64,000 nucleotides of DNA from Aurantimonas manganoxydans SI85-9A1. Lineage in GTDB: Bacteria > Pseudomonadota > Alphaproteobacteria > Rhizobiales > Rhizobiaceae. The translations under genes were made by a program, and so were the position numbers. Under the pieces are notes generated by a model. The model ran no database searches. It had not been told where the DNA came from and saw only the letters and a program-made list of their open reading frames with translations. Positions 1 through 64,000 of the stretch are shown here, piece after piece (position 1 is the first letter of the stretch; each line of letters opens with the position of its first letter). Where the stretch lies: positions 340,179-404,178 of the forward strand of contig NZ_CH672387.1 in assembly GCF_000153465.1 (NCBI RefSeq), in the 5' to 3' direction.

Positions 1-968
<968 letters not shown>

Positions 969-1055
969 TTCTCATTCGTCAATGCCCACCCCCAAAAGGG
1001 TGCGCAACACAAACACAATGCCCTCTCAAGACCAGCTTCCAACTTGCCATTTGCC

Positions 1056-1174
1056 GACCTGGTGGTTCTAGCGGGGCGGCCGCACCCGATCCCATTCCGA
1101 ACTCGGCCGTGAAACGCCCCAGCGCCCATGATACTTCGTCTCAAGACGCGGGAAAGTCGGTCGCCGCCAGGTCT
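1056..1174 (+). rRNA. rrf: 5S ribosomal RNA
   Basis: A 119-nt segment begins gacctggtgg and ends cgccaggtct, so its two ends pair as the 5S terminal helix. The conserved loop stretch cccgatcccattccgaactc follows 30 bases in. It lies 87 bases after the 23S end on the same strand, the usual rrn order. No tRNA-fMet is seen after it, although many alphaproteobacterial rrn operons carry one there. Ends are approximate by one or two bases. Confidence 0.93.
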
Positions 1175-1222
1175 GCAAATCGCAAGTTGCTACAAGAGAC
1201 CCTTCTTCACACCGCACCACAC

Positions 1223-1257
1223 AAAGCCCCTCGCGCCCCCCAGCCGAGGGGCTTTTT
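1223..1257 (+). terminator. rrn operon intrinsic terminator
   Basis: aaagcccctcg and cgaggggcttt form a perfect 11-bp stem about 50 bases after the 5S gene, and a T-run continues after the second arm. This is a classical rho-independent terminator closing the ribosomal operon. Confidence 0.92.
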
Positions 1258-1494
1258 GCGTTCGGGGGTATGTTTCAGGCGTCTGGTCTCACGCGGGACC
1301 GCCGATGAGCGTCCGGTGGCTTGAGATGAGGTGACGTCGATGCCTCCTCGTACCCCGTGCCGTCGTGCAATTGGCGACGACGTTGCCGGCCCGGCGCGAG
1401 TGAACGGTCGAAGCTATAGGCGCTCGCTCTCGGTTGCCGGCTCTTCTTTGTGACTGCGATCTCTCGGGCGAGCGCTGCGCCTGTAGCGCGGCTA
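1258..1494. other. Intergenic region between rrn terminator and IS630 element
   Basis: I see no gene, tRNA or clear regulatory site in this 237-base stretch. It ends at the TA dinucleotide (1493-1494) that flanks the left end of the insertion sequence. Confidence 0.6.
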
Positions 1495-1505
1495 GAGCGT
1501 CGGAC
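1495..1505 (+). repeat. IS630 left terminal inverted repeat
   Basis: gagcgtcggac, preceded by the target TA at 1493-1494. It is the exact reverse complement of the right end at 2536-2546. Confidence 0.85.
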
Positions 1506-1575
1506 TGAATCCCAGAATCCCCGGTTCGCTTCCCTTTAAGCCTTCACCGTGATTCCCTCGTGTTGGAGGTGGATC

Positions 1576-1965
1576 ATGAGCAAAAGCTATTCGATTGATC
1601 TGCGTGAACGGGTCGCCGGCTTCATCGACAAAGGGCAGTCTCGTCGGGCGGCGGCTCGCCATTTTGGCGTTAGCGAGAGCTTTGCGATCAAGCTGGACCA
1701 GCGGCGAGTCCGGTCAGGATCGATCGCACCGCAGAAGCAAGGCCGCCCTCGCGGTAGCGGAAAGCTGGAGGTGTTTGAGGCCTTTCTGATCGGCGTCGTC
1801 GAAGCCAAGCCCGACATCACCATGCCGGAACTGGCCGCGCTGCTGACGGAGGCGCACAGCGTGACCGCCGCCCCGGCGGTGCTGTCGCGCTTTCTGTGCC
1901 GGCGCGGCTTCACATATAAAAAAATGCCTGATGGCGTCGGAATGCGCACGCGCCAACGTGCGTGA
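1576..1965 (+). CDS. IS630 transposase, N-terminal part (OrfA)
   Basis: The frame encodes the DNA-binding half of an IS630 transposase. It opens [13 protein letters not shown] and has the helix-turn-helix segment [18 protein letters not shown] at about residues 20-37, then a basic linker and a second winged-helix-like segment ending FTYKK. The ATG at 1576 lies behind ggaggtgg, a good ribosome site, and is preferred over an ATG at 1549. Homologues normally run from YKK straight into a [10 protein letters not shown] segment. Here that continuation lies in the +1 frame, after a run of seven A (1918-1924). The frame then runs about 14 codons of unrelated sequence to its stop. The two halves either join by ribosomal or transcriptional slippage on the A-run or are separated by a one-base insertion. 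Confidence 0.85.
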
Positions 1966-2533
1966 GGAGCGCCGGGTCTGGAAGACCAAGCGCCAGCCCC
2001 GGATGCGATTGGCGCCGCAGCGTCTGGTGTTCATCGACGAGACGTCGGTGACGACCAAGATGGCCCGGCTGCGCGGCCGTAGCCGGCGCGGCCGGAGACT
2101 GCGCGCCGACGCACCCTTCGGCCACTGGGGCACCCAGACCTTCATTGCCGGCCTGCGCTGCCACGAACTAACCGCACCCTGGGTCATCGACCGGCCGCTC
2201 AACCGATCCGCCTTCGACACCTACATCGAGACCCAGCTCGCGCCGACGCTGCGCAAAGGCGACATCGTCATTCTCGACAATCTTGCTGTCCACAAAAGTC
2301 AGCGGGCGGCCGAGTGCCTTCGACGAAGAGGCGCCTGGTTCCTATTCCTGCCACCCTATTCGCCGGATCTGAACCCGATCGAGATGGCGTTCTCAAAGCT
2401 GAAGGCACATCTGCGCAAGGCTGCCGCCAGGACATTCGACGATCTCTGGAAGGCCATCGGCGATATCTGCGGCCTCTTTGAACCAGAAGAGTGCTGGAAC
2501 TACCTCAAGGCCGCGGGATATGCGTCTGATTAA
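1931..2533 (+). CDS. IS630 transposase, catalytic part (OrfB)
   Basis: This frame carries the RNase-H-like DDE domain of the transposase. The three acidic residues are visible: D in VFIDET, D in [10 protein letters not shown], and E in [13 protein letters not shown]. The spacing between the second D and the E fits the IS630/Tc1 D34-35E pattern. The C-terminal segment with [12 protein letters not shown] is typical of the family. It overlaps OrfA by 35 bases in the +1 frame. Its first ATG (1931) has no good ribosome site, so it is probably made as an OrfA-OrfB fusion if it is made at all. Confidence 0.85.
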
Positions 2534-2535
2534 GC

Positions 2536-2546
2536 GTCCGACGCTC
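2536..2546 (-). repeat. IS630 right terminal inverted repeat
   Basis: gtccgacgctc followed by TA (2547-2548). It is the exact reverse complement of the left repeat at 1495-1505. Confidence 0.85.
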
Positions 2547-2666
2547 TAACACCGCCGCGGGTTCGAAGATGCAGTCGCACGATCATGAGGGCGAGCCGCG
2601 GAGGAGGTTCCGCATGTGTGCGCTACGGATGTTTTCTACACCCTCAGCACGGCTCCGGTTCCCCGT

Positions 2667-3596
2667 TCAATGCCTGACTGCCCGGCCATAATAGCCGCGC
2701 ATGAGGAGGGGCGTCAGGAACATCGGGATCTGGTAGCAGCCGACGAAGACCATCATGGCCTCCAAAGACGCAGGGGGCAGGGCAATCAGGAACAGTGCCA
2801 GATTGCGGTTGCCGGCCATCAGCGCGACGGCGCCGCCGACCGCCGGATCACTGCCGGCACGGCGCATGGCGGTGTTGGCCGCGATCTGCAGCCCGAAATT
2901 CAGTGCGAAGGCGGCCGCGAGCATCTCGGTGACTTGCAGCGGATCGCGCAGCAGCATCGGCTGGATCGCATCCATCAGCCCAAGCACGAGAGCGGCGAGC
3001 AGAAGTGCGCTGACGGCATCCAGCATCACGATGGCGTCCGATTGTGGTCCGGGGCGCCAGATCTGCCGCACGACGACCGCAAGGCCACCGGCCAGCGCGA
3101 TGACGCCGAGAAGGCGCAAAGCCGGCTCCAGCGGCGAGATCGCCGCGCCGGGAAAGACGATCTGCAGGGGCAGCATCGAGGTGAGCGGCAGGAGGAGCGT
3201 GCCCCAGACCAGCAGTCGCAGCGCGGTCATGCCATCGAGCCCGGTGAGGGCGGCGAGGCCCGCGCCCCCGGTGATCGGCGCTGCGGCCAGGGTGAGGATG
3301 ACGACGCTGGCAAGCGGGCCGCTGACACCGCCGAGGTGGAGGATCGCAGCGACGGCGAGGGGCAGCGCGAGCTGCAGGAACAGGACCAGCGGCACGTCGC
3401 GCCGCATATGGGTGAAGGACCGCGCGATCTGGGCGGGATCCACCCGCAGGACCGAGACGAAGAGGATCGCGGCGATCAGCGGAAACAGGCCGGCCCGCAT
3501 GAGCGACGCGAGCCCGGGAAGCAGCACGCCACCAACAAGGCCGGCCACCAGCATCCAGCGGCCATTGCGGGCGATGATCGTCAGAAGCCGTGTCAT
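2667..3596 (-). CDS. BASS-superfamily-like membrane transporter
   Basis: A 309-residue protein that is almost wholly hydrophobic, with about nine to ten predicted membrane spans. The architecture and the late segment ALMAGNRNLALFLIALP resemble the bile acid:sodium symporter (BASS)/ArsB-like fold, in which two inverted five-helix repeats form the transport core. The substrate cannot be read from sequence. The gene lies 94 bases downstream of an MFS transporter gene on the same strand and could be co-transcribed with it. Its 3' end faces the rrn operon and IS630 element. The assignment rests on hydropathy and the GNRN motif, so another ten-helix carrier family remains possible. Confidence 0.6.
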   Translation of the reverse strand: MTRLLTIIARNGRWMLVAGLVGGVLLPGLASLMRAGLFPLIAAILFVSVLRVDPAQIARSFTHMRRDVPLVLFLQLALPLAVAAILHLGGVSGPLASVVILTLAAAPITGGAGLAALTGLDGMTALRLLVWGTLLLPLTSMLPLQIVFPGAAISPLEPALRLLGVIALAGGLAVVVRQIWRPGPQSDAIVMLDAVSALLLAALVLGLMDAIQPMLLRDPLQVTEMLAAAFALNFGLQIAANTAMRRAGSDPAVGGAVALMAGNRNLALFLIALPPASLEAMMVFVGCYQIPMFLTPLLMRGYYGRAVRH

Positions 3597-3690
3597 GGCT
3601 CGTCAGACGCCTTTCTGCTCAGGCTGTCGGTGTGGCGACATGCGCCCGGCAGCTCTCTGCCGGCTACGATCGCCGGTCTGAGCCGACGGT

Positions 3691-4944
3691 TCACGCCGGT
3701 CTGGGATCTGCGGCGCCGGTCTTGCGGCGATCGCGCCGCCAGGTGGCGGCGGCGAGACAGCCGCCGATGATGGCCAGGCCGGTGAGAACGCCGTAGCTGC
3801 CGATATAGCTGCCGACATGATTGTGCACCGAGGAGAACAGGGTCGGTCCTACCAGCACGCCGGCGAAGGTGACGAACATGGCGGTGCCGGTGACCGAGCC
3901 GACGGCGCGCAGGGGGCTGAGGCGCGCGACTTCGGAGAGATAGACGCCGTTCCAGCCGACGCCGGTGAGGCCGAGCAGCATGAAGGCTGCGATCACGGCG
4001 GCGAGCGGCCATTGCGGCGAGACGAAGAGGATCGTGGTCGAGACCACGGCCATCAGTACGGCGAGGCCGGTGAGGACGGCGAGACCGCTGTGGATGCGAT
4101 CGGCGACATGGCCCCACAGCAGGCGGCCGACGGCGCCCATGACCTGGACGGCGGCCAGAACCATGCCGGCCTCGATGAGGCCCATGTGCAATTCCTCCAC
4201 CAGCAGCACGACGAGGAAGGCGACGAGGCAGAGCTGGATGGCGGAAAAGCAGAAGGAGGCCGCGGCCAGAATGAGCAACGAGCGGTCGGAGCGGATGGTC
4301 GTCAGGCCGAGGCCGGCCGAGCGCAGCAGCCGGGTTGCCGGGTTTGCATGGGCATCGAGACGGGCGCGGCCGCGCTCTAGGGCCAGCATCAGCACGATGC
4401 AGGTCGCGGCCACGGCCCACAGCACGGCGCCCCATCCGAACGCCACCGCCATCGGCGCGCCGATGAGCCCGGCCATGATGCCGCCGATCGGGACGCCGGT
4501 CTGCTTGATGGAGAAGAAGAGATTGCGCCGATGCGCCGGCGAATGGCGCTGCAGGAGATCGGAGGCGGACGGGTTGATCAGTCCGTAGGAAAGGCCGATG
4601 GCCAGCGATCCGGCGATCATGCCGGCAAGATGGGGTATGCTGGCGAGAAGGCAGCCCGCCGCCGTCAGCGCCATCGCGGTCTGGCCGGTGCGGCAGGGGC
4701 CCCAGCGGGACACGACCGCGCCGCCGACCAGCGAGGACAGCATCGCTGCCAGATAGACCAGCCCGACCTGATAGCCGACGAAGCTCGACGGCACGCCGAG
4801 GGTGAGTGCGACGGCGGGGGCAAGGGCCGGCACGGTCAGCACTGCGGCGGTGCCGAGCGCCTGGATGATGGTGGTCTCGGCCAGCAGCCATGGCAAGCTC
4901 ACGGCCTCGCCGGGCCGGTCGGAAACGGACGCGTCTGTCGTCAT
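3691..4944 (-). CDS. Major facilitator superfamily transporter
   Basis: A 417-residue inner-membrane carrier with twelve predicted spans in two six-helix halves. The loop between spans 2 and 3 has the degenerate MFS motif A GGAVVSRWGPCRTGQ. A conserved stretch after span 4 (LINPSASDLLQRHSPAHRRN, then FFSIKQTGVPIGG) marks the subfamily often annotated as CynX/NimT-like or YbfB-like MFS permeases. Start chosen at the ATG giving MTTDASVSD; the hydrophilic leader is short, as usual. No substrate can be assigned. It sits upstream of the BASS-like gene on the same strand. The 262 bases upstream to the GntR gene hold no further gene. Confidence 0.8.
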   Translation of the reverse strand: MTTDASVSDRPGEAVSLPWLLAETTIIQALGTAAVLTVPALAPAVALTLGVPSSFVGYQVGLVYLAAMLSSLVGGAVVSRWGPCRTGQTAMALTAAGCLLASIPHLAGMIAGSLAIGLSYGLINPSASDLLQRHSPAHRRNLFFSIKQTGVPIGGIMAGLIGAPMAVAFGWGAVLWAVAATCIVLMLALERGRARLDAHANPATRLLRSAGLGLTTIRSDRSLLILAAASFCFSAIQLCLVAFLVVLLVEELHMGLIEAGMVLAAVQVMGAVGRLLWGHVADRIHSGLAVLTGLAVLMAVVSTTILFVSPQWPLAAVIAAFMLLGLTGVGWNGVYLSEVARLSPLRAVGSVTGTAMFVTFAGVLVGPTLFSSVHNHVGSYIGSYGVLTGLAIIGGCLAAATWRRDRRKTGAADPRPA

Positions 4945-5206
4945 GGGGTGGATGCTGCCTCTGTCGAACCCGGACGCCGTCGGCGATCCGGTTGCGGGAG
5001 CCCGGCAAGACGGGCGCCAAGATCATGCGACCTTACTAGTCTGGGAGGGTCCGCGACAATGGCCGGCGGGTCTGCCGTGTCGGACGCGGCCGCTTACGCG
5101 CCGCTTGGTGCCGGATGAGCCGCGGGGTCGGGACGGTTCGTCGCGGAGCGGCGCGGCCCGATTGTTCGCAGGCATCCAGCCCCGACAGCTCGATGTCGTC
5201 TCGACG

Positions 5207-5881
5207 TTAGACGACGGTCTTCACGCGGTCCCAGGTCTTCTGCAGATGTCGGGCGAGAACCTCGCCGAGCCGCTCGCCGTCGCGGTTCCGCAGGGCCACG
5301 GCCATCTCCTCATGCTCGGCGACCGCCTTGGCCCAGGCCTCCGGTCCCTGGTTGCCGAGAAATCGGATGCGTTTCAGCCGGGCCTGGATGGTGCCTTGCA
5401 CGTCGATGAGCATGTTGTTGCGCGACAGCCGGGCGATGCCGGAGTGGATCGCCTGGTTCATCTTGTAATAGGGCAGGCGCTCGCGCTTCTCGTAATAGCC
5501 GATCATGGCGTCGTGCACGGCCAGCAATTCGGCAAGCTCGTCGTCGGTGGCGCGTTCGCAGCACAGGCGGCCCGCCAGCTTCTCGAGCTCGGCCAGCACT
5601 TCCAGCATCGAGGCGACGTCCTCGGGCGACAGGCGCCGCACAACGCTGCCGCGGGACGGGCGAATGTCGATCAGTCCTTCGCCGGCGAGGGTGCGCAGCG
5701 CCTCGCGCAGGGGCGTGCGTGAGACACCGAGGCTCTGGACGAGGGCCGCCTCGTTGATTCGCGAATCCGGCGGGAGATGCCCCTCGATGATCATGTCGCG
5801 GATCCGCCCGGCGACCTGCTCATGCAGGGTCTGCCGCTGGATCAGGGGCGCGTCCAGCGTCGCCGTCTCTGCCGCATCCAT
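5207..5881 (-). CDS. GntR-family regulator, FadR/FCD subfamily
   Basis: A 224-residue transcription factor. Residues about 15-85 are the winged helix-turn-helix, with the signature LGVSRTPLREALRTLAGEGL; residues about 90-220 form the FCD ligand domain. Candidate metal/effector histidines lie in MNQAIHSGIA, AEHEEMAVAL and ARHLQKTWD. It is divergent from pdxA2 and the TRAP genes, with 120 bases between start codons that contain a 9-bp inverted repeat (5957-5979). By family behaviour it should repress the divergent pdxA2-dctPQM unit and be released by the substrate or a breakdown product. The effector is unknown. Confidence 0.88.
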   Translation of the reverse strand: MDAAETATLDAPLIQRQTLHEQVAGRIRDMIIEGHLPPDSRINEAALVQSLGVSRTPLREALRTLAGEGLIDIRPSRGSVVRRLSPEDVASMLEVLAELEKLAGRLCCERATDDELAELLAVHDAMIGYYEKRERLPYYKMNQAIHSGIARLSRNNMLIDVQGTIQARLKRIRFLGNQGPEAWAKAVAEHEEMAVALRNRDGERLGEVLARHLQKTWDRVKTVV

Positions 5882-5956
5882 CTGGTTCGCCTTCCTGCAT
5901 CGCTCGGGTCGTCGGGGAGATTATAGCAAAAAGGGGGCTTGTGGGGGCAAAGAAAA

Positions 5957-5979
5957 ATATCGTATGCAAAATGCGATAT
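5957..5979. promoter_or_regulatory. Candidate GntR operator upstream of pdxA2
   Basis: The arms ATATCGTAT and ATGCGATAT (8 of 9 pairs matching) are separated by five bases. They lie between the divergent gntR and pdxA2 starts, 23 bases before the pdxA2 ATG. Position and symmetry fit an operator of the neighbouring FCD-type GntR protein. Confidence 0.5.
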
Positions 5980-6001
5980 GCGGAACCGGTGAGGAAACAG
6001 C

Positions 6002-7084
6002 ATGCCCCAGTCCCAAGTCCTGGCCTTTGCCATTGGTGATCCGGCCGGAATCAGCCCGGAGCTGGCCGCGCGGCTTCTCGCCGATCCCGTGGCGCAGACG
6101 GCGACCCTTCTGGTGATCGGCGACCGCCGGGTGCTCGACATGGGCGCCGCCCATGCCGGCGTCACGCTGGATCTGCCGACGGTCACGGCCGAGGAACTCG
6201 GCACCGGGCGGCCGCAGCACAGCTGCTTCGTCGATCTCAAGAACTGCGATCCGGCGGCGATCACGCTGGGCGTCTCGAGCCCGGAGGGTGGCGCATCGGC
6301 GCTGGCGAATTTCCGCTGCGCGCTTCTGGCGGCCAAGAACGGCTATGCCGACGCGGTGTTCTTCACGCCCTTCAACAAGCACTCGATGCGCCTGTCGGAG
6401 AGCGATTATGTCGACGAGATCGGCTTCGTGAACCGGACCATCGAGGTCACCAAGAACGGCAGCGAGTTCAACGTCCTCGACGAGGTCTGGAACGCCCGCT
6501 GCACCTCGCATATCCCGCTGTCGAAGGTCGCCGAGACGATCACCGAGGATCGCGTCTTCGAGAGCCTGCGGCTGACCATCGAGACGATGCAGGGCGCCGG
6601 TTACGAGCGGCCGCGCATCGGCGTCGCCGCGCTCAACCCGCATGCCGGCGACGGCGGCAATTTCGGCACCGAGGACGACGCGATCATCCTGCCCGCCGTG
6701 CAGCGCGCCCAGGCCCACCAGATGGCCGTCACCGGCCCTGTGCCGTCCGACACGGTCTTCGTGCGCGCCATGAAGGGCGAGTTCGACGCCGTCCTGACCA
6801 TGTTCCACGACCAGGGCCAGATCGCCATGAAGCTGATCGGCTTCGATCGCGGCGTCACGCTGATCGCCGGCTATCCGTTCCCGATCGTCACGCCGGCCCA
6901 TGGGACGGCCTTCGACATCGCCGGACAGGGCATCGCCAATCCGGGTGCCGGGCAGAAGGCGATCGAACTCGGCCTGATGCTGGCGGCCCGAAAGGCTGCC
7001 GAGGGGGACATCCTGCCGCCGCCGGAAACGCCGCTGTCGGCACTGTTCGCCAAGGGGCTGCAGGGACCCCGGGCCGCCGCCTGA
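6002..7084 (+). CDS. PdxA2-like 4-phospho-hydroxyacid dehydrogenase
   Basis: A 360-residue member of the PdxA family of metal- and NAD-dependent beta-decarboxylating dehydrogenases. The N-terminal GDPAGISPE motif, three putative metal-ligand histidines (H170 in TSHIPL, H214 in NPHAGDGG, H269 in FHDQG) and the late AHGTAFDIAG segment are all present. It differs from biosynthetic PdxA in being about 30 residues longer, and the usual PGHTE substrate loop is replaced by a different segment around residues 123-165. In catabolic settings PdxA2 proteins oxidise four-carbon acid sugar phosphates (for example threonate or erythronate 4-phosphate) made by a DUF1537 kinase; no such kinase lies in this window. 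It is followed by TRAP genes on the same strand. A catabolic role is inferred; vitamin B6 synthesis is less likely. Confidence 0.78.
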   Translation: MPQSQVLAFAIGDPAGISPELAARLLADPVAQTATLLVIGDRRVLDMGAAHAGVTLDLPTVTAEELGTGRPQHSCFVDLKNCDPAAITLGVSSPEGGASALANFRCALLAAKNGYADAVFFTPFNKHSMRLSESDYVDEIGFVNRTIEVTKNGSEFNVLDEVWNARCTSHIPLSKVAETITEDRVFESLRLTIETMQGAGYERPRIGVAALNPHAGDGGNFGTEDDAIILPAVQRAQAHQMAVTGPVPSDTVFVRAMKGEFDAVLTMFHDQGQIAMKLIGFDRGVTLIAGYPFPIVTPAHGTAFDIAGQGIANPGAGQKAIELGLMLAARKAAEGDILPPPETPLSALFAKGLQGPRAAA

Positions 7085-7100
7085 GGGGCCAGTTCCCCTC
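7083..7100 (+). terminator. Small stem-loop at the pdxA2 stop codon
   Basis: gagggg and cccctc pair across a 6-base loop and overlap the pdxA2 TGA. There is no T-run, so it may only attenuate or stabilise the message ahead of dctP. Confidence 0.3.
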
Positions 7101-7184
7101 CAATACATCCAAGACGACCGCCAAGGTCGCGTCGCGCAGACACCAGCCACCATCCAATCCAAACGATCTGACGGGAGGACCCAC

Positions 7185-8165
7185 ATGATCCACTTCACGC
7201 TGAAATCGGCCGTTGCCGCCGCCGCACTTCTGGCTGCCAGCGGCTTCGCCCAGGCGCAGGAAGAAATCATCTTCGGCTTGAGCGCCGCCAACGGTTCGCT
7301 GCAGGAGCGCACCGCCAGCGAGTTCGCGCGCCGCGCCAACGAGAAGCTCGGCGACACGGCCGTGGTGAAGGTGTTCGACTCCTCGCAGCTCGGCAAGGAC
7401 AAGGACATGCTCCAGAAGATCAAGCTGGGCACCATGCACATGACCCTGCCATCCTCGACCATGCCGGAGATCGCCGCCGAATACGCGCTGTTCGACCTGC
7501 CCTTCATGGTGAAGGACCGCGATCATCTGGCGCGCATCGACGAGACGCTGTTCCGCGACGTGCTGGTTCCGGCCGCCGAGGAGCAGGGCTATCGCCCGCT
7601 CGCCATCTGGGAGAACGGCTTCCGCCAGATCACCAACAACGAACGTCCGATCAACACCCCGGCCGATCTGCAAGGCCTGAAGATCCGCACGCCGAACTCG
7701 TCCTGGCGCGTCGAGATGTTCAAGACCTACGGCGCCAACCCGACGCCGATGTCGTTCTCGGAAGTCTTCGTCGCGCTGCAGACCGGCGTCATCGACGGCC
7801 AGGAGAACCCGCTGACCAACATCTCGGCAGGCAAGCTGAACGAGGTGCAGGAATATCTGTCGATGTCCGGCCACGTTTATTCGCCGGCCTATCCGACCGT
7901 CGGCGTCGCCGCCTTCGAGAAGCTCGACCCGGAAATCCAGGAGGTCCTGACGACCACCGCTGAGGAAGTGGCGCTGTGGGCCCGCGAGCAGGGCGCGGCC
8001 GATGACGACAAGCTGCTGAAGGAGCTCGAGGAGTCCGGCATGAAGGTCAACCAGGCCGACCGCCAGGCCTTCGTCGACGCCTCCAAGCCGCTTTATGAAA
8101 AGTTCGCCGCGGAAGTCGATGGCGGTCAGGAGATGATCGACAAGGCGATGTCGCTCGCCGACTGA
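7185..8165 (+). CDS. dctP: TRAP transporter solute-binding protein (DctP)
   Basis: A 326-residue periplasmic binding protein. The first 24 residues form a Sec signal peptide ending ASGFAQA. The mature part has the DctP features: the GT(M/L)HM segment near residue 85, the conserved arginine in GLKIRTPNS that clamps a carboxylate, and the QTGVIDGQENPL segment. This pattern implies a carboxylic (often sugar-acid) ligand. A gggagg ribosome site lies 8 bases before the ATG. It is the first gene of a dctPQM set directly behind pdxA2, so its ligand is probably the precursor of the PdxA2 substrate. An imperfect GC hairpin separates it from dctQ. Confidence 0.92.
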   Translation: MIHFTLKSAVAAAALLAASGFAQAQEEIIFGLSAANGSLQERTASEFARRANEKLGDTAVVKVFDSSQLGKDKDMLQKIKLGTMHMTLPSSTMPEIAAEYALFDLPFMVKDRDHLARIDETLFRDVLVPAAEEQGYRPLAIWENGFRQITNNERPINTPADLQGLKIRTPNSSWRVEMFKTYGANPTPMSFSEVFVALQTGVIDGQENPLTNISAGKLNEVQEYLSMSGHVYSPAYPTVGVAAFEKLDPEIQEVLTTTAEEVALWAREQGAADDDKLLKELEESGMKVNQADRQAFVDASKPLYEKFAAEVDGGQEMIDKAMSLAD

Positions 8166-8183
8166 TCGATCGCATTCCATGAC

Positions 8184-8218
8184 CGGCGGGGAGGGGCAAC
8201 GCCTCTCCCTGCCGACCG
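8184..8218 (+). promoter_or_regulatory. Intercistronic hairpin between dctP and dctQ
   Basis: The segment pairs CGGCGGGGAGG with CCTCTCCCTGCCG, with small bulges. Hairpins here are known to hold binding-protein mRNA above permease mRNA. No T-run follows, so read-through is expected. Confidence 0.4.
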
Positions 8219-8263
8219 GTCCGGGCCCTGCCCACAAGAACTCTTCATCGGGGGAACCCACCC

Positions 8264-8821
8264 ATGTCCCGGCTCGCCCGCTGGCTTGACGTCTCACTTC
8301 AGGCCGTGACGATCTTCCTGCTCGTCGTCCTCGCTCTCGTGGTGCTGCTCGGCGTCGGCTACCGCTATTCCGGCAATTCGCTGATCTGGTACGACGAGGT
8401 CGCCTCGGTGCTCCTGGCCTGGATCACCTTTACCGGCGCCGCGCTCGCGACCATGCGCAACGCGCATCTGAGCTTCAGCGGCCTGCTGTATTCCCTGCCG
8501 CCGAAAGGCCGCCTGCTGCTGTTCTCCGGCGTGGAGATCATTTTCCTGGCGACCTTCGCCGTCATCGGCTGGGCCGGCTGGGCCATTCTCGACATCTTCG
8601 GCAACGAGACGCTGATCTCGGTGCGCTTCGTCTCCCGCAGCTTCGTGCAGAGCATCCTGCCGGTGAGTGCAGGCCTGGTGATCCTGGCGCGTCTCCTGAC
8701 GCTGCCCGAACGCTACGAGGACGCCAAGATCGGGCTCGATCCCGAGGAGCGTGAGATCGCCGCCGAAATCGCTCGCGCCCAGGCCGAACTCGAAGCTTCG
8801 CGCGCTGGAGAATCCAAATGA
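8264..8821 (+). CDS. dctQ: TRAP transporter small permease (DctQ)
   Basis: A 185-residue membrane protein with four predicted spans (about residues 15-38, 49-67, 88-110 and 126-147), the normal DctQ layout. The conserved tryptophan/acid pair is in IWYDEVASVLLAWITFTGAA at the second span. The C-terminal tail is charged and helical (EEREIAAEIARAQAELEASR), longer than in many homologues. It partners DctM in the membrane and receives the substrate from DctP. Its stop overlaps the dctM start by four bases (ATGA), which points to translational coupling. Confidence 0.9.
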   Translation: MSRLARWLDVSLQAVTIFLLVVLALVVLLGVGYRYSGNSLIWYDEVASVLLAWITFTGAALATMRNAHLSFSGLLYSLPPKGRLLLFSGVEIIFLATFAVIGWAGWAILDIFGNETLISVRFVSRSFVQSILPVSAGLVILARLLTLPERYEDAKIGLDPEEREIAAEIARAQAELEASRAGESK

Positions 8822-10101
8822 CCGAGGCGTTGATCCTTCTGTCCCTGTTCGTGATGATCGCCATCGGCCTGCCGATCGCCGTCGCGATCCTCGCCAGCGC
8901 GCTGGTGGGCGTCTACATCCTCAACGGCCATCTCGGCTTCCTGAACGCGGCGCTGTCGGTGTTCGACGGGGCCACGAGCTTCCCGCTGATCGCCATTCCG
9001 CTGTTCATCCTCGCCGGCGCGCTGATGAACACCGGCGGCATCTCCCGCCGGCTGATCAATTTCGTTTCGGCGCTGATCGGCTTCATGCGCGGCGGCCTCG
9101 CCATGGTGAATGTCGGCGTGTCGCTGTTCTTCGCCGAGATCTCCGGCTCGGCCGTGGCGGATGTCGCGGCGATCGGTTCGGTGCTGATTCCGGCGATGAA
9201 GAAGAAGGGCTATTCGCCCCGCATGGCCGCGGCAATCACCTCGTCATCGGCATCGCTGGCGATCATCATCCCGCCGTCGATCCCGATGATCCTCTACGGC
9301 GCCCTGTCCGACACCTCGATCGTGCAGCTCTTCGTGGCCGGCATCGTGCCGGGCCTGCTCGGCGGCTTCGGCATGATGGCGCTGTGCTACTATTTCGCGG
9401 TGCGCTACGACCTGCCGCGTGAGGAGGCCTTCAGCCTGACCCGGCTCTGGACGGCGGCCAAGGACGCCGGCTGGGCGCTGATCCTGCCGGTGATCATTCT
9501 CGGCGGCATCTTCGGTGGCTTCGTCACCGCCACCGAGGGTGCGGGTCTCGCGGTCATCGCGGCGCTGCTGATCGGCGGCTTCGTCTATCGCGAGATCGAC
9601 ATCCGCCTGTTCTACCATGCGCTGACCGACGGGGTGATCCAGACCGCCGTCGTGATGCTGCTGGTGGCCAGTTCGGCGGTGCTCGGCCTCTATCTGACCG
9701 AGACCGAGATGCCGCAGCGGCTGGCGGCGAGCATCACCACGCTGACGACGGACAAGTTCCTCGTCCTGATGATCATCAACGTCTTCCTGCTGTTCGTCGG
9801 CATGGTTCTGCACGGGGCGGCAGCGATCATCCTGACGGTGCCGATCTTCATGCCGCTGGTCCATCAGATCGGCATCGATCCGGTGCAGTTCGGCATCCTG
9901 CTGACGCTGAACATCGCGCTCGGCCAGCAGACTCCGCCGGTCGCCAGCGTGCTGGTCACGGCCTGTTCGATCGCCCGTACCGACATCTGGCGCACGACGC
10001 GGACGAACCTGCCCTTCATCGGGGTACTGCTGGTGGTCCTGCTTCTGGTGACCTACGTGCCGGCCGTGTCGCTGTCGCTGGTGGATTTCTTCTACAAGTA
10101 G
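8818..10101 (+). CDS. dctM: TRAP transporter large permease (DctM)
   Basis: A 427-residue inner-membrane protein with about twelve to thirteen spans. It is the ion-coupled translocating subunit of the TRAP transporter and belongs to the IT superfamily. Typical segments are present: PLFILAGALMNTGGI, SLFFAEISGSAVADVAAIGSVLIPAM with the conserved GSA motif, and SLAIIIPPSIPMILYG. The length matches the family. The gene is translationally coupled to dctQ and ends 25 bases before a strong hairpin, so it is the last gene of the pdxA2-dctPQM unit. Confidence 0.93.
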   Translation: MTEALILLSLFVMIAIGLPIAVAILASALVGVYILNGHLGFLNAALSVFDGATSFPLIAIPLFILAGALMNTGGISRRLINFVSALIGFMRGGLAMVNVGVSLFFAEISGSAVADVAAIGSVLIPAMKKKGYSPRMAAAITSSSASLAIIIPPSIPMILYGALSDTSIVQLFVAGIVPGLLGGFGMMALCYYFAVRYDLPREEAFSLTRLWTAAKDAGWALILPVIILGGIFGGFVTATEGAGLAVIAALLIGGFVYREIDIRLFYHALTDGVIQTAVVMLLVASSAVLGLYLTETEMPQRLAASITTLTTDKFLVLMIINVFLLFVGMVLHGAAAIILTVPIFMPLVHQIGIDPVQFGILLTLNIALGQQTPPVASVLVTACSIARTDIWRTTRTNLPFIGVLLVVLLLVTYVPAVSLSLVDFFYK

Positions 10102-10125
10102 CGCAGCGTCGCCTCACACCACATG

Positions 10126-10162
10126 CAACGAAAAGGGCCGGTCTGACCGGCCCTTTTCGTTG
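10126..10162 (+). terminator. Terminator after dctM
   Basis: A perfect 17-bp stem (caacgaaaagggccggt with accggcccttttcgttg) around a 3-base loop. The T4 lies within the second arm. As the A/T runs are symmetrical it may act in both directions. Confidence 0.85.
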
Positions 10163-10289
10163 TCGCAATTCTTCGGGATACTGGCCTGTCTGCCGCTTCC
10201 GCATGGGAGCTATTCGCCAGAGGCCCTAACCGGGACGGCCGTGCCGGCGTAATTCAATGGGACGGCAATTCGCTCGGCGAGGAAGAGAC

Positions 10290-10424
10290 ATGACGATCGA
10301 CGCACGCGCTCCCAGGAGCTACTCCCGCATGATCGACTATCTGCGCGGCGCCACCGGCAGCCTGCGCGAAGCGCGCCGGATGCGGGCCGAGTTCCGCAGC
10401 CGCTATCCGCATCTGATGGACTGA
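10290..10424 (+). CDS. Small basic protein of unknown function, 44 residues
   Basis: An ATG preceded by ggaagag six bases upstream opens a 44-codon frame (MTIDARAPRSYSRMIDYLRG at the start, RMRAEFRSRYPHLMD at the end). The product is arginine-rich with one predicted amphipathic helix, and recalls the very small DUF1127-like proteins common in alphaproteobacteria, although I cannot confirm the family. It stands alone between the dctM terminator and the convergent oxidase gene. A real gene is supported by the ribosome site and the protein-like composition, but a chance frame cannot be excluded. Confidence 0.45.
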   Translation: MTIDARAPRSYSRMIDYLRGATGSLREARRMRAEFRSRYPHLMD

Positions 10425-10446
10425 GACCGACGCGTCTGGCGCGGCC

Positions 10447-11691
10447 TCAGCGGCGCGCCAGTGCGTTTTCGGCGAGGATGTCCGGCGTGATCGCATCGAG
10501 CGATGGCGCCCCGATCATCGCCATGTCGCGGTCGATCTCGGCCGCGAGCAGCGAGACGGCATGCTTGACGCCGTCGTCGCCCGCCACGGCCGCGGCGAAC
10601 AGGAACGGCCGCCCGACAAAGACGAATTCTGCGCCCAGCGCGATCGCCTTCAGGACGTCGGAGCCGCGCCGCACGCCGCCGTCGAGCATGACGGCCATGT
10701 CGCCGGCCTCAGCCTTCACTGCTGGCAGCGCCGCGATCGCCGACACCGCATAGTCGAGCTGCCGGCCGCCATGGTTGGAGACTATGATGCCGTCGGCGCC
10801 CAGTTCGCGGGCCCGGCGCGCATCCTGCGGCGACAGCACTCCCTTGATCACCAGTCTGCCCTTCCAGCGTTCGCGCGCGATTGCCGCGTGGCGCCAGGAG
10901 AAGGTGCCGCGCCCGCCGAAGGAGCGCACGACGTTCTTGGAGATGATCGCCGGGCCGCGCTCGACATCGGCATTTTCGAAATGCGGCATGCCGTGGTTCA
11001 TCAGGGTGCGGGCCATGGTGCCCATCACCCAGCCCGGCCGCACCACACCCTGCAGGGCGAGATCGAGGCTGGGCTTCATCGGCGCGCCGAAGCGGTCGCG
11101 TTTGGAATCCTCGCGGTTGCCGGCCACCGGCACGTCGGCGGTGATAACCAGCGTGTCGTAATTGGCGGCAGTGAGGCGATCGACCATGCCGGTGACCCGC
11201 GCGTCGTCGCCGGGCAGATAGGCCTGGAACCAGCGCGCATGGCCTTCCTTCGCGACACGCTCGAGGCTGATCAGCGAGGTGGCGCTGAGCACCGCCGGAA
11301 TGCCGCATTCATGGGCGCTGCGGGTGAGGACGATGTCGCCGTCATAGGCGGTGAGGGCGCTGAGCCCCATGGGCGAGATGCCGAAGGGGTGTTTCCAGGT
11401 CTTGCCGAACAGGGTGCGGCTCTGGTCGCGGACCGCAAGGCCGGCGAGAATGCGCGGGACGAGGCGGATGTCCTCGAAGTCGCTGCGGTTTGCCCGGAAG
11501 GCGGCGCCGGTCTCGACCGATCCCGAAATGTAGGAGAAAACGCCGCGCGGCAGCCGTTTTCGCGCCGCCGGCTCGAACTCGCCGATGTTGAAGATGTTGC
11601 GAAGTCTGCGCGGGAGCCGTTCCACGCGCCGCGCCTCGGCGACGCCGGTGGGGCCGCCCGCGGCCACCCGGCTGCCGGTCTGATCCGTCAT
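10447..11691 (-). CDS. FMN-dependent alpha-hydroxy-acid oxidase/dehydrogenase
   Basis: A 414-residue TIM-barrel flavoprotein of the lactate dehydrogenase (LldD)/glycolate oxidase/mandelate dehydrogenase family, which oxidises L-2-hydroxy acids to 2-keto acids. The active-site signature SNHGGRQLD carries the catalytic histidine and substrate arginine. FMN-phosphate contacts lie in MLDGGVRRGSDVLKAIALGA and FVGRPF. The N-terminal YISGSVETGAAFRANRSDF segment is also diagnostic. There is no membrane loop obvious enough to separate oxidase from quinone-linked dehydrogenase. It is the last gene of a minus-strand run with the LDH2-type dehydrogenase and IlvD-like dehydratase, 33 bases after the former, so a sugar-acid or hydroxyacid substrate is likely. 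Confidence 0.87.
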   Translation of the reverse strand: MTDQTGSRVAAGGPTGVAEARRVERLPRRLRNIFNIGEFEPAARKRLPRGVFSYISGSVETGAAFRANRSDFEDIRLVPRILAGLAVRDQSRTLFGKTWKHPFGISPMGLSALTAYDGDIVLTRSAHECGIPAVLSATSLISLERVAKEGHARWFQAYLPGDDARVTGMVDRLTAANYDTLVITADVPVAGNREDSKRDRFGAPMKPSLDLALQGVVRPGWVMGTMARTLMNHGMPHFENADVERGPAIISKNVVRSFGGRGTFSWRHAAIARERWKGRLVIKGVLSPQDARRARELGADGIIVSNHGGRQLDYAVSAIAALPAVKAEAGDMAVMLDGGVRRGSDVLKAIALGAEFVFVGRPFLFAAAVAGDDGVKHAVSLLAAEIDRDMAMIGAPSLDAITPDILAENALARR

Positions 11692-11724
11692 CGTGTTCTC
11701 CCTGATGTCTCGTATCTCTCGGCC

Positions 11725-12771
11725 CTATCGGCTGGCGTCGAGCGGACGGTCCGGCAGTGCCTTGCGCAACCGCGCCAGAAGCTCGTCCGACAGCACGACC
11801 CCGTCCGCCATCTGCTGGCGGCGCAGGCGCAGCGCCCGTTCGCCCGGCAGGCGCACGGCGGACGCGCCATCGGGAACCTTTGCGCCCCGTGCCGCCCCGG
11901 CCATGAAGCCCGTCTGCCGCTCGAAGGCGGCGCGGCCACCATGGTGCTCAGGATCGACGACCATCACGAAGACCGAGGCGCCCCATTGGTCGGGCGCGTC
12001 GGCCCGGCCATGGCCGGCCAGCCCTGCCGTCAGCATCTCGACGATCAGGCCGAGGGCGAAGCCCTTGTGGCCGTATTCGGTGCCGCCGAGCGGCAGCAGC
12101 GCGCCGGCGGGCCTGGCTGTCAGAAGTGCCGGATCGTCGCTGGCTGTGCCGTCGGGGCCGATCATCCAGGCGCCGGGGAGCCTCCGGCCTTCTTCGACGC
12201 GTTCGCTGACGAGGCTGTTGGTTGTGATCGAGGCGGAAATGTCGACCAGCACCGGATCGCCGCCCGTCGGCCAGCCCGCCGCGATGGGGTTGGGCGAATA
12301 AATGCCCTCGACGGCGCCGAAGGGCGCCACCGAGGCGGTGGCCGGCGAGGACGAGGCGATGATCGCTGCCATCCCTTCGTCGGTCACCGCCTTCAGATAG
12401 GCGGCGAGGCAGGCGACGTGGTGGCTCTGGCCGATCGCCACGGTGGCGACGCCGGCGTCGCGGGCCCTGTCCGTACACAGGGCGAGCGCCCGGCGCACCA
12501 GCACCGGGCCCGGCAGATAATTGCCGCCCCAGGCTGCCGACGCGCCATGATCGCGAACGATCGTGGGCTCGCCCGCCTTGGTCATGTGCCCGGCCTCAAG
12601 CTCCCTGAGATAGCGCGGCAGGAGCGCGAGGCCGTGGGTCGAATGGCCGAGGAGATCGCCTTCGACGAGCGTCTCCGCGACGATCTCGGCGTGACCGGCA
12701 TCCAGCCCGCTGGCGGCAAGGGCGTCATGGGCGTAGCCGATCAGCGCGCGATAATCGTAGCGCTGGCTCAT
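11725..12771 (-). CDS. LDH2/malate-type NAD(P)-dependent oxidoreductase
   Basis: A 348-residue enzyme of the LDH2/MDH2 (YlbC, YiaK, ComC) family, which reduces or oxidises 2-keto/2-hydroxy acids with NAD(P). Family marks are HSTHGLALLPRYLRELEAG near residue 40, the catalytic-histidine segment IGQSHHVACLAAYL, and GGTEYGHKGFALGLIVEML in the C-terminal half. The start (MSQRYDY) overlaps the stop of the upstream ilvD-like gene by four bases (ATGA), so the two are translationally coupled. In such clusters this enzyme commonly handles keto-gluconate- or keto-gulonate-type intermediates. The substrate is not readable from sequence. Confidence 0.85.
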   Translation of the reverse strand: MSQRYDYRALIGYAHDALAASGLDAGHAEIVAETLVEGDLLGHSTHGLALLPRYLRELEAGHMTKAGEPTIVRDHGASAAWGGNYLPGPVLVRRALALCTDRARDAGVATVAIGQSHHVACLAAYLKAVTDEGMAAIIASSSPATASVAPFGAVEGIYSPNPIAAGWPTGGDPVLVDISASITTNSLVSERVEEGRRLPGAWMIGPDGTASDDPALLTARPAGALLPLGGTEYGHKGFALGLIVEMLTAGLAGHGRADAPDQWGASVFVMVVDPEHHGGRAAFERQTGFMAGAARGAKVPDGASAVRLPGERALRLRRQQMADGVVLSDELLARLRKALPDRPLDASR

Positions 12772-14501
12772 CCCCGGGTTTCCGGCACGCTGCCGCTGGC
12801 GGGCGGGACGAGGAAGTCGAAGTCGCAGCCCTTGTCGGCCTGGGTCACCGTTTCCAGGAACAGCCGCTTGTAGCCGCGGTCGGACCCGGCATGGACCGGA
12901 GCGACGAAGCTCTTGCGCCGCTCGGCCAGCTCGGCCTCGCCGACATCCAGCGAGATCGCGCGGTTCGGTACGTCGAGGGTGATCCGGTCGCCGGTGCGCA
13001 CCAGGCCCAGCGGACCGCCCTCGGCGCTTTCCGGCGTCACGTGCAGGACGATGGTGCCGGACGCCGTGCCGCTCATGCGGGCGTCGGAAATGCGGACCAT
13101 GTCCTTCACGCCGGCAGCGGCGAGCTTCCGCGGGATCGGCATGTAACCGGCTTCCGGCATGCCCGGCGCGCCCTTCGGCCCGGCATTCTGGAGGACGAGG
13201 ATGTCCTCGGCGGTCACGTGGAGATCGGGATCGTCGACCCGCTCGGCCATGTCGGCGATGGAGGAGAACACCACCGCCCGGCCAGTGTGGCTCATCAGTG
13301 CCGGGGAAGCGGCGGACTGCTTTACGATGGCGCCGCCCGGCGCCAGATTGCCGCGGACGACCGCCATGCCGCCCTCCGGATAGAGCGGTGCGGAGACCGG
13401 CGCGACGATCGCCTGCTGCCAGCCGGCGGGCGCGGCATCGATCTCTTCGCCGAGCGTGCGCCCGGTGACCGTCAGGCAGTCGAGATGCAGGAGGTCCTTC
13501 AGCTCGCGCAGGATGGTCGTCAGGCCGCCGGCGGCGTGCAGGTCCTGCATGTAATGCTGGCCGGACGGCTTCAGGTCGACCAGCACCGGCACCTTGCGAC
13601 CGATCCGGTCGAAGGCGTCGAGATCGAGGGTCAGGCCGAGGCGGCCGGCCATGGCGGCCAGATGCACGATACCGTTGGTCGAGCCGCCGGTGGCGAGCAG
13701 CACCGTCAGGGCGTTCTCGAACGCCTTGGTGGTCATGATCTTGTCGGGCGTCAGGTTGCTGGCGGCCATCTGCACGGCCAGCGCGCCGGTGGTTTCGGCG
13801 ATGCGGCGACGGTCGGCGGAGACCGCAGGCGGCGTCGCGCCGCCCGGTGCCATCATGCCGAGCGCCTCGACGACGAGGGCCATGGTCGAAGCGGTGCCCA
13901 TCACGCCGCAGGTGCCGGCACCCGGCACGAGCTGCGAATTGACGTCGGAGATCTCCTCCGCGTCGACCTCGCCGGCGCGGTGGCGGGCCCAGAAGCGGCG
14001 GCAATCGGTGCAGGCGCCGACCTTCTCGCCGCGATGGCTGCCGGTCAGCATTGGCCCGGTGACGAGCTGGATGGCGGGGACCTTGGCGCTGGCCGCGCCC
14101 ATCAGCTGGGCCGGCACGGTCTTGTCGCAGCCGCCGATCAGAACGACCGCGTCCATCGGCTGGGCGCGGATCATCTCCTCGGTGTCCATCGCCATCAGGT
14201 TGCGCAGATACATCGAGGTCGGATGGGAGAAGGACTCATGGATCGAGATGGTCGGGAAGGGGACCGGCAGGGCCCCGGCCAGCATGACGCCACGCTTCAC
14301 CGCCTCGATCAGGTCCGGAACGTTGGCATGGCAGGCATTGTAGCCGCTGGACGTGTCGACGATGCCGATGATCGGCCGATCGAGCGCGTCGTCGGAATAG
14401 CCCATGCCTTTGATGAAGGCCTTGCGCAGGAACAGCGAGAAACCGGCATCGCCGTAGCTCGTCAGTCCCTTCTTCAGCCCCCGTCCGTTCTCTTCCGACA
14501 T
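12768..14501 (-). CDS. IlvD/EDD-family sugar-acid dehydratase, L-arabinonate dehydratase type
   Basis: A 577-residue Fe-S dehydratase. The three cluster cysteines are C57 (NACH), C125 (GGCDK) and C198 (GTCGVMGT). Both the length and these positions are close to those of characterised [2Fe-2S] L-arabinonate dehydratase (about 579 residues, C59/C127/C200), rather than dihydroxyacid dehydratase of valine synthesis. The reaction would be dehydration of an aldonate to a 2-keto-3-deoxy acid. The gene heads a minus-strand run (ilvD-like, LDH2-type, FMN oxidase) divergent from tctCBA. A perfect 12-bp palindrome lies in the shared promoter region. Exact substrate (arabinonate, xylonate, galactonate or another) is inferred only to class. 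Confidence 0.85.
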   Translation of the reverse strand: MSEENGRGLKKGLTSYGDAGFSLFLRKAFIKGMGYSDDALDRPIIGIVDTSSGYNACHANVPDLIEAVKRGVMLAGALPVPFPTISIHESFSHPTSMYLRNLMAMDTEEMIRAQPMDAVVLIGGCDKTVPAQLMGAASAKVPAIQLVTGPMLTGSHRGEKVGACTDCRRFWARHRAGEVDAEEISDVNSQLVPGAGTCGVMGTASTMALVVEALGMMAPGGATPPAVSADRRRIAETTGALAVQMAASNLTPDKIMTTKAFENALTVLLATGGSTNGIVHLAAMAGRLGLTLDLDAFDRIGRKVPVLVDLKPSGQHYMQDLHAAGGLTTILRELKDLLHLDCLTVTGRTLGEEIDAAPAGWQQAIVAPVSAPLYPEGGMAVVRGNLAPGGAIVKQSAASPALMSHTGRAVVFSSIADMAERVDDPDLHVTAEDILVLQNAGPKGAPGMPEAGYMPIPRKLAAAGVKDMVRISDARMSGTASGTIVLHVTPESAEGGPLGLVRTGDRITLDVPNRAISLDVGEAELAERRKSFVAPVHAGSDRGYKRLFLETVTQADKGCDFDFLVPPASGSVPETRG

Positions 14502-14564
14502 GCGATACGCTCCTTACCCTTTTACGCCTGCTGCTCGGGGTTGACCTGACAGACGATCGCCAAG

Positions 14565-14576
14565 ATTGTCAACAAT
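14565..14576. promoter_or_regulatory. Palindromic operator ATTGTCAACAAT, copy 1
   Basis: ATTGTCAACAAT matches the ATTGTNNACAAT form bound by FCD-type GntR repressors. It lies between the divergent ilvD-like (start 14501) and tctC (start 14659) genes. A further half site, tttgac, follows at 14581. The same 12 bases occur in reverse at 21543-21554, upstream of the enolase-superfamily gene. Confidence 0.65.
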
Positions 14577-14658
14577 ATGTTTGACACCTACGCAAGTGTC
14601 GATATGGTCCCTCAACGCGCTTGGAGGAGTGCGTCAATCCAATAGGGAGGATCCACCC

Positions 14659-15636
14659 ATGAGAATGACCATTGTCGCGGCTCTCGCCGTTACAACCGCC
14701 ATCGTCGCGCCCGCCTTTGCCCAGGACGCCAAATACTCCGCATCCGACGAGATCAACGTCATGCAGGGCTTCAAGGCCGGCGGTGGTTCCGACGCCCTGG
14801 CGCAGCTCGTCCAGCCGTTCCTGGCCGAAGAGCTCGGCGTCAATTTCGTCAACCAGTACATCCCCGGTGCGACCGGCGCGATCGCGTGGACACAGCTCGC
14901 CAAGCAGACCAAGCCGGACGGCGCCACGGTCAGCATCACCAACACCCCGATGCTGACGACGAACTACATCATGAACCCGTCGATCACCTACACCGTCGAC
15001 GAGATCACGCCGCTGGGCAACGTCGTCACCGACCCGGGCATCGCGGTCGTCGCCAAGGACAGCCCGTTCCAGACCTTCGAGGATTTCGTCAAGGCGGCGA
15101 AGGACAATCCGAGCACCGTGACCGTCGGCAATTCCGGCGTCGGCGGCGACGACTTCTTCACCTCGCTGATGTTCGAGAAGGCGGCCGGCGTGCAGCTCCA
15201 GAAGGTGCCGTTCCAGGGTGACGGCCCGTCCTGGACCGCCGCGATGGGCGGCAAGATCGACGCCAGCTTCACCAATGTCGGCGTCGCCTATCCGCAGGTG
15301 AAGGAGGGCAATCTGCGCGCCCTCGCCGTGTTCACCGAAGAGCGCCTGCCGGAGCTGCCGGACGTGCCGACCGCCACGGAGCTCGGTTACGAGCTCGTCG
15401 CCGGTTCGTCGCGCGGCTACAGCGGCCCCGGCGGTTTCCCGGAAGAAGCCCGCACGCAGTTCGTGGAGGCGCTGCGCCGGGTGACCGAGAATCCGGAGTT
15501 CCTCGAGAAGGCCAAGGCATCGGCGATGAACATCGATTTCATCGGTGGTGACGACTACACCGCGTTCCTGAAGAAGCAGGAAGGCGAGTACCGGGAGATC
15601 TGGGCCGACATCAAGGACGAAGTCCAGGCCAAGTAA
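14659..15636 (+). CDS. tctC: TTT-family solute-binding protein (TctC)
   Basis: A 325-residue periplasmic protein of the tripartite tricarboxylate transporter (Bug/TctC) family. The ATG at 14659 has a gggagg ribosome site 8 bases upstream and opens a 22-residue Sec signal ending VAPAFAQ. Upstream in-frame codons lie in the operator region and were rejected. The mature protein shows the family's PGATGAIAW-type segment and the GVGGDDFFTSLMFEKAAG ligand loop. It captures a carboxylic acid for the TctAB permease encoded next. An 11-bp GC hairpin lies directly after its stop codon. The Fe-S dehydratase gene diverges from it across a GntR-type operator, so the ligand is probably a sugar acid. Confidence 0.9.
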   Translation: MRMTIVAALAVTTAIVAPAFAQDAKYSASDEINVMQGFKAGGGSDALAQLVQPFLAEELGVNFVNQYIPGATGAIAWTQLAKQTKPDGATVSITNTPMLTTNYIMNPSITYTVDEITPLGNVVTDPGIAVVAKDSPFQTFEDFVKAAKDNPSTVTVGNSGVGGDDFFTSLMFEKAAGVQLQKVPFQGDGPSWTAAMGGKIDASFTNVGVAYPQVKEGNLRALAVFTEERLPELPDVPTATELGYELVAGSSRGYSGPGGFPEEARTQFVEALRRVTENPEFLEKAKASAMNIDFIGGDDYTAFLKKQEGEYREIWADIKDEVQAK

Positions 15637-15642
15637 CACAAT

Positions 15643-15667
15643 CGGGGGCGGCGGCCCGCCGCCCCCG
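15643..15667 (+). promoter_or_regulatory. Intercistronic hairpin between tctC and tctB
   Basis: cgggggcggcg pairs perfectly with cgccgcccccg around a 3-base loop, 6 bases after the tctC stop. There is no T-run. It probably stabilises the tctC message and lowers expression of the permease genes. Confidence 0.55.
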
Positions 15668-15694
15668 CCACAGACTCCGTCCGGAGACCATTTC

Positions 15695-16141
15695 ATGGGT
15701 CGAATCCTGGTTGCGCTCGCGGCCATCGCGCTCGTCTTCTTCTTCTGGAGCGAGGCCGCCGCCTATCCCCGAACGGCCGCCCGCCTGCCGAACCTTCTGG
15801 GCTGGATCGTCCTGCTTTTGGCACTCGCGGCGATTGCGCAGACGCTTCTGGCATGGCGCCGGGAAAAGGCGGCCGGCACGCTGGTGCTCATTCCGCCCTT
15901 CGCATGGCGCGACATCGCCGTCGGGGCAGGCTTTGCGGGACTGATCGTGCTCTATGCCTGGAGCATCAACCATGTCGGCTACCTCGTCGCGACGCCGCTG
16001 TTCCTGCTGATACCACTGGCCGTGCTGCGGCCGATCGGATGGACTGCGACGCTGCTGACCACGCTCGTGGTGACCGGGTTCATCTGGGGCGTCTTCGTCT
16101 ATTTCCTGAACCTGTCGATCCCCCTCTACCCGGCCGTCTGA
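15695..16141 (+). CDS. tctB: TTT small permease (TctB)
   Basis: A 148-residue membrane protein with four predicted spans (about residues 3-19, 32-52, 72-93 and 115-140), the TctB layout. TctB proteins are poorly conserved in sequence, so the call rests on size, hydropathy and position between tctC and tctA. The ATG follows ggagaccatttc, with the ribosome site at a usual distance. It forms the transporter with TctA, 10 bases downstream. Confidence 0.82.
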   Translation: MGRILVALAAIALVFFFWSEAAAYPRTAARLPNLLGWIVLLLALAAIAQTLLAWRREKAAGTLVLIPPFAWRDIAVGAGFAGLIVLYAWSINHVGYLVATPLFLLIPLAVLRPIGWTATLLTTLVVTGFIWGVFVYFLNLSIPLYPAV

Positions 16142-16151
16142 GGAGACCGTC

Positions 16152-17705
16152 ATGCCTGAATCCTTCCTCTGGATCGGCCTGGCCAATGTGGTCGACCCGG
16201 TCAATCTGCTGGCGATCTTCGCGGGCGCCCTTATCGGCATGTTCGTCGGCGCGATGCCCGGCCTGTCGGCGACCATGGCCATCGCGCTCCTGCTGCCGCT
16301 GACCTATTCGATGCGGCCCGAAACCGGACTGGCCATGCTCGCCTCGCTGTATCTGGCGGCGATGTATGGCGGCTCCGTCGCGGCGATCCTGCTGCGCACG
16401 CCGGGAACGCCGGCGGCGGCGGCCACGGTCCTCGACGGCTATCCGATGGCGCAGAAGGGGCTCGCCGGCAAGGCGCTCGGCCTGTCGCTGACCGCGTCGC
16501 TGATCGGCGGCGTCATCTCCTCGATCGTGCTTCTCACCGTCGCGCCGCTGCTCGGCCGGGTGGTTCTGAATTTCGGCCCGGTGGAGATTTTCGCGGTCGC
16601 CGTCCTCGGCATCACCATTATCGGCTCGCTGTCGCAGGGATCGGCGATCCTCGGCCTGATGTCCGGTGCGATCGGGCTTTTGATCGCCACCGTCGGCATG
16701 GACCCGACGACCGGCACGCCACGCTTCACCTTCGGGGTGCTGGACCTCTTCGGTGGCGTCAATTTCACCGTGGCGCTGATCGGCCTGTTTTCCATTCCCC
16801 AGGCGATCCGGCTGATCGTGCAGGGCAATTCCAACCAGGACGAGCGCGTCTCCAGCGTGCGCGACCGGATGCTGCCGACCGGCGCAGAGTTCCTCAAGCT
16901 GCTGCCCAACAGCATTCGTTCGGGCTTCATCGGCGTCTTCGTCGGCCTCATCCCGGGCACCGGCGGCGATACCGCGTCCTGGTTCGCCTATAACGAGGCC
17001 AAGCGGTTCTCCCGGCACAAGGCAGAGTTCGGCACCGGCTATCCGGCCGGCATCGTGGCGCCGGAAGCGGCCAACAACGCCGTCGTCGGCGGCGCGCTGA
17101 TACCGACCATCTCGCTCGGCATTCCAGGCTCGTCCTCCACGGCGGTGCTGCTGGGCGGGCTGATGGTGCACGGCATCCTGCCCGGGCCGTCTCTGATGAC
17201 CGAGCATGGCGACGTCACCTACACGCTGCTCTGGGCCGTGATGTTCGCCAATATCGCGCTGTTCGTCGTCGGCCTCCTGTTCACCCGCGCCTGCATCACT
17301 GTCACCAAGATCCCCAACCGCGTCGTCGGCCCGATCATCGTGGTCCTGTCGGTGATCGGCTCCTTCGCCATCAACAATTCGGTGTTCGACGTCGGGCTGA
17401 TGATCGCCTTCGGCATGGTCGGCTACGTTTTCGACCAGTTCCGCATCCCGACGCCGCCGCTGGTGATCGGGCTGATCCTTGGCCCGATCCTCGACACGAC
17501 GCTGCAGCAATCGATGCTGATCGGGCGCAACGACTGGATGATCTTCCTGCAGAACCCGATCTCGGCGACCCTGCTGGCCGTGGCCTTCCTGTCGATCCTG
17601 CAGGCAACGCCCTTCTTCGGCTCGCTGGCCCGGCTGTTCCGCAAGCCGGCGGCGGCCAGGACCGTCTCCTCGGTGGAGGGGGACATTGCGGGGAGCCGCG
17701 ACTGA
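16152..17705 (+). CDS. tctA: TTT large permease (TctA)
   Basis: A 517-residue inner-membrane protein with about eleven to twelve spans, the normal TctA size. The hallmark GAMPGLSATMAIALLLPLTY segment lies near residue 35, and the second hallmark GLIPGTGGDTASW near residue 265, one in each half of an internal duplication. Typical TctA stretches AAMYGGSVAAILLRTPGTPA and LGIPGSSSTAVLLGGLMVHG are present. It is the ion-coupled translocating subunit. The gene ends the tctCBA unit; a gntR gene follows 71 bases later on the same strand. Confidence 0.94.
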   Translation: MPESFLWIGLANVVDPVNLLAIFAGALIGMFVGAMPGLSATMAIALLLPLTYSMRPETGLAMLASLYLAAMYGGSVAAILLRTPGTPAAAATVLDGYPMAQKGLAGKALGLSLTASLIGGVISSIVLLTVAPLLGRVVLNFGPVEIFAVAVLGITIIGSLSQGSAILGLMSGAIGLLIATVGMDPTTGTPRFTFGVLDLFGGVNFTVALIGLFSIPQAIRLIVQGNSNQDERVSSVRDRMLPTGAEFLKLLPNSIRSGFIGVFVGLIPGTGGDTASWFAYNEAKRFSRHKAEFGTGYPAGIVAPEAANNAVVGGALIPTISLGIPGSSSTAVLLGGLMVHGILPGPSLMTEHGDVTYTLLWAVMFANIALFVVGLLFTRACITVTKIPNRVVGPIIVVLSVIGSFAINNSVFDVGLMIAFGMVGYVFDQFRIPTPPLVIGLILGPILDTTLQQSMLIGRNDWMIFLQNPISATLLAVAFLSILQATPFFGSLARLFRKPAAARTVSSVEGDIAGSRD

Positions 17706-17776
17706 CACCATCGTCAGTTGAGCAAACCTTCTGGCCCCGTTATGCGAGGCCGATCGATCGCAGGAGTTGCCAATCC

Positions 17777-18490
17777 ATGTCCAGAACGGCTGCACCCGGC
17801 AACGCTGACGAGGCCTATGCAACGACCGCCGCGGGCCGCCAGAGCGGCGAGGAGGCATCGCTGGAGATCGCCGGGCAGCTGGAGGAAGACATCGTCTTCG
17901 GTCGCCTGCATCCCCGTGAGCGGCTGATCGAGGAAGACATCTCCAGCCGGTTCCAGGCCAAGCGCCACGTGGTGCGCCAGGCGCTGATCGAACTGGAGCG
18001 GCTCGGCCTGGTCAACCGGGTCCGCAATCGCGGCGCGGTCGTGCGGCTCTACAGCGAGGCCGAGGTCGAGGACATCAACGCGGTACGCGAGCTCCTGGAA
18101 TCCCATGCGGCATCGCTGATCGAGCTGCCGATGTCCGATGACGCGATTGCCGAGCTCGAGGCGATCCAGGACCGGCATTCCGGGGCGATCGAGGCGGAAG
18201 ACCGGCGCGGCGTGTTCCGCTCGAACATCGAATTCCACCAGGCGCTGTTTGCCCATTGCGGCAATGCGGCGCTGATCGAGGCGATCAACAGCTTCGCCCA
18301 GAAGTCGCACGCCTATCGCTCGATCTTCGTCAACGACAGGGGCTATCTGCTGTGGGCCGCCAACGCGCATCGGGAGATGATCGCGGCGATCCGCTCGCAG
18401 AATCGCGCCGAGCTGATCGCGCTGTGCCGGGCGCATCTCGCACCGGCGAAGAACCATTACATCGAGATGTTCCGCACGCGCTTCACCTGA
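17777..18490 (+). CDS. GntR-family regulator, FCD subfamily (likely sugar-acid repressor)
   Basis: A 237-residue regulator. The winged helix is at about residues 30-95 with the recognition segment FQAKRHVVRQALIELERLGL. The FCD domain follows, with candidate metal histidines in SNIEFHQALFAH, ANAHREMIAAI and CRAHLAPAK. The first 25 residues are extra compared with short homologues. The gene sits between the Tct genes and the sugar-acid enzymes, so it is the best candidate to bind the two ATTGTCAACAAT sites at 14565 and 21543 and coordinate both ends of the island. The ligand is unknown; a 2-keto-3-deoxy acid or the imported acid is typical. Confidence 0.87.
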   Translation: MSRTAAPGNADEAYATTAAGRQSGEEASLEIAGQLEEDIVFGRLHPRERLIEEDISSRFQAKRHVVRQALIELERLGLVNRVRNRGAVVRLYSEAEVEDINAVRELLESHAASLIELPMSDDAIAELEAIQDRHSGAIEAEDRRGVFRSNIEFHQALFAHCGNAALIEAINSFAQKSHAYRSIFVNDRGYLLWAANAHREMIAAIRSQNRAELIALCRAHLAPAKNHYIEMFRTRFT

Positions 18491-18500
18491 GCGCTGTGAT

Positions 18501-19361
18501 TCAGGCCGGGTCGTCCAGATGGGCGATCAGGCGGCGCAGCCGCACGGCGGCAGCGGCGATCTCCGCCCTGGCGTCGCGCCCGTCCCAGTCGTAGAAGCCG
18601 CGGCCGGCCAGCGCGCCGGTCTCGCCGCGCTCCAGCATGGCCTGAACTGCTTCATTGGGTTCGGCATCGTGGCAGAGGTCCGGCACGATGCTGCGCTGGG
18701 CCAGGATATGGCCGGTGAGGCCGGCGAGATCCTTCTGCTTCAGTAGCCCGGCGATGCACATGCGGGGCCCCAGCAGCCAGCGCGCCGCCCGGTCGATGTC
18801 CTCGACGCTGGCCAGCCCCTCGGCCATCAGATGATAGGCCTCGTGCAGGATCGCGTGCTGCAGGCGGTTGACGACCGCGCCGGGAACCGGCCGCGGCACG
18901 ACGATGCTGTCCCAGCCGGCCGCGCGCAGCAGCGCAAGCGCGGTGTCGACCGTCGCCGGTGCCGTCTCGGCGACGCGCACGCTTTCCACCATTGGCAGTT
19001 CGTCGGCGGGGTGGAACCAGTGGATGCCGAGGAACAGATCGGGCCGGGCCAGCCGGTCGGCGATGTCCTGCAACGGCAGGCCGGAGGTGTTCGAGGCCAT
19101 CAGCGGGACCGAATCCGGCCCGTAGCGCGCCTCCACCGACCGGAAGAAGGCGGTCTTCAGCGCCAGATCCTCCGGGATCGCCTCCACGACCATGGCCGGC
19201 GGCTCCTCGGGCAGGGCGCCGACGAGTTCGACGCCCGTCGGTGCCGGGCGCGCACTGGCGGGATCGCTAGAAACGAGAAGGGTCCGCTCTCCCGAGCGCG
19301 CAAAGCCCGCGGCGATCGCCCGGCCCATCGTGCCGGCCCCGACAACGACGACGCCGGTCAT
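18501..19361 (-). CDS. 3-hydroxyacyl-CoA dehydrogenase-like NAD oxidoreductase
   Basis: A 286-residue protein with an N-terminal Rossmann fold (VVVVGAGTMGRAIAAGFARSG) and the C-terminal helical domain of the 3HCDH family. The catalytic pair region is seen as LGIHWFHPADELPMVE (histidine) and PVPGAVVNRLQHAILHEAYHL. Such short members include L-gulonate 3-dehydrogenase and carnitine dehydrogenase, and act on beta-hydroxy acids with NAD rather than on CoA thioesters. Its start overlaps the stop of the upstream aldolase-like gene (TGATG). The context suggests a hydroxyacid step in sugar-acid breakdown. The exact reaction is open. Confidence 0.78.
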   Translation of the reverse strand: MTGVVVVGAGTMGRAIAAGFARSGERTLLVSSDPASARPAPTGVELVGALPEEPPAMVVEAIPEDLALKTAFFRSVEARYGPDSVPLMASNTSGLPLQDIADRLARPDLFLGIHWFHPADELPMVESVRVAETAPATVDTALALLRAAGWDSIVVPRPVPGAVVNRLQHAILHEAYHLMAEGLASVEDIDRAARWLLGPRMCIAGLLKQKDLAGLTGHILAQRSIVPDLCHDAEPNEAVQAMLERGETGALAGRGFYDWDGRDARAEIAAAAVRLRRLIAHLDDPA

Positions 19362-20281
19362 CAGGCTGCGTCCCGGCGGCCCCGCATGGCAATGCCACGG
19401 CCGTCCAGCATCTGCGACAGCGACGCCAGATCGGCGTCGCTCAGCGGGGTCAGCGGAGGGCGCACCCGCTCCCAGCCCCGTTCGCCGGTGGACAGGCCAA
19501 TCGTCGCCTTCAGTGCCGGGATCATCGGGAAGGCGGCGACGGACTTGCGGAAGTCGGTGATCGCCGCCTGGCGCTGGTCGGCATCGGCGGCCTGCCAGTT
19601 GGCATAGACGTCGTGAATGGCGGCCGGATTGATGTTGGCCGTGGCGCTGATGCAGCCGGCGCCGCCGGCCCGCATCGTGTCCAGCAGGAAGGCCTCCGAT
19701 CCTGCGAAGACGGCAAAATCGTCGAAGCCCACGATCATCGCCCGGGTGTTCTCCCAGTCGCCGGAGGAATCCTTGATGCCGGCGACCGTGCCCGGATAGG
19801 CCTTCAGCAGCCGCTCGATCAGCGGCAGCGAGATCGGGACCTGGGCGACCGGCGGGATATGGTAGAGATAGACCCGCAGCCGAGCATCGCCGACGCGCTG
19901 GATCACCTCGCTGTAATAGGCGAAGAGGCCGTCGTCGGAGACATTCTTGTAGTAGAAGGGCGGCAGCATCAGGACGCCGGCGGCCCCGCCGGCGACGGCC
20001 GCCTTGGTCAGCTCCACCGTCTCGGGAAATGCCGAGGACGCCGTGCCGGGCATCATGCGGGCCGGGTCGAGACCCGCCTCGAAGGCAGCCTCCAGCAGCG
20101 ACCGGCGTTCGGCGACGGCCAGCGAGTTGGCCTCGCTGTTGGTGCCGAAGATCGCCAGGCCGCACTCCTGCGACAGGAGCCAGCGGCAATGGGCAAGCCA
20201 GGCCGCCGTATCGGGACGCAGCTCCGCGTCGAACGGTGTCACCACGGGCGACAGAACGCCCCTCATCGCATCGGCTGGCAT
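19361..20281 (-). CDS. DHDPS/N-acetylneuraminate-lyase family aldolase or dehydratase
   Basis: A 306-residue class I aldolase-fold protein. The Schiff-base lysine is K170 in VAGIKDSSGDW, and the catalytic tyrosine is Y140 in YLYHIPP. GTNSEANSL near residue 47 corresponds to the GTTGE pyruvate-carboxylate motif. The start at MPADAM is set by ggagggggag upstream; an earlier ATG nine codons before lacks such a site. In catabolic clusters with dehydratases this family cleaves or dehydrates 2-keto-3-deoxy sugar acids (KDG/KDP aldolase, or 5-keto-4-deoxyglucarate dehydratase), rather than making lysine. Downstream of the enolase-superfamily gene on the same strand, 73 bases away. Confidence 0.82.
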   Translation of the reverse strand: MPADAMRGVLSPVVTPFDAELRPDTAAWLAHCRWLLSQECGLAIFGTNSEANSLAVAERRSLLEAAFEAGLDPARMMPGTASSAFPETVELTKAAVAGGAAGVLMLPPFYYKNVSDDGLFAYYSEVIQRVGDARLRVYLYHIPPVAQVPISLPLIERLLKAYPGTVAGIKDSSGDWENTRAMIVGFDDFAVFAGSEAFLLDTMRAGGAGCISATANINPAAIHDVYANWQAADADQRQAAITDFRKSVAAFPMIPALKATIGLSTGERGWERVRPPLTPLSDADLASLSQMLDGRGIAMRGRRDAA

Positions 20282-20354
20282 GGTCTTCTCCCCCTCCAAA
20301 TGCGGCATCGGCCCCGCGGTCGTCCCTGTCGTCGTTCCCTCGCGAAAACGGTGC

Positions 20355-21485
20355 TTACGCCCAGTCGTCGAGGGCGAAGGCGTCGAGGGCCTTGTCGTCG
20401 AAGTCGAAGCCGAGGCCCGGCTCGGTCGGCAGGATGAGACGACCGCCCCTGGTCTCGAGCTGGCGGTCGATCAGCCGGCGGAAATTCAGCACCTGATCGT
20501 CCGGGAAATATTCGACGAACTGGCCGTTGGCGGCCGAGCCGACGAGATGGACGTGCAGATCGTGGAACCAGTGCGGGCACAGCTTGACGCCGTAGCTCGC
20601 CGCGGTCGCACCGATGCGGCGATATTCGCTGATGCCGCCGCACACGGCCGCATCCGTCTGCAGGATCGCGGCGGCATCCTGGTCGAGCAGTTCCTTGAAC
20701 CGCCAGCGGCCGGCCTCGATCTCGCCGGTGGCGACAGGCACGCGCGTATTCTGGGCGAGGCGGGCGTGGTTGGCGATGTCGTCCGGCGAGAACGGCTCCT
20801 CGATCCAGTAGGGGTCATAGGGCTCGTAGCGATCCATGAAGCGCAGGCAGGTCGGCAGGTCGCTCCAGGCATTGTTGGCGTCGAGCATCAGCAGGACGTC
20901 GGGGCCGATCGCCTCGCGGGCGGCCTTGATGCGGGCCTCCTCGCCGGCGGGATCGAGCCGGCCGACCTTCATCTTCACCGCCTGAAAACCCAGCGCGACA
21001 TAGCCGGCGAGTTCCTCGCCCAGCGCCTCGGGCGACTTGCCGTCGAGGTAATAGCCGCCCGACGCATAGGCCGGCACGCTTTCGTCGTGATAGCCGCCGA
21101 GATAGCGGTGCAGCGGCATGGCGACGGCACGGGCATTGCGGTCCCACAGGGCGATGTCGAGGATCGACAGCGAGCGCATCAGCGAGCCGGCACGGCCCTG
21201 CAGCAGGCCCGACGCATACATCTTGTCCCACAGGCCTTCGACGCGGGTGGCGTCCTCGCCGATCAGGAGCGGCGCGAAAAGCTCGCGCACGCCCCGGGTG
21301 ACCAGACTGCCGGCATCGCTGCCGCCATAGCAGAAGCCGATACCACGGACGCCGTCGTCGGTGGTGATGCGGGTGACGGCATAGTCGCGGTGATGGACCT
21401 GGCGGGTCGAGAAGGAGGTCGGAGAATCCAGCGGAACACGGATCGTCCGCGCCTCGACGGTCCGGATCGTCGACGGTCTAGCCAT
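20355..21485 (-). CDS. Enolase-superfamily acid-sugar dehydratase (mandelate racemase type)
   Basis: A 376-residue protein with the mandelate racemase/enolase fold. The KxK base motif is K171-M-K173, metal ligands are D202 (LDANNAW), E229 (WIEEPF) and E255 (GEIEAGR), and a C-terminal histidine is H305 (CPHWFHDLHVH). These are the residues of MR-subgroup acid-sugar dehydratases, which form 2-keto-3-deoxy acids. The ATG at 21485 has cgggag 6 bases upstream; the ATG two codons earlier touches that site and was rejected. It heads the run enolase-aldolase-3HCDH. An ATTGTTGACAAT operator lies 58 bases upstream. Substrate is not decided by the motifs. Confidence 0.85.
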   Translation of the reverse strand: MARPSTIRTVEARTIRVPLDSPTSFSTRQVHHRDYAVTRITTDDGVRGIGFCYGGSDAGSLVTRGVRELFAPLLIGEDATRVEGLWDKMYASGLLQGRAGSLMRSLSILDIALWDRNARAVAMPLHRYLGGYHDESVPAYASGGYYLDGKSPEALGEELAGYVALGFQAVKMKVGRLDPAGEEARIKAAREAIGPDVLLMLDANNAWSDLPTCLRFMDRYEPYDPYWIEEPFSPDDIANHARLAQNTRVPVATGEIEAGRWRFKELLDQDAAAILQTDAAVCGGISEYRRIGATAASYGVKLCPHWFHDLHVHLVGSAANGQFVEYFPDDQVLNFRRLIDRQLETRGGRLILPTEPGLGFDFDDKALDAFALDDWA

Positions 21486-21542
21486 GGTCATCTCCCGTTT
21501 GGTCACCCCTTGCATAAACGCCCGCGGGTCATTGTCAAACGG

Positions 21543-21554
21543 ATTGTTGACAAT
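21543..21554. promoter_or_regulatory. Palindromic operator ATTGTTGACAAT, copy 2
   Basis: This is the exact reverse complement of the site at 14565-14576. A second half site, attgtcaa at 21531, makes a wider inverted repeat with ttgacaat. It lies upstream of the enolase-superfamily gene and fits an FCD-GntR operator. Confidence 0.65.
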
Positions 21555-21804
21555 CCAGGGGGTGGATCATGTCGCTGGAGCCCATGTCGGGCTTCCGATG
21601 ATGAGGGGCGGTCTTGGTTCAAGGCACGGGAGAACAGACGCTGCGGACCAATACCGGCCTGGCTCTAATGGCCCCTGGATCAAGTTCGGGGTAGGCCAAT
21701 TCCTTAAGCAAGTCGAATTCGACTGGTCAGCATCGATAGAAGAATAAACTACAGCACAATTTAGATTGGCGTCGGCGACTTTACGATCGATGGTGCAACT
21801 AGAC
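21555..21804. other. Intergenic region, no gene seen
   Basis: About 250 bases between the operator upstream of the enolase-superfamily gene and the 3' end of the sensor kinase. Base composition is visibly lower in GC than in the flanking genes. I see no coding frame with a ribosome site and no hairpin with a T-run. Confidence 0.5.
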
Positions 21805-23196
21805 TTATCCGGATTCAGAGCTTCGGTCCAAATTGAAGGCCATTCCAAACGTTGCGCCGCTCGCCGCGGGCTCTCGACTGAAGGTGCCTCCCATGCGCCG
21901 CATGGCCGTTTCACATATCGAAAGTCCGAGTCCGCTTCCGGAACGAGTGTCGTCATTGCCCCGAACGAAACGTGCAAAGCTTGAACGGGGAAATCCCCGT
22001 GGCAAGCCTGGGCCCGTATCGGTGAATAGAAGCGTTCCGTCGCTGGAGATGGAAACCCTTACAGTGTTACCGGGCGGCGTGTGTTTACGGACGTTATCCA
22101 AAAGGTTCCGCAGGATTAGTGCGATCAGCGTCGGGTCGCCGATTATCCGGACAGGTAAGTCCAGGCCGTCCGCTTCAAGCGACCATCCGGCAGACACCAG
22201 CCGCGGTGCCGCCTCCTGCAGGACCTGGGCGACTGTCTCACCGAGGTGGAGCGATTGTAGGGAGAAGTCCGAACTGCCATCCAGTCTGGCGATTTGCAGC
22301 AGCTGCTCGATCAGACGAGCCATCGCATCGATGTCCTGCATGGCCGCATCCCGGTCCGGGGCAGATGCAAGGCCTTCCAGCCGAAGCTTGAGGTCGGCAA
22401 GCGGCGTTCTAAGCTCATGAGCCGCATGGATCGAGAAATCGCGTTGAGCAACGGCACCGGCCCTTATGCTGTCCAAGGCATGGTTGACGGCGGCAATCAA
22501 CGGCTGAACCTCCGCGGGCGCCGATGAGCCGGCAAGCCGCTGATGCCCCAGATTGTCAAAGGTGATCCGTTCGGCCTGCGCGGCGACTCGCCGAAGCCCC
22601 ATCAGACTGAAGCGAACGATGCTCACCGCAGTGATCACCATGACGACAAGCATTGCCAGCGCCGCCCACCCCAGCTCTTCGAGAGATTGGGCAAAGAAAG
22701 TGTTGGTCAGGGCGGTAACATCCGAGCGCGATCGCGCCAGCCGGAGCCATACCCCGAACTCCGGCACGTAAAGTTCGGCGATCAGGACTGGTCCGGTGCC
22801 GTCGAGCGTCGGTCCGCTCGAAAGAACCGGTTCCGGGTCTGCCGGTCCAGGACGTCCGGCCGGAGCGTTGGCGTCGGAGCGATCCACTACCGTCCCTGTC
22901 GCATCCGTGACGGTGTAGCCGTAGACTGGCCGTGTGCCTGACAGAAGCCCGGTATAAGGCGGGTCAATCTCTGATGATGGCTCCGCCGGCCGGTCAAATA
23001 CGATCGTGCCGCCAGGACTGCGTCGAAGCAATCCCGCCCATTCCTCGACTTGAGTGGATAGCCCGCGTTCTTCAATCGCGAATTGGCCGCGCGTGAACTC
23101 CAGGGACAGGATCGTACCGGCACCAATCAGGGTCAGAACGGATATCACCGTCACGACCACCGCGAGCCTCACGTCGAGGCGATAGGCCCGTCTCAT
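21805..23196 (-). CDS. Two-component sensor histidine kinase
   Basis: A 463-residue membrane kinase. Spans at about residues 11-33 and 176-196 bracket a periplasmic sensor domain of about 140 residues. A HAMP-like linker follows. The phospho-acceptor is H260 in AAHELRTPLADL; the N box is NLLDNVRKHTP and the G boxes are DTGPGLP and GSGLGLSI. The start at 23196 overlaps the regulator stop by four bases (ATGA), so the pair is coupled. The layout resembles PmrB/QseC-type sensors that control envelope genes, in keeping with the PAP2 phosphatase gene nearby. The sensed signal is not evident. Confidence 0.92.
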   Translation of the reverse strand: MRRAYRLDVRLAVVVTVISVLTLIGAGTILSLEFTRGQFAIEERGLSTQVEEWAGLLRRSPGGTIVFDRPAEPSSEIDPPYTGLLSGTRPVYGYTVTDATGTVVDRSDANAPAGRPGPADPEPVLSSGPTLDGTGPVLIAELYVPEFGVWLRLARSRSDVTALTNTFFAQSLEELGWAALAMLVVMVITAVSIVRFSLMGLRRVAAQAERITFDNLGHQRLAGSSAPAEVQPLIAAVNHALDSIRAGAVAQRDFSIHAAHELRTPLADLKLRLEGLASAPDRDAAMQDIDAMARLIEQLLQIARLDGSSDFSLQSLHLGETVAQVLQEAAPRLVSAGWSLEADGLDLPVRIIGDPTLIALILRNLLDNVRKHTPPGNTVRVSISSDGTLLFTDTGPGLPRGFPRSSFARFVRGNDDTRSGSGLGLSICETAMRRMGGTFSREPAASGATFGMAFNLDRSSESG

Positions 23197-23870
23197 GGTC
23201 GGGTCTCGCACAGGATGTAGCCCAGGCCGCGCAGCGCCTTGAGTTCGACCGTCGCCCCGGCCTCCGAAAGCTTCCTGCGCAGCCGATGAACCAGCGTCTC
23301 GACCGCGTTGTCCGACCAGTCCTGGTGAAGGGCATAGAGATGCTCGCCCAGCATTCGCTTCGGAGTCACGCGGTCGCCGGCACGGATCAGCTTGTCGAGG
23401 GCGGCATGTTCCTGAGCGGTCAGCCTTACGTCTCGATCAGCCACCGTCAGACTTGAGCTGTGAGGATCGTAGAGAAGATTTCCTATCCGCAACTCGGTCG
23501 CCGTGATTTCCGGCGAGCGTCGTCGCAGTGCCCTTATTCGTGCCAGCAGCTCTTCGGTCGCGAACGGCTTGACGAGATAGTCATCAGCCCCCGCATCCAA
23601 TCCAGCCACCCGGTCCCCAATCTCGTCCCGCGCGGTCAGCATCAACGTCGGCGTCCGCAGGCCGGCGGCGCGGGCAGACATGACGAGCGCCCGCCCATCG
23701 CCATCGTCGAGCATGACGTCCACGATGCAAAGGTCGTATGCCGCTATTTTCCACGCCGCCTCGGCGTCCGCGACAGTGGCGAACACATCGACCGCATGAC
23801 CGGCCTCGACAAGCCGCCGCCCCAAGGCCTCGGAAAGCAGCCGATCATTCTCGACGACCAGAATTCGCAT
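23193..23870 (-). CDS. OmpR/PhoB-type response regulator
   Basis: A 225-residue regulator. The receiver domain is residues 1-115, with acid pocket E9/D10, phospho-acceptor D52 (VDVMLDDGDG) and K102 (LVKPF). The winged-helix effector domain is residues about 128-222, with the recognition-helix segment SDNAVETLVHRLRRKL. Start at the ATG 23870; a GTG one codon earlier is also possible. It is cotranscribed with the kinase. A tandem repeat CTGCAAGTT with 11-base spacing lies before the divergent PAP2 gene and is the sort of site OmpR-type dimers bind. That link is inferred. Confidence 0.92.
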   Translation of the reverse strand: MRILVVENDRLLSEALGRRLVEAGHAVDVFATVADAEAAWKIAAYDLCIVDVMLDDGDGRALVMSARAAGLRTPTLMLTARDEIGDRVAGLDAGADDYLVKPFATEELLARIRALRRRSPEITATELRIGNLLYDPHSSSLTVADRDVRLTAQEHAALDKLIRAGDRVTPKRMLGEHLYALHQDWSDNAVETLVHRLRRKLSEAGATVELKALRGLGYILCETRP

Positions 23871-24529
23871 CACGCCTCTTCAGAACCCCGGCTCGAGAAC
23901 CCGGCTCGGCTGGTCAACATGAAGCGTTCACTCAGCTGACGGGCTGTGCGTATTCCGAGGAGGTCGCCCGGACATTGCGAGCCTGGATTCCCTGGGCTTC
24001 CGGGATGGTGTCCCCCGCGCTCTCGATCGCCGATTGCCTCTAATTTTTCCTGTCACCCAAAGCTTGTCCCGTCAATCTCTCCATGCGGGTCCAAGGTGCG
24101 CTTGCGGCATGCTGTCGTCGGGGAATCCAACGCGGTCGGCGTTCTGGGCGAGGCGATCGAGCATGGCGGCGGCGTAGATCCTGCACCGATGGCCCCGTGG
24201 CCCATCTGGCTGGCGACGACGGTCGATGCACGTCCAGCTCGGTCTTCGAGAAGGCAACGAAGCAGCCTCAAACAGGCCAGCAGCACATCCCCGCCGGGCG
24301 ACTTCAAATCGGAACGGCAGGCCATCATCCCGGGATCGCCGGCGACATCGCTCGAAATTCGTGGAGCGGCGAAAGCTTGTTCCGCCGGAGTCACGGCGGC
24401 GAGGGATCGCCACACGCGAGCCAGTGCGACCAGCTCGTGCGCTGCTCAATTTCCGCGGCTTCGTCGAGCACCTTGCAGGGGTCGAACCTGCAAGTTTTCT
24501 GCAAGTTAGCCAGCGCATGCGCCGCGGCT
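23871..24529. other. Long intergenic region with a tandem direct repeat
   Basis: This 659-base stretch between the divergent response regulator and PAP2 genes has open frames but none with a ribosome site and recognisable protein character. Near its left end, two 13-14-base near-copies (AGAACCCCGGCTCG, AGAACCCGGCTCGG) lie in tandem at 23882-23909. Near its right end, CTGCAAGTT is repeated at 24488 and 24499. The middle could hold a decayed gene, but I cannot name one. Confidence 0.5.
24488..24507 (+). promoter_or_regulatory. Direct repeat CTGCAAGTT x2, candidate response-regulator box
   Basis: Two identical 9-base repeats start 11 bases apart, one helical turn, which is the geometry of OmpR/PmrA-type tandem boxes. 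They lie 23 bases before the PAP2 start codon and about 0.6 kb from the regulator gene. Confidence 0.4.
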
Positions 24530-25255
24530 ATGAGCGCACCCCCATCCAGCCCCGTTTCATCGCGCGCGAAATCGGACCGTCTGATTATCGCGTTCCTGAT
24601 CGCCATTCTGGTAGCCAGCATGTTCTTCTGGATGTTTCCAGGACTCGACCTAGTCGTGAGCCGCTGGTTTTTCAGCCCCGGCGACGGCTTCACCTCGCCC
24701 AGCAATTCGAAACTGCAATGGCTCCGCAGGAGTTCTCGTTGGGCACTGGCCGGGGTTATTGTCGTTATCTTGCTCCGCATACTCCGCGATACCATCAACG
24801 GCGCCTTGACCTGGTCAAGGGTGCGGAAGCCGATCTGGCTGCTGGCCGGCTTAGCTCTTGGGCCGGGCCTGCTTGTGAACGGCCTCCTGAAGGGGCACTG
24901 GGGCCGACCCCGACCCATCAACGTCGATGTCTTCGGAGGGGACGCAGTCCACCAGACGGTCTGGGTCATCAGCGATTGGTGCGATCGAAACTGTTCGTTT
25001 GTCAGCGGAGAAGCTTCCTCGTCAGCCTGGCTCGTCGCTGCGGCCCTGGTGACGCCGAAGCCCGTAAGGCTGGCTGCGACAGCAGCGACGCTTGTCTATG
25101 CCGGAGCGTTATCGTTGAACCGGATCGCCTTCGGCGGACATTTCCTTTCGGATGTTGTCCTCGCCTGGCTGATCTGCGGGCTGGTCTTTGCAATCCTTGA
25201 TCGGCTTATTCCGGGCACGGCTTATCCTTTCCGCCCAGGCAGTAACCATACCTAG
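24530..25255 (+). CDS. PAP2-family membrane phosphatase with variant motif 2
   Basis: A 241-residue membrane protein with about six spans and the lipid phosphate phosphatase active site. Motif 1 is KX6RP (K121 to P129, KGHWGRPRP), motif 3 is R198-x5-H204-x3-D208 (NRIAFGGHFLSD). Motif 2, normally PSGH, reads VSGE (S159-G160-E161), so the usual general-acid histidine is glutamate. Relatives with this variant are annotated as lipid A or phospholipid phosphatases. Start at ATG 24530; upstream in-frame codons encode no plausible protein. A tandem repeat before the gene may bring it under the adjacent two-component system. Convergent with cysG, 44 bases away. Confidence 0.8.
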   Translation: MSAPPSSPVSSRAKSDRLIIAFLIAILVASMFFWMFPGLDLVVSRWFFSPGDGFTSPSNSKLQWLRRSSRWALAGVIVVILLRILRDTINGALTWSRVRKPIWLLAGLALGPGLLVNGLLKGHWGRPRPINVDVFGGDAVHQTVWVISDWCDRNCSFVSGEASSSAWLVAAALVTPKPVRLAATAATLVYAGALSLNRIAFGGHFLSDVVLAWLICGLVFAILDRLIPGTAYPFRPGSNHT

Positions 25256-25299
25256 CCGAGCCGCGGGCGGGTTTTGGTCCAATCTCGCAATCAGGATCA

Positions 25300-26886
25300 T
25301 CAACCGGCGTCGAAGAAGGCCTCCAGATCATGGGGGGCGCCGGGAGGCTCATGCCAAGCGCGGTGTGCCTCTCCGGTGATCGCGTATCCGCGTGCAGGAG
25401 CGATGGTAGTGGCGGACCGCGCGCGCTCCGCAAACACCCGGCCGACACCGATCAGGATCGGGCGGTCGACGCCGATCCTGGCGACGATGGCGCCGAGGTC
25501 GGCGAGCGTGCCGGCGGCGCGGGTTTCGTCGTCGCGCGACAGATTGGCGGCGACGGCGACCGGGGTCGTGGCCGGCAGGCCGTGATGGATCAGCCGCTCG
25601 GCGATCTTCGCCGCCATCCGGCCGCCCATGTAGAAGACGGTGGTGGCGTGATCGTCGGCCAGCGCATGCCAGTCGAGGTCCTCCGGCAGGCCGCCCTTCT
25701 TGGAATGGCCGGTGACGAAACGCAGCTGCTGGGCCCGGTCGCGATGGGTCAGCGACACGCCGAAGCTCGCCGCCAGCGCCGAAGCGGCGGTGATGCCCGG
25801 CACGATGGCGACCGGAATGTTCTCGCGCGCCAGCTCGTCCAGCTCCTCGCCGGCCCGGCCGAACACCGACACGTCGCCGGATTTCAGCCGCACGACGTGC
25901 TTGCCCGCCTTGGCGAAGCTGACCATCATGGCGTTGATATCTTCCTGGCGGCAACTGTCGCGGGCGGCGCGCTTGCCGACCAGCATGCGCCGTGCCTCGC
26001 GGCGGGCGAGCTCCAGGATCTCGTCGGAGACGAGGTCGTCGAACAGGATCACATCGGCCGCCTGCAGGGCGCGGACCGCCTTCAGCGTCAGGAGTTCGGC
26101 TTCGCCGGGGCCCGCCCCGACCAGGGTGACGCGGCCGCCGGCCTCGGGCGAGCGCGCCAGATCGTCGATGAAGCCGCCGGCCGCCGCCTCGGCCGCGGCG
26201 TCCGGCAGTTTGGTGGTGAAGGCGCTGTCGGCGAAGCGCTCCCAGAAGGCACGGCGCAACGGGCCCGGCGAGAGCCGCTCCATCACCGCGCCGCGGACCC
26301 TGGCGGCCAGGGCCGCCCACTGGCTGAGCGCCGGCGGCAGAAGGGTCTCGATGCGGCGGCGGATCACCTGGCCGAGGATCGGTGCGGCGCCGTCGGTGGA
26401 AATACCGATGACCACCGGCGAGCGATTGACGATCGTGCCGAAGCGGAAGTCGCAATAGGATGGCTTGTCGACGACGTTGACCGGCACGCCGGCCGCCCGC
26501 GCGGCGCAGGCGAAAGCCTGGCCCTCGGCGAGGCTCTCGGTATCGCCGACGGCGATCGCCGCTCCGGCGAAGACATCGGTCGCCCAGGGCCGGTCGTGAT
26601 GAATGATCACGCCGGATTCCGGCGGCACGGCGAGAAGCTCGGCCATCTCGCCATCGATCCCGTCCGCCGGGACATAGAGATCGACGAGGGCCCCCGCCGA
26701 GGCCAGGAGCTCGACCTTCCATGCCGCGCCCGGGCCGCCCCCGGCCATGACGACGCGCTTGCCCGCTAGGTCGAAGAACACCGGCAGGCTCGCCAGCGGA
26801 CCCATGCGCTGCGAGCGCTGCGGGAGCCGTTCGGTGTCGTTCCCGGCGAGGGGCGGCTTACGCCGTGTTTGCAAGCCGTGCATCAT
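25300..26886 (-). CDS. cysG: Siroheme synthase (CysG)
   Basis: A 528-residue trifunctional enzyme making siroheme, the cofactor of nitrite reductase. Residues about 28-230 form the precorrin-2 dehydrogenase/ferrochelatase module (LAGKRVVMAGGGPGAAWKVE nucleotide-binding start). Residues about 253-495 form the uroporphyrinogen-III C-methyltransferase module, with VTLVGAGPGEAELLTLKA, the RLKSGDVSVFGRAGEE loop and VPGITAASALAASFGV. It is the last gene of the nitrate operon; its start overlaps the nasA stop by about 28 bases. An in-frame ATG two codons in or the later MGPLASLPVF codon are alternative starts. Its place in the operon ties cofactor supply to nitrite reductase demand. Confidence 0.92.
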   Translation of the reverse strand: MMHGLQTRRKPPLAGNDTERLPQRSQRMGPLASLPVFFDLAGKRVVMAGGGPGAAWKVELLASAGALVDLYVPADGIDGEMAELLAVPPESGVIIHHDRPWATDVFAGAAIAVGDTESLAEGQAFACAARAAGVPVNVVDKPSYCDFRFGTIVNRSPVVIGISTDGAAPILGQVIRRRIETLLPPALSQWAALAARVRGAVMERLSPGPLRRAFWERFADSAFTTKLPDAAAEAAAGGFIDDLARSPEAGGRVTLVGAGPGEAELLTLKAVRALQAADVILFDDLVSDEILELARREARRMLVGKRAARDSCRQEDINAMMVSFAKAGKHVVRLKSGDVSVFGRAGEELDELARENIPVAIVPGITAASALAASFGVSLTHRDRAQQLRFVTGHSKKGGLPEDLDWHALADDHATTVFYMGGRMAAKIAERLIHHGLPATTPVAVAANLSRDDETRAAGTLADLGAIVARIGVDRPILIGVGRVFAERARSATTIAPARGYAITGEAHRAWHEPPGAPHDLEAFFDAG

Positions 26887-29578
26887 CGATGATCCCCTTG
26901 ATCTCGCTGCGGCAGGAGCCGCAATTGGTCCCTGCCTTCAACGCCGCGCCGACAGCCTCGACGGTGATGGCCCGGCCGGTGGTCACCGCCGTCGCGATCT
27001 CGTTGACGCCGACGCTGAAGCAGGAGCAGACGATCGCACCGGGGTCCGGGCGGTCGGCACCCCCGCGCCCGGCCAGCAGGCGGAAGCGGTCGCGGACAGC
27101 GTTGTGCGCGTCGCCCAGCTGCCCCGCCGCCCAGACGCGCGAGACGGCGACGGGGTCGCGCGCAATCCAGAGCGCGCCGATCAGCGCTTCACCGTCGAAG
27201 GCGGCAAAGCGATGCGCACCGGTCGTCGTGTCGTGGAACGCCAGCATCTGCGCCCTGTCCGGCGCCTCGAGCAACGCCGTGGCGAAAGCGCTCGGGTCAG
27301 CCTGCGGCGCCAGGCCTGCCAATTCCATGCGCCAGCCGGCCTCGGCCCGCGCCAGCGCGAAATAGTCGAGGCCGTGCGGATCGGGCCGCGACCGCGTGAT
27401 GGCAAAGCCGAACCAGACGGCGGGGAACGGCGCGATCGACACCTCGGTGGCCTTGAGACCAGGCTGGCCGGAGACCGGATCGACGGCCGGTGCGACCACC
27501 GCGTCGATGCGACCGCTGCCTGAGAATTCGTCGCTCCAGTGCATCGGCACGAAGACCGAGCCGCGCGATTGCCGGTCCGTGGTTCGGCAACGCACGATCG
27601 CCGCGCCGATGCCGGATCGCACGGTGACGAGGCCGGCTTCCGCGATCCCTTGCGCTGCGGCGTCTGCCGGATGGACGTCGACGAAGGGCTCTGCGACATG
27701 GGCCGAAAGCCGGGCCGAGCGACCGGTGCGGGTCATCGTGTGCCAATGGTCGCGCACACGCCCGGTGTTGAGCAGGAACCGGCCCTTGCCCAGCCGGCGC
27801 CGGGGCGCGACGTCGACTGCCACGAAGCGGGCGCGCCGGTCCGGGTGGAAGAAGTCCCCGTCGCCGAAGAAGCGGCTGCCGTCGTTCGCCAGAGCCGCCG
27901 TCGCTTCGACCGAGGCGTCGCCGGATCCGTGCGACGTGACCGTGCGGGGCTGCGGCCACTGGACAGGCGGCAGGGCGTCGTAGCCGCACTGGTCGAGCCC
28001 GGCGAGCGCGCCGATGTCGAAGTCGCGCTCTCCCGCGTTGCCATAAGCGGAGAGCCGCGCGTGTTCGTCGAAGACGTCCGCCGCGCTGGCATGGGAAAAG
28101 CCGTCGGCGAAGCCCATGCGGCGGGCGACGTCGGCGATGATCGCCCAGTCGGGCCGGGCCTCGCCGGGAAGCGGCAGGAAGGGGCGCTGACGCGATATCC
28201 GCCGCTCGGAATTGGTCACCGTTCCGTCCTTTTCGCCCCAGGCCGCGGCGGGCAGGGCGACATCGGCGAAGGGCAGGGTATCGTTGCGAGCGACGACATC
28301 GGAGACGACGACGAAGGGGCAGGCGGCTAGGGCGGCCTTGACCGCGTCAGCATCCGGCATCGACACCACGGGATTGGTGCCGATGATCCAGAGCGCCCTG
28401 ATCCGGCCGTCGGCGACGGCGCGGAACATGTCGACCGCCTTCAGGCCGGCACGGTCGGGCATCGCCCGGGCGTCCCAGAAGTCTCGCACCAGGGAGCGGT
28501 GCGCCGGGTCCTCGATCGCCATGTGCGCCGCGAGCATGTTGGCCATGCCGCCAACCTCTCGCCCGCCCATGGCATTGGGCTGGCCGGTCACCGAGAAGGG
28601 ACCCATGCCGGGTCGTCCGATGCGGCCGGTCGCCAGATGGCAGTTGATGATCGCGTTCACCTTGTCGGTGCCCGTCACCGACTGGTTGACGCCCTGGCTG
28701 TAGACCGTGACGACCTTTTCGGTCCTGGCGAAGAGCTCGTAGAAGGCCTGGACCTGACGGCTGTCGAGACCGGTGGCCTCCGCAACATGTGGCAGCCGCA
28801 TTCCGCGGGCCCGGCGCAGCGCCTCGACGAAGCCGTCGGTATGCCGGGCCACATAGTCGCAATGGATCGCACCGGCCTCGGCGAGAAACGGCAACAACCC
28901 GGCGAAGAGCGCCGTGTCGCCATCGGCAGCGATCGGCAGATGCAGATCGGCGAGATCGGCGCTTGCCGTACGGCGCGGATCGACGAGCACGATCTTCATC
29001 TGCGGGCGCGCGGCTTTGGCCGCCGCGATCCGCTGGTAGAGCACCGGATGGCACCAGGCGAGGTTCGAGCCGACGAGGACGATCAGATCGGCCTGTTCCA
29101 GGTCCTCATAGGTGCCCGGCACCGTGTCGGAGCCGAAGGCCCGGCGATGGCCGGCGACCGAGGAGGCCATGCACAGGCGGGAATTGGTGTCGATGTTCGC
29201 CGAGCCGATGAAGCCCTTCATCAGCTTGTTGGCGATGTAGTAATCCTCGGTCAGCAACTGGCCGGAGACGTAGAAGGCGACGGAGTCGCGCCCGTGTTCG
29301 GCGATGGTGGCGGTGAAGCGTTCGGCGACGCGCGAAAGCGCGTCGTCCCAGTTCGCACGTGCGCCGGCGATGGTCGGGAACAGCAGCCGTTCCTCCAGCC
29401 CCAGTGTTTCACCGAGGGCCGAGCCCTTGGAGCAGAGGCGGCCGAAATTCGCCGGATGAGCGGGGTCACCGGCGATCGCCACGCTGCCATCTGGACGCGG
29501 GGTTGCCAGGACCCCGCAGCCAACGCCGCAATAGGGGCATGTCGTCCGGATGGTGGTGTCGGCCGGTCGTTCGTCCAT
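26858..29578 (-). CDS. nasA: Assimilatory nitrate reductase catalytic subunit
   Basis: A 906-residue cytoplasmic molybdoprotein reducing nitrate to nitrite. The N-terminal [4Fe-4S] ligands are in CPYCGVGCGVL; the bis-MGD domains follow (NSRLCMASSV, VYSQGVNQSVTGTDKVN, GQPNAMGGREVGGMANML). The C-terminal about 60 residues carry a BFD-type [2Fe-2S] site, IVCSCFSVGVNEI and GTNCGSCRSEIKGI. No separate NasB flavoprotein gene is present in the operon, so the electron donor is either encoded elsewhere or is a ferredoxin/flavodoxin. The gene lies 14 bases after nirD. Start at the ATG giving MDERPADTTIRTT. Confidence 0.94.
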   Translation of the reverse strand: MDERPADTTIRTTCPYCGVGCGVLATPRPDGSVAIAGDPAHPANFGRLCSKGSALGETLGLEERLLFPTIAGARANWDDALSRVAERFTATIAEHGRDSVAFYVSGQLLTEDYYIANKLMKGFIGSANIDTNSRLCMASSVAGHRRAFGSDTVPGTYEDLEQADLIVLVGSNLAWCHPVLYQRIAAAKAARPQMKIVLVDPRRTASADLADLHLPIAADGDTALFAGLLPFLAEAGAIHCDYVARHTDGFVEALRRARGMRLPHVAEATGLDSRQVQAFYELFARTEKVVTVYSQGVNQSVTGTDKVNAIINCHLATGRIGRPGMGPFSVTGQPNAMGGREVGGMANMLAAHMAIEDPAHRSLVRDFWDARAMPDRAGLKAVDMFRAVADGRIRALWIIGTNPVVSMPDADAVKAALAACPFVVVSDVVARNDTLPFADVALPAAAWGEKDGTVTNSERRISRQRPFLPLPGEARPDWAIIADVARRMGFADGFSHASAADVFDEHARLSAYGNAGERDFDIGALAGLDQCGYDALPPVQWPQPRTVTSHGSGDASVEATAALANDGSRFFGDGDFFHPDRRARFVAVDVAPRRRLGKGRFLLNTGRVRDHWHTMTRTGRSARLSAHVAEPFVDVHPADAAAQGIAEAGLVTVRSGIGAAIVRCRTTDRQSRGSVFVPMHWSDEFSGSGRIDAVVAPAVDPVSGQPGLKATEVSIAPFPAVWFGFAITRSRPDPHGLDYFALARAEAGWRMELAGLAPQADPSAFATALLEAPDRAQMLAFHDTTTGAHRFAAFDGEALIGALWIARDPVAVSRVWAAGQLGDAHNAVRDRFRLLAGRGGADRPDPGAIVCSCFSVGVNEIATAVTTGRAITVEAVGAALKAGTNCGSCRSEIKGIIDDARLANTA

Positions 29579-29592
29579 CGCGCGGGTCCCGG

Positions 29593-29937
29593 CTATTCGG
29601 CGGCGAGGACGAGGGCGGGTTCGTCCAGCGACAGTTCGATGTCGCCGGTCGGCGGGTCGACCCGCACGGCGAAGACCCGCACCCGACCTTCGTCGGGCCC
29701 GGCGGCGATCCCGCTCTCCAGCGAGAACACCATGTTGTGCAGCGGGCAGGTGACCGAGGCGTCGTGGACGATGCCCTGGCTGAGCGGCCCGCCCTTGTGC
29801 GGACAGCGGTCCTCGGTGGCGAAGATGCCGTCATTGGCGGTCCGGAACACTGCGACGCGACCGAACGGCGTGAGCACGCAGCGCGCGCCGCGGCGGGGAA
29901 TGTCGGTGACCGCTCCGATGCGATGCCAGCCGGTCAT
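29593..29937 (-). CDS. nirD: Nitrite reductase small subunit with Rieske cluster site
   Basis: A 114-residue Rieske-fold protein, partner of NirB. Unlike enteric NirD, which lacks the ligands, it keeps all four: C45 and H47 (CPHKGG), C64 and H67 (CPLHNM). It should therefore bind a [2Fe-2S] cluster. Its start overlaps the nirB stop by four bases. Together NirBD reduces nitrite to ammonium with NAD(P)H. Confidence 0.92.
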   Translation of the reverse strand: MTGWHRIGAVTDIPRRGARCVLTPFGRVAVFRTANDGIFATEDRCPHKGGPLSQGIVHDASVTCPLHNMVFSLESGIAAGPDEGRVRVFAVRVDPPTGDIELSLDEPALVLAAE

Positions 29938-32378
29938 TCGGCAGCCTCCAGGGTGAGATCGGCCATCGGGCGGAACTCGTGGCTGGCGCGCGCGCCCGAG
30001 GCCCGCTCCGACCAGGGGTCGGTCTGGCTGAAGGTCTGGCTATGGACGAAGGCTTCGTAATAGCCGCGCCGCCGCGCCGCATCCTCGACGATGACGGCGC
30101 GGATCGAGTCCATGCCGACCCGCTTCAGCCATTTGTACATGCGCTCCAGATAATGGCCCTGCTCGCGATAGAGCTGGACGAGGGCGACGATCATCTCCAG
30201 TGCCTCGTCCTCGGTCTTCACCTGCGTGAGGATCTCGGTGCCCTTGATGTCGAGCCCCGCTGCACCGGCGAACTGGATCTCGTAGCCGGCGTCGGTGCAG
30301 ATCACGCCGACATCCTTGCAGGTCGCCTCGGCGCAGTTCCGGGGGCAGCCGGACACCGCCATCTTCACCTTGGCGGGCGTCCATGAGCCCCACATGAACT
30401 TCTCGATCCTAACGCCGAGGCCGGTGGAATCCTGCGTGCCGAAGCGGCACCAGTCGGTCCCGACGCAGGTTTTCACGGTGCGCAGGCCCTTGGCATAGGC
30501 GGCGCCGGAGACCATGCCGGCGGCGTTCAGATCGGCCCAGACCGCGGGCAGGTCCTCCTTCTTCACGCCGAGGAGGTCGATGCGCTGGCCGCCGGTGCAC
30601 TTGACGGTCGGGATCGCGAACTTGTCGGCGACGTCGGCGATCGCCCGCAGTTCGTTGGCCGAGGTGATACCGCCCCACATGCGGGGCACGACCGAATAGG
30701 TGCCGTCCTTCTGGATGTTGGCATGGACCCGCTCGTTGATGAAGCGGGACTGCTTGTCGTCGACATAGTCGCCCGGCCAGTCGGCGATCAGGTAGTAGTT
30801 GAGGGCCGGCCGGCACTTGGCGCAGCCGCAGGAGGTCTTCCACTCCAGCTCCTGCATGACCTCGGGGATCGACTTCAGCGCCTTGGCGCGGATCAGCCGT
30901 CGCACGTCGCCATGGCCGAGATCGGTGCAGGGGCACATCGGCTTGACGGCCGCAGGATTGAAGGCGGCGCCCAGGGTCAGCGCCATGAGCTGCTCCACGA
31001 GCCCGGTGCAGGAGCCGCAAGAGGCGGACGCCTTGGTTTGGGCCCGCACCTCGTCGATGCTGGTCAGCCCGCCCGCGGCAACCGCGCCAGTGATCTTCGA
31101 TTTGCATACGCCGTTGCAGCCGCAGATTTCCGCATCATCCGGCAAGGCTGCAACGGCCGCCATAGGGTCCAGGGGGGTACCCCCTTGGAAGGACTGGCCG
31201 AAGATCAGGGTTTCGCGCATGTCCGATACCGGGGCGCCGTCGCGAATGAGGTCGAAGAACCAGTTGCTGTCGGCGGTATCCCCGTACATCACGGCGCCGA
31301 CGAGCCGGTCGTCCTCGATCACCAGGCGCCTGTAGACACCCTGCGCCGGATCGCGAAGGACGATCTCCTCGCGTTTCTCGCCTTCGGCAAAGTCGCCGGC
31401 GCTGAAGAGGTCGCATCCCGTGACCTTGAGCTTGGTCGACAATTCCCTGACCGCAAAGGCGTCCGGCTGGCCGAGTAGCGACTTCGCCAGCACCCTGGCC
31501 TGATCGTAGAGCGGGGCGACGAGGCCGAAGAGCGTGCCGTCGAACTCCACGCATTCGCCGACGGCGTAGATATCGGGGTCCGACGTCTGCATCTGGGCGT
31601 TCACGACGATCGCGCGGCCGATGTCGAGACCCGCATCCCTGGCGATCTGCGCCGCCGGGCGGATGCCGACCGCCATGACCACCAGATCCGCCTTCAGGGT
31701 TGTCCCGTCCGCCAGTTCGACGCCTTCGACACGGTTCGTGCCGAGAATCCTCTGGGTCGAGGCGCGCGTCATCACGGTGATGCCGCGCTTTTCCAGATCC
31801 TTTCGCAGGAGATAGCCGGCCGCCTCGTCGAGCTGACGCTCCATCAGGTGACCCGACAGATGCAGGACGGTGACCTCCATTCCGCGCAACCGCAGCCCGG
31901 CCGCCGCTTCCAGGCCTAGAAGCCCGCCGCCGATGACGACGGCATGGCTGCCGGGCGTGCCGGACGCCTCGATCATGGCGTGGGTGTCGTCGAAATCGCG
32001 GTAGGTGATGACCCCGGGCAGGTCCCGGCCTTCCACCGGCACGATGAACGGGACCGAGCCGGTGGCGATGATCAGCTTGTCGTAGGGCACCTCGCCCTTC
32101 GCGCCGGTGACGATCTTGCGCTCCCGGTCGATCGCGACGACCTTCTCGCCGAAGCGGCAGGTCACGTTGTGCGCGCCGTACCAGTCCTCGTCATGGGTGA
32201 CGATCTCGTCATAGCTCTTCTCGCCGGACAGGACCGGCGACAGCATGATGCGGTTGTAGTTGCCGCGCGGTTCCGCATTGAACAGCGTGACCGCGTAGGC
32301 GTCCCGATCGGCCTCGAACAGGGTCTCGAGCACCCGGCCGGACGCCATGCCGGCACCGATGACGACCAGTTTCTGCAT
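29934..32378 (-). CDS. nirB: Nitrite reductase [NAD(P)H] large subunit
   Basis: An 814-residue flavo-siroheme enzyme. In order: FAD/NAD domain from residue 1 (KLVVIGAGMASGRVLETLF), two [2Fe-2S] BFD-like segments (CGCNGVCKSKI with CGSCTGLV; CPCTDLGHGDVRRL with CGCAKCRPALNYY), and the siroheme/[4Fe-4S] domain (TCVGTDWCRFG and GCPRNCAEATC). The ATG at 32378 follows aaagga at six bases; the upstream TTG codon lies within that site. It reduces nitrite by six electrons to ammonium in the cytoplasm. Located between the GAF-repeat gene and nirD, and supplied with siroheme by cysG in the same operon. Confidence 0.95.
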   Translation of the reverse strand: MQKLVVIGAGMASGRVLETLFEADRDAYAVTLFNAEPRGNYNRIMLSPVLSGEKSYDEIVTHDEDWYGAHNVTCRFGEKVVAIDRERKIVTGAKGEVPYDKLIIATGSVPFIVPVEGRDLPGVITYRDFDDTHAMIEASGTPGSHAVVIGGGLLGLEAAAGLRLRGMEVTVLHLSGHLMERQLDEAAGYLLRKDLEKRGITVMTRASTQRILGTNRVEGVELADGTTLKADLVVMAVGIRPAAQIARDAGLDIGRAIVVNAQMQTSDPDIYAVGECVEFDGTLFGLVAPLYDQARVLAKSLLGQPDAFAVRELSTKLKVTGCDLFSAGDFAEGEKREEIVLRDPAQGVYRRLVIEDDRLVGAVMYGDTADSNWFFDLIRDGAPVSDMRETLIFGQSFQGGTPLDPMAAVAALPDDAEICGCNGVCKSKITGAVAAGGLTSIDEVRAQTKASASCGSCTGLVEQLMALTLGAAFNPAAVKPMCPCTDLGHGDVRRLIRAKALKSIPEVMQELEWKTSCGCAKCRPALNYYLIADWPGDYVDDKQSRFINERVHANIQKDGTYSVVPRMWGGITSANELRAIADVADKFAIPTVKCTGGQRIDLLGVKKEDLPAVWADLNAAGMVSGAAYAKGLRTVKTCVGTDWCRFGTQDSTGLGVRIEKFMWGSWTPAKVKMAVSGCPRNCAEATCKDVGVICTDAGYEIQFAGAAGLDIKGTEILTQVKTEDEALEMIVALVQLYREQGHYLERMYKWLKRVGMDSIRAVIVEDAARRRGYYEAFVHSQTFSQTDPWSERASGARASHEFRPMADLTLEAAE

Positions 32379-32389
32379 GAACGTTCCTT

Positions 32390-33325
32390 TCAATAGTACC
32401 AGGCGACGACGTGGCTGATCGTTCCGTCGCGATAGATCGGAACAGCCACCATCGATGCGTAGCCGGCGGTCAGAGCGGGATTGTCGTGCTTGACGGCGGG
32501 GATGCCGGTGCCCAGCACCTCGCCGATCGGCCCCTGCCAGGCCGCCACGCGCGCTTCGTTCTCGTCGTCCCAGAGCGGTCCCTCACGTTGGCAGATGCCG
32601 TCGGCGAGGACCGCCTCCCTGGCGCCGGCCGTTCCGGCGGCGCGCGCATTCCACAACTCGAACCGTTGAGCGATCGGCGTGCCGCGGGCCGAAAGCAGTG
32701 TCAGGACATAGGTCCGGTCGCCCGGCACGGTGATCGGCAGGCCAAGACCTGTGGTCAGGCCGGCCCTGCCGGCGCTTTCGGCGCGGATGAAGCGGTAGCC
32801 CGAGCCGAGATCGCGCATCAGCATCGGCGCGTTCGCCGCCCATACGCCGCCGGGCAGGCCCTGTCCGCGGGGGAAATGCGTATGCTGCGAGACCCATTCG
32901 AAGTGCCGCGCCGCCCCGTAATAGCCGTCGTCCAGCATCATGAGGCCGTCGCTCTCGCGCCAGACCTCGATGGCGCCGGTGCGCGATTCGTCATCGGCGC
33001 ACAGCACGACGATGACGGCCTTCAGGGCGCTTCCGGCAAAGATCGGCACGGCGACCGCGCAGGTCAGCCCCGCCGCCCTGGCGGCCTCGGCGCGCTGGAA
33101 ATAGGAGCCGTCGAACTGCTTCAGCACCACCGGGCGGGCCTCGTCCCAGGCTCGGCCGGGCAGGCCTTCGCCCCTGGCGAAGCTCTGTTTCGCCGAAACG
33201 GCGGCGAAGGTGTCCAGCGTGCCGTAATTGCCGCTCGACCAGACCAGACGGTCGCCATCGGGCACCCACACTTCCGTCACCTCGACAAAGGCGCGGGTGG
33301 CGACTTCGGGCGCGATCACGCTCAT
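32390..33325 (-). CDS. GAF-repeat protein of the nitrate operon, function unknown
   Basis: A 311-residue soluble protein built of tandem GAF-like units with no output domain. The repeats align well: [10 protein letters not shown] (51-60) and [10 protein letters not shown] (153-162), a period of 102 residues, each followed by an AxxAGLT strand and a PI... VxxL strand. A shorter third copy runs from WQGPIGEV (263) to the C-terminus. Its start overlaps the nrtCD stop by four bases and its stop lies 12 bases before nirB, so it is fully embedded in the operon. A sensor or scaffold for nitrate, nitrite, redox state or nitric oxide is conceivable; nothing in the sequence settles this. Cysteines are C89, C109 and C245. 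Confidence 0.72.
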
Positions 33326-35082
33326 GCCGCTTCCCTTTCCGCGCCCGCGGCCTTGTCGTCGGCGGTCGTCTCCGCGCCGCCCGCCTGTGGGCCGGGGCCA
33401 CCCTTTTCGTACTCTTCCAGGAAGCTCAGGAGCTGTTCGCGATAGAGGTAGTAATCGGGATGCTCGAGCAGCGCCTTGCGGGTGCGCGGGCGCGGCAGGT
33501 CGACCTTCATGATCTTGCCGATCCGGGCCATCGGGCCGTTGGTCATCATCACGACCCGGTCGGCGAGGAGGATCGCCTCGTCGACGTCGTGGGTGACGCA
33601 GACGGTGGTCACCTGGGTCCGCTTCCAGACATCCATCAGGACGTCCTGAAGCTCCCAGCGGGTCAGTGAATCGAGCATGCCGAACGGTTCGTCGAGCAGC
33701 AGCAGTTTCGGCGACAGGGCGAAGGCACGGGCGATGCCGACCCGCTGCTTCATGCCGTTGGACAGGTCTTCGGCCCGCCGGTGCATGGAATCGCCGAGCC
33801 CGACGCGGTGGAGATAATGTTCGACGACATCGCGGCGTTCGGCCGGCGTCGCGTCGGGATAGACCCGGTCGACCCCGAGAGCGACGTTCTCCCGGGCCGT
33901 CAGCCAGGGCATCAGGGACGGCGACTGGAAGACCACCGCGCGTTCGGGGCCGGCTCCGCTGACCTCGCGGCCATCGAGGATGATGCCGCCCGACGAGATG
34001 TCGTTGAGGCCGGCGGCCATGGACAGGACCGTCGACTTGCCGCAGCCCGAATGGCCGATCAGCGAGACGAACTCGCCCTTTTCCATCTTCATGTCGAAGC
34101 CGTCGACGACGGTCAGCGGCCCCTTCGGCGTCGGATAGGTCTTGGTGACCTCGAAGAACTCGACATAGCCGCGCCCGATGGCGGACTGCGCTGCGCGGCG
34201 ATAGGCGGCCGGAAGCTCCGGCATCGGTCCCTTCGCCGATTTCTGGGTGATCGGGACGACGTTGGGCAGGCAGACCGCTGCATCCGTGTCGGCGGAGGCA
34301 TGGCGCCCCCGATCCATCAGATAGCCCGTGATCTCGCGGCGCAGGCGCTTGAATTCGTCATTGGCATTCATCGCCGAGCGGTCGCGCGGGCGCGGCAGTT
34401 CGACCGGAAAGGACGGCCCGAGACTGGCCTTCGGGCCCGGATCGAGCGGGATGATCCGATCGGCGAGCAGGATCGCCTCGTCGACATCGTTGGTGATCAG
34501 GATGATGGTCTTCTTCTCGACCTGGCTGATCGCGGCGAATTCGTCCTGCAGCTTGGCGCGGGTCAGGGCGTCGAGAGCCGACAGCGGTTCGTCGAGCAGC
34601 AGGATCTCCGGGCTCATGGCGAGAGCCCGTGCAACCGAGACACGCTGGCGCATGCCGCCGGAGAGCTCGGCCGGCTTGCGGTCGACGGCGTGTGCGAGAC
34701 CGACCATGTCGATGTACCTGTCGACACGTGCCTTGCGGCAGGCCTTCGTCTCGCGGGCGAAGACGGTGTCGACCGCGAGCGCGACATTGCCGCGGACCGT
34801 GAGCCACGGCATCAGCGAATACGACTGGAAGACCAGCCCGCGCTCCGGGCCGGGTCCCGTCACCTGGGCGCCCCTCATCAGCACCTGGCCGGCATCGGGC
34901 CGGATGAGCCCTGCCAGGAGGGAGATCAGCGTGGTCTTGCCGGAACCGGAAAAGCCGACGATCGCGACGAACTCGCCTTCCGCGACCTTGAGGTCGATGC
35001 CGTCGAGGATCTCGGCGCGACCCGGACCCTCGCCGTAGGCCTTTGAGACATTCGCCAGTTCGATCATCGGGGAGGTGGCCAT
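33322..35082 (-). CDS. nrtC: Nitrate ABC transporter, fused dual ATP-binding protein
   Basis: A 586-residue protein with two complete ABC ATPase domains in one chain, joined by a linker of about 100 residues; nitrate systems more often use separate NrtC and NrtD. Domain 1 (about 5-245): Walker [10 protein letters not shown], signature LSGGMRQRV, Walker [13 protein letters not shown]. Domain 2 (about 330-560): Walker [10 protein letters not shown], signature LSNGMKQRV, Walker [13 protein letters not shown]. The switch histidine is present in domain 2 (THDVDEA) but is asparagine in domain 1 (TNDVDEA). Start at ATG 35082, with aaagga seven bases upstream. It energises uptake through NrtB. Overlaps the GAF gene by four bases. 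Confidence 0.9.
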
Positions 35083-35114
35083 GGTCATGTCCTTTCGCGC
35101 CCGGGAAGGCCGTC

Positions 35115-36209
35115 TCAGCGGTTCGAGGTGAAGGTGAAGGCGGTCTGCAGGGCAGCCATGATCCGGTCGAGCATGAAGCCGACGATGCCGATGGTGATCA
35201 CCGCGACGATGATCCGGGCCAGCGAATCCGACGAGCCGTTCTGGAACTCGTCCCACACGAACTTGCCGAGGCCGGGGTTCTGGGCCAGCATCTCGGCGGC
35301 GATCAGCACCATCCAGCCGACGCCGAGCGACAGGCGCAGTCCGGTGAAGATCAGCGGCATGGCCGAGGGCAGGACCAGCTTGGTGATGGTCTTGTGCGTC
35401 GGCAGCTGCAGCACCTTGCCGACATTGACGAGATCCTTGTCGATCGATGCGACGCCGAGCGCCGTGTTGATCAGGGTCGGCCAGAGCGAGCAGAGGGTGA
35501 CCGTGATCGCCGAGACCACCATCGACTTCGGCACGGCGTCGGAGGCGTTCACGTAGAGAGCCGAGACGATCATCGTGACGATCGGCAGCCAGGCCAGGGG
35601 CGACACCGGCTTGAAAATCTGGATCAGCGGATTGAGCGCGCCGTTGATCGTCGCGGACAATCCGCAGGCGATGCCGACCGGAATGGCGATGATGGTGGCG
35701 AGCACGAAGCCGAGGAACACGGTCTTGAGGCTGGTCAGGATCTGTTCCGGATAGGTCGGGGCGCCGGTGTAACTGCGGGTCTTCACGCGGTCCGCCATGC
35801 CCTGTTCGACCAGCTTGGCATTGCGCGCGTCCTGTCGCTCGTAGAACGCCACCCGGTCCTGCCGGCCCCGCTGATAGTCGTCGTACAGCGAGCCGACCTG
35901 CTGCCAGACCTGAACCGGCCCGGGCACCGTGCCCAATGATGTCTGGACCTGCGGGGCGAGGGCGGCCCAGGCGGCGAGAAAAGCGACGATGCCGATCAGC
36001 GGCACGATCAGGCTCTGCCACAGGGCGCGCAGATTGCTGCGGGCATCGTCTCCAGCAGCGATCTTCATGACCGGCACGGACCAGCCGAGGCCTATCGCGG
36101 TCAACGGTCCGGTGGCGCGGGTGATCCGGGACATCCGCTTTTCGCGCTTCACTACCCGGCGCTCGGCGGGGGACAGCTCGTCGCCCATGAAATCGGAGGC
36201 GGTACTCAT
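35115..36209 (-). CDS. nrtB: Nitrate ABC transporter permease
   Basis: A 364-residue inner-membrane protein of the NrtB/SsuC/TauC class. After a basic cytoplasmic leader of about 60 residues comes span 1 (about 68-86), then a long charged loop of some 85 residues, then five more spans with the BPD permease domain. The EAA-like cytoplasmic loop that contacts the ATPase is recognisable in [28 protein letters not shown]. The long first loop is larger than in sulfonate permeases and is seen in alphaproteobacterial NrtB. Lies 32 bases before nrtCD; a perfect 10-bp hairpin separates it from nrtA. Confidence 0.9.
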
Positions 36210-36247
36210 CGCTGGCGTTCCTTCGTCGAATGCTTCGGCGGCAAGGT

Positions 36248-36270
36248 CGCCGGGCAGCGGCTGCCCGGCG
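36248..36270 (-). promoter_or_regulatory. Intercistronic hairpin between nrtA and nrtB
   Basis: A perfect 10-bp GC stem (cgccgggcag with ctgcccggcg) around a 3-base loop, 13 bases after the nrtA stop. No T-run follows on the transcribed strand. Likely an mRNA stabiliser or attenuator favouring the binding protein. Confidence 0.55.
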
Positions 36271-36283
36271 CGAGCGGCTGCGC

Positions 36284-37666
36284 TCAGTTGGAGACGACGC
36301 TGGCGACGTCCTCGGAGCCCTTCAGCCCGATCTCGAACTTCGCGAGATATTCGTTCGGCTTGCGCCCCTCATATTCGACGCCGTCGATGAACTCGGCCGT
36401 CGCCGGCTTGTAGCCATCGGTGTCGGGCACTGCGGACGGGTCCAGATAGCCGTCCTCGATGAGGGATTCCGCGGCCTGGCGGTAGATGTCGGGCCGGTAG
36501 ACCGACGCGGCGGTCTCCGCGTACCAGGCATCGGATTTTTCCTCGGAGATCTGGCCCCAGCGACGCATCTGGGTGAGGTACCAGACCGCATCCGAGTAGA
36601 AGGGGTAGGTCGCGAACTTGTCGAAGAAGACGTTGAAGTGCGGCGCTTCGCGCGTGTCGCCCTTCTCGTATTCGAAGGTGCCGGTCATCGAGTTGGCGAT
36701 GACCTCAGGATCGGCCCCGACATATTCGGGCCGCGACAGGATCTCGACCGCCTGCCGGCGGTTGGCGCCGTCATCGGCATCGAGCCACTGGCCGGCGCGG
36801 ATCAGCGCCTTGGTGACGGCGATCGCGGTGTTGGGGTTTTCCTCGACGAATGCCGCCGTCATCCCGAAGACCTTCTCGGGATTGTCCTTCCAGATCTCGT
36901 AGTCGGTGATCACCGGCACGCCGATGCCCTTGAACACCGCCTGCTGGTTCCACGGTTCGCCGACGCAATAGCCCTGGATGGTGCCGGCCTCGAGCGTCGC
37001 CGGCATCTGCGGCGGCGGGGTCACGGACAGGAGCACCTCGGCGTCGATCTGGCCGGAGGTATCGCTCGGCGAGTAATAGCCGGGGTTGAGCCCGCCGGCC
37101 GCAAGCCAGTAGCGCAGCTCGTAATTGTGGGTCGAGACCGGGAAGACCATCCCCATGTTGAAGGTCTTGCCAGCCGAGCGGTACTGCTCGACTACCGGTG
37201 CGAGCGCGGCAGCCGAGATCGGGTGCTCCGGCTTGCCGTCGGGGCCCGCCGGGATGTGCGTCTTCATCTCCGCCCAGACGTCGTTTGAGACGGTGATGCC
37301 GTTGCCGTTCAGATCCATGGAGAGCGGCGTGACGATATGCGCCTTGGTGCCGTAGCCGATCGTCGCCGCCAGGGGCTGGCCGGCCAGCATGTGGGCGCCG
37401 TCGAGTTCGCCGGTGATGGTGCGGTCGAGCAGCACTTTCCAGTTGGCCTGGGGCTCGATCGTGACGTACAGGCCCTCATCCTCGAAGAAGTGCATCTCCT
37501 TGGCGATGGCGAGCGGTGCCATGTCGGTGAGCTTGATGAAGCCGAAGGTCAGTTCGTCCTTCTCGACCGGCAGCATGCCGGCCGACGCGGGCGAGGCGGC
37601 CAGGACGGCAAACGCTCCCGTGCAGGCAAGAAGGGTTCGGCGAGAGACTGCGATGATGCTGGCCAT
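36284..37666 (-). CDS. nrtA: Nitrate-binding protein with Tat signal
   Basis: A 460-residue periplasmic binding protein of the NrtA/CmpA class. The start at 37666 gives a twin-arginine signal ([10 protein letters not shown], hydrophobic stretch, then ASPASA), indicating export of the folded protein. The mature part shows the family's substrate region ([47 protein letters not shown]). In-frame codons up to 48 residues upstream fall inside the attenuator leader and were rejected. It delivers nitrate (possibly nitrite) to NrtB. It is the first gene after the NasT-type terminator leader. Confidence 0.92.
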
Positions 37667-37724
37667 GGCGTAAGCGTCCCCGTTCGCCGGGCATGCCGCG
37701 CCGGCGTTGCTGATCGTTGAAATG

Positions 37725-37791
37725 AAAAAAGGCTGCCCGACCCGTTGTCGCCCCGAAGCCTCGGAAGCGCATGAAAACGAAGTCGGCAGCC
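37725..37791 (-). terminator. Leader terminator upstream of nrtA
   Basis: On the minus strand, ggctgccgac (37791-37782) pairs with gtcgggcagcc (37741-37731), one G bulged, followed directly by TTTTTT (37730-37725). The apical loop is about 40 bases. It stands 59 bases before the nrtA start. Confidence 0.75.
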
Positions 37792-37884
37792 TTGCCGGTG
37801 CGCCCGCCATTGGGCGCCTATGATGCCGGCAAGCGGTGCCGGGAGAAGATGGGAGACGGATCAGTGATCCGGTCTCTGGCCACC

Positions 37885-37914
37885 ATTCTTACTGCCGCAG
37901 CGGAGATGTTGCAA
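37885..37914 (-). promoter_or_regulatory. Possible sigma-70 promoter for the nitrate leader
   Basis: On the minus strand TTGCAA (37914-37909) and TAAGAAT (37891-37885) stand 17 bases apart, upstream of the first leader hairpin. The match to consensus is moderate. Confidence 0.3.
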
Positions 37915-38007
37915 CGCGGCAGGACGCGTTTTTGCGGTTTTTTTGAACTTTTACAGATTCTGTATATTTATTGTGCAGATCGCCGTGCATCCGATCACGC
38001 GGTGTGC

Positions 38008-39180
38008 TCATGTCTCGTGCGGATCGCCGTTTTCAGCATCAAAGAGGCCCTCCGGGCGGTCCGACACGGAAGAGGGCCCATCCTCGTCCGCATCTTCATC
38101 TCGCGCGGCAGCGGGCTTTGGGTCTCCTCGTGCATTGTCGAAGAGATCCGGGCGGAATGTCCGACCGGCGATGGCCAGCCCGGTTTCGCAGAAGCGGACA
38201 TCGCCCCATCGTGCCATCTGACGATAAAGCCATCGGCCATGGCTCCGGTCAGGACGATTGGCGTCCCGACCGGCGAAGATCATGAAGCCCTCGATGGACC
38301 GGAATCGTCCCGGGGCGACTTCCATCCGACCGGTTATCCCCGCCATGAGATCGTCCGACGGCAGGCCGAGATGTTCCGGCAAGGCCAGCAAATCCGCGAG
38401 AGCGCGATGATTGGCCGGATCAGCGCACCAGAGCGCGGCCTGACCGAGAGCGTCGATGAGGCGGGACAGCGTTTCCGGGCGGTCCCTTGCAAATGCGGCG
38501 GAGACGCCGAGCACCTTTTCCGGGCCACGTCGCCAGATCTCCGCCTTGCTGGTGACGATCCGCCCGACACCGCGCCGCACGGCGACCGTGCTCCAGGGTT
38601 CGCCGACGCAGAAGCCGTCGATCTCCCCGACGGCGAGAGCGTCGGGCACCAGTGACGGCGGGACGACGGTGATCTCCACGTCCCGGTCCGGTTCGATCCC
38701 GGCCGCGGCAAGCCAGTAACGCAGGTCGTAATTGTGGCTCGAATAGCGATGGACGATAGCGAGCCGGGCTTGGCTGCCCCCTGCCTGCGCCCGCCGGCCG
38801 AGGGCTGATTTCAGCGCGGCACCCGCCGCTGCAGGCCCATCCGGATCGTCGCCAGCCGTATCGGCCATGGCCTGGGCGAGGGCGGTCGAGACAGTGACGG
38901 CATTGCCGCCGAGCGCCAGCACCATCGGCGCGATCATCGGAACGGCAAGCGGGCCAATGCCCAGATTGGCCGCGATCGGCATCGGCGCCAGCATGTGTGC
39001 GGCGTCGAACTGACCGACCCCCATCCGGTCGCGGATCGTCGCCCAGGAGGTTTCCCGGAAGAGGGTGAGATCGAGGCCGCGTTTCTCGGCAAAGCCGAGC
39101 TTCGCGGCGACCAGCAGCACGGCGCTGTCGAGCAGCGGCAGATAGCCGAGGCGCACGCTCTCAAGCTTCGTCACGGGCAT
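38008..39180 (-). CDS. nasS: Nitrate/nitrite sensor NasS
   Basis: A 390-residue relative of NrtA without a signal peptide, hence cytoplasmic. It keeps the ligand-binding framework (FDAAHMLAPMPIAANLGIG, HNYDLRYWLAAAGIEP, GFCVGEPWSTVAV). In NasS-NasT systems this protein holds the antiterminator NasT inactive until nitrate or nitrite binds. It overlaps the nasT gene by 20 bases and is followed by the attenuator leader of nrtA. The C-terminal 35 residues are acidic, proline-poor and probably unstructured. Confidence 0.9.
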   Translation of the reverse strand: MPVTKLESVRLGYLPLLDSAVLLVAAKLGFAEKRGLDLTLFRETSWATIRDRMGVGQFDAAHMLAPMPIAANLGIGPLAVPMIAPMVLALGGNAVTVSTALAQAMADTAGDDPDGPAAAGAALKSALGRRAQAGGSQARLAIVHRYSSHNYDLRYWLAAAGIEPDRDVEITVVPPSLVPDALAVGEIDGFCVGEPWSTVAVRRGVGRIVTSKAEIWRRGPEKVLGVSAAFARDRPETLSRLIDALGQAALWCADPANHRALADLLALPEHLGLPSDDLMAGITGRMEVAPGRFRSIEGFMIFAGRDANRPDRSHGRWLYRQMARWGDVRFCETGLAIAGRTFRPDLFDNARGDPKPAAARDEDADEDGPSSVSDRPEGLFDAENGDPHET

Positions 39181-39763
39181 CTCCCAGCAGCGAATAGGCG
39201 CTGACGAGGCCCTGGGCGACGTCGGCGATCTTTCGGTTCTCGTTCATGGCCGTTCGACGCAGGAGCGCGTAAGCTGCAGGCTCGTCCAGCTTCTTCAGTT
39301 TCATCAGGATGCCTTTGGCACGCTCGATCACCTTGCGCTCGGCCAGTTCCGAGCGCGCTTCCGCCAGTTCGCTGGACAGCCGGGAAAAGGCATTGAAGCG
39401 CGAGATCGCCATGTCGAGGATCGGCTTGACGCGCTCCTTCCTGAGCCCGTCGACGATGTAGGCCGAGACGCCGGCGTCGACGGCCGCCTCGATCGCGCCG
39501 GCGTCGGAGCGGTCGACGAACATCGCGACCGGCTTCTTCACCAAGCGGGAGACCTGGAAGAAGTGTTCCAGCTGGTCCCGGTTGGGGTTTTCCAGGTCCA
39601 CGACGATCACGTCCGGCTGAACCGTCTCGATGCGTTTCACCAGGCCGAGAATCTCTCTGACGACGGCGACCCGCCGATGTCCGGCCTCGCGCAGCCCCGC
39701 CTCGATGATGGCGGCACGAACGGCATTTTCGTCGAAAACCAGGATGGAAAGATCGGCGTCCAT
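39161..39763 (-). CDS. nasT: ANTAR-domain antiterminator NasT
   Basis: A 200-residue protein with an N-terminal receiver-like domain (residues 1-120) and a C-terminal ANTAR RNA-binding domain (about 130-190; VIERAKGILMKLKKLDEPAA, then the RRTAMNENRKIADVAQG helix). ANTAR proteins bind paired short RNA hairpins and stop formation of a terminator. Start taken at the ATG giving MDADLSILVF; an in-frame ATG six codons upstream is possible. The matching RNA elements lie upstream of nrtA, 1.4 kb away. Confidence 0.92.
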   Translation of the reverse strand: MDADLSILVFDENAVRAAIIEAGLREAGHRRVAVVREILGLVKRIETVQPDVIVVDLENPNRDQLEHFFQVSRLVKKPVAMFVDRSDAGAIEAAVDAGVSAYIVDGLRKERVKPILDMAISRFNAFSRLSSELAEARSELAERKVIERAKGILMKLKKLDEPAAYALLRRTAMNENRKIADVAQGLVSAYSLLGDARDEA

Positions 39764-40046
39764 GCCAGACAGTGTGCGCACGCAGGATTTTTCCGCAATG
39801 CAATATTTTCGATAGCCTTCGCCGCTAGGCTATCACTGACGGCGGGTCCAACTGCGGTGGTTCATTCCAGCAGATGTGAATCTTCCAACGAACCTGACGA
39901 TCTCCCCGTTCGCTTCGCCAGGATAAACGGCGAGTGGCCAAGCGGATGTGACAACGGTGTGAAGGCTTCCCGCATCCGTCAGGGATCAATCCGGAGCGGG
40001 CCCATCACCACCGGCTGCTTCGGAGGCGCTCCAAGCCGCGACACGG
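39764..40046. other. Intergenic region between nasT and the DHQ dehydratase-like gene
   Basis: About 283 bases. It holds the upstream region of nasT. No coding frame with a ribosome site, tRNA or strong terminator was seen. Confidence 0.5.
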
Positions 40047-40490
40047 CTACTCGCCCCTTCCGGCTCGTTCGAGCATTGCCTGGATGGCGGCCGGGTAACC
40101 CGCAGGCCCCAGCCCGGCGATCACGGCGGTCGCCACGTTCGAGATCAACGAGCGATGATAGATCGCTTCGCGTCGATGAATATTCGAAATGTGAAGCTCG
40201 ATGATCGGCCCCGGGAACATCTTCAGCGCATCGAGGATGGCGATGGACGTGAAGGTGAAGGCGGCGGGATTGATCACGATCCCGCAGGCCGGACGGTCGA
40301 TCGCTTCGTGGATCCAGCCGATGATCTCGTGCTCGGCATTCGACTGGCGGAATTCGACCGGAATGGCGCCCGCCGTCTTCCGGCAAAGGGTCTCGACCTC
40401 GGCAAGGGTCGTGCGGCCGTAGATGTCCGGCTCGCGGGTTCCCAACCGGTTCAGATTGGGGCCGTTCAGGACATAGATCGGATCGGTCAT
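40047..40490 (-). CDS. Type II 3-dehydroquinate dehydratase-like protein lacking the catalytic His
   Basis: A 147-residue flavodoxin-fold protein of the AroQ/QutE family (usual length about 145-150). The N-terminal motif LNGPNLNRLGTREPDIYG keeps the lid arginine and catalytic Y24, and ELHISNIHRRE is intact. However, the NPxxxTHTS motif reads NPAAFTFTS, so the general-acid histidine is F80 (codon TTC on the coding strand). Y24 could still start the enolate step, but turnover of dehydroquinate would be expected to drop sharply, unless another residue or a different substrate is used. The gene ends a TRAP operon beside shikimate dehydrogenase and dehydroshikimate dehydratase genes, where a DHQ dehydratase is exactly what is needed for quinate use. 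Confidence 0.85.
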   Translation of the reverse strand: MTDPIYVLNGPNLNRLGTREPDIYGRTTLAEVETLCRKTAGAIPVEFRQSNAEHEIIGWIHEAIDRPACGIVINPAAFTFTSIAILDALKMFPGPIIELHISNIHRREAIYHRSLISNVATAVIAGLGPAGYPAAIQAMLERAGRGE

Positions 40491-40514
40491 GGGGTTCCTT
40501 TCGCGGCCGCCTGC

Positions 40515-41807
40515 TCAGCCCTGGTATCCGAACAGTCGCGGCAGGAAGAGGACGACGTCCGGAACGAAGGTGATCAGCACGAGGACCGCCAGCATGGCGA
40601 TCAGGAAGGGCATGACCTCGCGCACCAGCTCCCGCAGCGAGACCTGAGCGATGTTGGTCATGATGAACAGCAGCAGCCCGTAGGGCGGCGTGATCAGGCC
40701 GAGCATGATGTTGACCACGCAGACGATGCCGAAATGGACGAGGTCGACGCCGAGCGCCTGGGCTGTAGGGATCAGGACCGGAACGACGATGAGCAGGATG
40801 GTCGTGCCTTCGAGGAGGCAGCCGAGCAGCAGAAGAAGCAGGTTCACGACGATCAGGAACGTCGTCGGCGAGAGGTCGTAGGCCTGTAGCACCGCGCTGA
40901 CCGTGCGCGGAATGTTCTCGACCGTCACCACATAGTTGAAGACGAGGGCGCCGGCGATGAGCATGCCGATCGTCGCGGTGGTGCGGGCACTGGCCAGGAG
41001 CGAGCGATACGTGCTCGCGAAGGTCACCGTCCGGTAGAGGAAGGCCGAGATGAGGAAGGCGTAGGCGGCGGCGATCGCGGCGGCTTCGGTCGGCGTCGTC
41101 ACGCCGCTGTAGATGCCGCCAAGCAGCACCACCGGCATCATCAGCGCCGGAAAGGCCTGCAAAGTGACGCGCGGGATCTGCCGCGCCGGGACAGGCGCTT
41201 CCACCGGGAAGTTCCGGCGCCGGGCCACCGCCGCGATGATGCCCATCTGCGCCAGCCCCATCATCAGTCCGGGGACGACCCCGGCCAGAAACAGGTAGCC
41301 GATCGAAGCATCGGACACGAGCGAGTAGATGACGACCGGGATCGAGGGCGGGATGATCGGGCCGATCACGGCGGAAGCGGCCGTCAGGGCGGCCGCGAAA
41401 CTGGGCGGATACCGGCCCTCCGCGGTCATCATCTTCTGCATCATCTTGCCGGTGCCGGCAGCGTCCGCGATCGCGGAGCCCGACATGCCTGCGAAGATGA
41501 TGCTCTGGACGACGTTGACCTGCGCCAGGCCGCCCCGGAAGCGGCCCACGAGGGCGTTGCAGAAGGCGAGCAGCCGCTCGGTCATCGAGCCACTGTTCAT
41601 GATCTCGGCGGACAGGATGAACAGCGGCACGGCGAGCAGGATGTAGCTGGTGTACATGCCGTTCAGGAGCTGCTCGGCCACAGTGCCCATGTCGAGGCCC
41701 GACAGGAACAGGTAGAGGATCGAGCCACCGATCATCGCGTGACCGATGGGCAGCCCCAGCAGACTGAGAGCCACGATCGTCAGGATGCAGATCGAAAACG
41801 GACTCAT
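40515..41807 (-). CDS. dctM: TRAP transporter large permease (DctM), quinate/shikimate cluster
   Basis: A 430-residue membrane protein with about twelve spans. DctM segments are clear: PLFILSAEIMNSGSMTERLL, VVQSIIFAGMSGSAIADAAG, SAVIGPIIPPSIPVVIYS and FGIVCVVNIMLGLITPPYG. It shares its start/stop junction with dctQ (overlap of one base) and is followed 24 bases later by the DHQ dehydratase-like gene. Given the neighbours, the substrate is likely quinate, shikimate or dehydroshikimate. Confidence 0.93.
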   Translation of the reverse strand: MSPFSICILTIVALSLLGLPIGHAMIGGSILYLFLSGLDMGTVAEQLLNGMYTSYILLAVPLFILSAEIMNSGSMTERLLAFCNALVGRFRGGLAQVNVVQSIIFAGMSGSAIADAAGTGKMMQKMMTAEGRYPPSFAAALTAASAVIGPIIPPSIPVVIYSLVSDASIGYLFLAGVVPGLMMGLAQMGIIAAVARRRNFPVEAPVPARQIPRVTLQAFPALMMPVVLLGGIYSGVTTPTEAAAIAAAYAFLISAFLYRTVTFASTYRSLLASARTTATIGMLIAGALVFNYVVTVENIPRTVSAVLQAYDLSPTTFLIVVNLLLLLLGCLLEGTTILLIVVPVLIPTAQALGVDLVHFGIVCVVNIMLGLITPPYGLLLFIMTNIAQVSLRELVREVMPFLIAMLAVLVLITFVPDVVLFLPRLFGYQG

Positions 41808-42316
41808 CAGGCGTCAATGCTCGGGCCGGCAGGATCGGTTCGGGTTGTCTTGCGGCGCAGCGCCGTCCAGAGGATCCAGCCGTATCGGACGATGAGCGCT
41901 ACGGCGAACAGGACATAGATGGAATAGAGCAGGTCGAACCGGATCTTGAGATAGGCCGTCGCCTGCACCTTCATGAAGGTCACGTAGTCGACAACCGCAG
42001 GCAGGGATCCGAGGTAGAGCGCAAGAATCGTCGACGCGGTGATGATCGTCATGACCCTCCGGGTCGGGCTGCTGACCGCTCCGTAGACCAGATCGAACCG
42101 GATCTCCTCGTCCTCGCGGACGACGAAGGATGCGCCCCACAGCACCATCCAGACCCACATCACCACCGTCAGCTCGGACGTCCAGCCGATGGGCCAGTTC
42201 AGGATGTATCGCGAGACGATCTGAAGCAGGAACGCAAGGAACATCACGGCGAGCATCAGCGCCAGAACGTTTTCGGCACGTCGGCGCAGCCAGGCGCCCG
42301 CCTTCCTAGCATCCAT
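41807..42316 (-). CDS. dctQ: TRAP transporter small permease (DctQ), quinate/shikimate cluster
   Basis: A 169-residue protein with four predicted spans (about 15-35, 46-67, 88-110, 127-148). The conserved tryptophans lie in NWPIGWTSELTVVMWVWMVL. The following segment FVVREDEEIRFDLVY is characteristic of many DctQ proteins. It is encoded between dctP and dctM in one minus-strand operon. A GC-rich hairpin precedes it. Confidence 0.9.
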   Translation of the reverse strand: MDARKAGAWLRRRAENVLALMLAVMFLAFLLQIVSRYILNWPIGWTSELTVVMWVWMVLWGASFVVREDEEIRFDLVYGAVSSPTRRVMTIITASTILALYLGSLPAVVDYVTFMKVQATAYLKIRFDLLYSIYVLFAVALIVRYGWILWTALRRKTTRTDPAGPSIDA

Positions 42317-42347
42317 GGATGCGAACCTCCTTCATGCAGTCGGACAC

Positions 42348-42380
42348 TGGCCGCGCGCCGCTGGGGGCGGAACGCGGCCA
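42348..42380 (-). promoter_or_regulatory. Intercistronic hairpin between dctP and dctQ
   Basis: tggccgcg and cgcggcca form an 8-bp stem whose loop holds a smaller cgcc/ggcg stem. It lies in the 112-base gap between the dctP stop and dctQ start; no T-run. Confidence 0.45.
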
Positions 42381-42428
42381 TGAATGCGAGATGCCGCCGT
42401 GTGTCCTTGAGGGACCCGAAGGTTCCGA

Positions 42429-43415
42429 TCAGAGCTTGTTGATGCGCTCGAGCATACCCTCGGGCCAGTTCCTTGCGAGGTCCGACTCGGAGTACATCTT
42501 CTGGGCGTGGGTACGGAACGCCTCCACGTCGGGCTTGTACAGCTTCAGCCCGCGCTCCTCGAAGGAATCTGCCAGTTCCTCCTCCTGCCTGAGGTGTTCC
42601 GCCGTGCTCCACTCGATGGCCGCGTCGGCGGCGGCCTGGAATGCCTGCTGCTGATCCGGCGACATGTCGTCCCAGACGGCGGACGACACGGTCAGGAGAT
42701 CGTAGCCGACAAGGTGGGAGGTCAGCACGATCTGCGACATGACCTCGTAGAATTTCATGTTCTGGACGTTCGGAAGCGGGTTGTCCTGGCCGTCGATCGC
42801 GCCCGTCTGGAGGCCGGTGTAGACCTCGGCATAGGCCATCGGCGTTGGATTGGCTCCCAGGGCCTGCCCCAGAAACTGCCACGCGTCGCCACCGGGCATG
42901 CGCAGCTTGATGCCAGCCATGTCGGCCGGCGTCTCGATTTTCTTGTCGGGTTTCAGCCCGACCTGACGCGTGCCGAAATAGGTGGGGCCGAGCAAGTGGA
43001 CGCCGAGCTGGTCCTCGACCATCTTCTTCATCTCGTCGCCGGCATCGCTGGCGAAGAAGGTCCGCAGATGCTCGGCGTCGCGAAACAGATAGGCCGAGGT
43101 GAGGATCGACCATTCGGGAATCTGGTTGGCGATGTCCTGGGGCGCGATATTGCCCATTTCGAGATTGCCGCGCTGCAAGGCGACCAGCTCGGTCCCCTGC
43201 TTGAACAGGTTACCGCCGTAGAAGCCCTCGAAGGCATAGTCGTCGCCGACCGCGTCGGCGAATTTCTTCATCATCTCCGCGCGGATGTCCTGCTCGGAGA
43301 AGACGGCGGAGAAACGGAGCGGCTTCTTGTCCTGCGCCGCCGACGGAACCGCGAATGCGAAAAGCATGGCGGCGCTGGCTGCCAGCACTGCGCGACGAGT
43401 AGTCGAAAAAATCAT
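42429..43415 (-). CDS. dctP: TRAP solute-binding protein (DctP), quinate/shikimate cluster
   Basis: A 328-residue periplasmic protein with a Sec signal ending FAVPSAAQ. The start at 43415 has ggagga five bases upstream; earlier in-frame codons lack one. The mature part has the carboxylate-clamp arginine in GIKLRMPGGDAW and the QTGAIDGQDNPLPN segment of DctP proteins. First gene of the operon dctP-dctQ-dctM-DHQ dehydratase-like, divergent from a gntR gene. The ligand is inferred from the adjacent enzymes to be a cyclic hydroxyacid such as quinate or shikimate. Confidence 0.92.
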   Translation of the reverse strand: MIFSTTRRAVLAASAAMLFAFAVPSAAQDKKPLRFSAVFSEQDIRAEMMKKFADAVGDDYAFEGFYGGNLFKQGTELVALQRGNLEMGNIAPQDIANQIPEWSILTSAYLFRDAEHLRTFFASDAGDEMKKMVEDQLGVHLLGPTYFGTRQVGLKPDKKIETPADMAGIKLRMPGGDAWQFLGQALGANPTPMAYAEVYTGLQTGAIDGQDNPLPNVQNMKFYEVMSQIVLTSHLVGYDLLTVSSAVWDDMSPDQQQAFQAAADAAIEWSTAEHLRQEEELADSFEERGLKLYKPDVEAFRTHAQKMYSESDLARNWPEGMLERINKL

Positions 43416-43513
43416 GTGTCTCCTCCCGGTCGACATTCCGGCGGACTCCCAGCCGCCACACCGGCCATTCATTGCACCGGCCGTCCCAAGTTTCAATCTG
43501 TCATCGCGCATTT

Positions 43514-43529
43514 ATCGGTTATTTCCGAT
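43514..43529. promoter_or_regulatory. Small inverted repeat between dctP and gntR
   Basis: ATCGG and CCGAT flank six bases (ttattt) in an AT-rich stretch of the divergent promoter region. It is a weak candidate for the GntR operator of the quinate/shikimate genes. Confidence 0.25.
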
Positions 43530-43661
43530 TTTCTATGATAAAATTGAGAAGATGCATGGCCTCATGGTGTCCGCCCGCCGTCCGCGCGTTCTGCGGCCCA
43601 GCTTGCAACGTCTGATGCGAACGGCGACAAGTGTCCAACTTCTCCCTGATGTGAATTCGAC

Positions 43662-44339
43662 ATGCTCATGGCGTCCCCAGATCTGCCTATCGAAACCGCC
43701 GGCGAGAACGCCTATCGGCGGATCCGCACGGATATCGTTTTCGGGCGTCTCGCACCGGGGCAGAAATTGCGGCTGGAGCGATTGAAGGACGACTACGGCG
43801 CCAGCGTCAGCACGCTCCGCGAAACCCTGAACAGGCTGTCATCCGAGCGACTCGTGACCGCCGAAGGGCAGCGCGGCTTCGAGGTCGCAGGGGTGTCCAT
43901 CGCCAATCTGAAAGAGGTCGCGGCCCTTAGAATGCTGCTCGAGCAGCATGCGCTCGAGCATTCCTTCGTGGCGGGAGACATGGAGTGGGAAGGCCGCGTC
44001 GTCGCCGCGCATCACAAGCTTGCCGTCATGGAGCGGCGGATGAAGGAGGGGGATCGCAGCGAGACTGAGCTGTGGAAACGTTACGACTGGGAATTCCACC
44101 AGGCGCTGATCTCGGCCTGCGGGTCGCGCGAACTTATGGAGACCCATGCCGCCGTCTTCGACAAGTATCTGCGCTATCAGATGATTGCCCTGTCGTTCCG
44201 GGGCGATATCGCGGCCGGCGAGCACAGGGCGCTGCTGGACGCGGCGCTCGAACGGGACGCCGTCACCGCGAAGACGGTGCTGGCACGCCATGTGGAGGGT
44301 GGTGTGGAGCATGCCCTGGCGACCGGCACCATCGGATAA
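43662..44339 (+). CDS. GntR-family regulator, FCD subfamily (quinate/shikimate cluster)
   Basis: A 225-residue regulator. The winged helix (about 15-80) has YGASVSTLRETLNRLSSERL as its recognition region; the FCD domain has the histidines of DWEFHQALISACGS, GEHRALLDAAL and LARHVEGGVEH. An ATG two codons later is an equally good start. The gene lies between the divergent TRAP operon and the aroE-like/quiC genes, so it is the likely local repressor with a quinate-, shikimate- or protocatechuate-type ligand. Its operator is not certain. Confidence 0.87.
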   Translation: MLMASPDLPIETAGENAYRRIRTDIVFGRLAPGQKLRLERLKDDYGASVSTLRETLNRLSSERLVTAEGQRGFEVAGVSIANLKEVAALRMLLEQHALEHSFVAGDMEWEGRVVAAHHKLAVMERRMKEGDRSETELWKRYDWEFHQALISACGSRELMETHAAVFDKYLRYQMIALSFRGDIAAGEHRALLDAALERDAVTAKTVLARHVEGGVEHALATGTIG

Positions 44340-44378
44340 GGGCTGTGCTGACCGTTCCAGCGATTATGACTAATGCCA

Positions 44379-44391
44379 TATGTTTCGCATA
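44379..44391. promoter_or_regulatory. Possible operator TATG-N5-CATA upstream of the shikimate dehydrogenase gene
   Basis: A short symmetric site (TATG tttcg CATA) in an AT-rich patch, 77 bases before the chosen start codon. Too short to be conclusive. Confidence 0.25.
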
Positions 44392-44467
44392 ATATCAGTT
44401 GAAACCGGCCCGTGTCTCGCTATCCTTGCCGTCGCCGCCCAGCATCGGTTGCGGCGGGGAGGTGGCA

Positions 44468-45310
44468 GTGTCGGCAGTGCGATTGGGTTTGATCGGCGAC
44501 AATATCGTGCGGTCTCGGTCACCCGCGCTGCATGTCGAGGCCGGGCGCTTGTGCGGCCTCGACGTGTCTTACGAGCGCCTGATCCCAGTTGATCTCAGTC
44601 GTGACTTCGACTCCGTCTTTACGCATTGCCAAGAGAGCGGCTATCGCGGGATCAACATCACCTATCCCTACAAGGAGGCGGTCGTCCGGCGGGTCCGCGT
44701 CCACGATGCCCCCACCGCACGGATCGGGGCCTGCAATACGGTCCTGTTCGACGGCGACGTCCCGCAAGGCTTCAATACCGACCACACCGGGTTTATCGCG
44801 GCCTTTCGTTCCTGTTTTCCGGGAGCGCGACCGGGCGTCGTCGCGATGGCTGGCGCCGGGGGGGTCGGCAAGGCGATCGCTTTCGCGCTGGACCGCCTTG
44901 GCGCCACGCAGTTGCGGCTGTTCGATACCGATCGCGCAAGGGCTTCGGCCCTGAAGGCGTCGATCGAGGCCGTGCCGATGGCGATGCAGGTCGTCGTCGC
45001 GCCGGACATCGCCGAGGCGGCAGCCGGCGCAGACGGTCTCGTGAACTGCACCCCCCTCGGCATGGTCGGGCTTCCCGGCAGCGCCGTGCCGGCGGACCAC
45101 ATGGGGCGGGCGCAATGGGCGTTCGATGCCGTCTACACGCCGATCGACACGCAATTCGCGATGGATGCGCGCGCCAAGGGAATCCGGGTCATGAGCGGCT
45201 ACGAACTGTTCTTCCACCAGGCCGTCGACGCCTTCCGTCTGTTCACCGGCCGCGTGGTGGATCAGGGCGCGCTGAGGGCCGCGCTCCGCTGGCAGGAGGC
45301 CGCCGCATGA
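44468..45310 (+). CDS. Shikimate/quinate dehydrogenase (AroE family)
   Basis: A 280-residue NAD(P)-dependent dehydrogenase. The SRSPALH motif (S16, S18) binds the substrate hydroxyls; catalytic K69 is in ITYPYK and D105 in GFNTDHTGF. The nucleotide loop is GAGGVGKAIAFAL. The GTG at 44468 has ggggag six bases upstream; a longer reading from 44399 would add a low-quality leader. The cofactor strand ends RLFDTDRARA, where an acidic residue favours NAD over NADP, as in catabolic quinate/shikimate dehydrogenases. Its stop overlaps the quiC start (ATGA). It would oxidise shikimate to dehydroshikimate or quinate to dehydroquinate. Confidence 0.87.
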   Translation: MSAVRLGLIGDNIVRSRSPALHVEAGRLCGLDVSYERLIPVDLSRDFDSVFTHCQESGYRGINITYPYKEAVVRRVRVHDAPTARIGACNTVLFDGDVPQGFNTDHTGFIAAFRSCFPGARPGVVAMAGAGGVGKAIAFALDRLGATQLRLFDTDRARASALKASIEAVPMAMQVVVAPDIAEAAAGADGLVNCTPLGMVGLPGSAVPADHMGRAQWAFDAVYTPIDTQFAMDARAKGIRVMSGYELFFHQAVDAFRLFTGRVVDQGALRAALRWQEAAA

Positions 45311-47193
45311 AGACGTCGATCGCCACGGTCTCGATCAGCGGCGACCTGCGGGAGAAGCTGGCGGCCATTGCTTCCGCGGGTTTCGACGGCGTCGAGATCT
45401 TCGAGAACGATTTCCTCGCCTTCGACGGCAGTCCGGCGGAAGTCGGGCGCATGGTCCGGGATCACGGCCTGGAGATCACGCTCTTCCAGCCCTTCCGGGA
45501 TTTCGAAGGCATGCCGGAGCTGCAGCGGATGCGGATTTTCGACCGCGTCGAGCGCAAGTTCGACCTGATGCAGGAACTCGGTACGGACCTCATGCTGGTC
45601 TGTTCCAACGTGTCTCCGATCGCGCTCGGCGGAATCGACCGTGCAGCCGACGACTTCCGCGAACTCGGGGAGCGGGCTGCCCGGCGGGAACTGCGCGTCG
45701 GATACGAGGCGCTGGCCTGGGGTCGGCACATCAACGATCACCGCGATGCCTGGGAGATCGTTCGCCGGGTGGACCATCCGAATATCGGTCTGATCCTCGA
45801 CTCGTTCCATACCCTGGCGCGCAAGATCGACGTCGACACCATCCGGTCCATCCCGGGTGATCGCATCTTTATCGTCCAACTGGCCGACGCGCCGCAGATC
45901 GACATGGATCTGCTGTACTGGAGCCGTCACTTCCGCAACATGCCCGGCGAAGGCGACCTCCCGGTAACGGCCTTCATGCAGGCGGTCGCGGCCACCGGCT
46001 ATGACGGGCCGTTGTCGCTGGAGATCTTCAACGACCAGTTCAGGGGTGGTTCCCCGCGCTCGATCGCGGTCGATGGGCGGCGTTCGCTGGTCTATCTGAT
46101 GGATCGGGTGGCGCGCAGCGAGCCGGGGATCCAGGTCTCCGTGCCCGACATGCCGGACCGCATCGCCGTCGAGGGCGTGGAGTTCGTGGAGTTCGCGGCC
46201 AACGAAACGGAAGCGGCAGACCTCGCCGGCATCCTCGACACGATTGGCTTCGTGCCGGCGGCGCGGCACCGGACCAAGGATGTGACGCTCTACCGCCAGC
46301 AGGACATCAACATCGTCATCAACATGGAGAAGGAAGGCTTCGCACACTCCTCCTACCTTCTGCATGGCGCATCGGCCTATGCGATCGGGTTGAGAGTGGA
46401 GGACGCGGCGGCCACCGTGGCGCGCGCACGCGCGCTCGGCGCCGAGTCGTTCGAGCAGCGGCGCGGGCCTGGGGAACTGGCGATCCCGGCGATCCGGGGG
46501 GTCGGTGGCGGGGTCATCTATTTCATCGATGGGACGAGCGAACTGGCCCGGGTCTGGGATGTCGAGTTCGAACCGACCGGTCACCTGGAAGAAACGGAGG
46601 GACTGTTCCGGATCGACCATGTCGCCCAGACGATGAACTACGAGGAAATGCTGACCTGGCTGCTCTTCTACACCGCGATCTTTCGGACGAGGAAGCTGGC
46701 GATGGTCGACGTGGTGGACCCCGCCGGGCTGATCCGCAGCCAGGTCATCGAGAGCGAGAATGACGGTTTGCGGCTGACCCTGAACGGGGCCGGGAACCGG
46801 CGCACGCTCGCCGGACATTTCATCGCGGAGAATTTCGGCTCCAGCATCCAGCACCTTGCCTTTGCCTGCCACGACATCTTCGCGACCGCTGCGCGGCTCA
46901 GGGCGCACGGGTTCCAGCCCCTGCGGATTTCCCGGAACTACTACGACGACCTCGAGGCCCGCTTCGGCCTGGATCCCGACTTCGCCGACCGACTGCGCGC
47001 CCACAACATCCTCTACGACCGGGACGGCAAGGGCGAGTACTTCCAGCTCTATGGCCCGACCTTCGGCGAGGGCTTCTTCTTCGAAATCGTGGAACGGCGC
47101 GGTGGCTACACCGGCTACGGCGCTCCCAATGCACCCTTCCGGATTGCAGCCCAGAAGCGAGAACTGCCGCCTCGCGGCATGCCGAAGAGATAG
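45307..47193 (+). CDS. quiC: 3-Dehydroshikimate dehydratase, QuiC1 type
   Basis: A 628-residue two-domain enzyme. Residues 1-280 form a sugar-phosphate-isomerase-like TIM barrel whose metal ligands fall at E134, D165, Q191 and E239, the set known from bacterial QuiC1. Residues about 290-620 are a hydroxyphenylpyruvate-dioxygenase-like (vicinal oxygen chelate) domain, ending with ligand-type residues in QHLAFACHDIF and EGFFFEIVERRGGY. It turns 3-dehydroshikimate into protocatechuate, which feeds the beta-ketoadipate pathway. It is translationally coupled to the dehydrogenase gene. No protocatechuate dioxygenase genes lie in the window. Confidence 0.92.
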   Translation: MKTSIATVSISGDLREKLAAIASAGFDGVEIFENDFLAFDGSPAEVGRMVRDHGLEITLFQPFRDFEGMPELQRMRIFDRVERKFDLMQELGTDLMLVCSNVSPIALGGIDRAADDFRELGERAARRELRVGYEALAWGRHINDHRDAWEIVRRVDHPNIGLILDSFHTLARKIDVDTIRSIPGDRIFIVQLADAPQIDMDLLYWSRHFRNMPGEGDLPVTAFMQAVAATGYDGPLSLEIFNDQFRGGSPRSIAVDGRRSLVYLMDRVARSEPGIQVSVPDMPDRIAVEGVEFVEFAANETEAADLAGILDTIGFVPAARHRTKDVTLYRQQDINIVINMEKEGFAHSSYLLHGASAYAIGLRVEDAAATVARARALGAESFEQRRGPGELAIPAIRGVGGGVIYFIDGTSELARVWDVEFEPTGHLEETEGLFRIDHVAQTMNYEEMLTWLLFYTAIFRTRKLAMVDVVDPAGLIRSQVIESENDGLRLTLNGAGNRRTLAGHFIAENFGSSIQHLAFACHDIFATAARLRAHGFQPLRISRNYYDDLEARFGLDPDFADRLRAHNILYDRDGKGEYFQLYGPTFGEGFFFEIVERRGGYTGYGAPNAPFRIAAQKRELPPRGMPKR

Positions 47194-47203
47194 GTGCGGT
47201 AAA

Positions 47204-47233
47204 CGGGAAAACGGTTTGGCCAACCGTTTCCCG
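47204..47233 (+). terminator. Hairpin after quiC
   Basis: cgggaaaacggtt pairs with aaccgtttcccg (one A bulged), 11 bases after the stop codon. No T-run follows, so termination strength is uncertain. Confidence 0.5.
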
Positions 47234-47444
47234 ACCGGCCCGCCTTGCATTGTCTTAGGGTTGGTTGGGAGCCCCAGAAGGGGGGAATAGTAAGAGAGTT
47301 GGCCAGCTTTCTCGAATGCTGGACGCGCTCAGCATCTGGTGGCGCCCGGCGCGGGCGAAACGGAGCTATTCATCCGGGGCAAGCCGTGGAATCTTGGTGC
47401 CCGCATGGGTTCCATGGCGCCACTGGGCCGCCTTGGCCAGGCCG

Positions 47445-47848
47445 ATGACATCGCCCCGGTGCCAGGCCAAGGGGTGGCCACTCGTAGCCGAATACATCGA
47501 GTCGGGCGCGTCGGCGACCGACGACATGCGGTCCGAGCTCAGCAGATGATCGAGCGCGCTACTGACGGCGATCGGCGCTTCGACGTTATCGTCAGGTACA
47601 GCTGTTTCTTCCGGGACTGTTTTGGTCTTGAGATGTACATCCGCCGCCTCGCCAAGGTGGGCGTCCGAGGCGGGCGGGCTAAGAGTACAGCGGTGGGGTA
47701 CGGACGGATCATTGCGTCGCAACGAGAGGCGACAAACACGCAGGACGAGCTGAAGCGGCTCTACCGCCTGGCAAAGGATGGCGTTGCCGACATGGATGAC
47801 ATCCTGCGCGAGCAAATCACCAGCCTGCGGCTCGACGGGGAGCGTGTG
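47445..47848 (+). pseudogene. Serine recombinase (resolvase/invertase) remnant
   Basis: Two frames together match pieces of a large serine recombinase. The first frame gives LVAEYIESGASATDDMRSEL; after a frameshift near 47545 the second gives QMIERATDGDRRFDVIV, then FFRDCFGLEMYIRRLAKVGV. The typical catalytic-domain core between these and the end is lost by deletion, since the next recognisable piece is the late coiled segment DELKRLYRLAKDGVADMDDI. A short internal loss (the HSLSR-type residues after VIV) is also seen. There is no intact start. This is a dead remnant of a mobile element next to tRNA-Arg. Confidence 0.7.
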
Positions 47849-47946
47849 CGGCACGCTCGACCGGGTCCGAACGCAGCCGGTGCGGAGCCAAGCGATCCTA
47901 CCGAAACTTGTCGGGCGCTTTCGGTGGTTGCAGATCTGTACGGAAA

Positions 47947-48023
47947 TGGTGCGCCCGAAAGGATTCGAACCTCTGACCCCCAGATTCGTAGTCTGGTGCT
48001 CTATCCAGCTGAGCTACGGGCGC
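47947..48023 (-). tRNA. tRNA-Arg (anticodon ACG)
   Basis: A 77-base tRNA with genome-encoded CCA. Acceptor arms gcgcccg and cgggcgc pair; the D arm holds agctcagctggatagagc, the anticodon stem is ccaga/tctgg with loop ctACGaa, and the T arm has ggttcgaatcc. ACG (read as ICG) decodes CGN arginine codons. Its 3' end faces the recombinase remnant. Confidence 0.97.
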
Positions 48024-48179
48024 ATCCAGAAGGGGCCGCGTCTGCCGCCCGCTCTTGAGGGGGTTCCTAACGGCTCGGTTCGCGGAATGCAAGCCGTCTA
48101 GGGGCGCATTTTTTCGTCGTCGCTACATGGCCTGTCTATCCGGCGTCCGTGACGCTCGGGTGACGGGATTGCCGGCCTG

Positions 48180-49751
48180 TCAGGACGCGTCGGGGGCCGT
48201 CGGTGCCTCCGCTCCATTGCGCGGCGGGCGCCCGGGGGCCGGGCGGGCCGGGGCAGCGGTGCCCGGCAGGGCGATCTCGAACCGGGTTCCCGAAGCGTTG
48301 GTCTCGGCCAGCCGAATCGTCCCGCCATGGGCCTCGATGATCTCCGCGGCGATGGCGAGGCCGAGGCCGGTTCCGCCGGTCCGGGCCGAGCCCCGGAAGG
48401 CGCGAAACAGATTGTCGCGGGCGCGGGCCGGCAGGCCGGGGCCGGTGTCGTCCACGGAGATGACGATGCCCTCGGCCGGCCCGCCGGTGGCCGACACGGT
48501 GACGCGGCGCACCAGCGAGGACAAATCGTCGTCCTCGGCCTCCAGCGCCTGCGCGGCGTTGCGGCACAGATTGAGAAGGACGCGGTGCAGCTGGTCGAGA
48601 TCGGCATCCACCTCCATGCCGTGATCGACCGCGTTGACGAGCTCGATCGGCGATTGCGGCGAGATCGTCAGCATCTGGAAGACGTCGTCGACGAGCTGCC
48701 TGAGGCGGATGCGGCGCTTGACCGGGACGGTCTCGACGGCGCGGCCATAGGCCAGCACCGACTGGGTATAGTGCAGTGCCCGGTCGAGGCTGCGCAGCAG
48801 CATCGGCGCGACCCGCTGGACCCGCGGATCGTTCACGGTGGACAGCCGGTCGGAGATCATCTGCGCCGAGGCGAGGATGTTGCGCAGGTCGTGATTGATC
48901 TTGGAGACGGCGAGGCCGAGATCGGCGAGATGGCGCTGTTCGCGCAGGGTCTCGGCCAGCCGCGACTGGACGTCGGCAAGCTCGGCCTCGGCCACGCCGA
49001 TCTCGTCGTCGCGGCCGCTCGGCCGCAGGATCCGCCGCGGGTCGGAGGGCTGCTCGGCAAAGCGCACCATCGCCGTCGTCATCGCCTGGATCGGCCGCAC
49101 CAGATAGACGCTGATGGCGGCATAGACCAGCAGCGCGGCAAAGCTGGCGATGGCCAGCGAGAGAAGCAGGATGTTGCGCGAATAGACCAGCATGTCGCGG
49201 CGCAACGGCGCTTCCGACATCACCATCTCGGCCAGCATGGAGCGGTCGCCGACGGGGCCGGAGATCCGCATGATGCGATCGCCACCGAAGAACAGCGTGT
49301 CGAAGGCGCCGGTGACCGCGCTCCACGGGCCGCGATTGCCCAGATCGATCTGCAGATCGACGGCGTCCAGCCGCGGGTCGCGGGCCAGCAACCGCGAGGC
49401 GTCGCCCTCGATGATGGCAACGAGCAGGGCGTCGAGTGCCCGCAGGAGGCCGGCCTCCTCGTCCGGGCTCAACGGCGCGGCGTCCTCGCTGTCGCGGCCC
49501 CGCGAGGCGAGTCCCGCCACCGCCACGGTGGCGATCCGGTCGGACAGCCATTCCTCGCGGAAATTGGCGATGGACGGCACGAAGATCAGCACCTCCGCCA
49601 GCATGACGGCCAGCATGGTGATGATCAGGAGGCGGTTGGAAATGCGGTGCCGCACAGTCGGCACGCTGGCGCGCGTCGTCGCGCCGTCCGCAGGTCTGTC
49701 GGGCGTCAGCGGCAAGTCGCAGTCTGTCCTTTCGCTGCCATCCGCAGCCAT
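48180..49751 (-). CDS. Sensor histidine kinase, orphan
   Basis: A 523-residue membrane kinase. Spans at about 41-63 and 192-217 flank a periplasmic domain of about 130 residues. A HAMP segment (RPIQAMTTAMVRFAEQPSD) and a coiled helix lead to the phospho-acceptor H287 in SKINHDLRNILASAQ. The N box is NLCRNAAQAL and G boxes are DTGPGLP and GGTGLGLAI. The H box reads HDLRN rather than HELRT, a mark of the HisKA subgroup in which no cognate regulator is adjacent. No response regulator gene flanks it. The C-terminal 30 residues are proline/alanine-rich. Confidence 0.9.
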   Translation of the reverse strand: MAADGSERTDCDLPLTPDRPADGATTRASVPTVRHRISNRLLIITMLAVMLAEVLIFVPSIANFREEWLSDRIATVAVAGLASRGRDSEDAAPLSPDEEAGLLRALDALLVAIIEGDASRLLARDPRLDAVDLQIDLGNRGPWSAVTGAFDTLFFGGDRIMRISGPVGDRSMLAEMVMSEAPLRRDMLVYSRNILLLSLAIASFAALLVYAAISVYLVRPIQAMTTAMVRFAEQPSDPRRILRPSGRDDEIGVAEAELADVQSRLAETLREQRHLADLGLAVSKINHDLRNILASAQMISDRLSTVNDPRVQRVAPMLLRSLDRALHYTQSVLAYGRAVETVPVKRRIRLRQLVDDVFQMLTISPQSPIELVNAVDHGMEVDADLDQLHRVLLNLCRNAAQALEAEDDDLSSLVRRVTVSATGGPAEGIVISVDDTGPGLPARARDNLFRAFRGSARTGGTGLGLAIAAEIIEAHGGTIRLAETNASGTRFEIALPGTAAPARPAPGRPPRNGAEAPTAPDAS

Positions 49752-49787
49752 CCGTGCGGTCCGCTGCCGGAGCGCCTGCCGATCCGG

Positions 49788-51215
49788 TCAGCCGAACCGC
49801 TGCAGGAAGGCAACGGCGCGGCGCACCAGGGGACGCCGCGTATAGGGCTGATAGTAGGCGGTGGCCGCCCGTTTGCCAATTTCCGACAAGGTGGGGTAGG
49901 GCGATACGAAGTCACGCAGGGCCGCAACGGACAGGCCCCGGCCGACCACCAGCGACAGGAGATTGGTGATCTCGCCGGCCTGGGTGCCGACGACGCCGGC
50001 GCCGACGATCTTGCCGCGCCGGCCGACCACGAGCTTGACCAGACCTTCGATCCGACGCTCGGCCTGGGCGCGGTCGTTCTCGGCATAGGGCCAGCGCAGG
50101 ATCTCGACGGCGAGGCCGCGCTCCTTCGCCTGCGCTTCGGTCAACCCGACCTGGCCGACCTCCGGATCGGTGAAGGTGACATGGGGCAGATTGTCGTGGT
50201 TCGTGCGGACCGGCAGCCGGAACAGCAGCGCCCGCATGACAAGGCCGGCGTGATAGTTCGCCACATGGGTGAATTGCGGCCCGCCGGCGATGTCGCCGAT
50301 GGCATAGGCGCGCCGATTGCTGGTGCGCAGATCGGCGCCGACCGTGATGCCGCGCTTGTCGTAAGCGATGCCGGCCAGTTCCAACCCGAGCCCGTCGAGA
50401 TTGGGCGAGCGCCCGACCGCCAGGAGAAGATGGCTGCCGTCCAGCGTCCGGCGTTCGCCATCGGCAGGGTCGATCGTCAGGCGGATGGCATCGTCCTGGC
50501 CTTCGGCACGCACCACCTTGGTGTTCTCCATGATGGTCACGCCGTCGCGGCGCAGCGCGGCGAGCGCCACTTCGGTCAGCTCGGGATCGTCGCGGCCCAG
50601 CGCCTTGCTGCCCTCGACCACAGTCACCCGCGATCCGAGCCGGCGATGGGCCTGCGCCATCTCCATGCCGATCGGTCCGCCGCCGATAATAAGCAGATGG
50701 TCGGGCCGCTCGCGCAGGCCGAAGATCGTCTCGTTGGTCAGATACGGCGTTGCGCCGATGCCGTCGATCGGCGGCACCAGTGCCGACGAGCCCGTGGCGA
50801 TGACGAAGCGCCGGGGGCGGATGAGCTGGCCGCCCGCCGAGATCGTGCGCGGGTCGACGAAGGTCGCGTCGGCCTTGATGACGATCACGCCGAGGCGTTC
50901 GAATCGCTGGACCGAATCGTTCGGCGCGATGGCCGCGATGACGGCGTCGACATGATCCTTGACCGCCGGAAAATCGACGAGCGGATCGCCAGCCGACACG
51001 CCGAAGGCCGGCGCCTCGCGGATTGCTGCGGCGTGCTTGCCGGCGGCAATCAGGGCCTTGGAGGGCACGCAGCCATAATTGAGACAGTCGCCGCCCATCT
51101 TGCCGCGTTCGACCAGGACAACGGGCACGCCGAAGGCGGCCGCGGCCGCCGCCGTGGTCAGGCCGCCGGAGCCGGCGCCGATAACGCAGATGTCCGGTGT
51201 GAGGATTTCGGCCAT
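49788..51215 (-). CDS. MerA-like pyridine nucleotide-disulfide oxidoreductase (not mercuric reductase)
   Basis: A 475-residue class I flavoprotein disulfide reductase. FAD motif ICVIGAGSGGL, redox disulfide C44/C49 in GGDCLNYGCVPSK, NAD motif LLIIGGGPIGMEMAQ, and the second FAD segment RAYAIGDIAGG. It lacks the N-terminal heavy-metal-associated domain and the C-terminal cysteine pair needed for mercuric reduction. The C-terminal active-site motif reads YPTLSE where dihydrolipoamide dehydrogenase and glutathione reductase have HPTxSE. It starts immediately after the TVP38 gene stop, with no gap, so the two act together. Substrate unknown. Confidence 0.85.
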   Translation of the reverse strand: MAEILTPDICVIGAGSGGLTTAAAAAAFGVPVVLVERGKMGGDCLNYGCVPSKALIAAGKHAAAIREAPAFGVSAGDPLVDFPAVKDHVDAVIAAIAPNDSVQRFERLGVIVIKADATFVDPRTISAGGQLIRPRRFVIATGSSALVPPIDGIGATPYLTNETIFGLRERPDHLLIIGGGPIGMEMAQAHRRLGSRVTVVEGSKALGRDDPELTEVALAALRRDGVTIMENTKVVRAEGQDDAIRLTIDPADGERRTLDGSHLLLAVGRSPNLDGLGLELAGIAYDKRGITVGADLRTSNRRAYAIGDIAGGPQFTHVANYHAGLVMRALLFRLPVRTNHDNLPHVTFTDPEVGQVGLTEAQAKERGLAVEILRWPYAENDRAQAERRIEGLVKLVVGRRGKIVGAGVVGTQAGEITNLLSLVVGRGLSVAALRDFVSPYPTLSEIGKRAATAYYQPYTRRPLVRRAVAFLQRFG

Positions 51216-51983
51216 TCAGCGTCCGCCGCTCTTGTCGTCCGCGGACGCGCTGCGCCGGCGGAAGAAGGTCTTCTTCAGGACCAGGCCGAGGATCGCGAGT
51301 GCCGCCAGTCCCGCAAGGCCGATGGTCATTTCCATGGTCACGAGGTCGGCGATCTCGACGTCGCCGCTGCCGACATTGACCAGCGTCTGGTTCAGGCCGC
51401 TGCCGAGGAAGGCATAGACCATGGCACCGGGGATGATGCCGAGGAAGGTGGTGACGACATAGGTGCGCAGCGAGACCTCGAAGAAGGCCGGCGCGACGTT
51501 AACCGCCAGGAAGGGCAGGATCGGCGTCAGCCGCAGGACGAGGAGATAGGCGAAGGCGTCGTCGCGGAAACCCTCGGCGAAACGCCGGATGGCGCCACCG
51601 GCCCGTCGCCGAAGGACGTCGCCGAAGGCATGCCGTGCGGCCAGGAAGAGCGCCGTCGCGCCGACGGTCGCGCCGATCACCGTCAGGGTGCCGCCGAGAA
51701 GCCAGCCGAACAGGAAGCCGCCGGCGATCGTCACCACCGCGGCCGCCGGGAAGGCGAAGGCAACGAGCAGGGCATAGAGTGCGATGAAGCCGAGCGAGGC
51801 GAGGACAATATGGCCGGCGACGAAGTGGCGCAGGCGCTCGCGGCTGTCGAGAAAGACGTCGAGCGAGAGATAATGGTGCAGTTCGAGCGCGTAGGCCAAG
51901 GCGAGGCCTGCGACGATCACCGCGACGGGAAGATAGCGCACCAGCGACGGTGGCCCTGTTTTGGCGTCGAGATGCGGTCTCAT
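51216..51983 (-). CDS. TVP38/TMEM64-family membrane protein
   Basis: A 255-residue inner-membrane protein with about six hydrophobic segments and the VTT/SNARE-associated (DedA-like) core. Typical stretches are AFPAAAVVTIAGGFLFGWLLG, the cytoplasmic LLVLRLTPILPFLAVNVAPA re-entrant region with its conserved arginine and prolines, and FLGIIPGAMVYAFLGS. Such proteins are thought to move lipids or small solutes. It is encoded directly before the MerA-like flavoprotein, a pairing found widely in proteobacteria with unknown role. The C-terminal tail is basic (KKTFFRRRSASADDKSGGR). Confidence 0.88.
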   Translation of the reverse strand: MRPHLDAKTGPPSLVRYLPVAVIVAGLALAYALELHHYLSLDVFLDSRERLRHFVAGHIVLASLGFIALYALLVAFAFPAAAVVTIAGGFLFGWLLGGTLTVIGATVGATALFLAARHAFGDVLRRRAGGAIRRFAEGFRDDAFAYLLVLRLTPILPFLAVNVAPAFFEVSLRTYVVTTFLGIIPGAMVYAFLGSGLNQTLVNVGSGDVEIADLVTMEMTIGLAGLAALAILGLVLKKTFFRRRSASADDKSGGR

Positions 51984-52313
51984 GGAACTTCCGATTTATC
52001 TGCAGGCGCGGTCGAGGGGTGCTCGTGCTGCCGTTTGGCGTGGCCCCGCAACATTGCGCGGGGCGCGGCAAACCGAAAGAGCGTTGGCTGAAAACGGCCG
52101 CAGTTCACGCCATGTTGCGCAAAATCCGGAATCGATCCGTTCGCCGTGAGCTGCGCGCCGGTGATTGACTTTTCCCGCTCTTCCTTCCTATAAGCCGCGC
52201 ACACGAGCGGGCAGCGTTCCGCGCGACGGATAGTTGCGTGCAGCGTCTTGTACCGCGAACCCAGTTTCCGGAACACATGAAGGGCCCGTGCCGCAAGGTG
52301 CGGGGGTGAAACG
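51984..52313. other. Divergent upstream region of TVP38 and rpmH
   Basis: About 330 bases without a gene. It carries a good sigma-70 promoter for rpmH (52165-52194) and a roughly 115-base rpmH leader with a small ccgca/tgcgg hairpin just before the start codon. I see nothing else, and no dnaA or origin is present. Confidence 0.55.
52165..52194 (+). promoter_or_regulatory. Sigma-70 promoter for rpmH
   Basis: TTGACT at 52165-52170 and TATAAG at 52189-52194, 18 bases apart, close to consensus, about 120 bases before the rpmH ATG. Confidence 0.7.
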
Positions 52314-52448
52314 ATGAAGCGCACTTATCAGCCGTCCCGGCTCGTCCGCAAACGCCGCCACGGTTTCCGCTCGCGCATGGCGACCAAGGGTGGCCAGAAG
52401 GTCATCGCCGCTCGCCGCGCACGCGGCCGCAAGCGGCTGTCGGCCTGA
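52314..52448 (+). CDS. rpmH: 50S ribosomal protein L34
   Basis: A 44-residue, very basic protein with the L34 signature [20 protein letters not shown] and the end [11 protein letters not shown]. Length and sequence match the family exactly. It heads the rpmH-rnpA-yidC operon, 8 bases before the earliest rnpA start. It is too short to have been picked up by simple frame-length filters. Confidence 0.97.
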
Positions 52449-52480
52449 CACCAGACGTGAGTCGGTCGCGGCCAGGCGAG

Positions 52481-52876
52481 ATGCCGAAGGCTGTCGGCCG
52501 CATGACAAAGCGCGCGGAGTTTCTCGCCGCGCGCCGGGGCCGTCGTCTGAACGGCCCGTCCTTCTTCATCGAGGCGCTGGACCGCGGCGACGCGGCTCCA
52601 CCTCGTGTCGGGCTCACCGTGACCAAGAAAGTCGGCAATGCCGTGGTCCGCAACCGGATCCGGCGGCGGCTGCGCGAGGCGATTCGTCTCGATACGCAGG
52701 CTGACATGGCTCCGGGGATCGACTATGTGGTCGTCGCCCGCCGCGATGTGCTGACGCTGCCTTTCGAGCAGCTCAAGGACGAGCTGTCGCGTCGGGTCGC
52801 CAGGATGAAGCAGCCGCAGCGAGAGCCGGCCAAAACGGAACGGCGCCCGTCGAAGCGTCCATCGGGGTCTGACTGA
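52481..52876 (+). CDS. rnpA: Ribonuclease P protein component
   Basis: The protein subunit of RNase P, which matures the 5' ends of tRNAs. The signature VRNRIRRRLREAIR and the preceding VGLTVTKKVGNAV strand are present. The ATG at 52481 gives 131 residues (MPKAVGRMTKRAEFL); a GTG at 52457 giving 139 residues is the alternative. The last 20 residues form a charged tail. The stop overlaps the yidC start by one base (TGATG). Confidence 0.93.
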   Translation: MPKAVGRMTKRAEFLAARRGRRLNGPSFFIEALDRGDAAPPRVGLTVTKKVGNAVVRNRIRRRLREAIRLDTQADMAPGIDYVVVARRDVLTLPFEQLKDELSRRVARMKQPQREPAKTERRPSKRPSGSD

Positions 52877-54705
52877 TGCAAAACAACCGCAACTTCCTGA
52901 TCGCCATGATCCTGTCGATCGGGGTGCTGGTCGGGTGGCAGTTTCTGGTCGTCAGCCCGCGCATGGAAGCTCAGCGCCTCGAGACCGAGGCGGCCCAGCC
53001 GACCGTTGCGCAGAACGACGGCTCGCTGCAGACGCCGCAGACGCCCGCCGGAACGCCGCAGGACAATGTCGCCGCACCGGCCGGACGCGAGAGCGTCGTG
53101 CCCGAGCAGGACGCTTTGCCGGCAACCGACGAGACGCGCGAGCAGGCGATCGCCGCCGGCAGCCGTGTCGCCATCGACACGCCGGCCCTGTCGGGCTCGA
53201 TCAATCTGACGGGTGCCCGGCTCGATGATCTGCGCCTGAAGAATTATCACGAGACCGTCGACGATTCGTCGCCGACGATCGTGCTCCTGTCGCCGGAGCG
53301 GCTGCCGTCGGGCTATTTCGCGGAATTCGGCTATCTCGGCCGCGATGCCGGCGAGCTCCCCGGGCCGAGCACGATCTGGCAGGCCGAGGGCGGCCAGTCC
53401 CTGACGCCCAACAGCCCGGTCACGCTGACTGCGACGAACGGCGCGGGCGTCACCTTCGAGCGGACCATCTCCGTCGACGACCGGTTCATGTTCACCTACG
53501 AGGACACGATCCGCAACGAGGGTTCGGCGCCGCTGACGCTGTCGTCCTATGGCCGGGTCACCCGCTATTCCAAGCCGGAAGTCGCCTCGGTCTACGTCCT
53601 GTTCGAGGGGCTTCTCGGTGTCTTCGGCGACGATGGCCTGTCGGAGATCAAGTACTCCACCATCGAGGACGACCAGCGCTACACGCCGCCGAAATCCTCC
53701 AGCGGCTGGCTCGGCATCACCGACAAGTACTGGGCGACGACGCTGGTCCCGGAGGCCGGTCGCCCGTTCCAGTCGCGCTTCCTCTACATGACCGACGGCC
53801 GGCCGCATTATCAGACGGAATATGTCACCGACCCGGTGACGGTCGAGCCGGGCGCGACAGCGACCAACGTCTCGCGCACCTTCGCCGGCGCCAAGGTCGT
53901 CAGCGACATCGACAGCTATGAAGAGCGCTACGATATCCGCCAGTTCGGCCAGCTGATCGACTGGGGCTGGTTCTATTTCATCACCCGGCCGATGTTCCAC
54001 GCGCTGGATTGGCTCTACAGCGTGATCGGCAATTTCGGCGTCGCGATCCTGGCGGTCACCGTTGTCCTCAAGCTCATCTTCTTCCCGCTGGCCAACAAGT
54101 CGTACAAGTCGATGGCGCGCATGAAGAACATGCAGCCGAAGATCATGGAAATGCGCGAGCGCTTCAAGGACGACAAGCAGAAGCAGCAGCAGGAGATGAT
54201 GCGCATCTACCGGGAGGAGAAGATCAACCCGGCCGCAGGCTGCTGGCCGATCCTGATCCAGATTCCGGTGTTCTTCGCGCTCTACAAGGTGCTGTACGTG
54301 ACGATCGAGATGCGGCACGCGCCGTTCTTCGGCTGGATCCAGGATCTGGCCGCTCCGGATCCGACGAGCATCTTCAATCTGTTCGGCCTGATCCCGCTCG
54401 AGCTGCCGCATCTCCTGATGGTCGGCGTCTGGCCGATCCTGATGGGCATCACGATGTTCGTCCAGATGCGGCTCAACCCCACGCCGCCGGATCCGACGCA
54501 GCAGATGATCTTCACCTGGATGCCGGTGGTCTTCACCTTCATGCTGGCCTCGTTCCCGGCCGGACTGGTGATCTACTGGACCTGGAACAACCTGCTATCG
54601 GTGATCCAGCAGTCGGTGATCATGAAGCGCAACGGCACCAAGATCGAACTCTGGGACAATCTGCGCGGGATGTTCCGACGAAAGGAAAAGCCCTCCGAGG
54701 GCTGA
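52876..54705 (+). CDS. yidC: Membrane protein insertase YidC
   Basis: A 609-residue inner-membrane insertase. One N-terminal span (about 6-24), a large periplasmic beta domain (about 60-355) and the conserved five-span core (about 375-590). Core marks are the span segment [20 protein letters not shown], the cytoplasmic hairpin [20 protein letters not shown] and [20 protein letters not shown], which carries the groove. It inserts proteins from the ribosome or from Sec. The tail after residue 595 is basic, as in ribosome-binding forms. Confidence 0.96.
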
Positions 54706-54710
54706 GCAGA

Positions 54711-54752
54711 CGTCCCGTGCGATGCGGCCTTCGGGTCGCAACGCGCGGGACG
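54711..54752 (+). promoter_or_regulatory. Stem-loop between yidC and the acetyltransferase gene
   Basis: cgtcccg pairs with cgggacg around a 28-base region that has further pairing potential. No T-run. It separates yidC from the next gene and may tune read-through. Confidence 0.35.
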
Positions 54753-54790
54753 CCGCCGTTCGGGGGTGCCGTCCTCAAAAAGGACCGAGC

Positions 54791-55429
54791 ATGCACGGAC
54801 CCGACCCGACCGATCCGCACCCCTTGGCCGGCCATCCGCGTGTCGGCTTCCTCAAGCCGCTGGTCGACCATCCGCAGATCGAGATCGGCGACTACACCTA
54901 TTACGACGACCCGGACGGGCCCGAGCGCTTCGTCGAGGCCTGCGTCGGTCATCTCTATCCGTTCATCGGCGACCGGCTGATCATCGGCCGGTTCTCCGCC
55001 ATCGCCCGCGGCGTTTCCTTCGTGATGAACGGCGCCAATCACGCGATGGGCGGAATCTCGACCTATCCCTTCCAGATCTTCGGCAAGGGCTGGGAAGACG
55101 GTTTCGATTTCCAGACCATCCTCGACGGGGTGAAGGGCGATACGCGGATCGGCAACGATGTGTGGATCGGCGAGAAGGCGACCATCATGCCGGGCGTCAC
55201 CGTCGGCGACGGGGCGGTGATCGCGGCCCATGCGGTGGTCACGAAGGACGTTCCGGCCTATGCCGTGGTCGGCGGCAACCCGGCCCGAACGATCCGCATG
55301 CGCTTTCCCGACGACGCCGTCCGGCGCCTCCTGGAAATCGCGTGGTGGAACTGGCCGGTCGACAGGATCAGCCGCAATCTCGGAGCGATCCGGGGCGGCG
55401 ACATAGACGCGCTGGAAAAGGCGAAATGA
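54791..55429 (+). CDS. Vat/CatB-type hexapeptide acetyltransferase (xenobiotic acetyltransferase-like)
   Basis: A 212-residue left-handed beta-helix enzyme. The hexapeptide rungs are seen in [17 protein letters not shown] and again in [20 protein letters not shown] and [20 protein letters not shown]. The catalytic-histidine segment is [17 protein letters not shown]. These features belong to the xenobiotic acetyltransferase group (streptogramin and chloramphenicol). Many chromosomal members are not linked to resistance, so drug inactivation should not be assumed. The ATG 54791 has aagga nine bases upstream. Its stop overlaps the engB start (ATGA). It splits the usual yidC-engB junction. Confidence 0.88.
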
Positions 55430-56106
55430 CGATGGATCAGGACATGACCGACGACGCCAACACGCCGCCGCCGCCGGCCGCCGCGCATTTCTTCGGCCAG
55501 CCCTGGGTCTTCGTGCGCGGTGTCCCGGCGATGAAGTTCCTGCCGCCGGAAGGCCCGCCCGAGATCGCCTTCGCCGGTCGCTCCAATGTCGGCAAGTCGT
55601 CGCTGATCAATGCGCTTCTCGCCCAGAAGGGCTTGGCGCGCACGTCGAACACGCCGGGCCGGACGCAGGAACTCAACTTCTTCGTGCCGGACGGCTATGG
55701 CGGCGAGACCGCCGAGTTGCCGCCGATCGCGGTGGTCGACATGCCCGGCTATGGCTATGCCAAGGCCCCGAAGGATCACGTCGACGCCTGGACCAAGCTG
55801 GTCTTCTCGTATCTGCGTGGCCGCGCCAGCCTGAAGCGGGTCTTTCTGCTGATCGATGCCCGGCACGGGATCAAGAAGAACGACGAGGAGGTGATGGGCC
55901 TGCTCGACAAGGCGGCCGTCTCCTACCAGATCGTCCTGACCAAGACCGACAAGATCAAGGCGACGGGCGTGCCGAAGCTGATCGAGGCGACAGCGCTCGG
56001 CATCAAGCGGCACCCGGCGGCGTTCCCGCGAATTCTCTCGACGTCGTCGGAAAAGGGCGTCGGGCTCGACGAATTGAAGGCCGAGATCGCCGCACTGGCC
56101 GAATAG
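55426..56106 (+). CDS. engB: Ribosome biogenesis GTP-binding protein EngB/YsxC
   Basis: A 226-residue GTPase of large-subunit assembly. G1 is [10 protein letters not shown]2 region [10 protein letters not shown]3 DMPGYGYA, G4 TKTDK and G5 SSEKG, in normal order. An N-terminal acidic and proline-rich leader of about 30 residues precedes the domain. The first ATG (55426) is coupled to the acetyltransferase stop; one two codons later is an alternative. argB, often next in related genomes, is not found here. Confidence 0.94.
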
Positions 56107-56141
56107 GGCAGGGCGCCTCCGGCGTTCGGCCGCGGTCCGCG

Positions 56142-56621
56142 TCAGTCTTTCGGTGCGGGCGGCGCCGCCTGATCTGGCAGCAGGCGCTTGCGGATGTGGT
56201 CGTCGATCCGGCTGCAGACGGCGCGATAGGCTTCCAGAATCTGCTCGCGGCTGCCGGTGGCGACCGACGGGTCGGGCATCGGCCAGAACTCGACATCCAC
56301 CGAGGCCGTGCCAGTGGCGTCGAGGACGGCGTGATGGGCTTCCGGCGCCATGGTGACGATCAGGTCGAAATAGCTGTCCTCGAGATCCTCCAGCCGCTGC
56401 GGCCGCCGATCGCCGAGGCTGAGTCCCTTTTCCGCCAGAACGCTGTCGACGAACGGATCACGTTGGCCGTCGCGTACGCCGGCGGAGGCGACATAGACCG
56501 ACGGGGGAAGCAGTGACCGGGCCAGCGCCTCGGCCATGGGCGAGCGGATCGCGTTCATGCCGCAGACGAACAGCACCGAGGAGATGCGCCGTTTGTCGCC
56601 GCCTTCGCCGGCCGCGCTCAT
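56142..56621 (-). CDS. Low-molecular-weight phosphatase family protein
   Basis: A 159-residue phosphatase of the LMW-PTP/ArsC fold. The P-loop CX5R is C20-GMNAI-R26-S and the general-acid aspartate lies in WPMPDPS. The start was moved to the ATG at 56621; a longer frame upstream has no support. Such small phosphatases dephosphorylate tyrosine or act as arsenate reductases; the key ArsC cysteines are not clear here. It is encoded in a minus-strand run with UPF0262, hisD and DUF2948, a conserved alphaproteobacterial block, where it is a housekeeping gene. Confidence 0.85.
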   Translation of the reverse strand: MSAAGEGGDKRRISSVLFVCGMNAIRSPMAEALARSLLPPSVYVASAGVRDGQRDPFVDSVLAEKGLSLGDRRPQRLEDLEDSYFDLIVTMAPEAHHAVLDATGTASVDVEFWPMPDPSVATGSREQILEAYRAVCSRIDDHIRKRLLPDQAAPPAPKD

Positions 56622-56721
56622 GGGCAGGGTTTCCTGGATGCAGCGGAGCCGCGCCGGGGCCCGCCGGACCCCGCATCCCGATCTCGCCCCGATGCCGTCA
56701 CTCGCCACGCCATGGCCGGGG

Positions 56722-57210
56722 TCAGCTCCGCCAGTGGAGAACGCAGATCAGGGTGAACAGCCGTCGCGCCGTATCCAGATCGACGTCGATCTTGCCCTTC
56801 AGCCGTTCCATGAGGGTCTGGGAGCCGTCATTGTGAATCCCGCGCCGCCCCATGTCGATGGCCTCGATATGCTGGGGCGTGGCCGAGCGGATCGCCTCGT
56901 AATAGCTGTCGCAGATCAGGAAATAGTCCTTGATGACCCGGCGAAACGGGGTCAGCGACAGGATATGGGCGACCAGTGGCGCATCGTTCTCGTCGCGGAT
57001 GTCAAAGACCAGGCGCTTGTCGGCCAGGGACAGCTTCAGCTTGAAGCGTCCCCCCTGGGGCGCGCCGACCGGATTGAAGACGTTCTCCTCGATCAGGTCG
57101 AAGATCGCCACGGCACGCTCGTGCTCGACGTCGGGCGTCGCCCGGCCGATCGTGTCGTCAAGCTCGACGTCGATCAGATGGCCATCGCCCGTGCCGTCCG
57201 CTTCGCTCAT
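56722..57210 (-). CDS. UPF0262 family protein
   Basis: A 162-residue conserved alphaproteobacterial protein without known function. The family signature is [20 protein letters not shown] near residue 19, with RLVFDIRDE and the C-terminal [16 protein letters not shown]. No known catalytic motif or membrane span. It lies between hisD (7 bases upstream) and the phosphatase gene, the order found across the class. Confidence 0.92.
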
Positions 57211-57217
57211 GCCATCC

Positions 57218-58510
57218 TCAAAGGTTCAGCCGGATCGCGACCGACCGGCCATGGGCGTCGAGCCCCTCGACACGGGCGAGTTCGATCGCCGCGGGACCCA
57301 GTTCGCGCAACTGGTCCGGGCCGAGCTTGAGGATCGAGGTGCGCTTGACGAAGTCGAGCACCGACAGGCCGGAGGAGAAGCGCGCCGAGCGGGCGGTCGG
57401 CAGGACATGGTTCGAGCCGCCGACATAGTCGCCGATCACTTCCGGCGTATGCCGGCCAAGGAAGACCGCGCCGGCATGGCGCAGCCTGGCGAACAGGGCT
57501 TCGGGATCGTCGACCGCCAGTTCCAGATGCTCTGGCGCGATCCGGTCGGACAGGGCCGGGGCTTCGTCGAGCGAGCCGACGAGGATGATCGCGCCGTGGT
57601 CGCGCCAGCTCGCCGCCGCCGTCGCGCCGCGCGACAGGGTCTTCAGCTGCCGTTCGACGGCGGCCTCGACTGCGTCGGCAAAGCCCGCGTCGTCGGTGAT
57701 CAGGATCGACTGGGCGGCGGAATCATGCTCGGCCTGGCTGAGCAGATCGGCGGCGATCCAGTCCGGATCGTTCCGGCCGTCGGCGATGACGAGGATTTCC
57801 GACGGGCCGGCGATCATGTCGATGCCGACCGTGCCGAAGACCTGCCGCTTGGCGGCGGCGACGAAGGCGTTGCCCGGGCCGACGATCTTGGCGACGGGCG
57901 CGATGGTCTCTGTGCCGTAGGCGAAGGCGGCCACGGCCTGCGCCCCGCCCAGCCGGTAGATCTCGCTGACGCCGCAGATCTTCGCCGCGGTAAGGACCAG
58001 CGGGTTGAGGACGCCGCGCATGGCGGGCACCGTCATGGCGATGCGCTCGACGCCGGCGACCTTCGCCGGCACGGCGTTCATCAGCACGGAAGAGGGGTAG
58101 CTCGCCTGACCGCCGGGAACGTAGAGGCCGACCGAATCCACCGCCGTCCAGCGACTGCCCAGCTCGACGCCGATCGCATCGACATAGCGGTCGTCCTTCG
58201 GCATCTGCCGGGCATGATGGCTGGAGATGCGATCATGGGCCGTGGTCAGCGCGGCCAGTGTCTCTTCGGGCGTCGCGGCATGGGCGGCGTCGATCTCGTC
58301 CTGGCCGACCCGCAGCACCTCGGGGGTCAGGTCGAGCCCGTCGAACTGGCGCGTCAGATCGATCAGGGCGGCGTCGCCCTCTTCGCGCACCCGCGCGATG
58401 ATGTGGCGGACCGCGGCATCGACGTCGTCCGCCTGCTCGCGCTTGGCCCCGAGCAGAGCGCGAAACTCCGCCTCGAAACCGGAATCGTCGGTATTGAGCC
58501 TCGACGGCAC
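57218..58510 (-). CDS. hisD: Histidinol dehydrogenase
   Basis: A 430-residue zinc enzyme that catalyses the last two steps of histidine synthesis (histidinol to histidine, using 2 NAD). Diagnostic pieces: [49 protein letters not shown], the zinc and catalytic segment [13 protein letters not shown] and [11 protein letters not shown]. The GTG at 58510 gives the normal 430 residues and has ggaagggg eight bases upstream; an ATG 28 codons earlier adds a non-conserved leader. Part of the DUF2948-hisD-UPF0262 run. Confidence 0.95.
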
Positions 58511-58601
58511 TCTGCGAACCCCTTCCGTCACTCTCGTCGGACGCCGTCGGGCCGTCGCGGTTCCACCTGCCTTTCGGCAGGGCGCGCCAGCCATGCGGCC
58601 G

Positions 58602-59069
58602 TCAGCTGATCCGGTCTGGCCGGTTGTGGTCCGGCTTCGACCCGGTGCTCCAGGAGCCGCCGATATCGGCGAGCTGCGCCTCGATCACCTCGACGGTCAG
58701 CCTTATCGCGGAGCCGCCGGCGAAGACAAGCTCGACAATCCCCGAGGGCGCTTCCGTCACAGTGAAGCGGATGGCGAGGAGAACCAGCACGTCGTCGGAG
58801 GCGGGCGCGAGGCCGGTATGCTTGACCTCGGTCACCCGGTCGAAATGCAGCACCGCGCGGCGGCGCTCATATTCGGCCTTCTTGAACAGGCGGAAGCGGG
58901 ACACGCCCTGCGAGGTCTCCCAGACGAAGCGGTTCATCTCGACGATGAACTGGCCGGCGGCGGCCCGGTGCTGGCAGTCCTTCGGCTTGACCACCGCGTC
59001 CTGACAATAGGCTGAGATGATCGCCAGATCGTCGGTGTCGACGGCGAGGAGGCGCAGGCGGTCGGTCAT
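58602..59069 (-). CDS. DUF2948 family protein
   Basis: A 155-residue protein of the alphaproteobacterial DUF2948 family. Recognisable features are the opening LRLLAVDTDDLAIISAYCQD, the FKKAEYERRRAVLHF core strand and a late RLTVEVIEAQLADIG segment. No catalytic motif is seen. Encoded 91 bases before hisD on the same strand, as in many relatives. Function unknown. The divergent acyltransferase gene starts 210 bases away. Confidence 0.88.
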   Translation of the reverse strand: MTDRLRLLAVDTDDLAIISAYCQDAVVKPKDCQHRAAAGQFIVEMNRFVWETSQGVSRFRLFKKAEYERRRAVLHFDRVTEVKHTGLAPASDDVLVLLAIRFTVTEAPSGIVELVFAGGSAIRLTVEVIEAQLADIGGSWSTGSKPDHNRPDRIS

Positions 59070-59278
59070 GCGAAGGGTTCTTTCCGTGTTGGCAGCGCGG
59101 AACCTAGGGCGCGCCGGCACCGACCGCAACGGCATCTCGGCCCGACATCTGGCACATCGCCGCCCCCTGCATCGAGGCATGACCAAAAGCTTAACGTTTC
59201 CGGCGCATTCTGGCGCGGTCCAACGACCGCGAGAGCCGACGGCGCCGCCGATCGGCGCGGGCATCCGGGGGGATTGCC

Positions 59279-60487
59279 ATGCACGACGAACAGCGCGAGG
59301 CCGCCGTACAGGATCGCAGCCAGCCGGCACGGTTCGAAGCGCTGGACGGCTGGCGCGGTATCTGCGCGCTGCTGGTCGTCCTGTTCCACGCTCCGGTCGC
59401 CGGCATCGTCCACGAGACCGCCTTCTTCCGGCACGGCTATCTCTTCGTCGATTTCTTCTTCGTCCTGTCGGGCTTCGTCATCGCCCATGCCTTCTACGAC
59501 CGGCTGCGCGGGGAGAAGAATTTCGGCCGCTTCTTCGGCTTGCGGCTGTTCCGGGTCTATCCGCTACATCTCTTCATGCTGGCGCTCTTCGTCGCCTTCG
59601 AGTGCCTGATGCTGGTGACCAAGGGGCCGTCGGAGGCCTTCGTGGACGGCAATTCGGTGGTGGCCCTCGTCCACAATCTCCTGATGAGTCATTCCTTCGG
59701 CACCGTGGATACGCTCGGCTGGAACTATCCAAGCTGGAGCATCTCGGCCGAGCTTCTGGCCTATGGCCTGTTCGCGCTGCTGGTCATCCGCGCGCCGCGA
59801 GCGATGCTGCCGCTGATGGCAGTGACCATCGTCGTCGGGCTCGTCGTCATTGCGCTGGTCGAGGGGACGATGGACACGACGGTCCGCTTCGGCTGGCTGC
59901 GCTGCCTCGCCGGCTTCTCGCTCGGGGCTGTCCTGCGGATGGTGATCTGGCCGCGGGCCGGCGGACGGGTGGCGGTCGGGGGCACTGCCTGGACGCTGGC
60001 CGAACTCGCCTGCGTCCTCCTGGTCGCGGTCTTCGTCAGCGAGCTCGGCGGATCGGTGCTGTCGGTGGCCGCGCCCCTGGTCTTCGCCTTCGCCATCTAT
60101 GTCTTCGGCCACGAGGGCGGCGCGGTAAGCCGCCTCCTGAAGGCCGGTCCAATCGACTTTCTCGGGGCGATCTCCTACTCGGTCTACATGACCCACGCGT
60201 TCGTCATCTCGCGCGCCGAGAACGTCGCGACGGTGCTGGGCGACAGGACCGGCTGGCCGATCTTCTCGGCGGCGGCGGACGGGAAGCGCCTGATGGGCAG
60301 CACGGAATGGCAGTCGCTGACGGCGCTGGCGATCATCCTGGCCGGGACGATAATCATGAGTGCGATCACCTGGCGGCTCATCGAGCGGCCGGGCATGGCC
60401 TATGGCCAGAAGCGCCTGTCACGGAAGTCTGCTCCGGTCTCCGGAGGTCCGGCCGACAAGCCTGTCGCGGACGGTTCTACGCCCTGA
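59279..60487 (+). CDS. Acyltransferase-3 family membrane protein
   Basis: A 402-residue inner-membrane acyltransferase with about ten spans. The family opening ARFEALDGWRGICALLVVLFH carries the conserved histidine and arginine, followed by FVDFFFVLSGFVIAHAF and RLFRVYPLHLF. The mid segment NYPSWSISAELLAYG is the conserved W-S-x-S-x-E motif. Such enzymes acetylate or otherwise acylate surface polysaccharides (OafA/ExoZ). It is convergent with the Wzy-like gene, overlapping by 11 bases at the 3' ends. Confidence 0.9.
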   Translation: MHDEQREAAVQDRSQPARFEALDGWRGICALLVVLFHAPVAGIVHETAFFRHGYLFVDFFFVLSGFVIAHAFYDRLRGEKNFGRFFGLRLFRVYPLHLFMLALFVAFECLMLVTKGPSEAFVDGNSVVALVHNLLMSHSFGTVDTLGWNYPSWSISAELLAYGLFALLVIRAPRAMLPLMAVTIVVGLVVIALVEGTMDTTVRFGWLRCLAGFSLGAVLRMVIWPRAGGRVAVGGTAWTLAELACVLLVAVFVSELGGSVLSVAAPLVFAFAIYVFGHEGGAVSRLLKAGPIDFLGAISYSVYMTHAFVISRAENVATVLGDRTGWPIFSAAADGKRLMGSTEWQSLTALAIILAGTIIMSAITWRLIERPGMAYGQKRLSRKSAPVSGGPADKPVADGSTP

Positions 60488-61781
60488 CCGAGTGGCGTGA
60501 CAAAAGCCGCAGGCCGATGACCGCGAAACAGACCGCCATCCAGATCGGATTGGCCCGGTCGAACAGGAAGCTTTCCAGAAACGCGTTCAGCAGCAGATAG
60601 GCGAGGACCATCAGGAAGAGCTGGCCGAGCCGCTGGCTCTCGCGATCGCGCCCGACACGGGTGAAATCCCACAGCGGCAGGACGACCAGCACGATGACGG
60701 CGAGGACGAGGCCGGGCAGGCCCATCGAGATGGCGATGTCGAGATAGCCATTATGGGCATTGGGGCTGCCGCGCGGATCCCAGGACAGTTCGAAATTGCG
60801 CTCCGTGCCGTAGACGACCTGGCTCTGCCAGAAGGCGTTGAGGCCGAAGCCGGTCCATTCGTGCCCTTCGAAGACTTCCAGAGCGAAGCGCCACAGATCC
60901 ATGCGGCCGGTGAAGGTCGTGCCCGGCACTACCGTCTGGACGATCTGGTCGAACAGCGGCGACAGGACCGTGCCGATCGTCAGGAACGCCATCACGGTCA
61001 AGGTCAGGGCGATGCCGATGGTCAGCAGCCAGCGGCCGGTGAGCGAACCGATGATGACGATGGCGGCGACCAGCGGCAGCAGCGTGATCGACGTCTTGGA
61101 ACCGGTCTTCAGCACGAAGAAGGCGGCCAGAAGCGCAATGACGAAACCGGACCAGCGCTGGCCGCAGCGAAACAGATAGACACCGCAGAAGAACACCACG
61201 GCGAACACCGCGCCGGCGACGTTCTTGTGGGAATAGGCGCCGCGCCACAGGCCCGCATGCTGGGGCTCCGAGCCCGAGCCGTCATGGAGGGCAAGGCCGG
61301 GCATGGCGATGACGCCGAAATATGACAGCGCCAGCACGGCCAGCATGGCGAGCGTCAGCGCGGTGCGGAAGGCGCGTACATCCTTGGGAAAGCACAGGAT
61401 GGCGCTGACGGTCGCTATCGCCAGCAGCGTGAAGGCTGCGCCGCGCAGGGCGTTCTCCGGACTGTCCGCCCACAGGGCGCTGACGAGCAGCCACGCCGCC
61501 ATGATGATCCACATGGGGCGGGCCATCGCCAGCAGCGTCGTGCGGTCGGTGAAGAGGGCATGCCCGGCGAAGACGACCAGCGCCAGCGAGGCATAGCCCA
61601 GCTGGTTGGCCAGGCTGCCGGCGTCCTGATCGCCGGTGAAGGTGACGGCGAAGGGCGTGACGGTGACCAGCAGCGCCGTGAAGATTCCGGCGCCCAGCAG
61701 CATGCGGACGGTATCCGTCCACCACTGGGTGTCGCCGAAGGAGCGAAAGTCAGTTCTGTTCTGGACGGCGATACTGCTCAT
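60477..61781 (-). CDS. O-antigen ligase/ExoQ-like polysaccharide polymerase
   Basis: A 434-residue membrane protein with about ten spans. The Wzy_C (O-antigen ligase) domain is at about residues 200-360. Typical features are the periplasmic loop with GSKTSITLLP, TFTGRMDLW and FGLNAFWQSQ, and the late segment GSPNAHNGYLDIAISMGLPG, which holds the conserved histidine. ExoQ-type proteins polymerise repeat units of exopolysaccharide at the periplasmic face. It overlaps the glycosyltransferase gene start by 32 bases. Confidence 0.87.
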   Translation of the reverse strand: MSSIAVQNRTDFRSFGDTQWWTDTVRMLLGAGIFTALLVTVTPFAVTFTGDQDAGSLANQLGYASLALVVFAGHALFTDRTTLLAMARPMWIIMAAWLLVSALWADSPENALRGAAFTLLAIATVSAILCFPKDVRAFRTALTLAMLAVLALSYFGVIAMPGLALHDGSGSEPQHAGLWRGAYSHKNVAGAVFAVVFFCGVYLFRCGQRWSGFVIALLAAFFVLKTGSKTSITLLPLVAAIVIIGSLTGRWLLTIGIALTLTVMAFLTIGTVLSPLFDQIVQTVVPGTTFTGRMDLWRFALEVFEGHEWTGFGLNAFWQSQVVYGTERNFELSWDPRGSPNAHNGYLDIAISMGLPGLVLAVIVLVVLPLWDFTRVGRDRESQRLGQLFLMVLAYLLLNAFLESFLFDRANPIWMAVCFAVIGLRLLSRHSVRA

Positions 61782-62730
61782 TCACCCATCCGAATTCCGC
61801 CATCAGCCGGCCGATGGCGACCTGCATGTGATAAAGCCCGATCACCGGCGAGCGCGTGCGCAGGGCCAGCTCTGCCGAGCGCAGCGGCGAGGCCGCCAGC
61901 AGCGCGGCGCTCTTGGCGACGCGGCGCAGCCCGTTGCGGCGGCCCGATGTCTGCCGGCGCTCGATGATCGAGGATATGGCGCCGTTGCGCAGGCCGCGGG
62001 CGTTCAGCCACGAAAACTCGGTGCGGCGCGCTGGCGTCGTCTCCAGAACCGGTGCCTCGGCACACCATCCGAAGGTAAAGCCGCGCTGGCGGCAGCGTGT
62101 ATAGAAGTCGCTGTCACCGCCGCCGATGAAGTTGAAGGCGGTGTCGAGAAACGGCGCGCCGATCGTCTCGAGCACCTTGCGGCGGATCGCGACATTGCCC
62201 GAGGAATAGAGGATCGGGACTGCCCCGGTCTCGCTGTAATGCGGCGTGAAGACCGGATGGCGCGCGTAGCGGGTGCTGGCACCGTCCTCGAAGACCGGCA
62301 CCTGCGGCCCGCCGACGATATCGGCATCGAGCCTGTCGGAGGTTGCCACGAGACGGTCGATCCAGTCCGGGTCGGCGATCTCGTCGTCGTCGATCACCAG
62401 AAGATGGCGCATGGCCGGAAACCGCGTCAGCGCGGTCTGCCAGCCGGCATTGTAGGCGGCGCAATTGCCGCGCTCATGGGCGATCAGGACGAGGCCGTTC
62501 AGGTGACCGTCCGCAAACAGGGGACGCGCGGCATCGAGCCCGGCACGGCCCTCGGCGTCGTTCTCCATGACGATCACGGCAAATGGACGGGTGGTCCGTT
62601 GCGCAGCCAGCGAGGCGAGCGTCTTCAGGAGATGCTCGGGCCGGCGAAAGGTCGGAAGGGTGACGACGATCGCGAAGGCGTCGCCGTCGAGGCCGGGCGA
62701 TTCACATGCGATGGTGATGGCGTCGGTCAT
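61750..62730 (-). CDS. Family 2 glycosyltransferase
   Basis: A 326-residue GT-A fold enzyme. N-terminal nucleotide-sugar segment IVVTLPTFRRPEHLLKTL; the DXD-like metal site is VIDDDEIADPDW; an acceptor-side ED-like motif lies in FIGGGDSDFYTR. The ATG 62730 (MTDAITI) is chosen; the frame is open further upstream into the divergent promoter region but has no protein character there. It is the first gene of the glycosyltransferase-Wzy unit. Confidence 0.87.
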   Translation of the reverse strand: MTDAITIACESPGLDGDAFAIVVTLPTFRRPEHLLKTLASLAAQRTTRPFAVIVMENDAEGRAGLDAARPLFADGHLNGLVLIAHERGNCAAYNAGWQTALTRFPAMRHLLVIDDDEIADPDWIDRLVATSDRLDADIVGGPQVPVFEDGASTRYARHPVFTPHYSETGAVPILYSSGNVAIRRKVLETIGAPFLDTAFNFIGGGDSDFYTRCRQRGFTFGWCAEAPVLETTPARRTEFSWLNARGLRNGAISSIIERRQTSGRRNGLRRVAKSAALLAASPLRSAELALRTRSPVIGLYHMQVAIGRLMAEFGWVNEQYRRPEQN

Positions 62731-62871
62731 CGATCTCGCTCGGGCGATTGTCCGCGGTTCGGCGCGAGCAGACCAGAGAAAGGTGAAGAAAGGATCGATT
62801 TCCCTCAGATCGCGCGCCATCGGACGGGGAGATCCTCGTTCTTGGCACGAACCTGCGGGGTTTGATCCGGC

Positions 62872-62892
62872 GGATTGATATTCCTTCAATCC
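62872..62892. promoter_or_regulatory. Inverted repeat in the polysaccharide divergent promoter
   Basis: GGATTGA and TCAATCC pair perfectly across seven bases. It lies between the two divergent glycosyltransferase genes, 50 bases before the rightward start. Possibly an operator; the regulator is unknown. Confidence 0.4.
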
Positions 62893-62941
62893 TTCCGTGC
62901 CAGCATTCTGCTCCTTGCAGCGCACACCCCTGGTTTGTCGG

Positions 62942-64000
62942 ATGCATCTTCTCTTTCTCTCCTCGCTGCTGCCGGACGGCCGGCCGTCGACCGGATTCGA
63001 GATTGCCAATCACGCGATCGCGCAGTCCTACCGGCGGCAGGGCGTGCGGCTGAGCTTCGCCGGCTTTCGCCGACCCGGCAGCCGGCAGCCGGCCGCGGAC
63101 GAGATCTGTCTCGGCGAGCTGGCCATCGAGAACGCCGCGGCGTCGCTGTCGCAGAAGATCGGCTGGGTGGGCGCCGCGACATTGCGCAACCTGCCGGTGT
63201 CGGCCGCCAAGGTAGCGGGGCTGACGCGGGACGGGATTCGCGCACGGCTGGCCGAGGCGGGGCCGGTGGATGGCTACGTGCTGAGCTCGGTGCAGATGCC
63301 CGCCGCCTATCCGTTTCTGGCGCGGGAGAAGCCTTCGATCTTCATCGCCCACAATGTCGAGCATCGCTCGGCCGCCGAGAATGCTCGCAACGCCGGCCGC
63401 CTGCACACGCGGGCGCTCTATGCCCGCGAGGCCGCGCTGTTACGCCGGGTGGAACACTGCATCTGCCGCGACGCGGCGGTCATCCACACGCTGAGCGAGG
63501 AGGATCGCGCCGCGCTGGGCCTTGCCGGATCTGCTCGCTGCCGGCCGTTGGCCCTGACGACGGGACGCTCGCCCCGCGCCGACGACGGCGTGCGCAGCCA
63601 CGATGTCGGACTGATCGGCACCTGGAGCTGGGCGCCGAACCGCGTCGGGCTCGACTGGTTCCTGGCGCAGGTCGTGCCGCGCCTGCCGTCCGACATCCGC
63701 GTCGCCATCGCCGGCAGCTTCGACGGCACCCCGCCGGCGCTGCCCGGCAACGTCTCCTTCCTCGGCCGGGTCGCGGACGCACAGGCCTTCGTCGGTGCCT
63801 CGCGGGTGCTGGCGCTGGCGACCAGGGGCGGAACCGGCATCCAGCTCAAGACCATCGAGACCTTCGAGGAGGGCATGCCGGCCGTCGCGACACCGCAGGC
63901 CCTGCGGGGCGTCGGTGCCGTGCCGGCAAATGTCCGCACCGCAGACGATCCGCAGGATTTTGCCGACCGGCTGGTCGAACTGGTGGCCGCCGAGCGCGCC
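62942..64000 (+). CDS. Family 4-type glycosyltransferase, 3' end outside window
   Basis: An open frame of at least 353 codons running off the right edge. It begins MHLLFLSSLLPDGRPSTGFE, a glycine-containing GT-B opening, and includes FIAHNVEHRSAAENA near residue 140 and a nucleotide-binding C-terminal half, with GLIGTWSWAPNRVGLDWFL, VAIAGSF and the EX7E-like stretch RGGTGIQLKTIETFEEGMP. These are features of group 1 (GT4) glycosyltransferases that build exopolysaccharide repeat units. It is divergent from the family 2 enzyme gene. The stop codon and any downstream operon partners are not visible. Confidence 0.85.
   Translation, partial: MHLLFLSSLLPDGRPSTGFEIANHAIAQSYRRQGVRLSFAGFRRPGSRQPAADEICLGELAIENAAASLSQKIGWVGAATLRNLPVSAAKVAGLTRDGIRARLAEAGPVDGYVLSSVQMPAAYPFLAREKPSIFIAHNVEHRSAAENARNAGRLHTRALYAREAALLRRVEHCICRDAAVIHTLSEEDRAALGLAGSARCRPLALTTGRSPRADDGVRSHDVGLIGTWSWAPNRVGLDWFLAQVVPRLPSDIRVAIAGSFDGTPPALPGNVSFLGRVADAQAFVGASRVLALATRGGTGIQLKTIETFEEGMPAVATPQALRGVGAVPANVRTADDPQDFADRLVELVAAERA

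Follow-up and report, generated by a model that had tools for sequence, protein, structure and literature searches.

A dual-hexaloop ANTAR antiterminator, predicted to respond to NasT, heads the nitrate assimilation operon of an Aurantimonas genome

The gap between nasS and nrtA on the minus strand of the window (the whole 64-kb stretch of DNA analysed here) holds a dual-hexaloop ANTAR antiterminator that overlaps an intrinsic terminator. This switch heads an nrtABC-GAF-nirB-nasA-cysG operon, and we consider it highly probable that this leader puts an operon for nitrate assimilation under NasS-NasT transcription antitermination. The original prediction for this stretch of DNA had placed a NasT/ANTAR antitermination switch before the nitrate operon, and it is strongly supported by what was observed here: two hairpins that covary, A1 and G4 invariant in both loops, an overlap with the terminator, the order of the genes and the co-occurrence with NasT across genomes. 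The mechanism is already known, and the leader is a new, cleanly supported member. It provides one exact, testable switch for the entire nitrate-assimilation operon.

Gene order and regulator proteins

NrtA of the window was 99% identical to NrtA of Aurantimonas coralicida DSM 14790, indicating an Aurantimonas-type genome. On the minus strand the genes are arranged in the order nasT, nasS, a gap of 341 nt that is the site of the leader, nrtA, nrtB, nrtC/D, a GAF protein, nirB, nasA and cysG. That nasT and nasS lie just upstream of the leader had been predicted, and is borne out by the open reading frames and their Pfam domains.

39161-39763, minus strand: nasT, REC + ANTAR RNA-binding antiterminator (Pfam PF03861, E 2e-20; PF00072)
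38008-39180, minus strand: nasS, nitrate/nitrite-binding sensor homologue overlapping the nasT end (Pfam PF13379, NMT1_2); a homologue lies 5' of the RNA in relatives
36284-37666, minus strand: nrtA, nitrate-binding ABC transporter component, first gene past the switch, ATG at 37666 (Pfam PF13379)
35115-36209, minus strand: nrtB, ABC transporter permease (Pfam PF00528)
33322-35050, minus strand: nrtC/D, open reading frame with ABC transporter ATP-binding domains (Pfam PF00005 on 33322-34260), 5' start approximate
32390-33325, minus strand: GAF-domain protein (Pfam PF13185)
29934-32393, minus strand: nirB, nitrite reductase large subunit (Pfam NIR_SIR, Pyr_redox_2, Fer2_BFD)
26858-29578, minus strand: nasA, assimilatory nitrate reductase (Pfam Molybdopterin, Molydop_binding, Fer2_BFD)
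25300-26886, minus strand: cysG, sirohaem synthase (Pfam TP_methylase, CysG_dimeriser)

The gene for the GAF-domain protein sits within the nitrate operon, between the transporter genes and nirB.

NasT was the sole ANTAR protein found in the genome (a single ANTAR match in a search of the genome itself). As in a NasS-NasT system, this REC-domain ANTAR protein adjoins an NrtA-like sensor without an export signal: the N-terminus of NasS is MPVTKLESVRLGYLPL, in which no signal peptide was seen by eye. NasT was aligned with EutV, whose RNA-contacting residues have been listed (PMC8934654), and 10 of the 11 were found to be identical or conservatively replaced, the aligned residues of NasT being R143, K144, R148, K150, E161, Y165, R169, M173, N174 and K178. 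EutV R142, K143, K149, E160, Y164, R168, M172 and N173 are unchanged in NasT, K147 is replaced by Arg and R177 by Lys; the single RNA-contact residue lost is EutV R175, replaced by N176. Judging from studied homologues, NasT would bind the ANTAR hairpins of the window, and nitrate/nitrite would dissociate NasS from NasT as in Paracoccus denitrificans (PMC3795266).

Anatomy and conservation of the leader

In the 5' to 3' direction of the minus strand, the leader comprises a stem at about 37877-37854, the stem CCGGC-ACCGCTT-GCCGG at 37842-37826, a hairpin P1, two bases, a hairpin P2 and the terminator.

37886-37914, minus strand: putative promoter, TTGCAA (37914-37909) - 17 nt - TAAGAA (37891-37886), proposed from conservation alone
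37826-37842, minus strand: upstream stem-loop CCGGC-ACCGCTT-GCCGG with a 7-base loop; not an ANTAR hairpin; potential pairing of its 3' arm with the P2 5' arm in nascent RNA
37800-37817, minus strand: P1, first ANTAR (recruitment) hairpin gcgccc-AATGGC-gggcgc, hexaloop 37811-37806, covarying
37784-37797, minus strand: P2, second ANTAR (antiterminator) hairpin cggc-AAGGCT-gccg, hexaloop 37793-37788; cannot form together with the terminator
37725-37793, minus strand: intrinsic terminator, in which AAGGCTGCC pairs with GGCAGCCTT, followed by the rest of the U6 tract; stem 37793-37729, U-tract 37730-37725

Both loops are 6 nt long with A at position 1 and G at position 4 (AATGGC in P1, AAGGCT in P2), in agreement with the loop rules for ANTAR hairpins, which like the limits on the linker are supplied by studies of EutV (PMC3369931, PMC8934654). 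The stem-loop cggc-AAGGCT-gccg (37797-37784) shares bases 37793-37784 with the 5' arm of the terminator, just as the original prediction had described; the terminator reuses AAGGCTGCC from the P2 region and ends in U6 at 37725, an arrangement of the attenuation type. The first ANTAR hairpin had been assigned to 37842-37826, where a stem-loop does exist but is neither conserved nor an ANTAR hairpin. The stem cgccc/gggcg, regarded previously as a third small stem merely lying between the pair, is actually P1: gcgccc-AATGGC-gggcgc covaries, and it is the true first hairpin because its loop is 6 nt with A1 and G4, as an ANTAR protein needs. With the correct P1 the linker is therefore 2 nt (37799-37798), not about 28, and two supposed anomalies that would contradict the ANTAR model vanish together: the linker of 28 bases was an artefact of the wrong first hairpin, and the loop of 7 (or 5) bases gives way to AATGGC, a proper hexaloop.

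An actinobacterial survey gave linkers of 2-25 nt between ANTAR hairpins (PMC8164766), and eut linkers are 5-12 nt long, a 3-nt version having failed for EutV (PMC3369931). The short linker of the window is inside the former range and under the latter; it stands at the low edge of what has been published, which counts against the switch reading. Stem lengths are counted differently, however, and the loop-to-loop distance, 18 nt against 24 in eutP, is close to the value in relatives.

In order to estimate how often such a structure arises by chance, we used a descriptor built from loop rules, stem lengths and pairing, and terminator overlap only. It demands a hairpin of at least 5 bp with a loop A..G.. 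and, at most 14 nt further on, a hairpin of at least 3 bp with a loop A..G.., the loop and 3' arm of which must pair with a segment ahead of a T-run. Over both strands of the 64-kb window a single match was obtained, at the leader, and none in 20 simulated 64-kb sequences, while in the named relatives forward-strand matches fell just upstream of nrtA.

Among the checks named in the original prediction were folding with and without the terminator and covariation of the stems across relatives. The 201-nt region folded better than 200 shuffles (z -2.7). Predicted energies were -33.1 kcal/mol for the terminator fold and -7.6 kcal/mol for P2, and the leader with the terminator was about 12 kcal/mol more stable than the leader with P2 forced. 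On this modelled difference the default state would be off, and a protein would have to hold P2.

As for covariation, 30 nrtA loci from the host's family were fetched, and the P1+P2 pair was present in 28. Within these 28 cores 98.8% of cells were paired, double changes numbered 21 compared with 5.3 in the shuffles, and P1 showed compensatory changes at three of its six pairs. We then combined 23 of these leaders with 18 loci of the Rfam family RF03032 (n=41). Here 97.8% of P1+P2 cells were paired (31-62% in slid controls) and 75 double-change cells were counted against 21.2 in shuffles. Compensatory change was seen in 5/6 P1 pairs and 1/3 P2 pairs, the covariation of P2 being a GC/AU change at one pair. 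Both stems thus covary. A1 and G4 were kept in both loops of all 41 sequences, which holds for no other loop position. The terminator stem also covaries, with 96.6% of cells paired. Alignments of further loci agree with the covariation; these were fitted to the model, and some rows come from the same species as training rows. Two individual loci may be recorded at this point: one nrtA is without such a leader (L027), and at another P1 is kept, P2 is degraded and no terminator was found (L011).

Three other readings of the leader were weighed. In the anatomy exactly as first proposed, the ANTAR pair would be the upstream 7-base-loop stem and P2, separated by a linker of 28 nt in which an inert third stem lies. 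We give this almost no credence. The upstream stem exists, its loop starts with ACCG, and the minimum-energy fold can include it, but it is not conserved in 26 relatives (41.5% of cells paired; shuffles 34.7%, slid controls 31-39%) and was judged no better than the slid controls. At the corresponding place A. coralicida (L100) has CCGGCAACGCTTGCCGG, a longer stem without an A..G hexaloop, and another Aurantimonas (L101) lacks the stem. The non-conservation and the sister species A. coralicida rule out the upstream stem as an ANTAR hairpin, whereas P1, the in-between stem, has every ANTAR feature and covaries. In addition, EutV antitermination in vitro is abolished by 20 extra linker nucleotides (PMC8934654), which suggests that a linker of 28 nt would likely not work. 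It is likewise most improbable that P1 and P2 are chance hairpins beside an ordinary intrinsic terminator that follows nasS, and that nrtA is controlled solely at its promoter. In favour of this, a strong terminator and a promoter-like site upstream are both present; against it, the dual hairpin is rare by chance (0/20 simulated windows), and P1 and P2 covary, keep A1/G4 and track NasT across genomes.

The remaining possibility is a three-hairpin switch. NasT would bind P1 and P2, and in the Aurantimonas coralicida lineage the upstream stem would contribute a further level of control: it might be a third, weaker binding site for NasT, or it might pair with the P2 5' arm and mask that arm until NasT is there. 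TTGCCGG (37832-37826) is complementary to CCGGCAA (37798-37792), which covers the P2 5' arm and the loop start, and in the RNA up to P2 this long-range pairing is predicted to be 4.4 kcal/mol better than P1+P2. This predicted energy counts against the preferred reading; it speaks for the three-hairpin switch, as does the presence of the complementary segment in A. coralicida. Nevertheless, the upstream stem is not conserved in other relatives, the segment may persist merely through the closeness of the two species, and such small differences in fold energy are unreliable for co-transcriptional folding. Taking both sides into account, we consider the three-hairpin switch unlikely and prefer the pair P1 and P2 overlapping the terminator.

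NasT, narK RNA and promoters across genomes

A covariance model of the P1+P2 pair, designated R2, gave one convincing match in the host genome, at the leader (47 bits). The runner-up (L034, 23.9 bits), a candidate for a further NasT target, lies within the hom coding sequence and was treated as chance; lower matches scored 22 bits or less. Among 398 Pseudomonadota genomes R2 matched 31 at E up to 5e-4, and NasT was present in 31/31, against a base rate of 116/398 (hypergeometric 1e-18), and in 16/16 matched genomes without a training sequence (1e-9), although these values overstate the strength of the link because the genomes are non-independent. NasT was also present in 28/28 further matched genomes of the order, which represent 18 genera, none in training. 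Weaker matches, at E of about 6e-4 to 0.01, fall partly in genomes that lack NasT and resemble noise.

Of 61 R2 matches in the family, 55 follow a same-strand nasS homologue at a downstream distance of no more than 2 kb (median 388 nt), and four of the remaining six directly precede an nrtA match. The RNA persists while the nitrate transporter encoded behind it varies between genomes: judged by eye from the sequence starts, the transporter is NrtA, another NrtA/NasF-like binding protein or an MFS protein of the NarK/NasA-like type. In a Rhodobiaceae MAG (L126) the RNA occurs twice, at positions 1251 and 2781, some 1.5 kb from each other. No R2 match was obtained at many of the gammaproteobacterial nrtA loci examined, and the model therefore does not cover every nrtA leader. 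R2 connects NasT to RNA targets across alpha- and gammaproteobacteria, making targets predictable from sequence.

The best Rfam match to the leader was RF03032, narK RNA, at an insignificant 15.7 bits against a gathering cutoff of 43.2, and on this score RF03032 was rejected as a direct annotation of the window. The family is said to have been defined by Weinberg et al. 2017. Members in 21 genomes display a sigma-54 promoter, a P1 whose loop is usually AACGGC, and a terminator; as a rule they also have a second hairpin that reads cgacAAAGGCgtcg or resembles it. Most members examined have an A1/G4 second hairpin at a spacing similar to that in the window; the loci L045 and L067 have G instead of A1 in loop 2. 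NasT was found in 20 of the 21 genomes at E up to 1e-20, the remaining one having a weaker ANTAR match, and in several genomes the RNA starts within a few bases of the end of the nasT match. The Rfam model pairs P1 only and counts the sigma-54 promoter (TGGCAC-N5-TTGC) as RNA, leaving P2 unpaired and the terminator outside the model (loci L041-L070). narK RNA appears to be the form that the switch takes in gammaproteobacteria, captured by Rfam as a sigma-54 promoter and P1. In all likelihood RF03032 does not represent an RNA class of its own but one half of a NasT/ANTAR antiterminator, which together with the alphaproteobacterial leaders constitutes one RNA family with NasT targets readable from the genome sequence. 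This suggests an identity for an orphan Rfam element. No link between RF03032 and ANTAR was found in the literature searched, the family-defining paper lying outside that search.

The window is without the 5' sigma-54 promoter of RF03032; the best sigma-54 match (6/11) was no better than shuffles. The narK RNA model aligns its promoter letters GGCAC...TTGC to GGCACCGCTTGC of the upstream stem, and a sigma-54 promoter at that site was rejected, as the GG-GC spacing is 2 nt too short and the site too near P1. A strict sigma-70 scan found no promoter, and TTGCAA-N17-TAAGAA is consequently only a putative one, with transcription predicted to start near 37880; TTGCAM-N17-TAnnnA occurs at the corresponding place in most Aurantimonas/Jiella relatives. 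A sigma-54 site that matches 9-11 of 11 consensus letters lies upstream of most leaders that belong to the family but not to the Aurantimonas/Jiella/Fulvimarina group. The Aurantimonas/Jiella group (the window; L101-L108, L117, L173) is without it and mostly has TTGCAM-N17-TAnnnA. Since the sigma-54 promoter is replaced in this manner, ammonium (NtrC) control may act differently in the group.

Proposed mechanism and comparison with known systems

NasT binding, its release by nitrate and the on/off outcome are modelled here on studied homologues. P1 (37817-37800) would emerge first in the leader RNA, followed by P2 (37797-37784). Without nitrate, NasS would hold NasT, the loop and 3' arm of P2 would be drawn into the far stronger terminator (37793-37725), and RNA polymerase would stop before nrtA. 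With nitrate/nitrite present, NasS would release NasT, which could then bind the A1/G4 hexaloops of P1 and P2, hold P2 and block the terminator, so that nrtABC-GAF-nirB-nasA-cysG would be transcribed.

In P. denitrificans, NasT that has been activated by nitrate binds the nasA leader (PMC3795266), and growth on nitrate is lost when a hairpin in this leader is mutated (PMC5424462). That system resembles the window in having nasT-nasS directly upstream and non-coding leader hairpins tied to termination before nitrate genes. The first controlled gene differs, nrtA (ABC transporter) in the window and nasA in P. denitrificans, and the leaders are likened by description, not sequence. In Bradyrhizobium diazoefficiens, NasT-dependent antitermination has been reported at nosR and a NasT hairpin predicted in the nirA leader (PMC6759348); the targets there include denitrification as well as assimilation genes, and the likeness to the window is again one of description, not sequence. 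The RNAs of EutV/eutP, NasR/nasF and AmiR/amiE share with the window two A1/G4 hexaloop hairpins, the second overlapping a terminator (PMC3369931, PMC8934654), whereas the window has a longer P1 stem (6 bp), a 2-nt linker and GC-rich stems. In terms of the signal, the regulator of the window would be released by a separate nitrate sensor, while EutV is phosphorylated and NasR senses nitrate itself.
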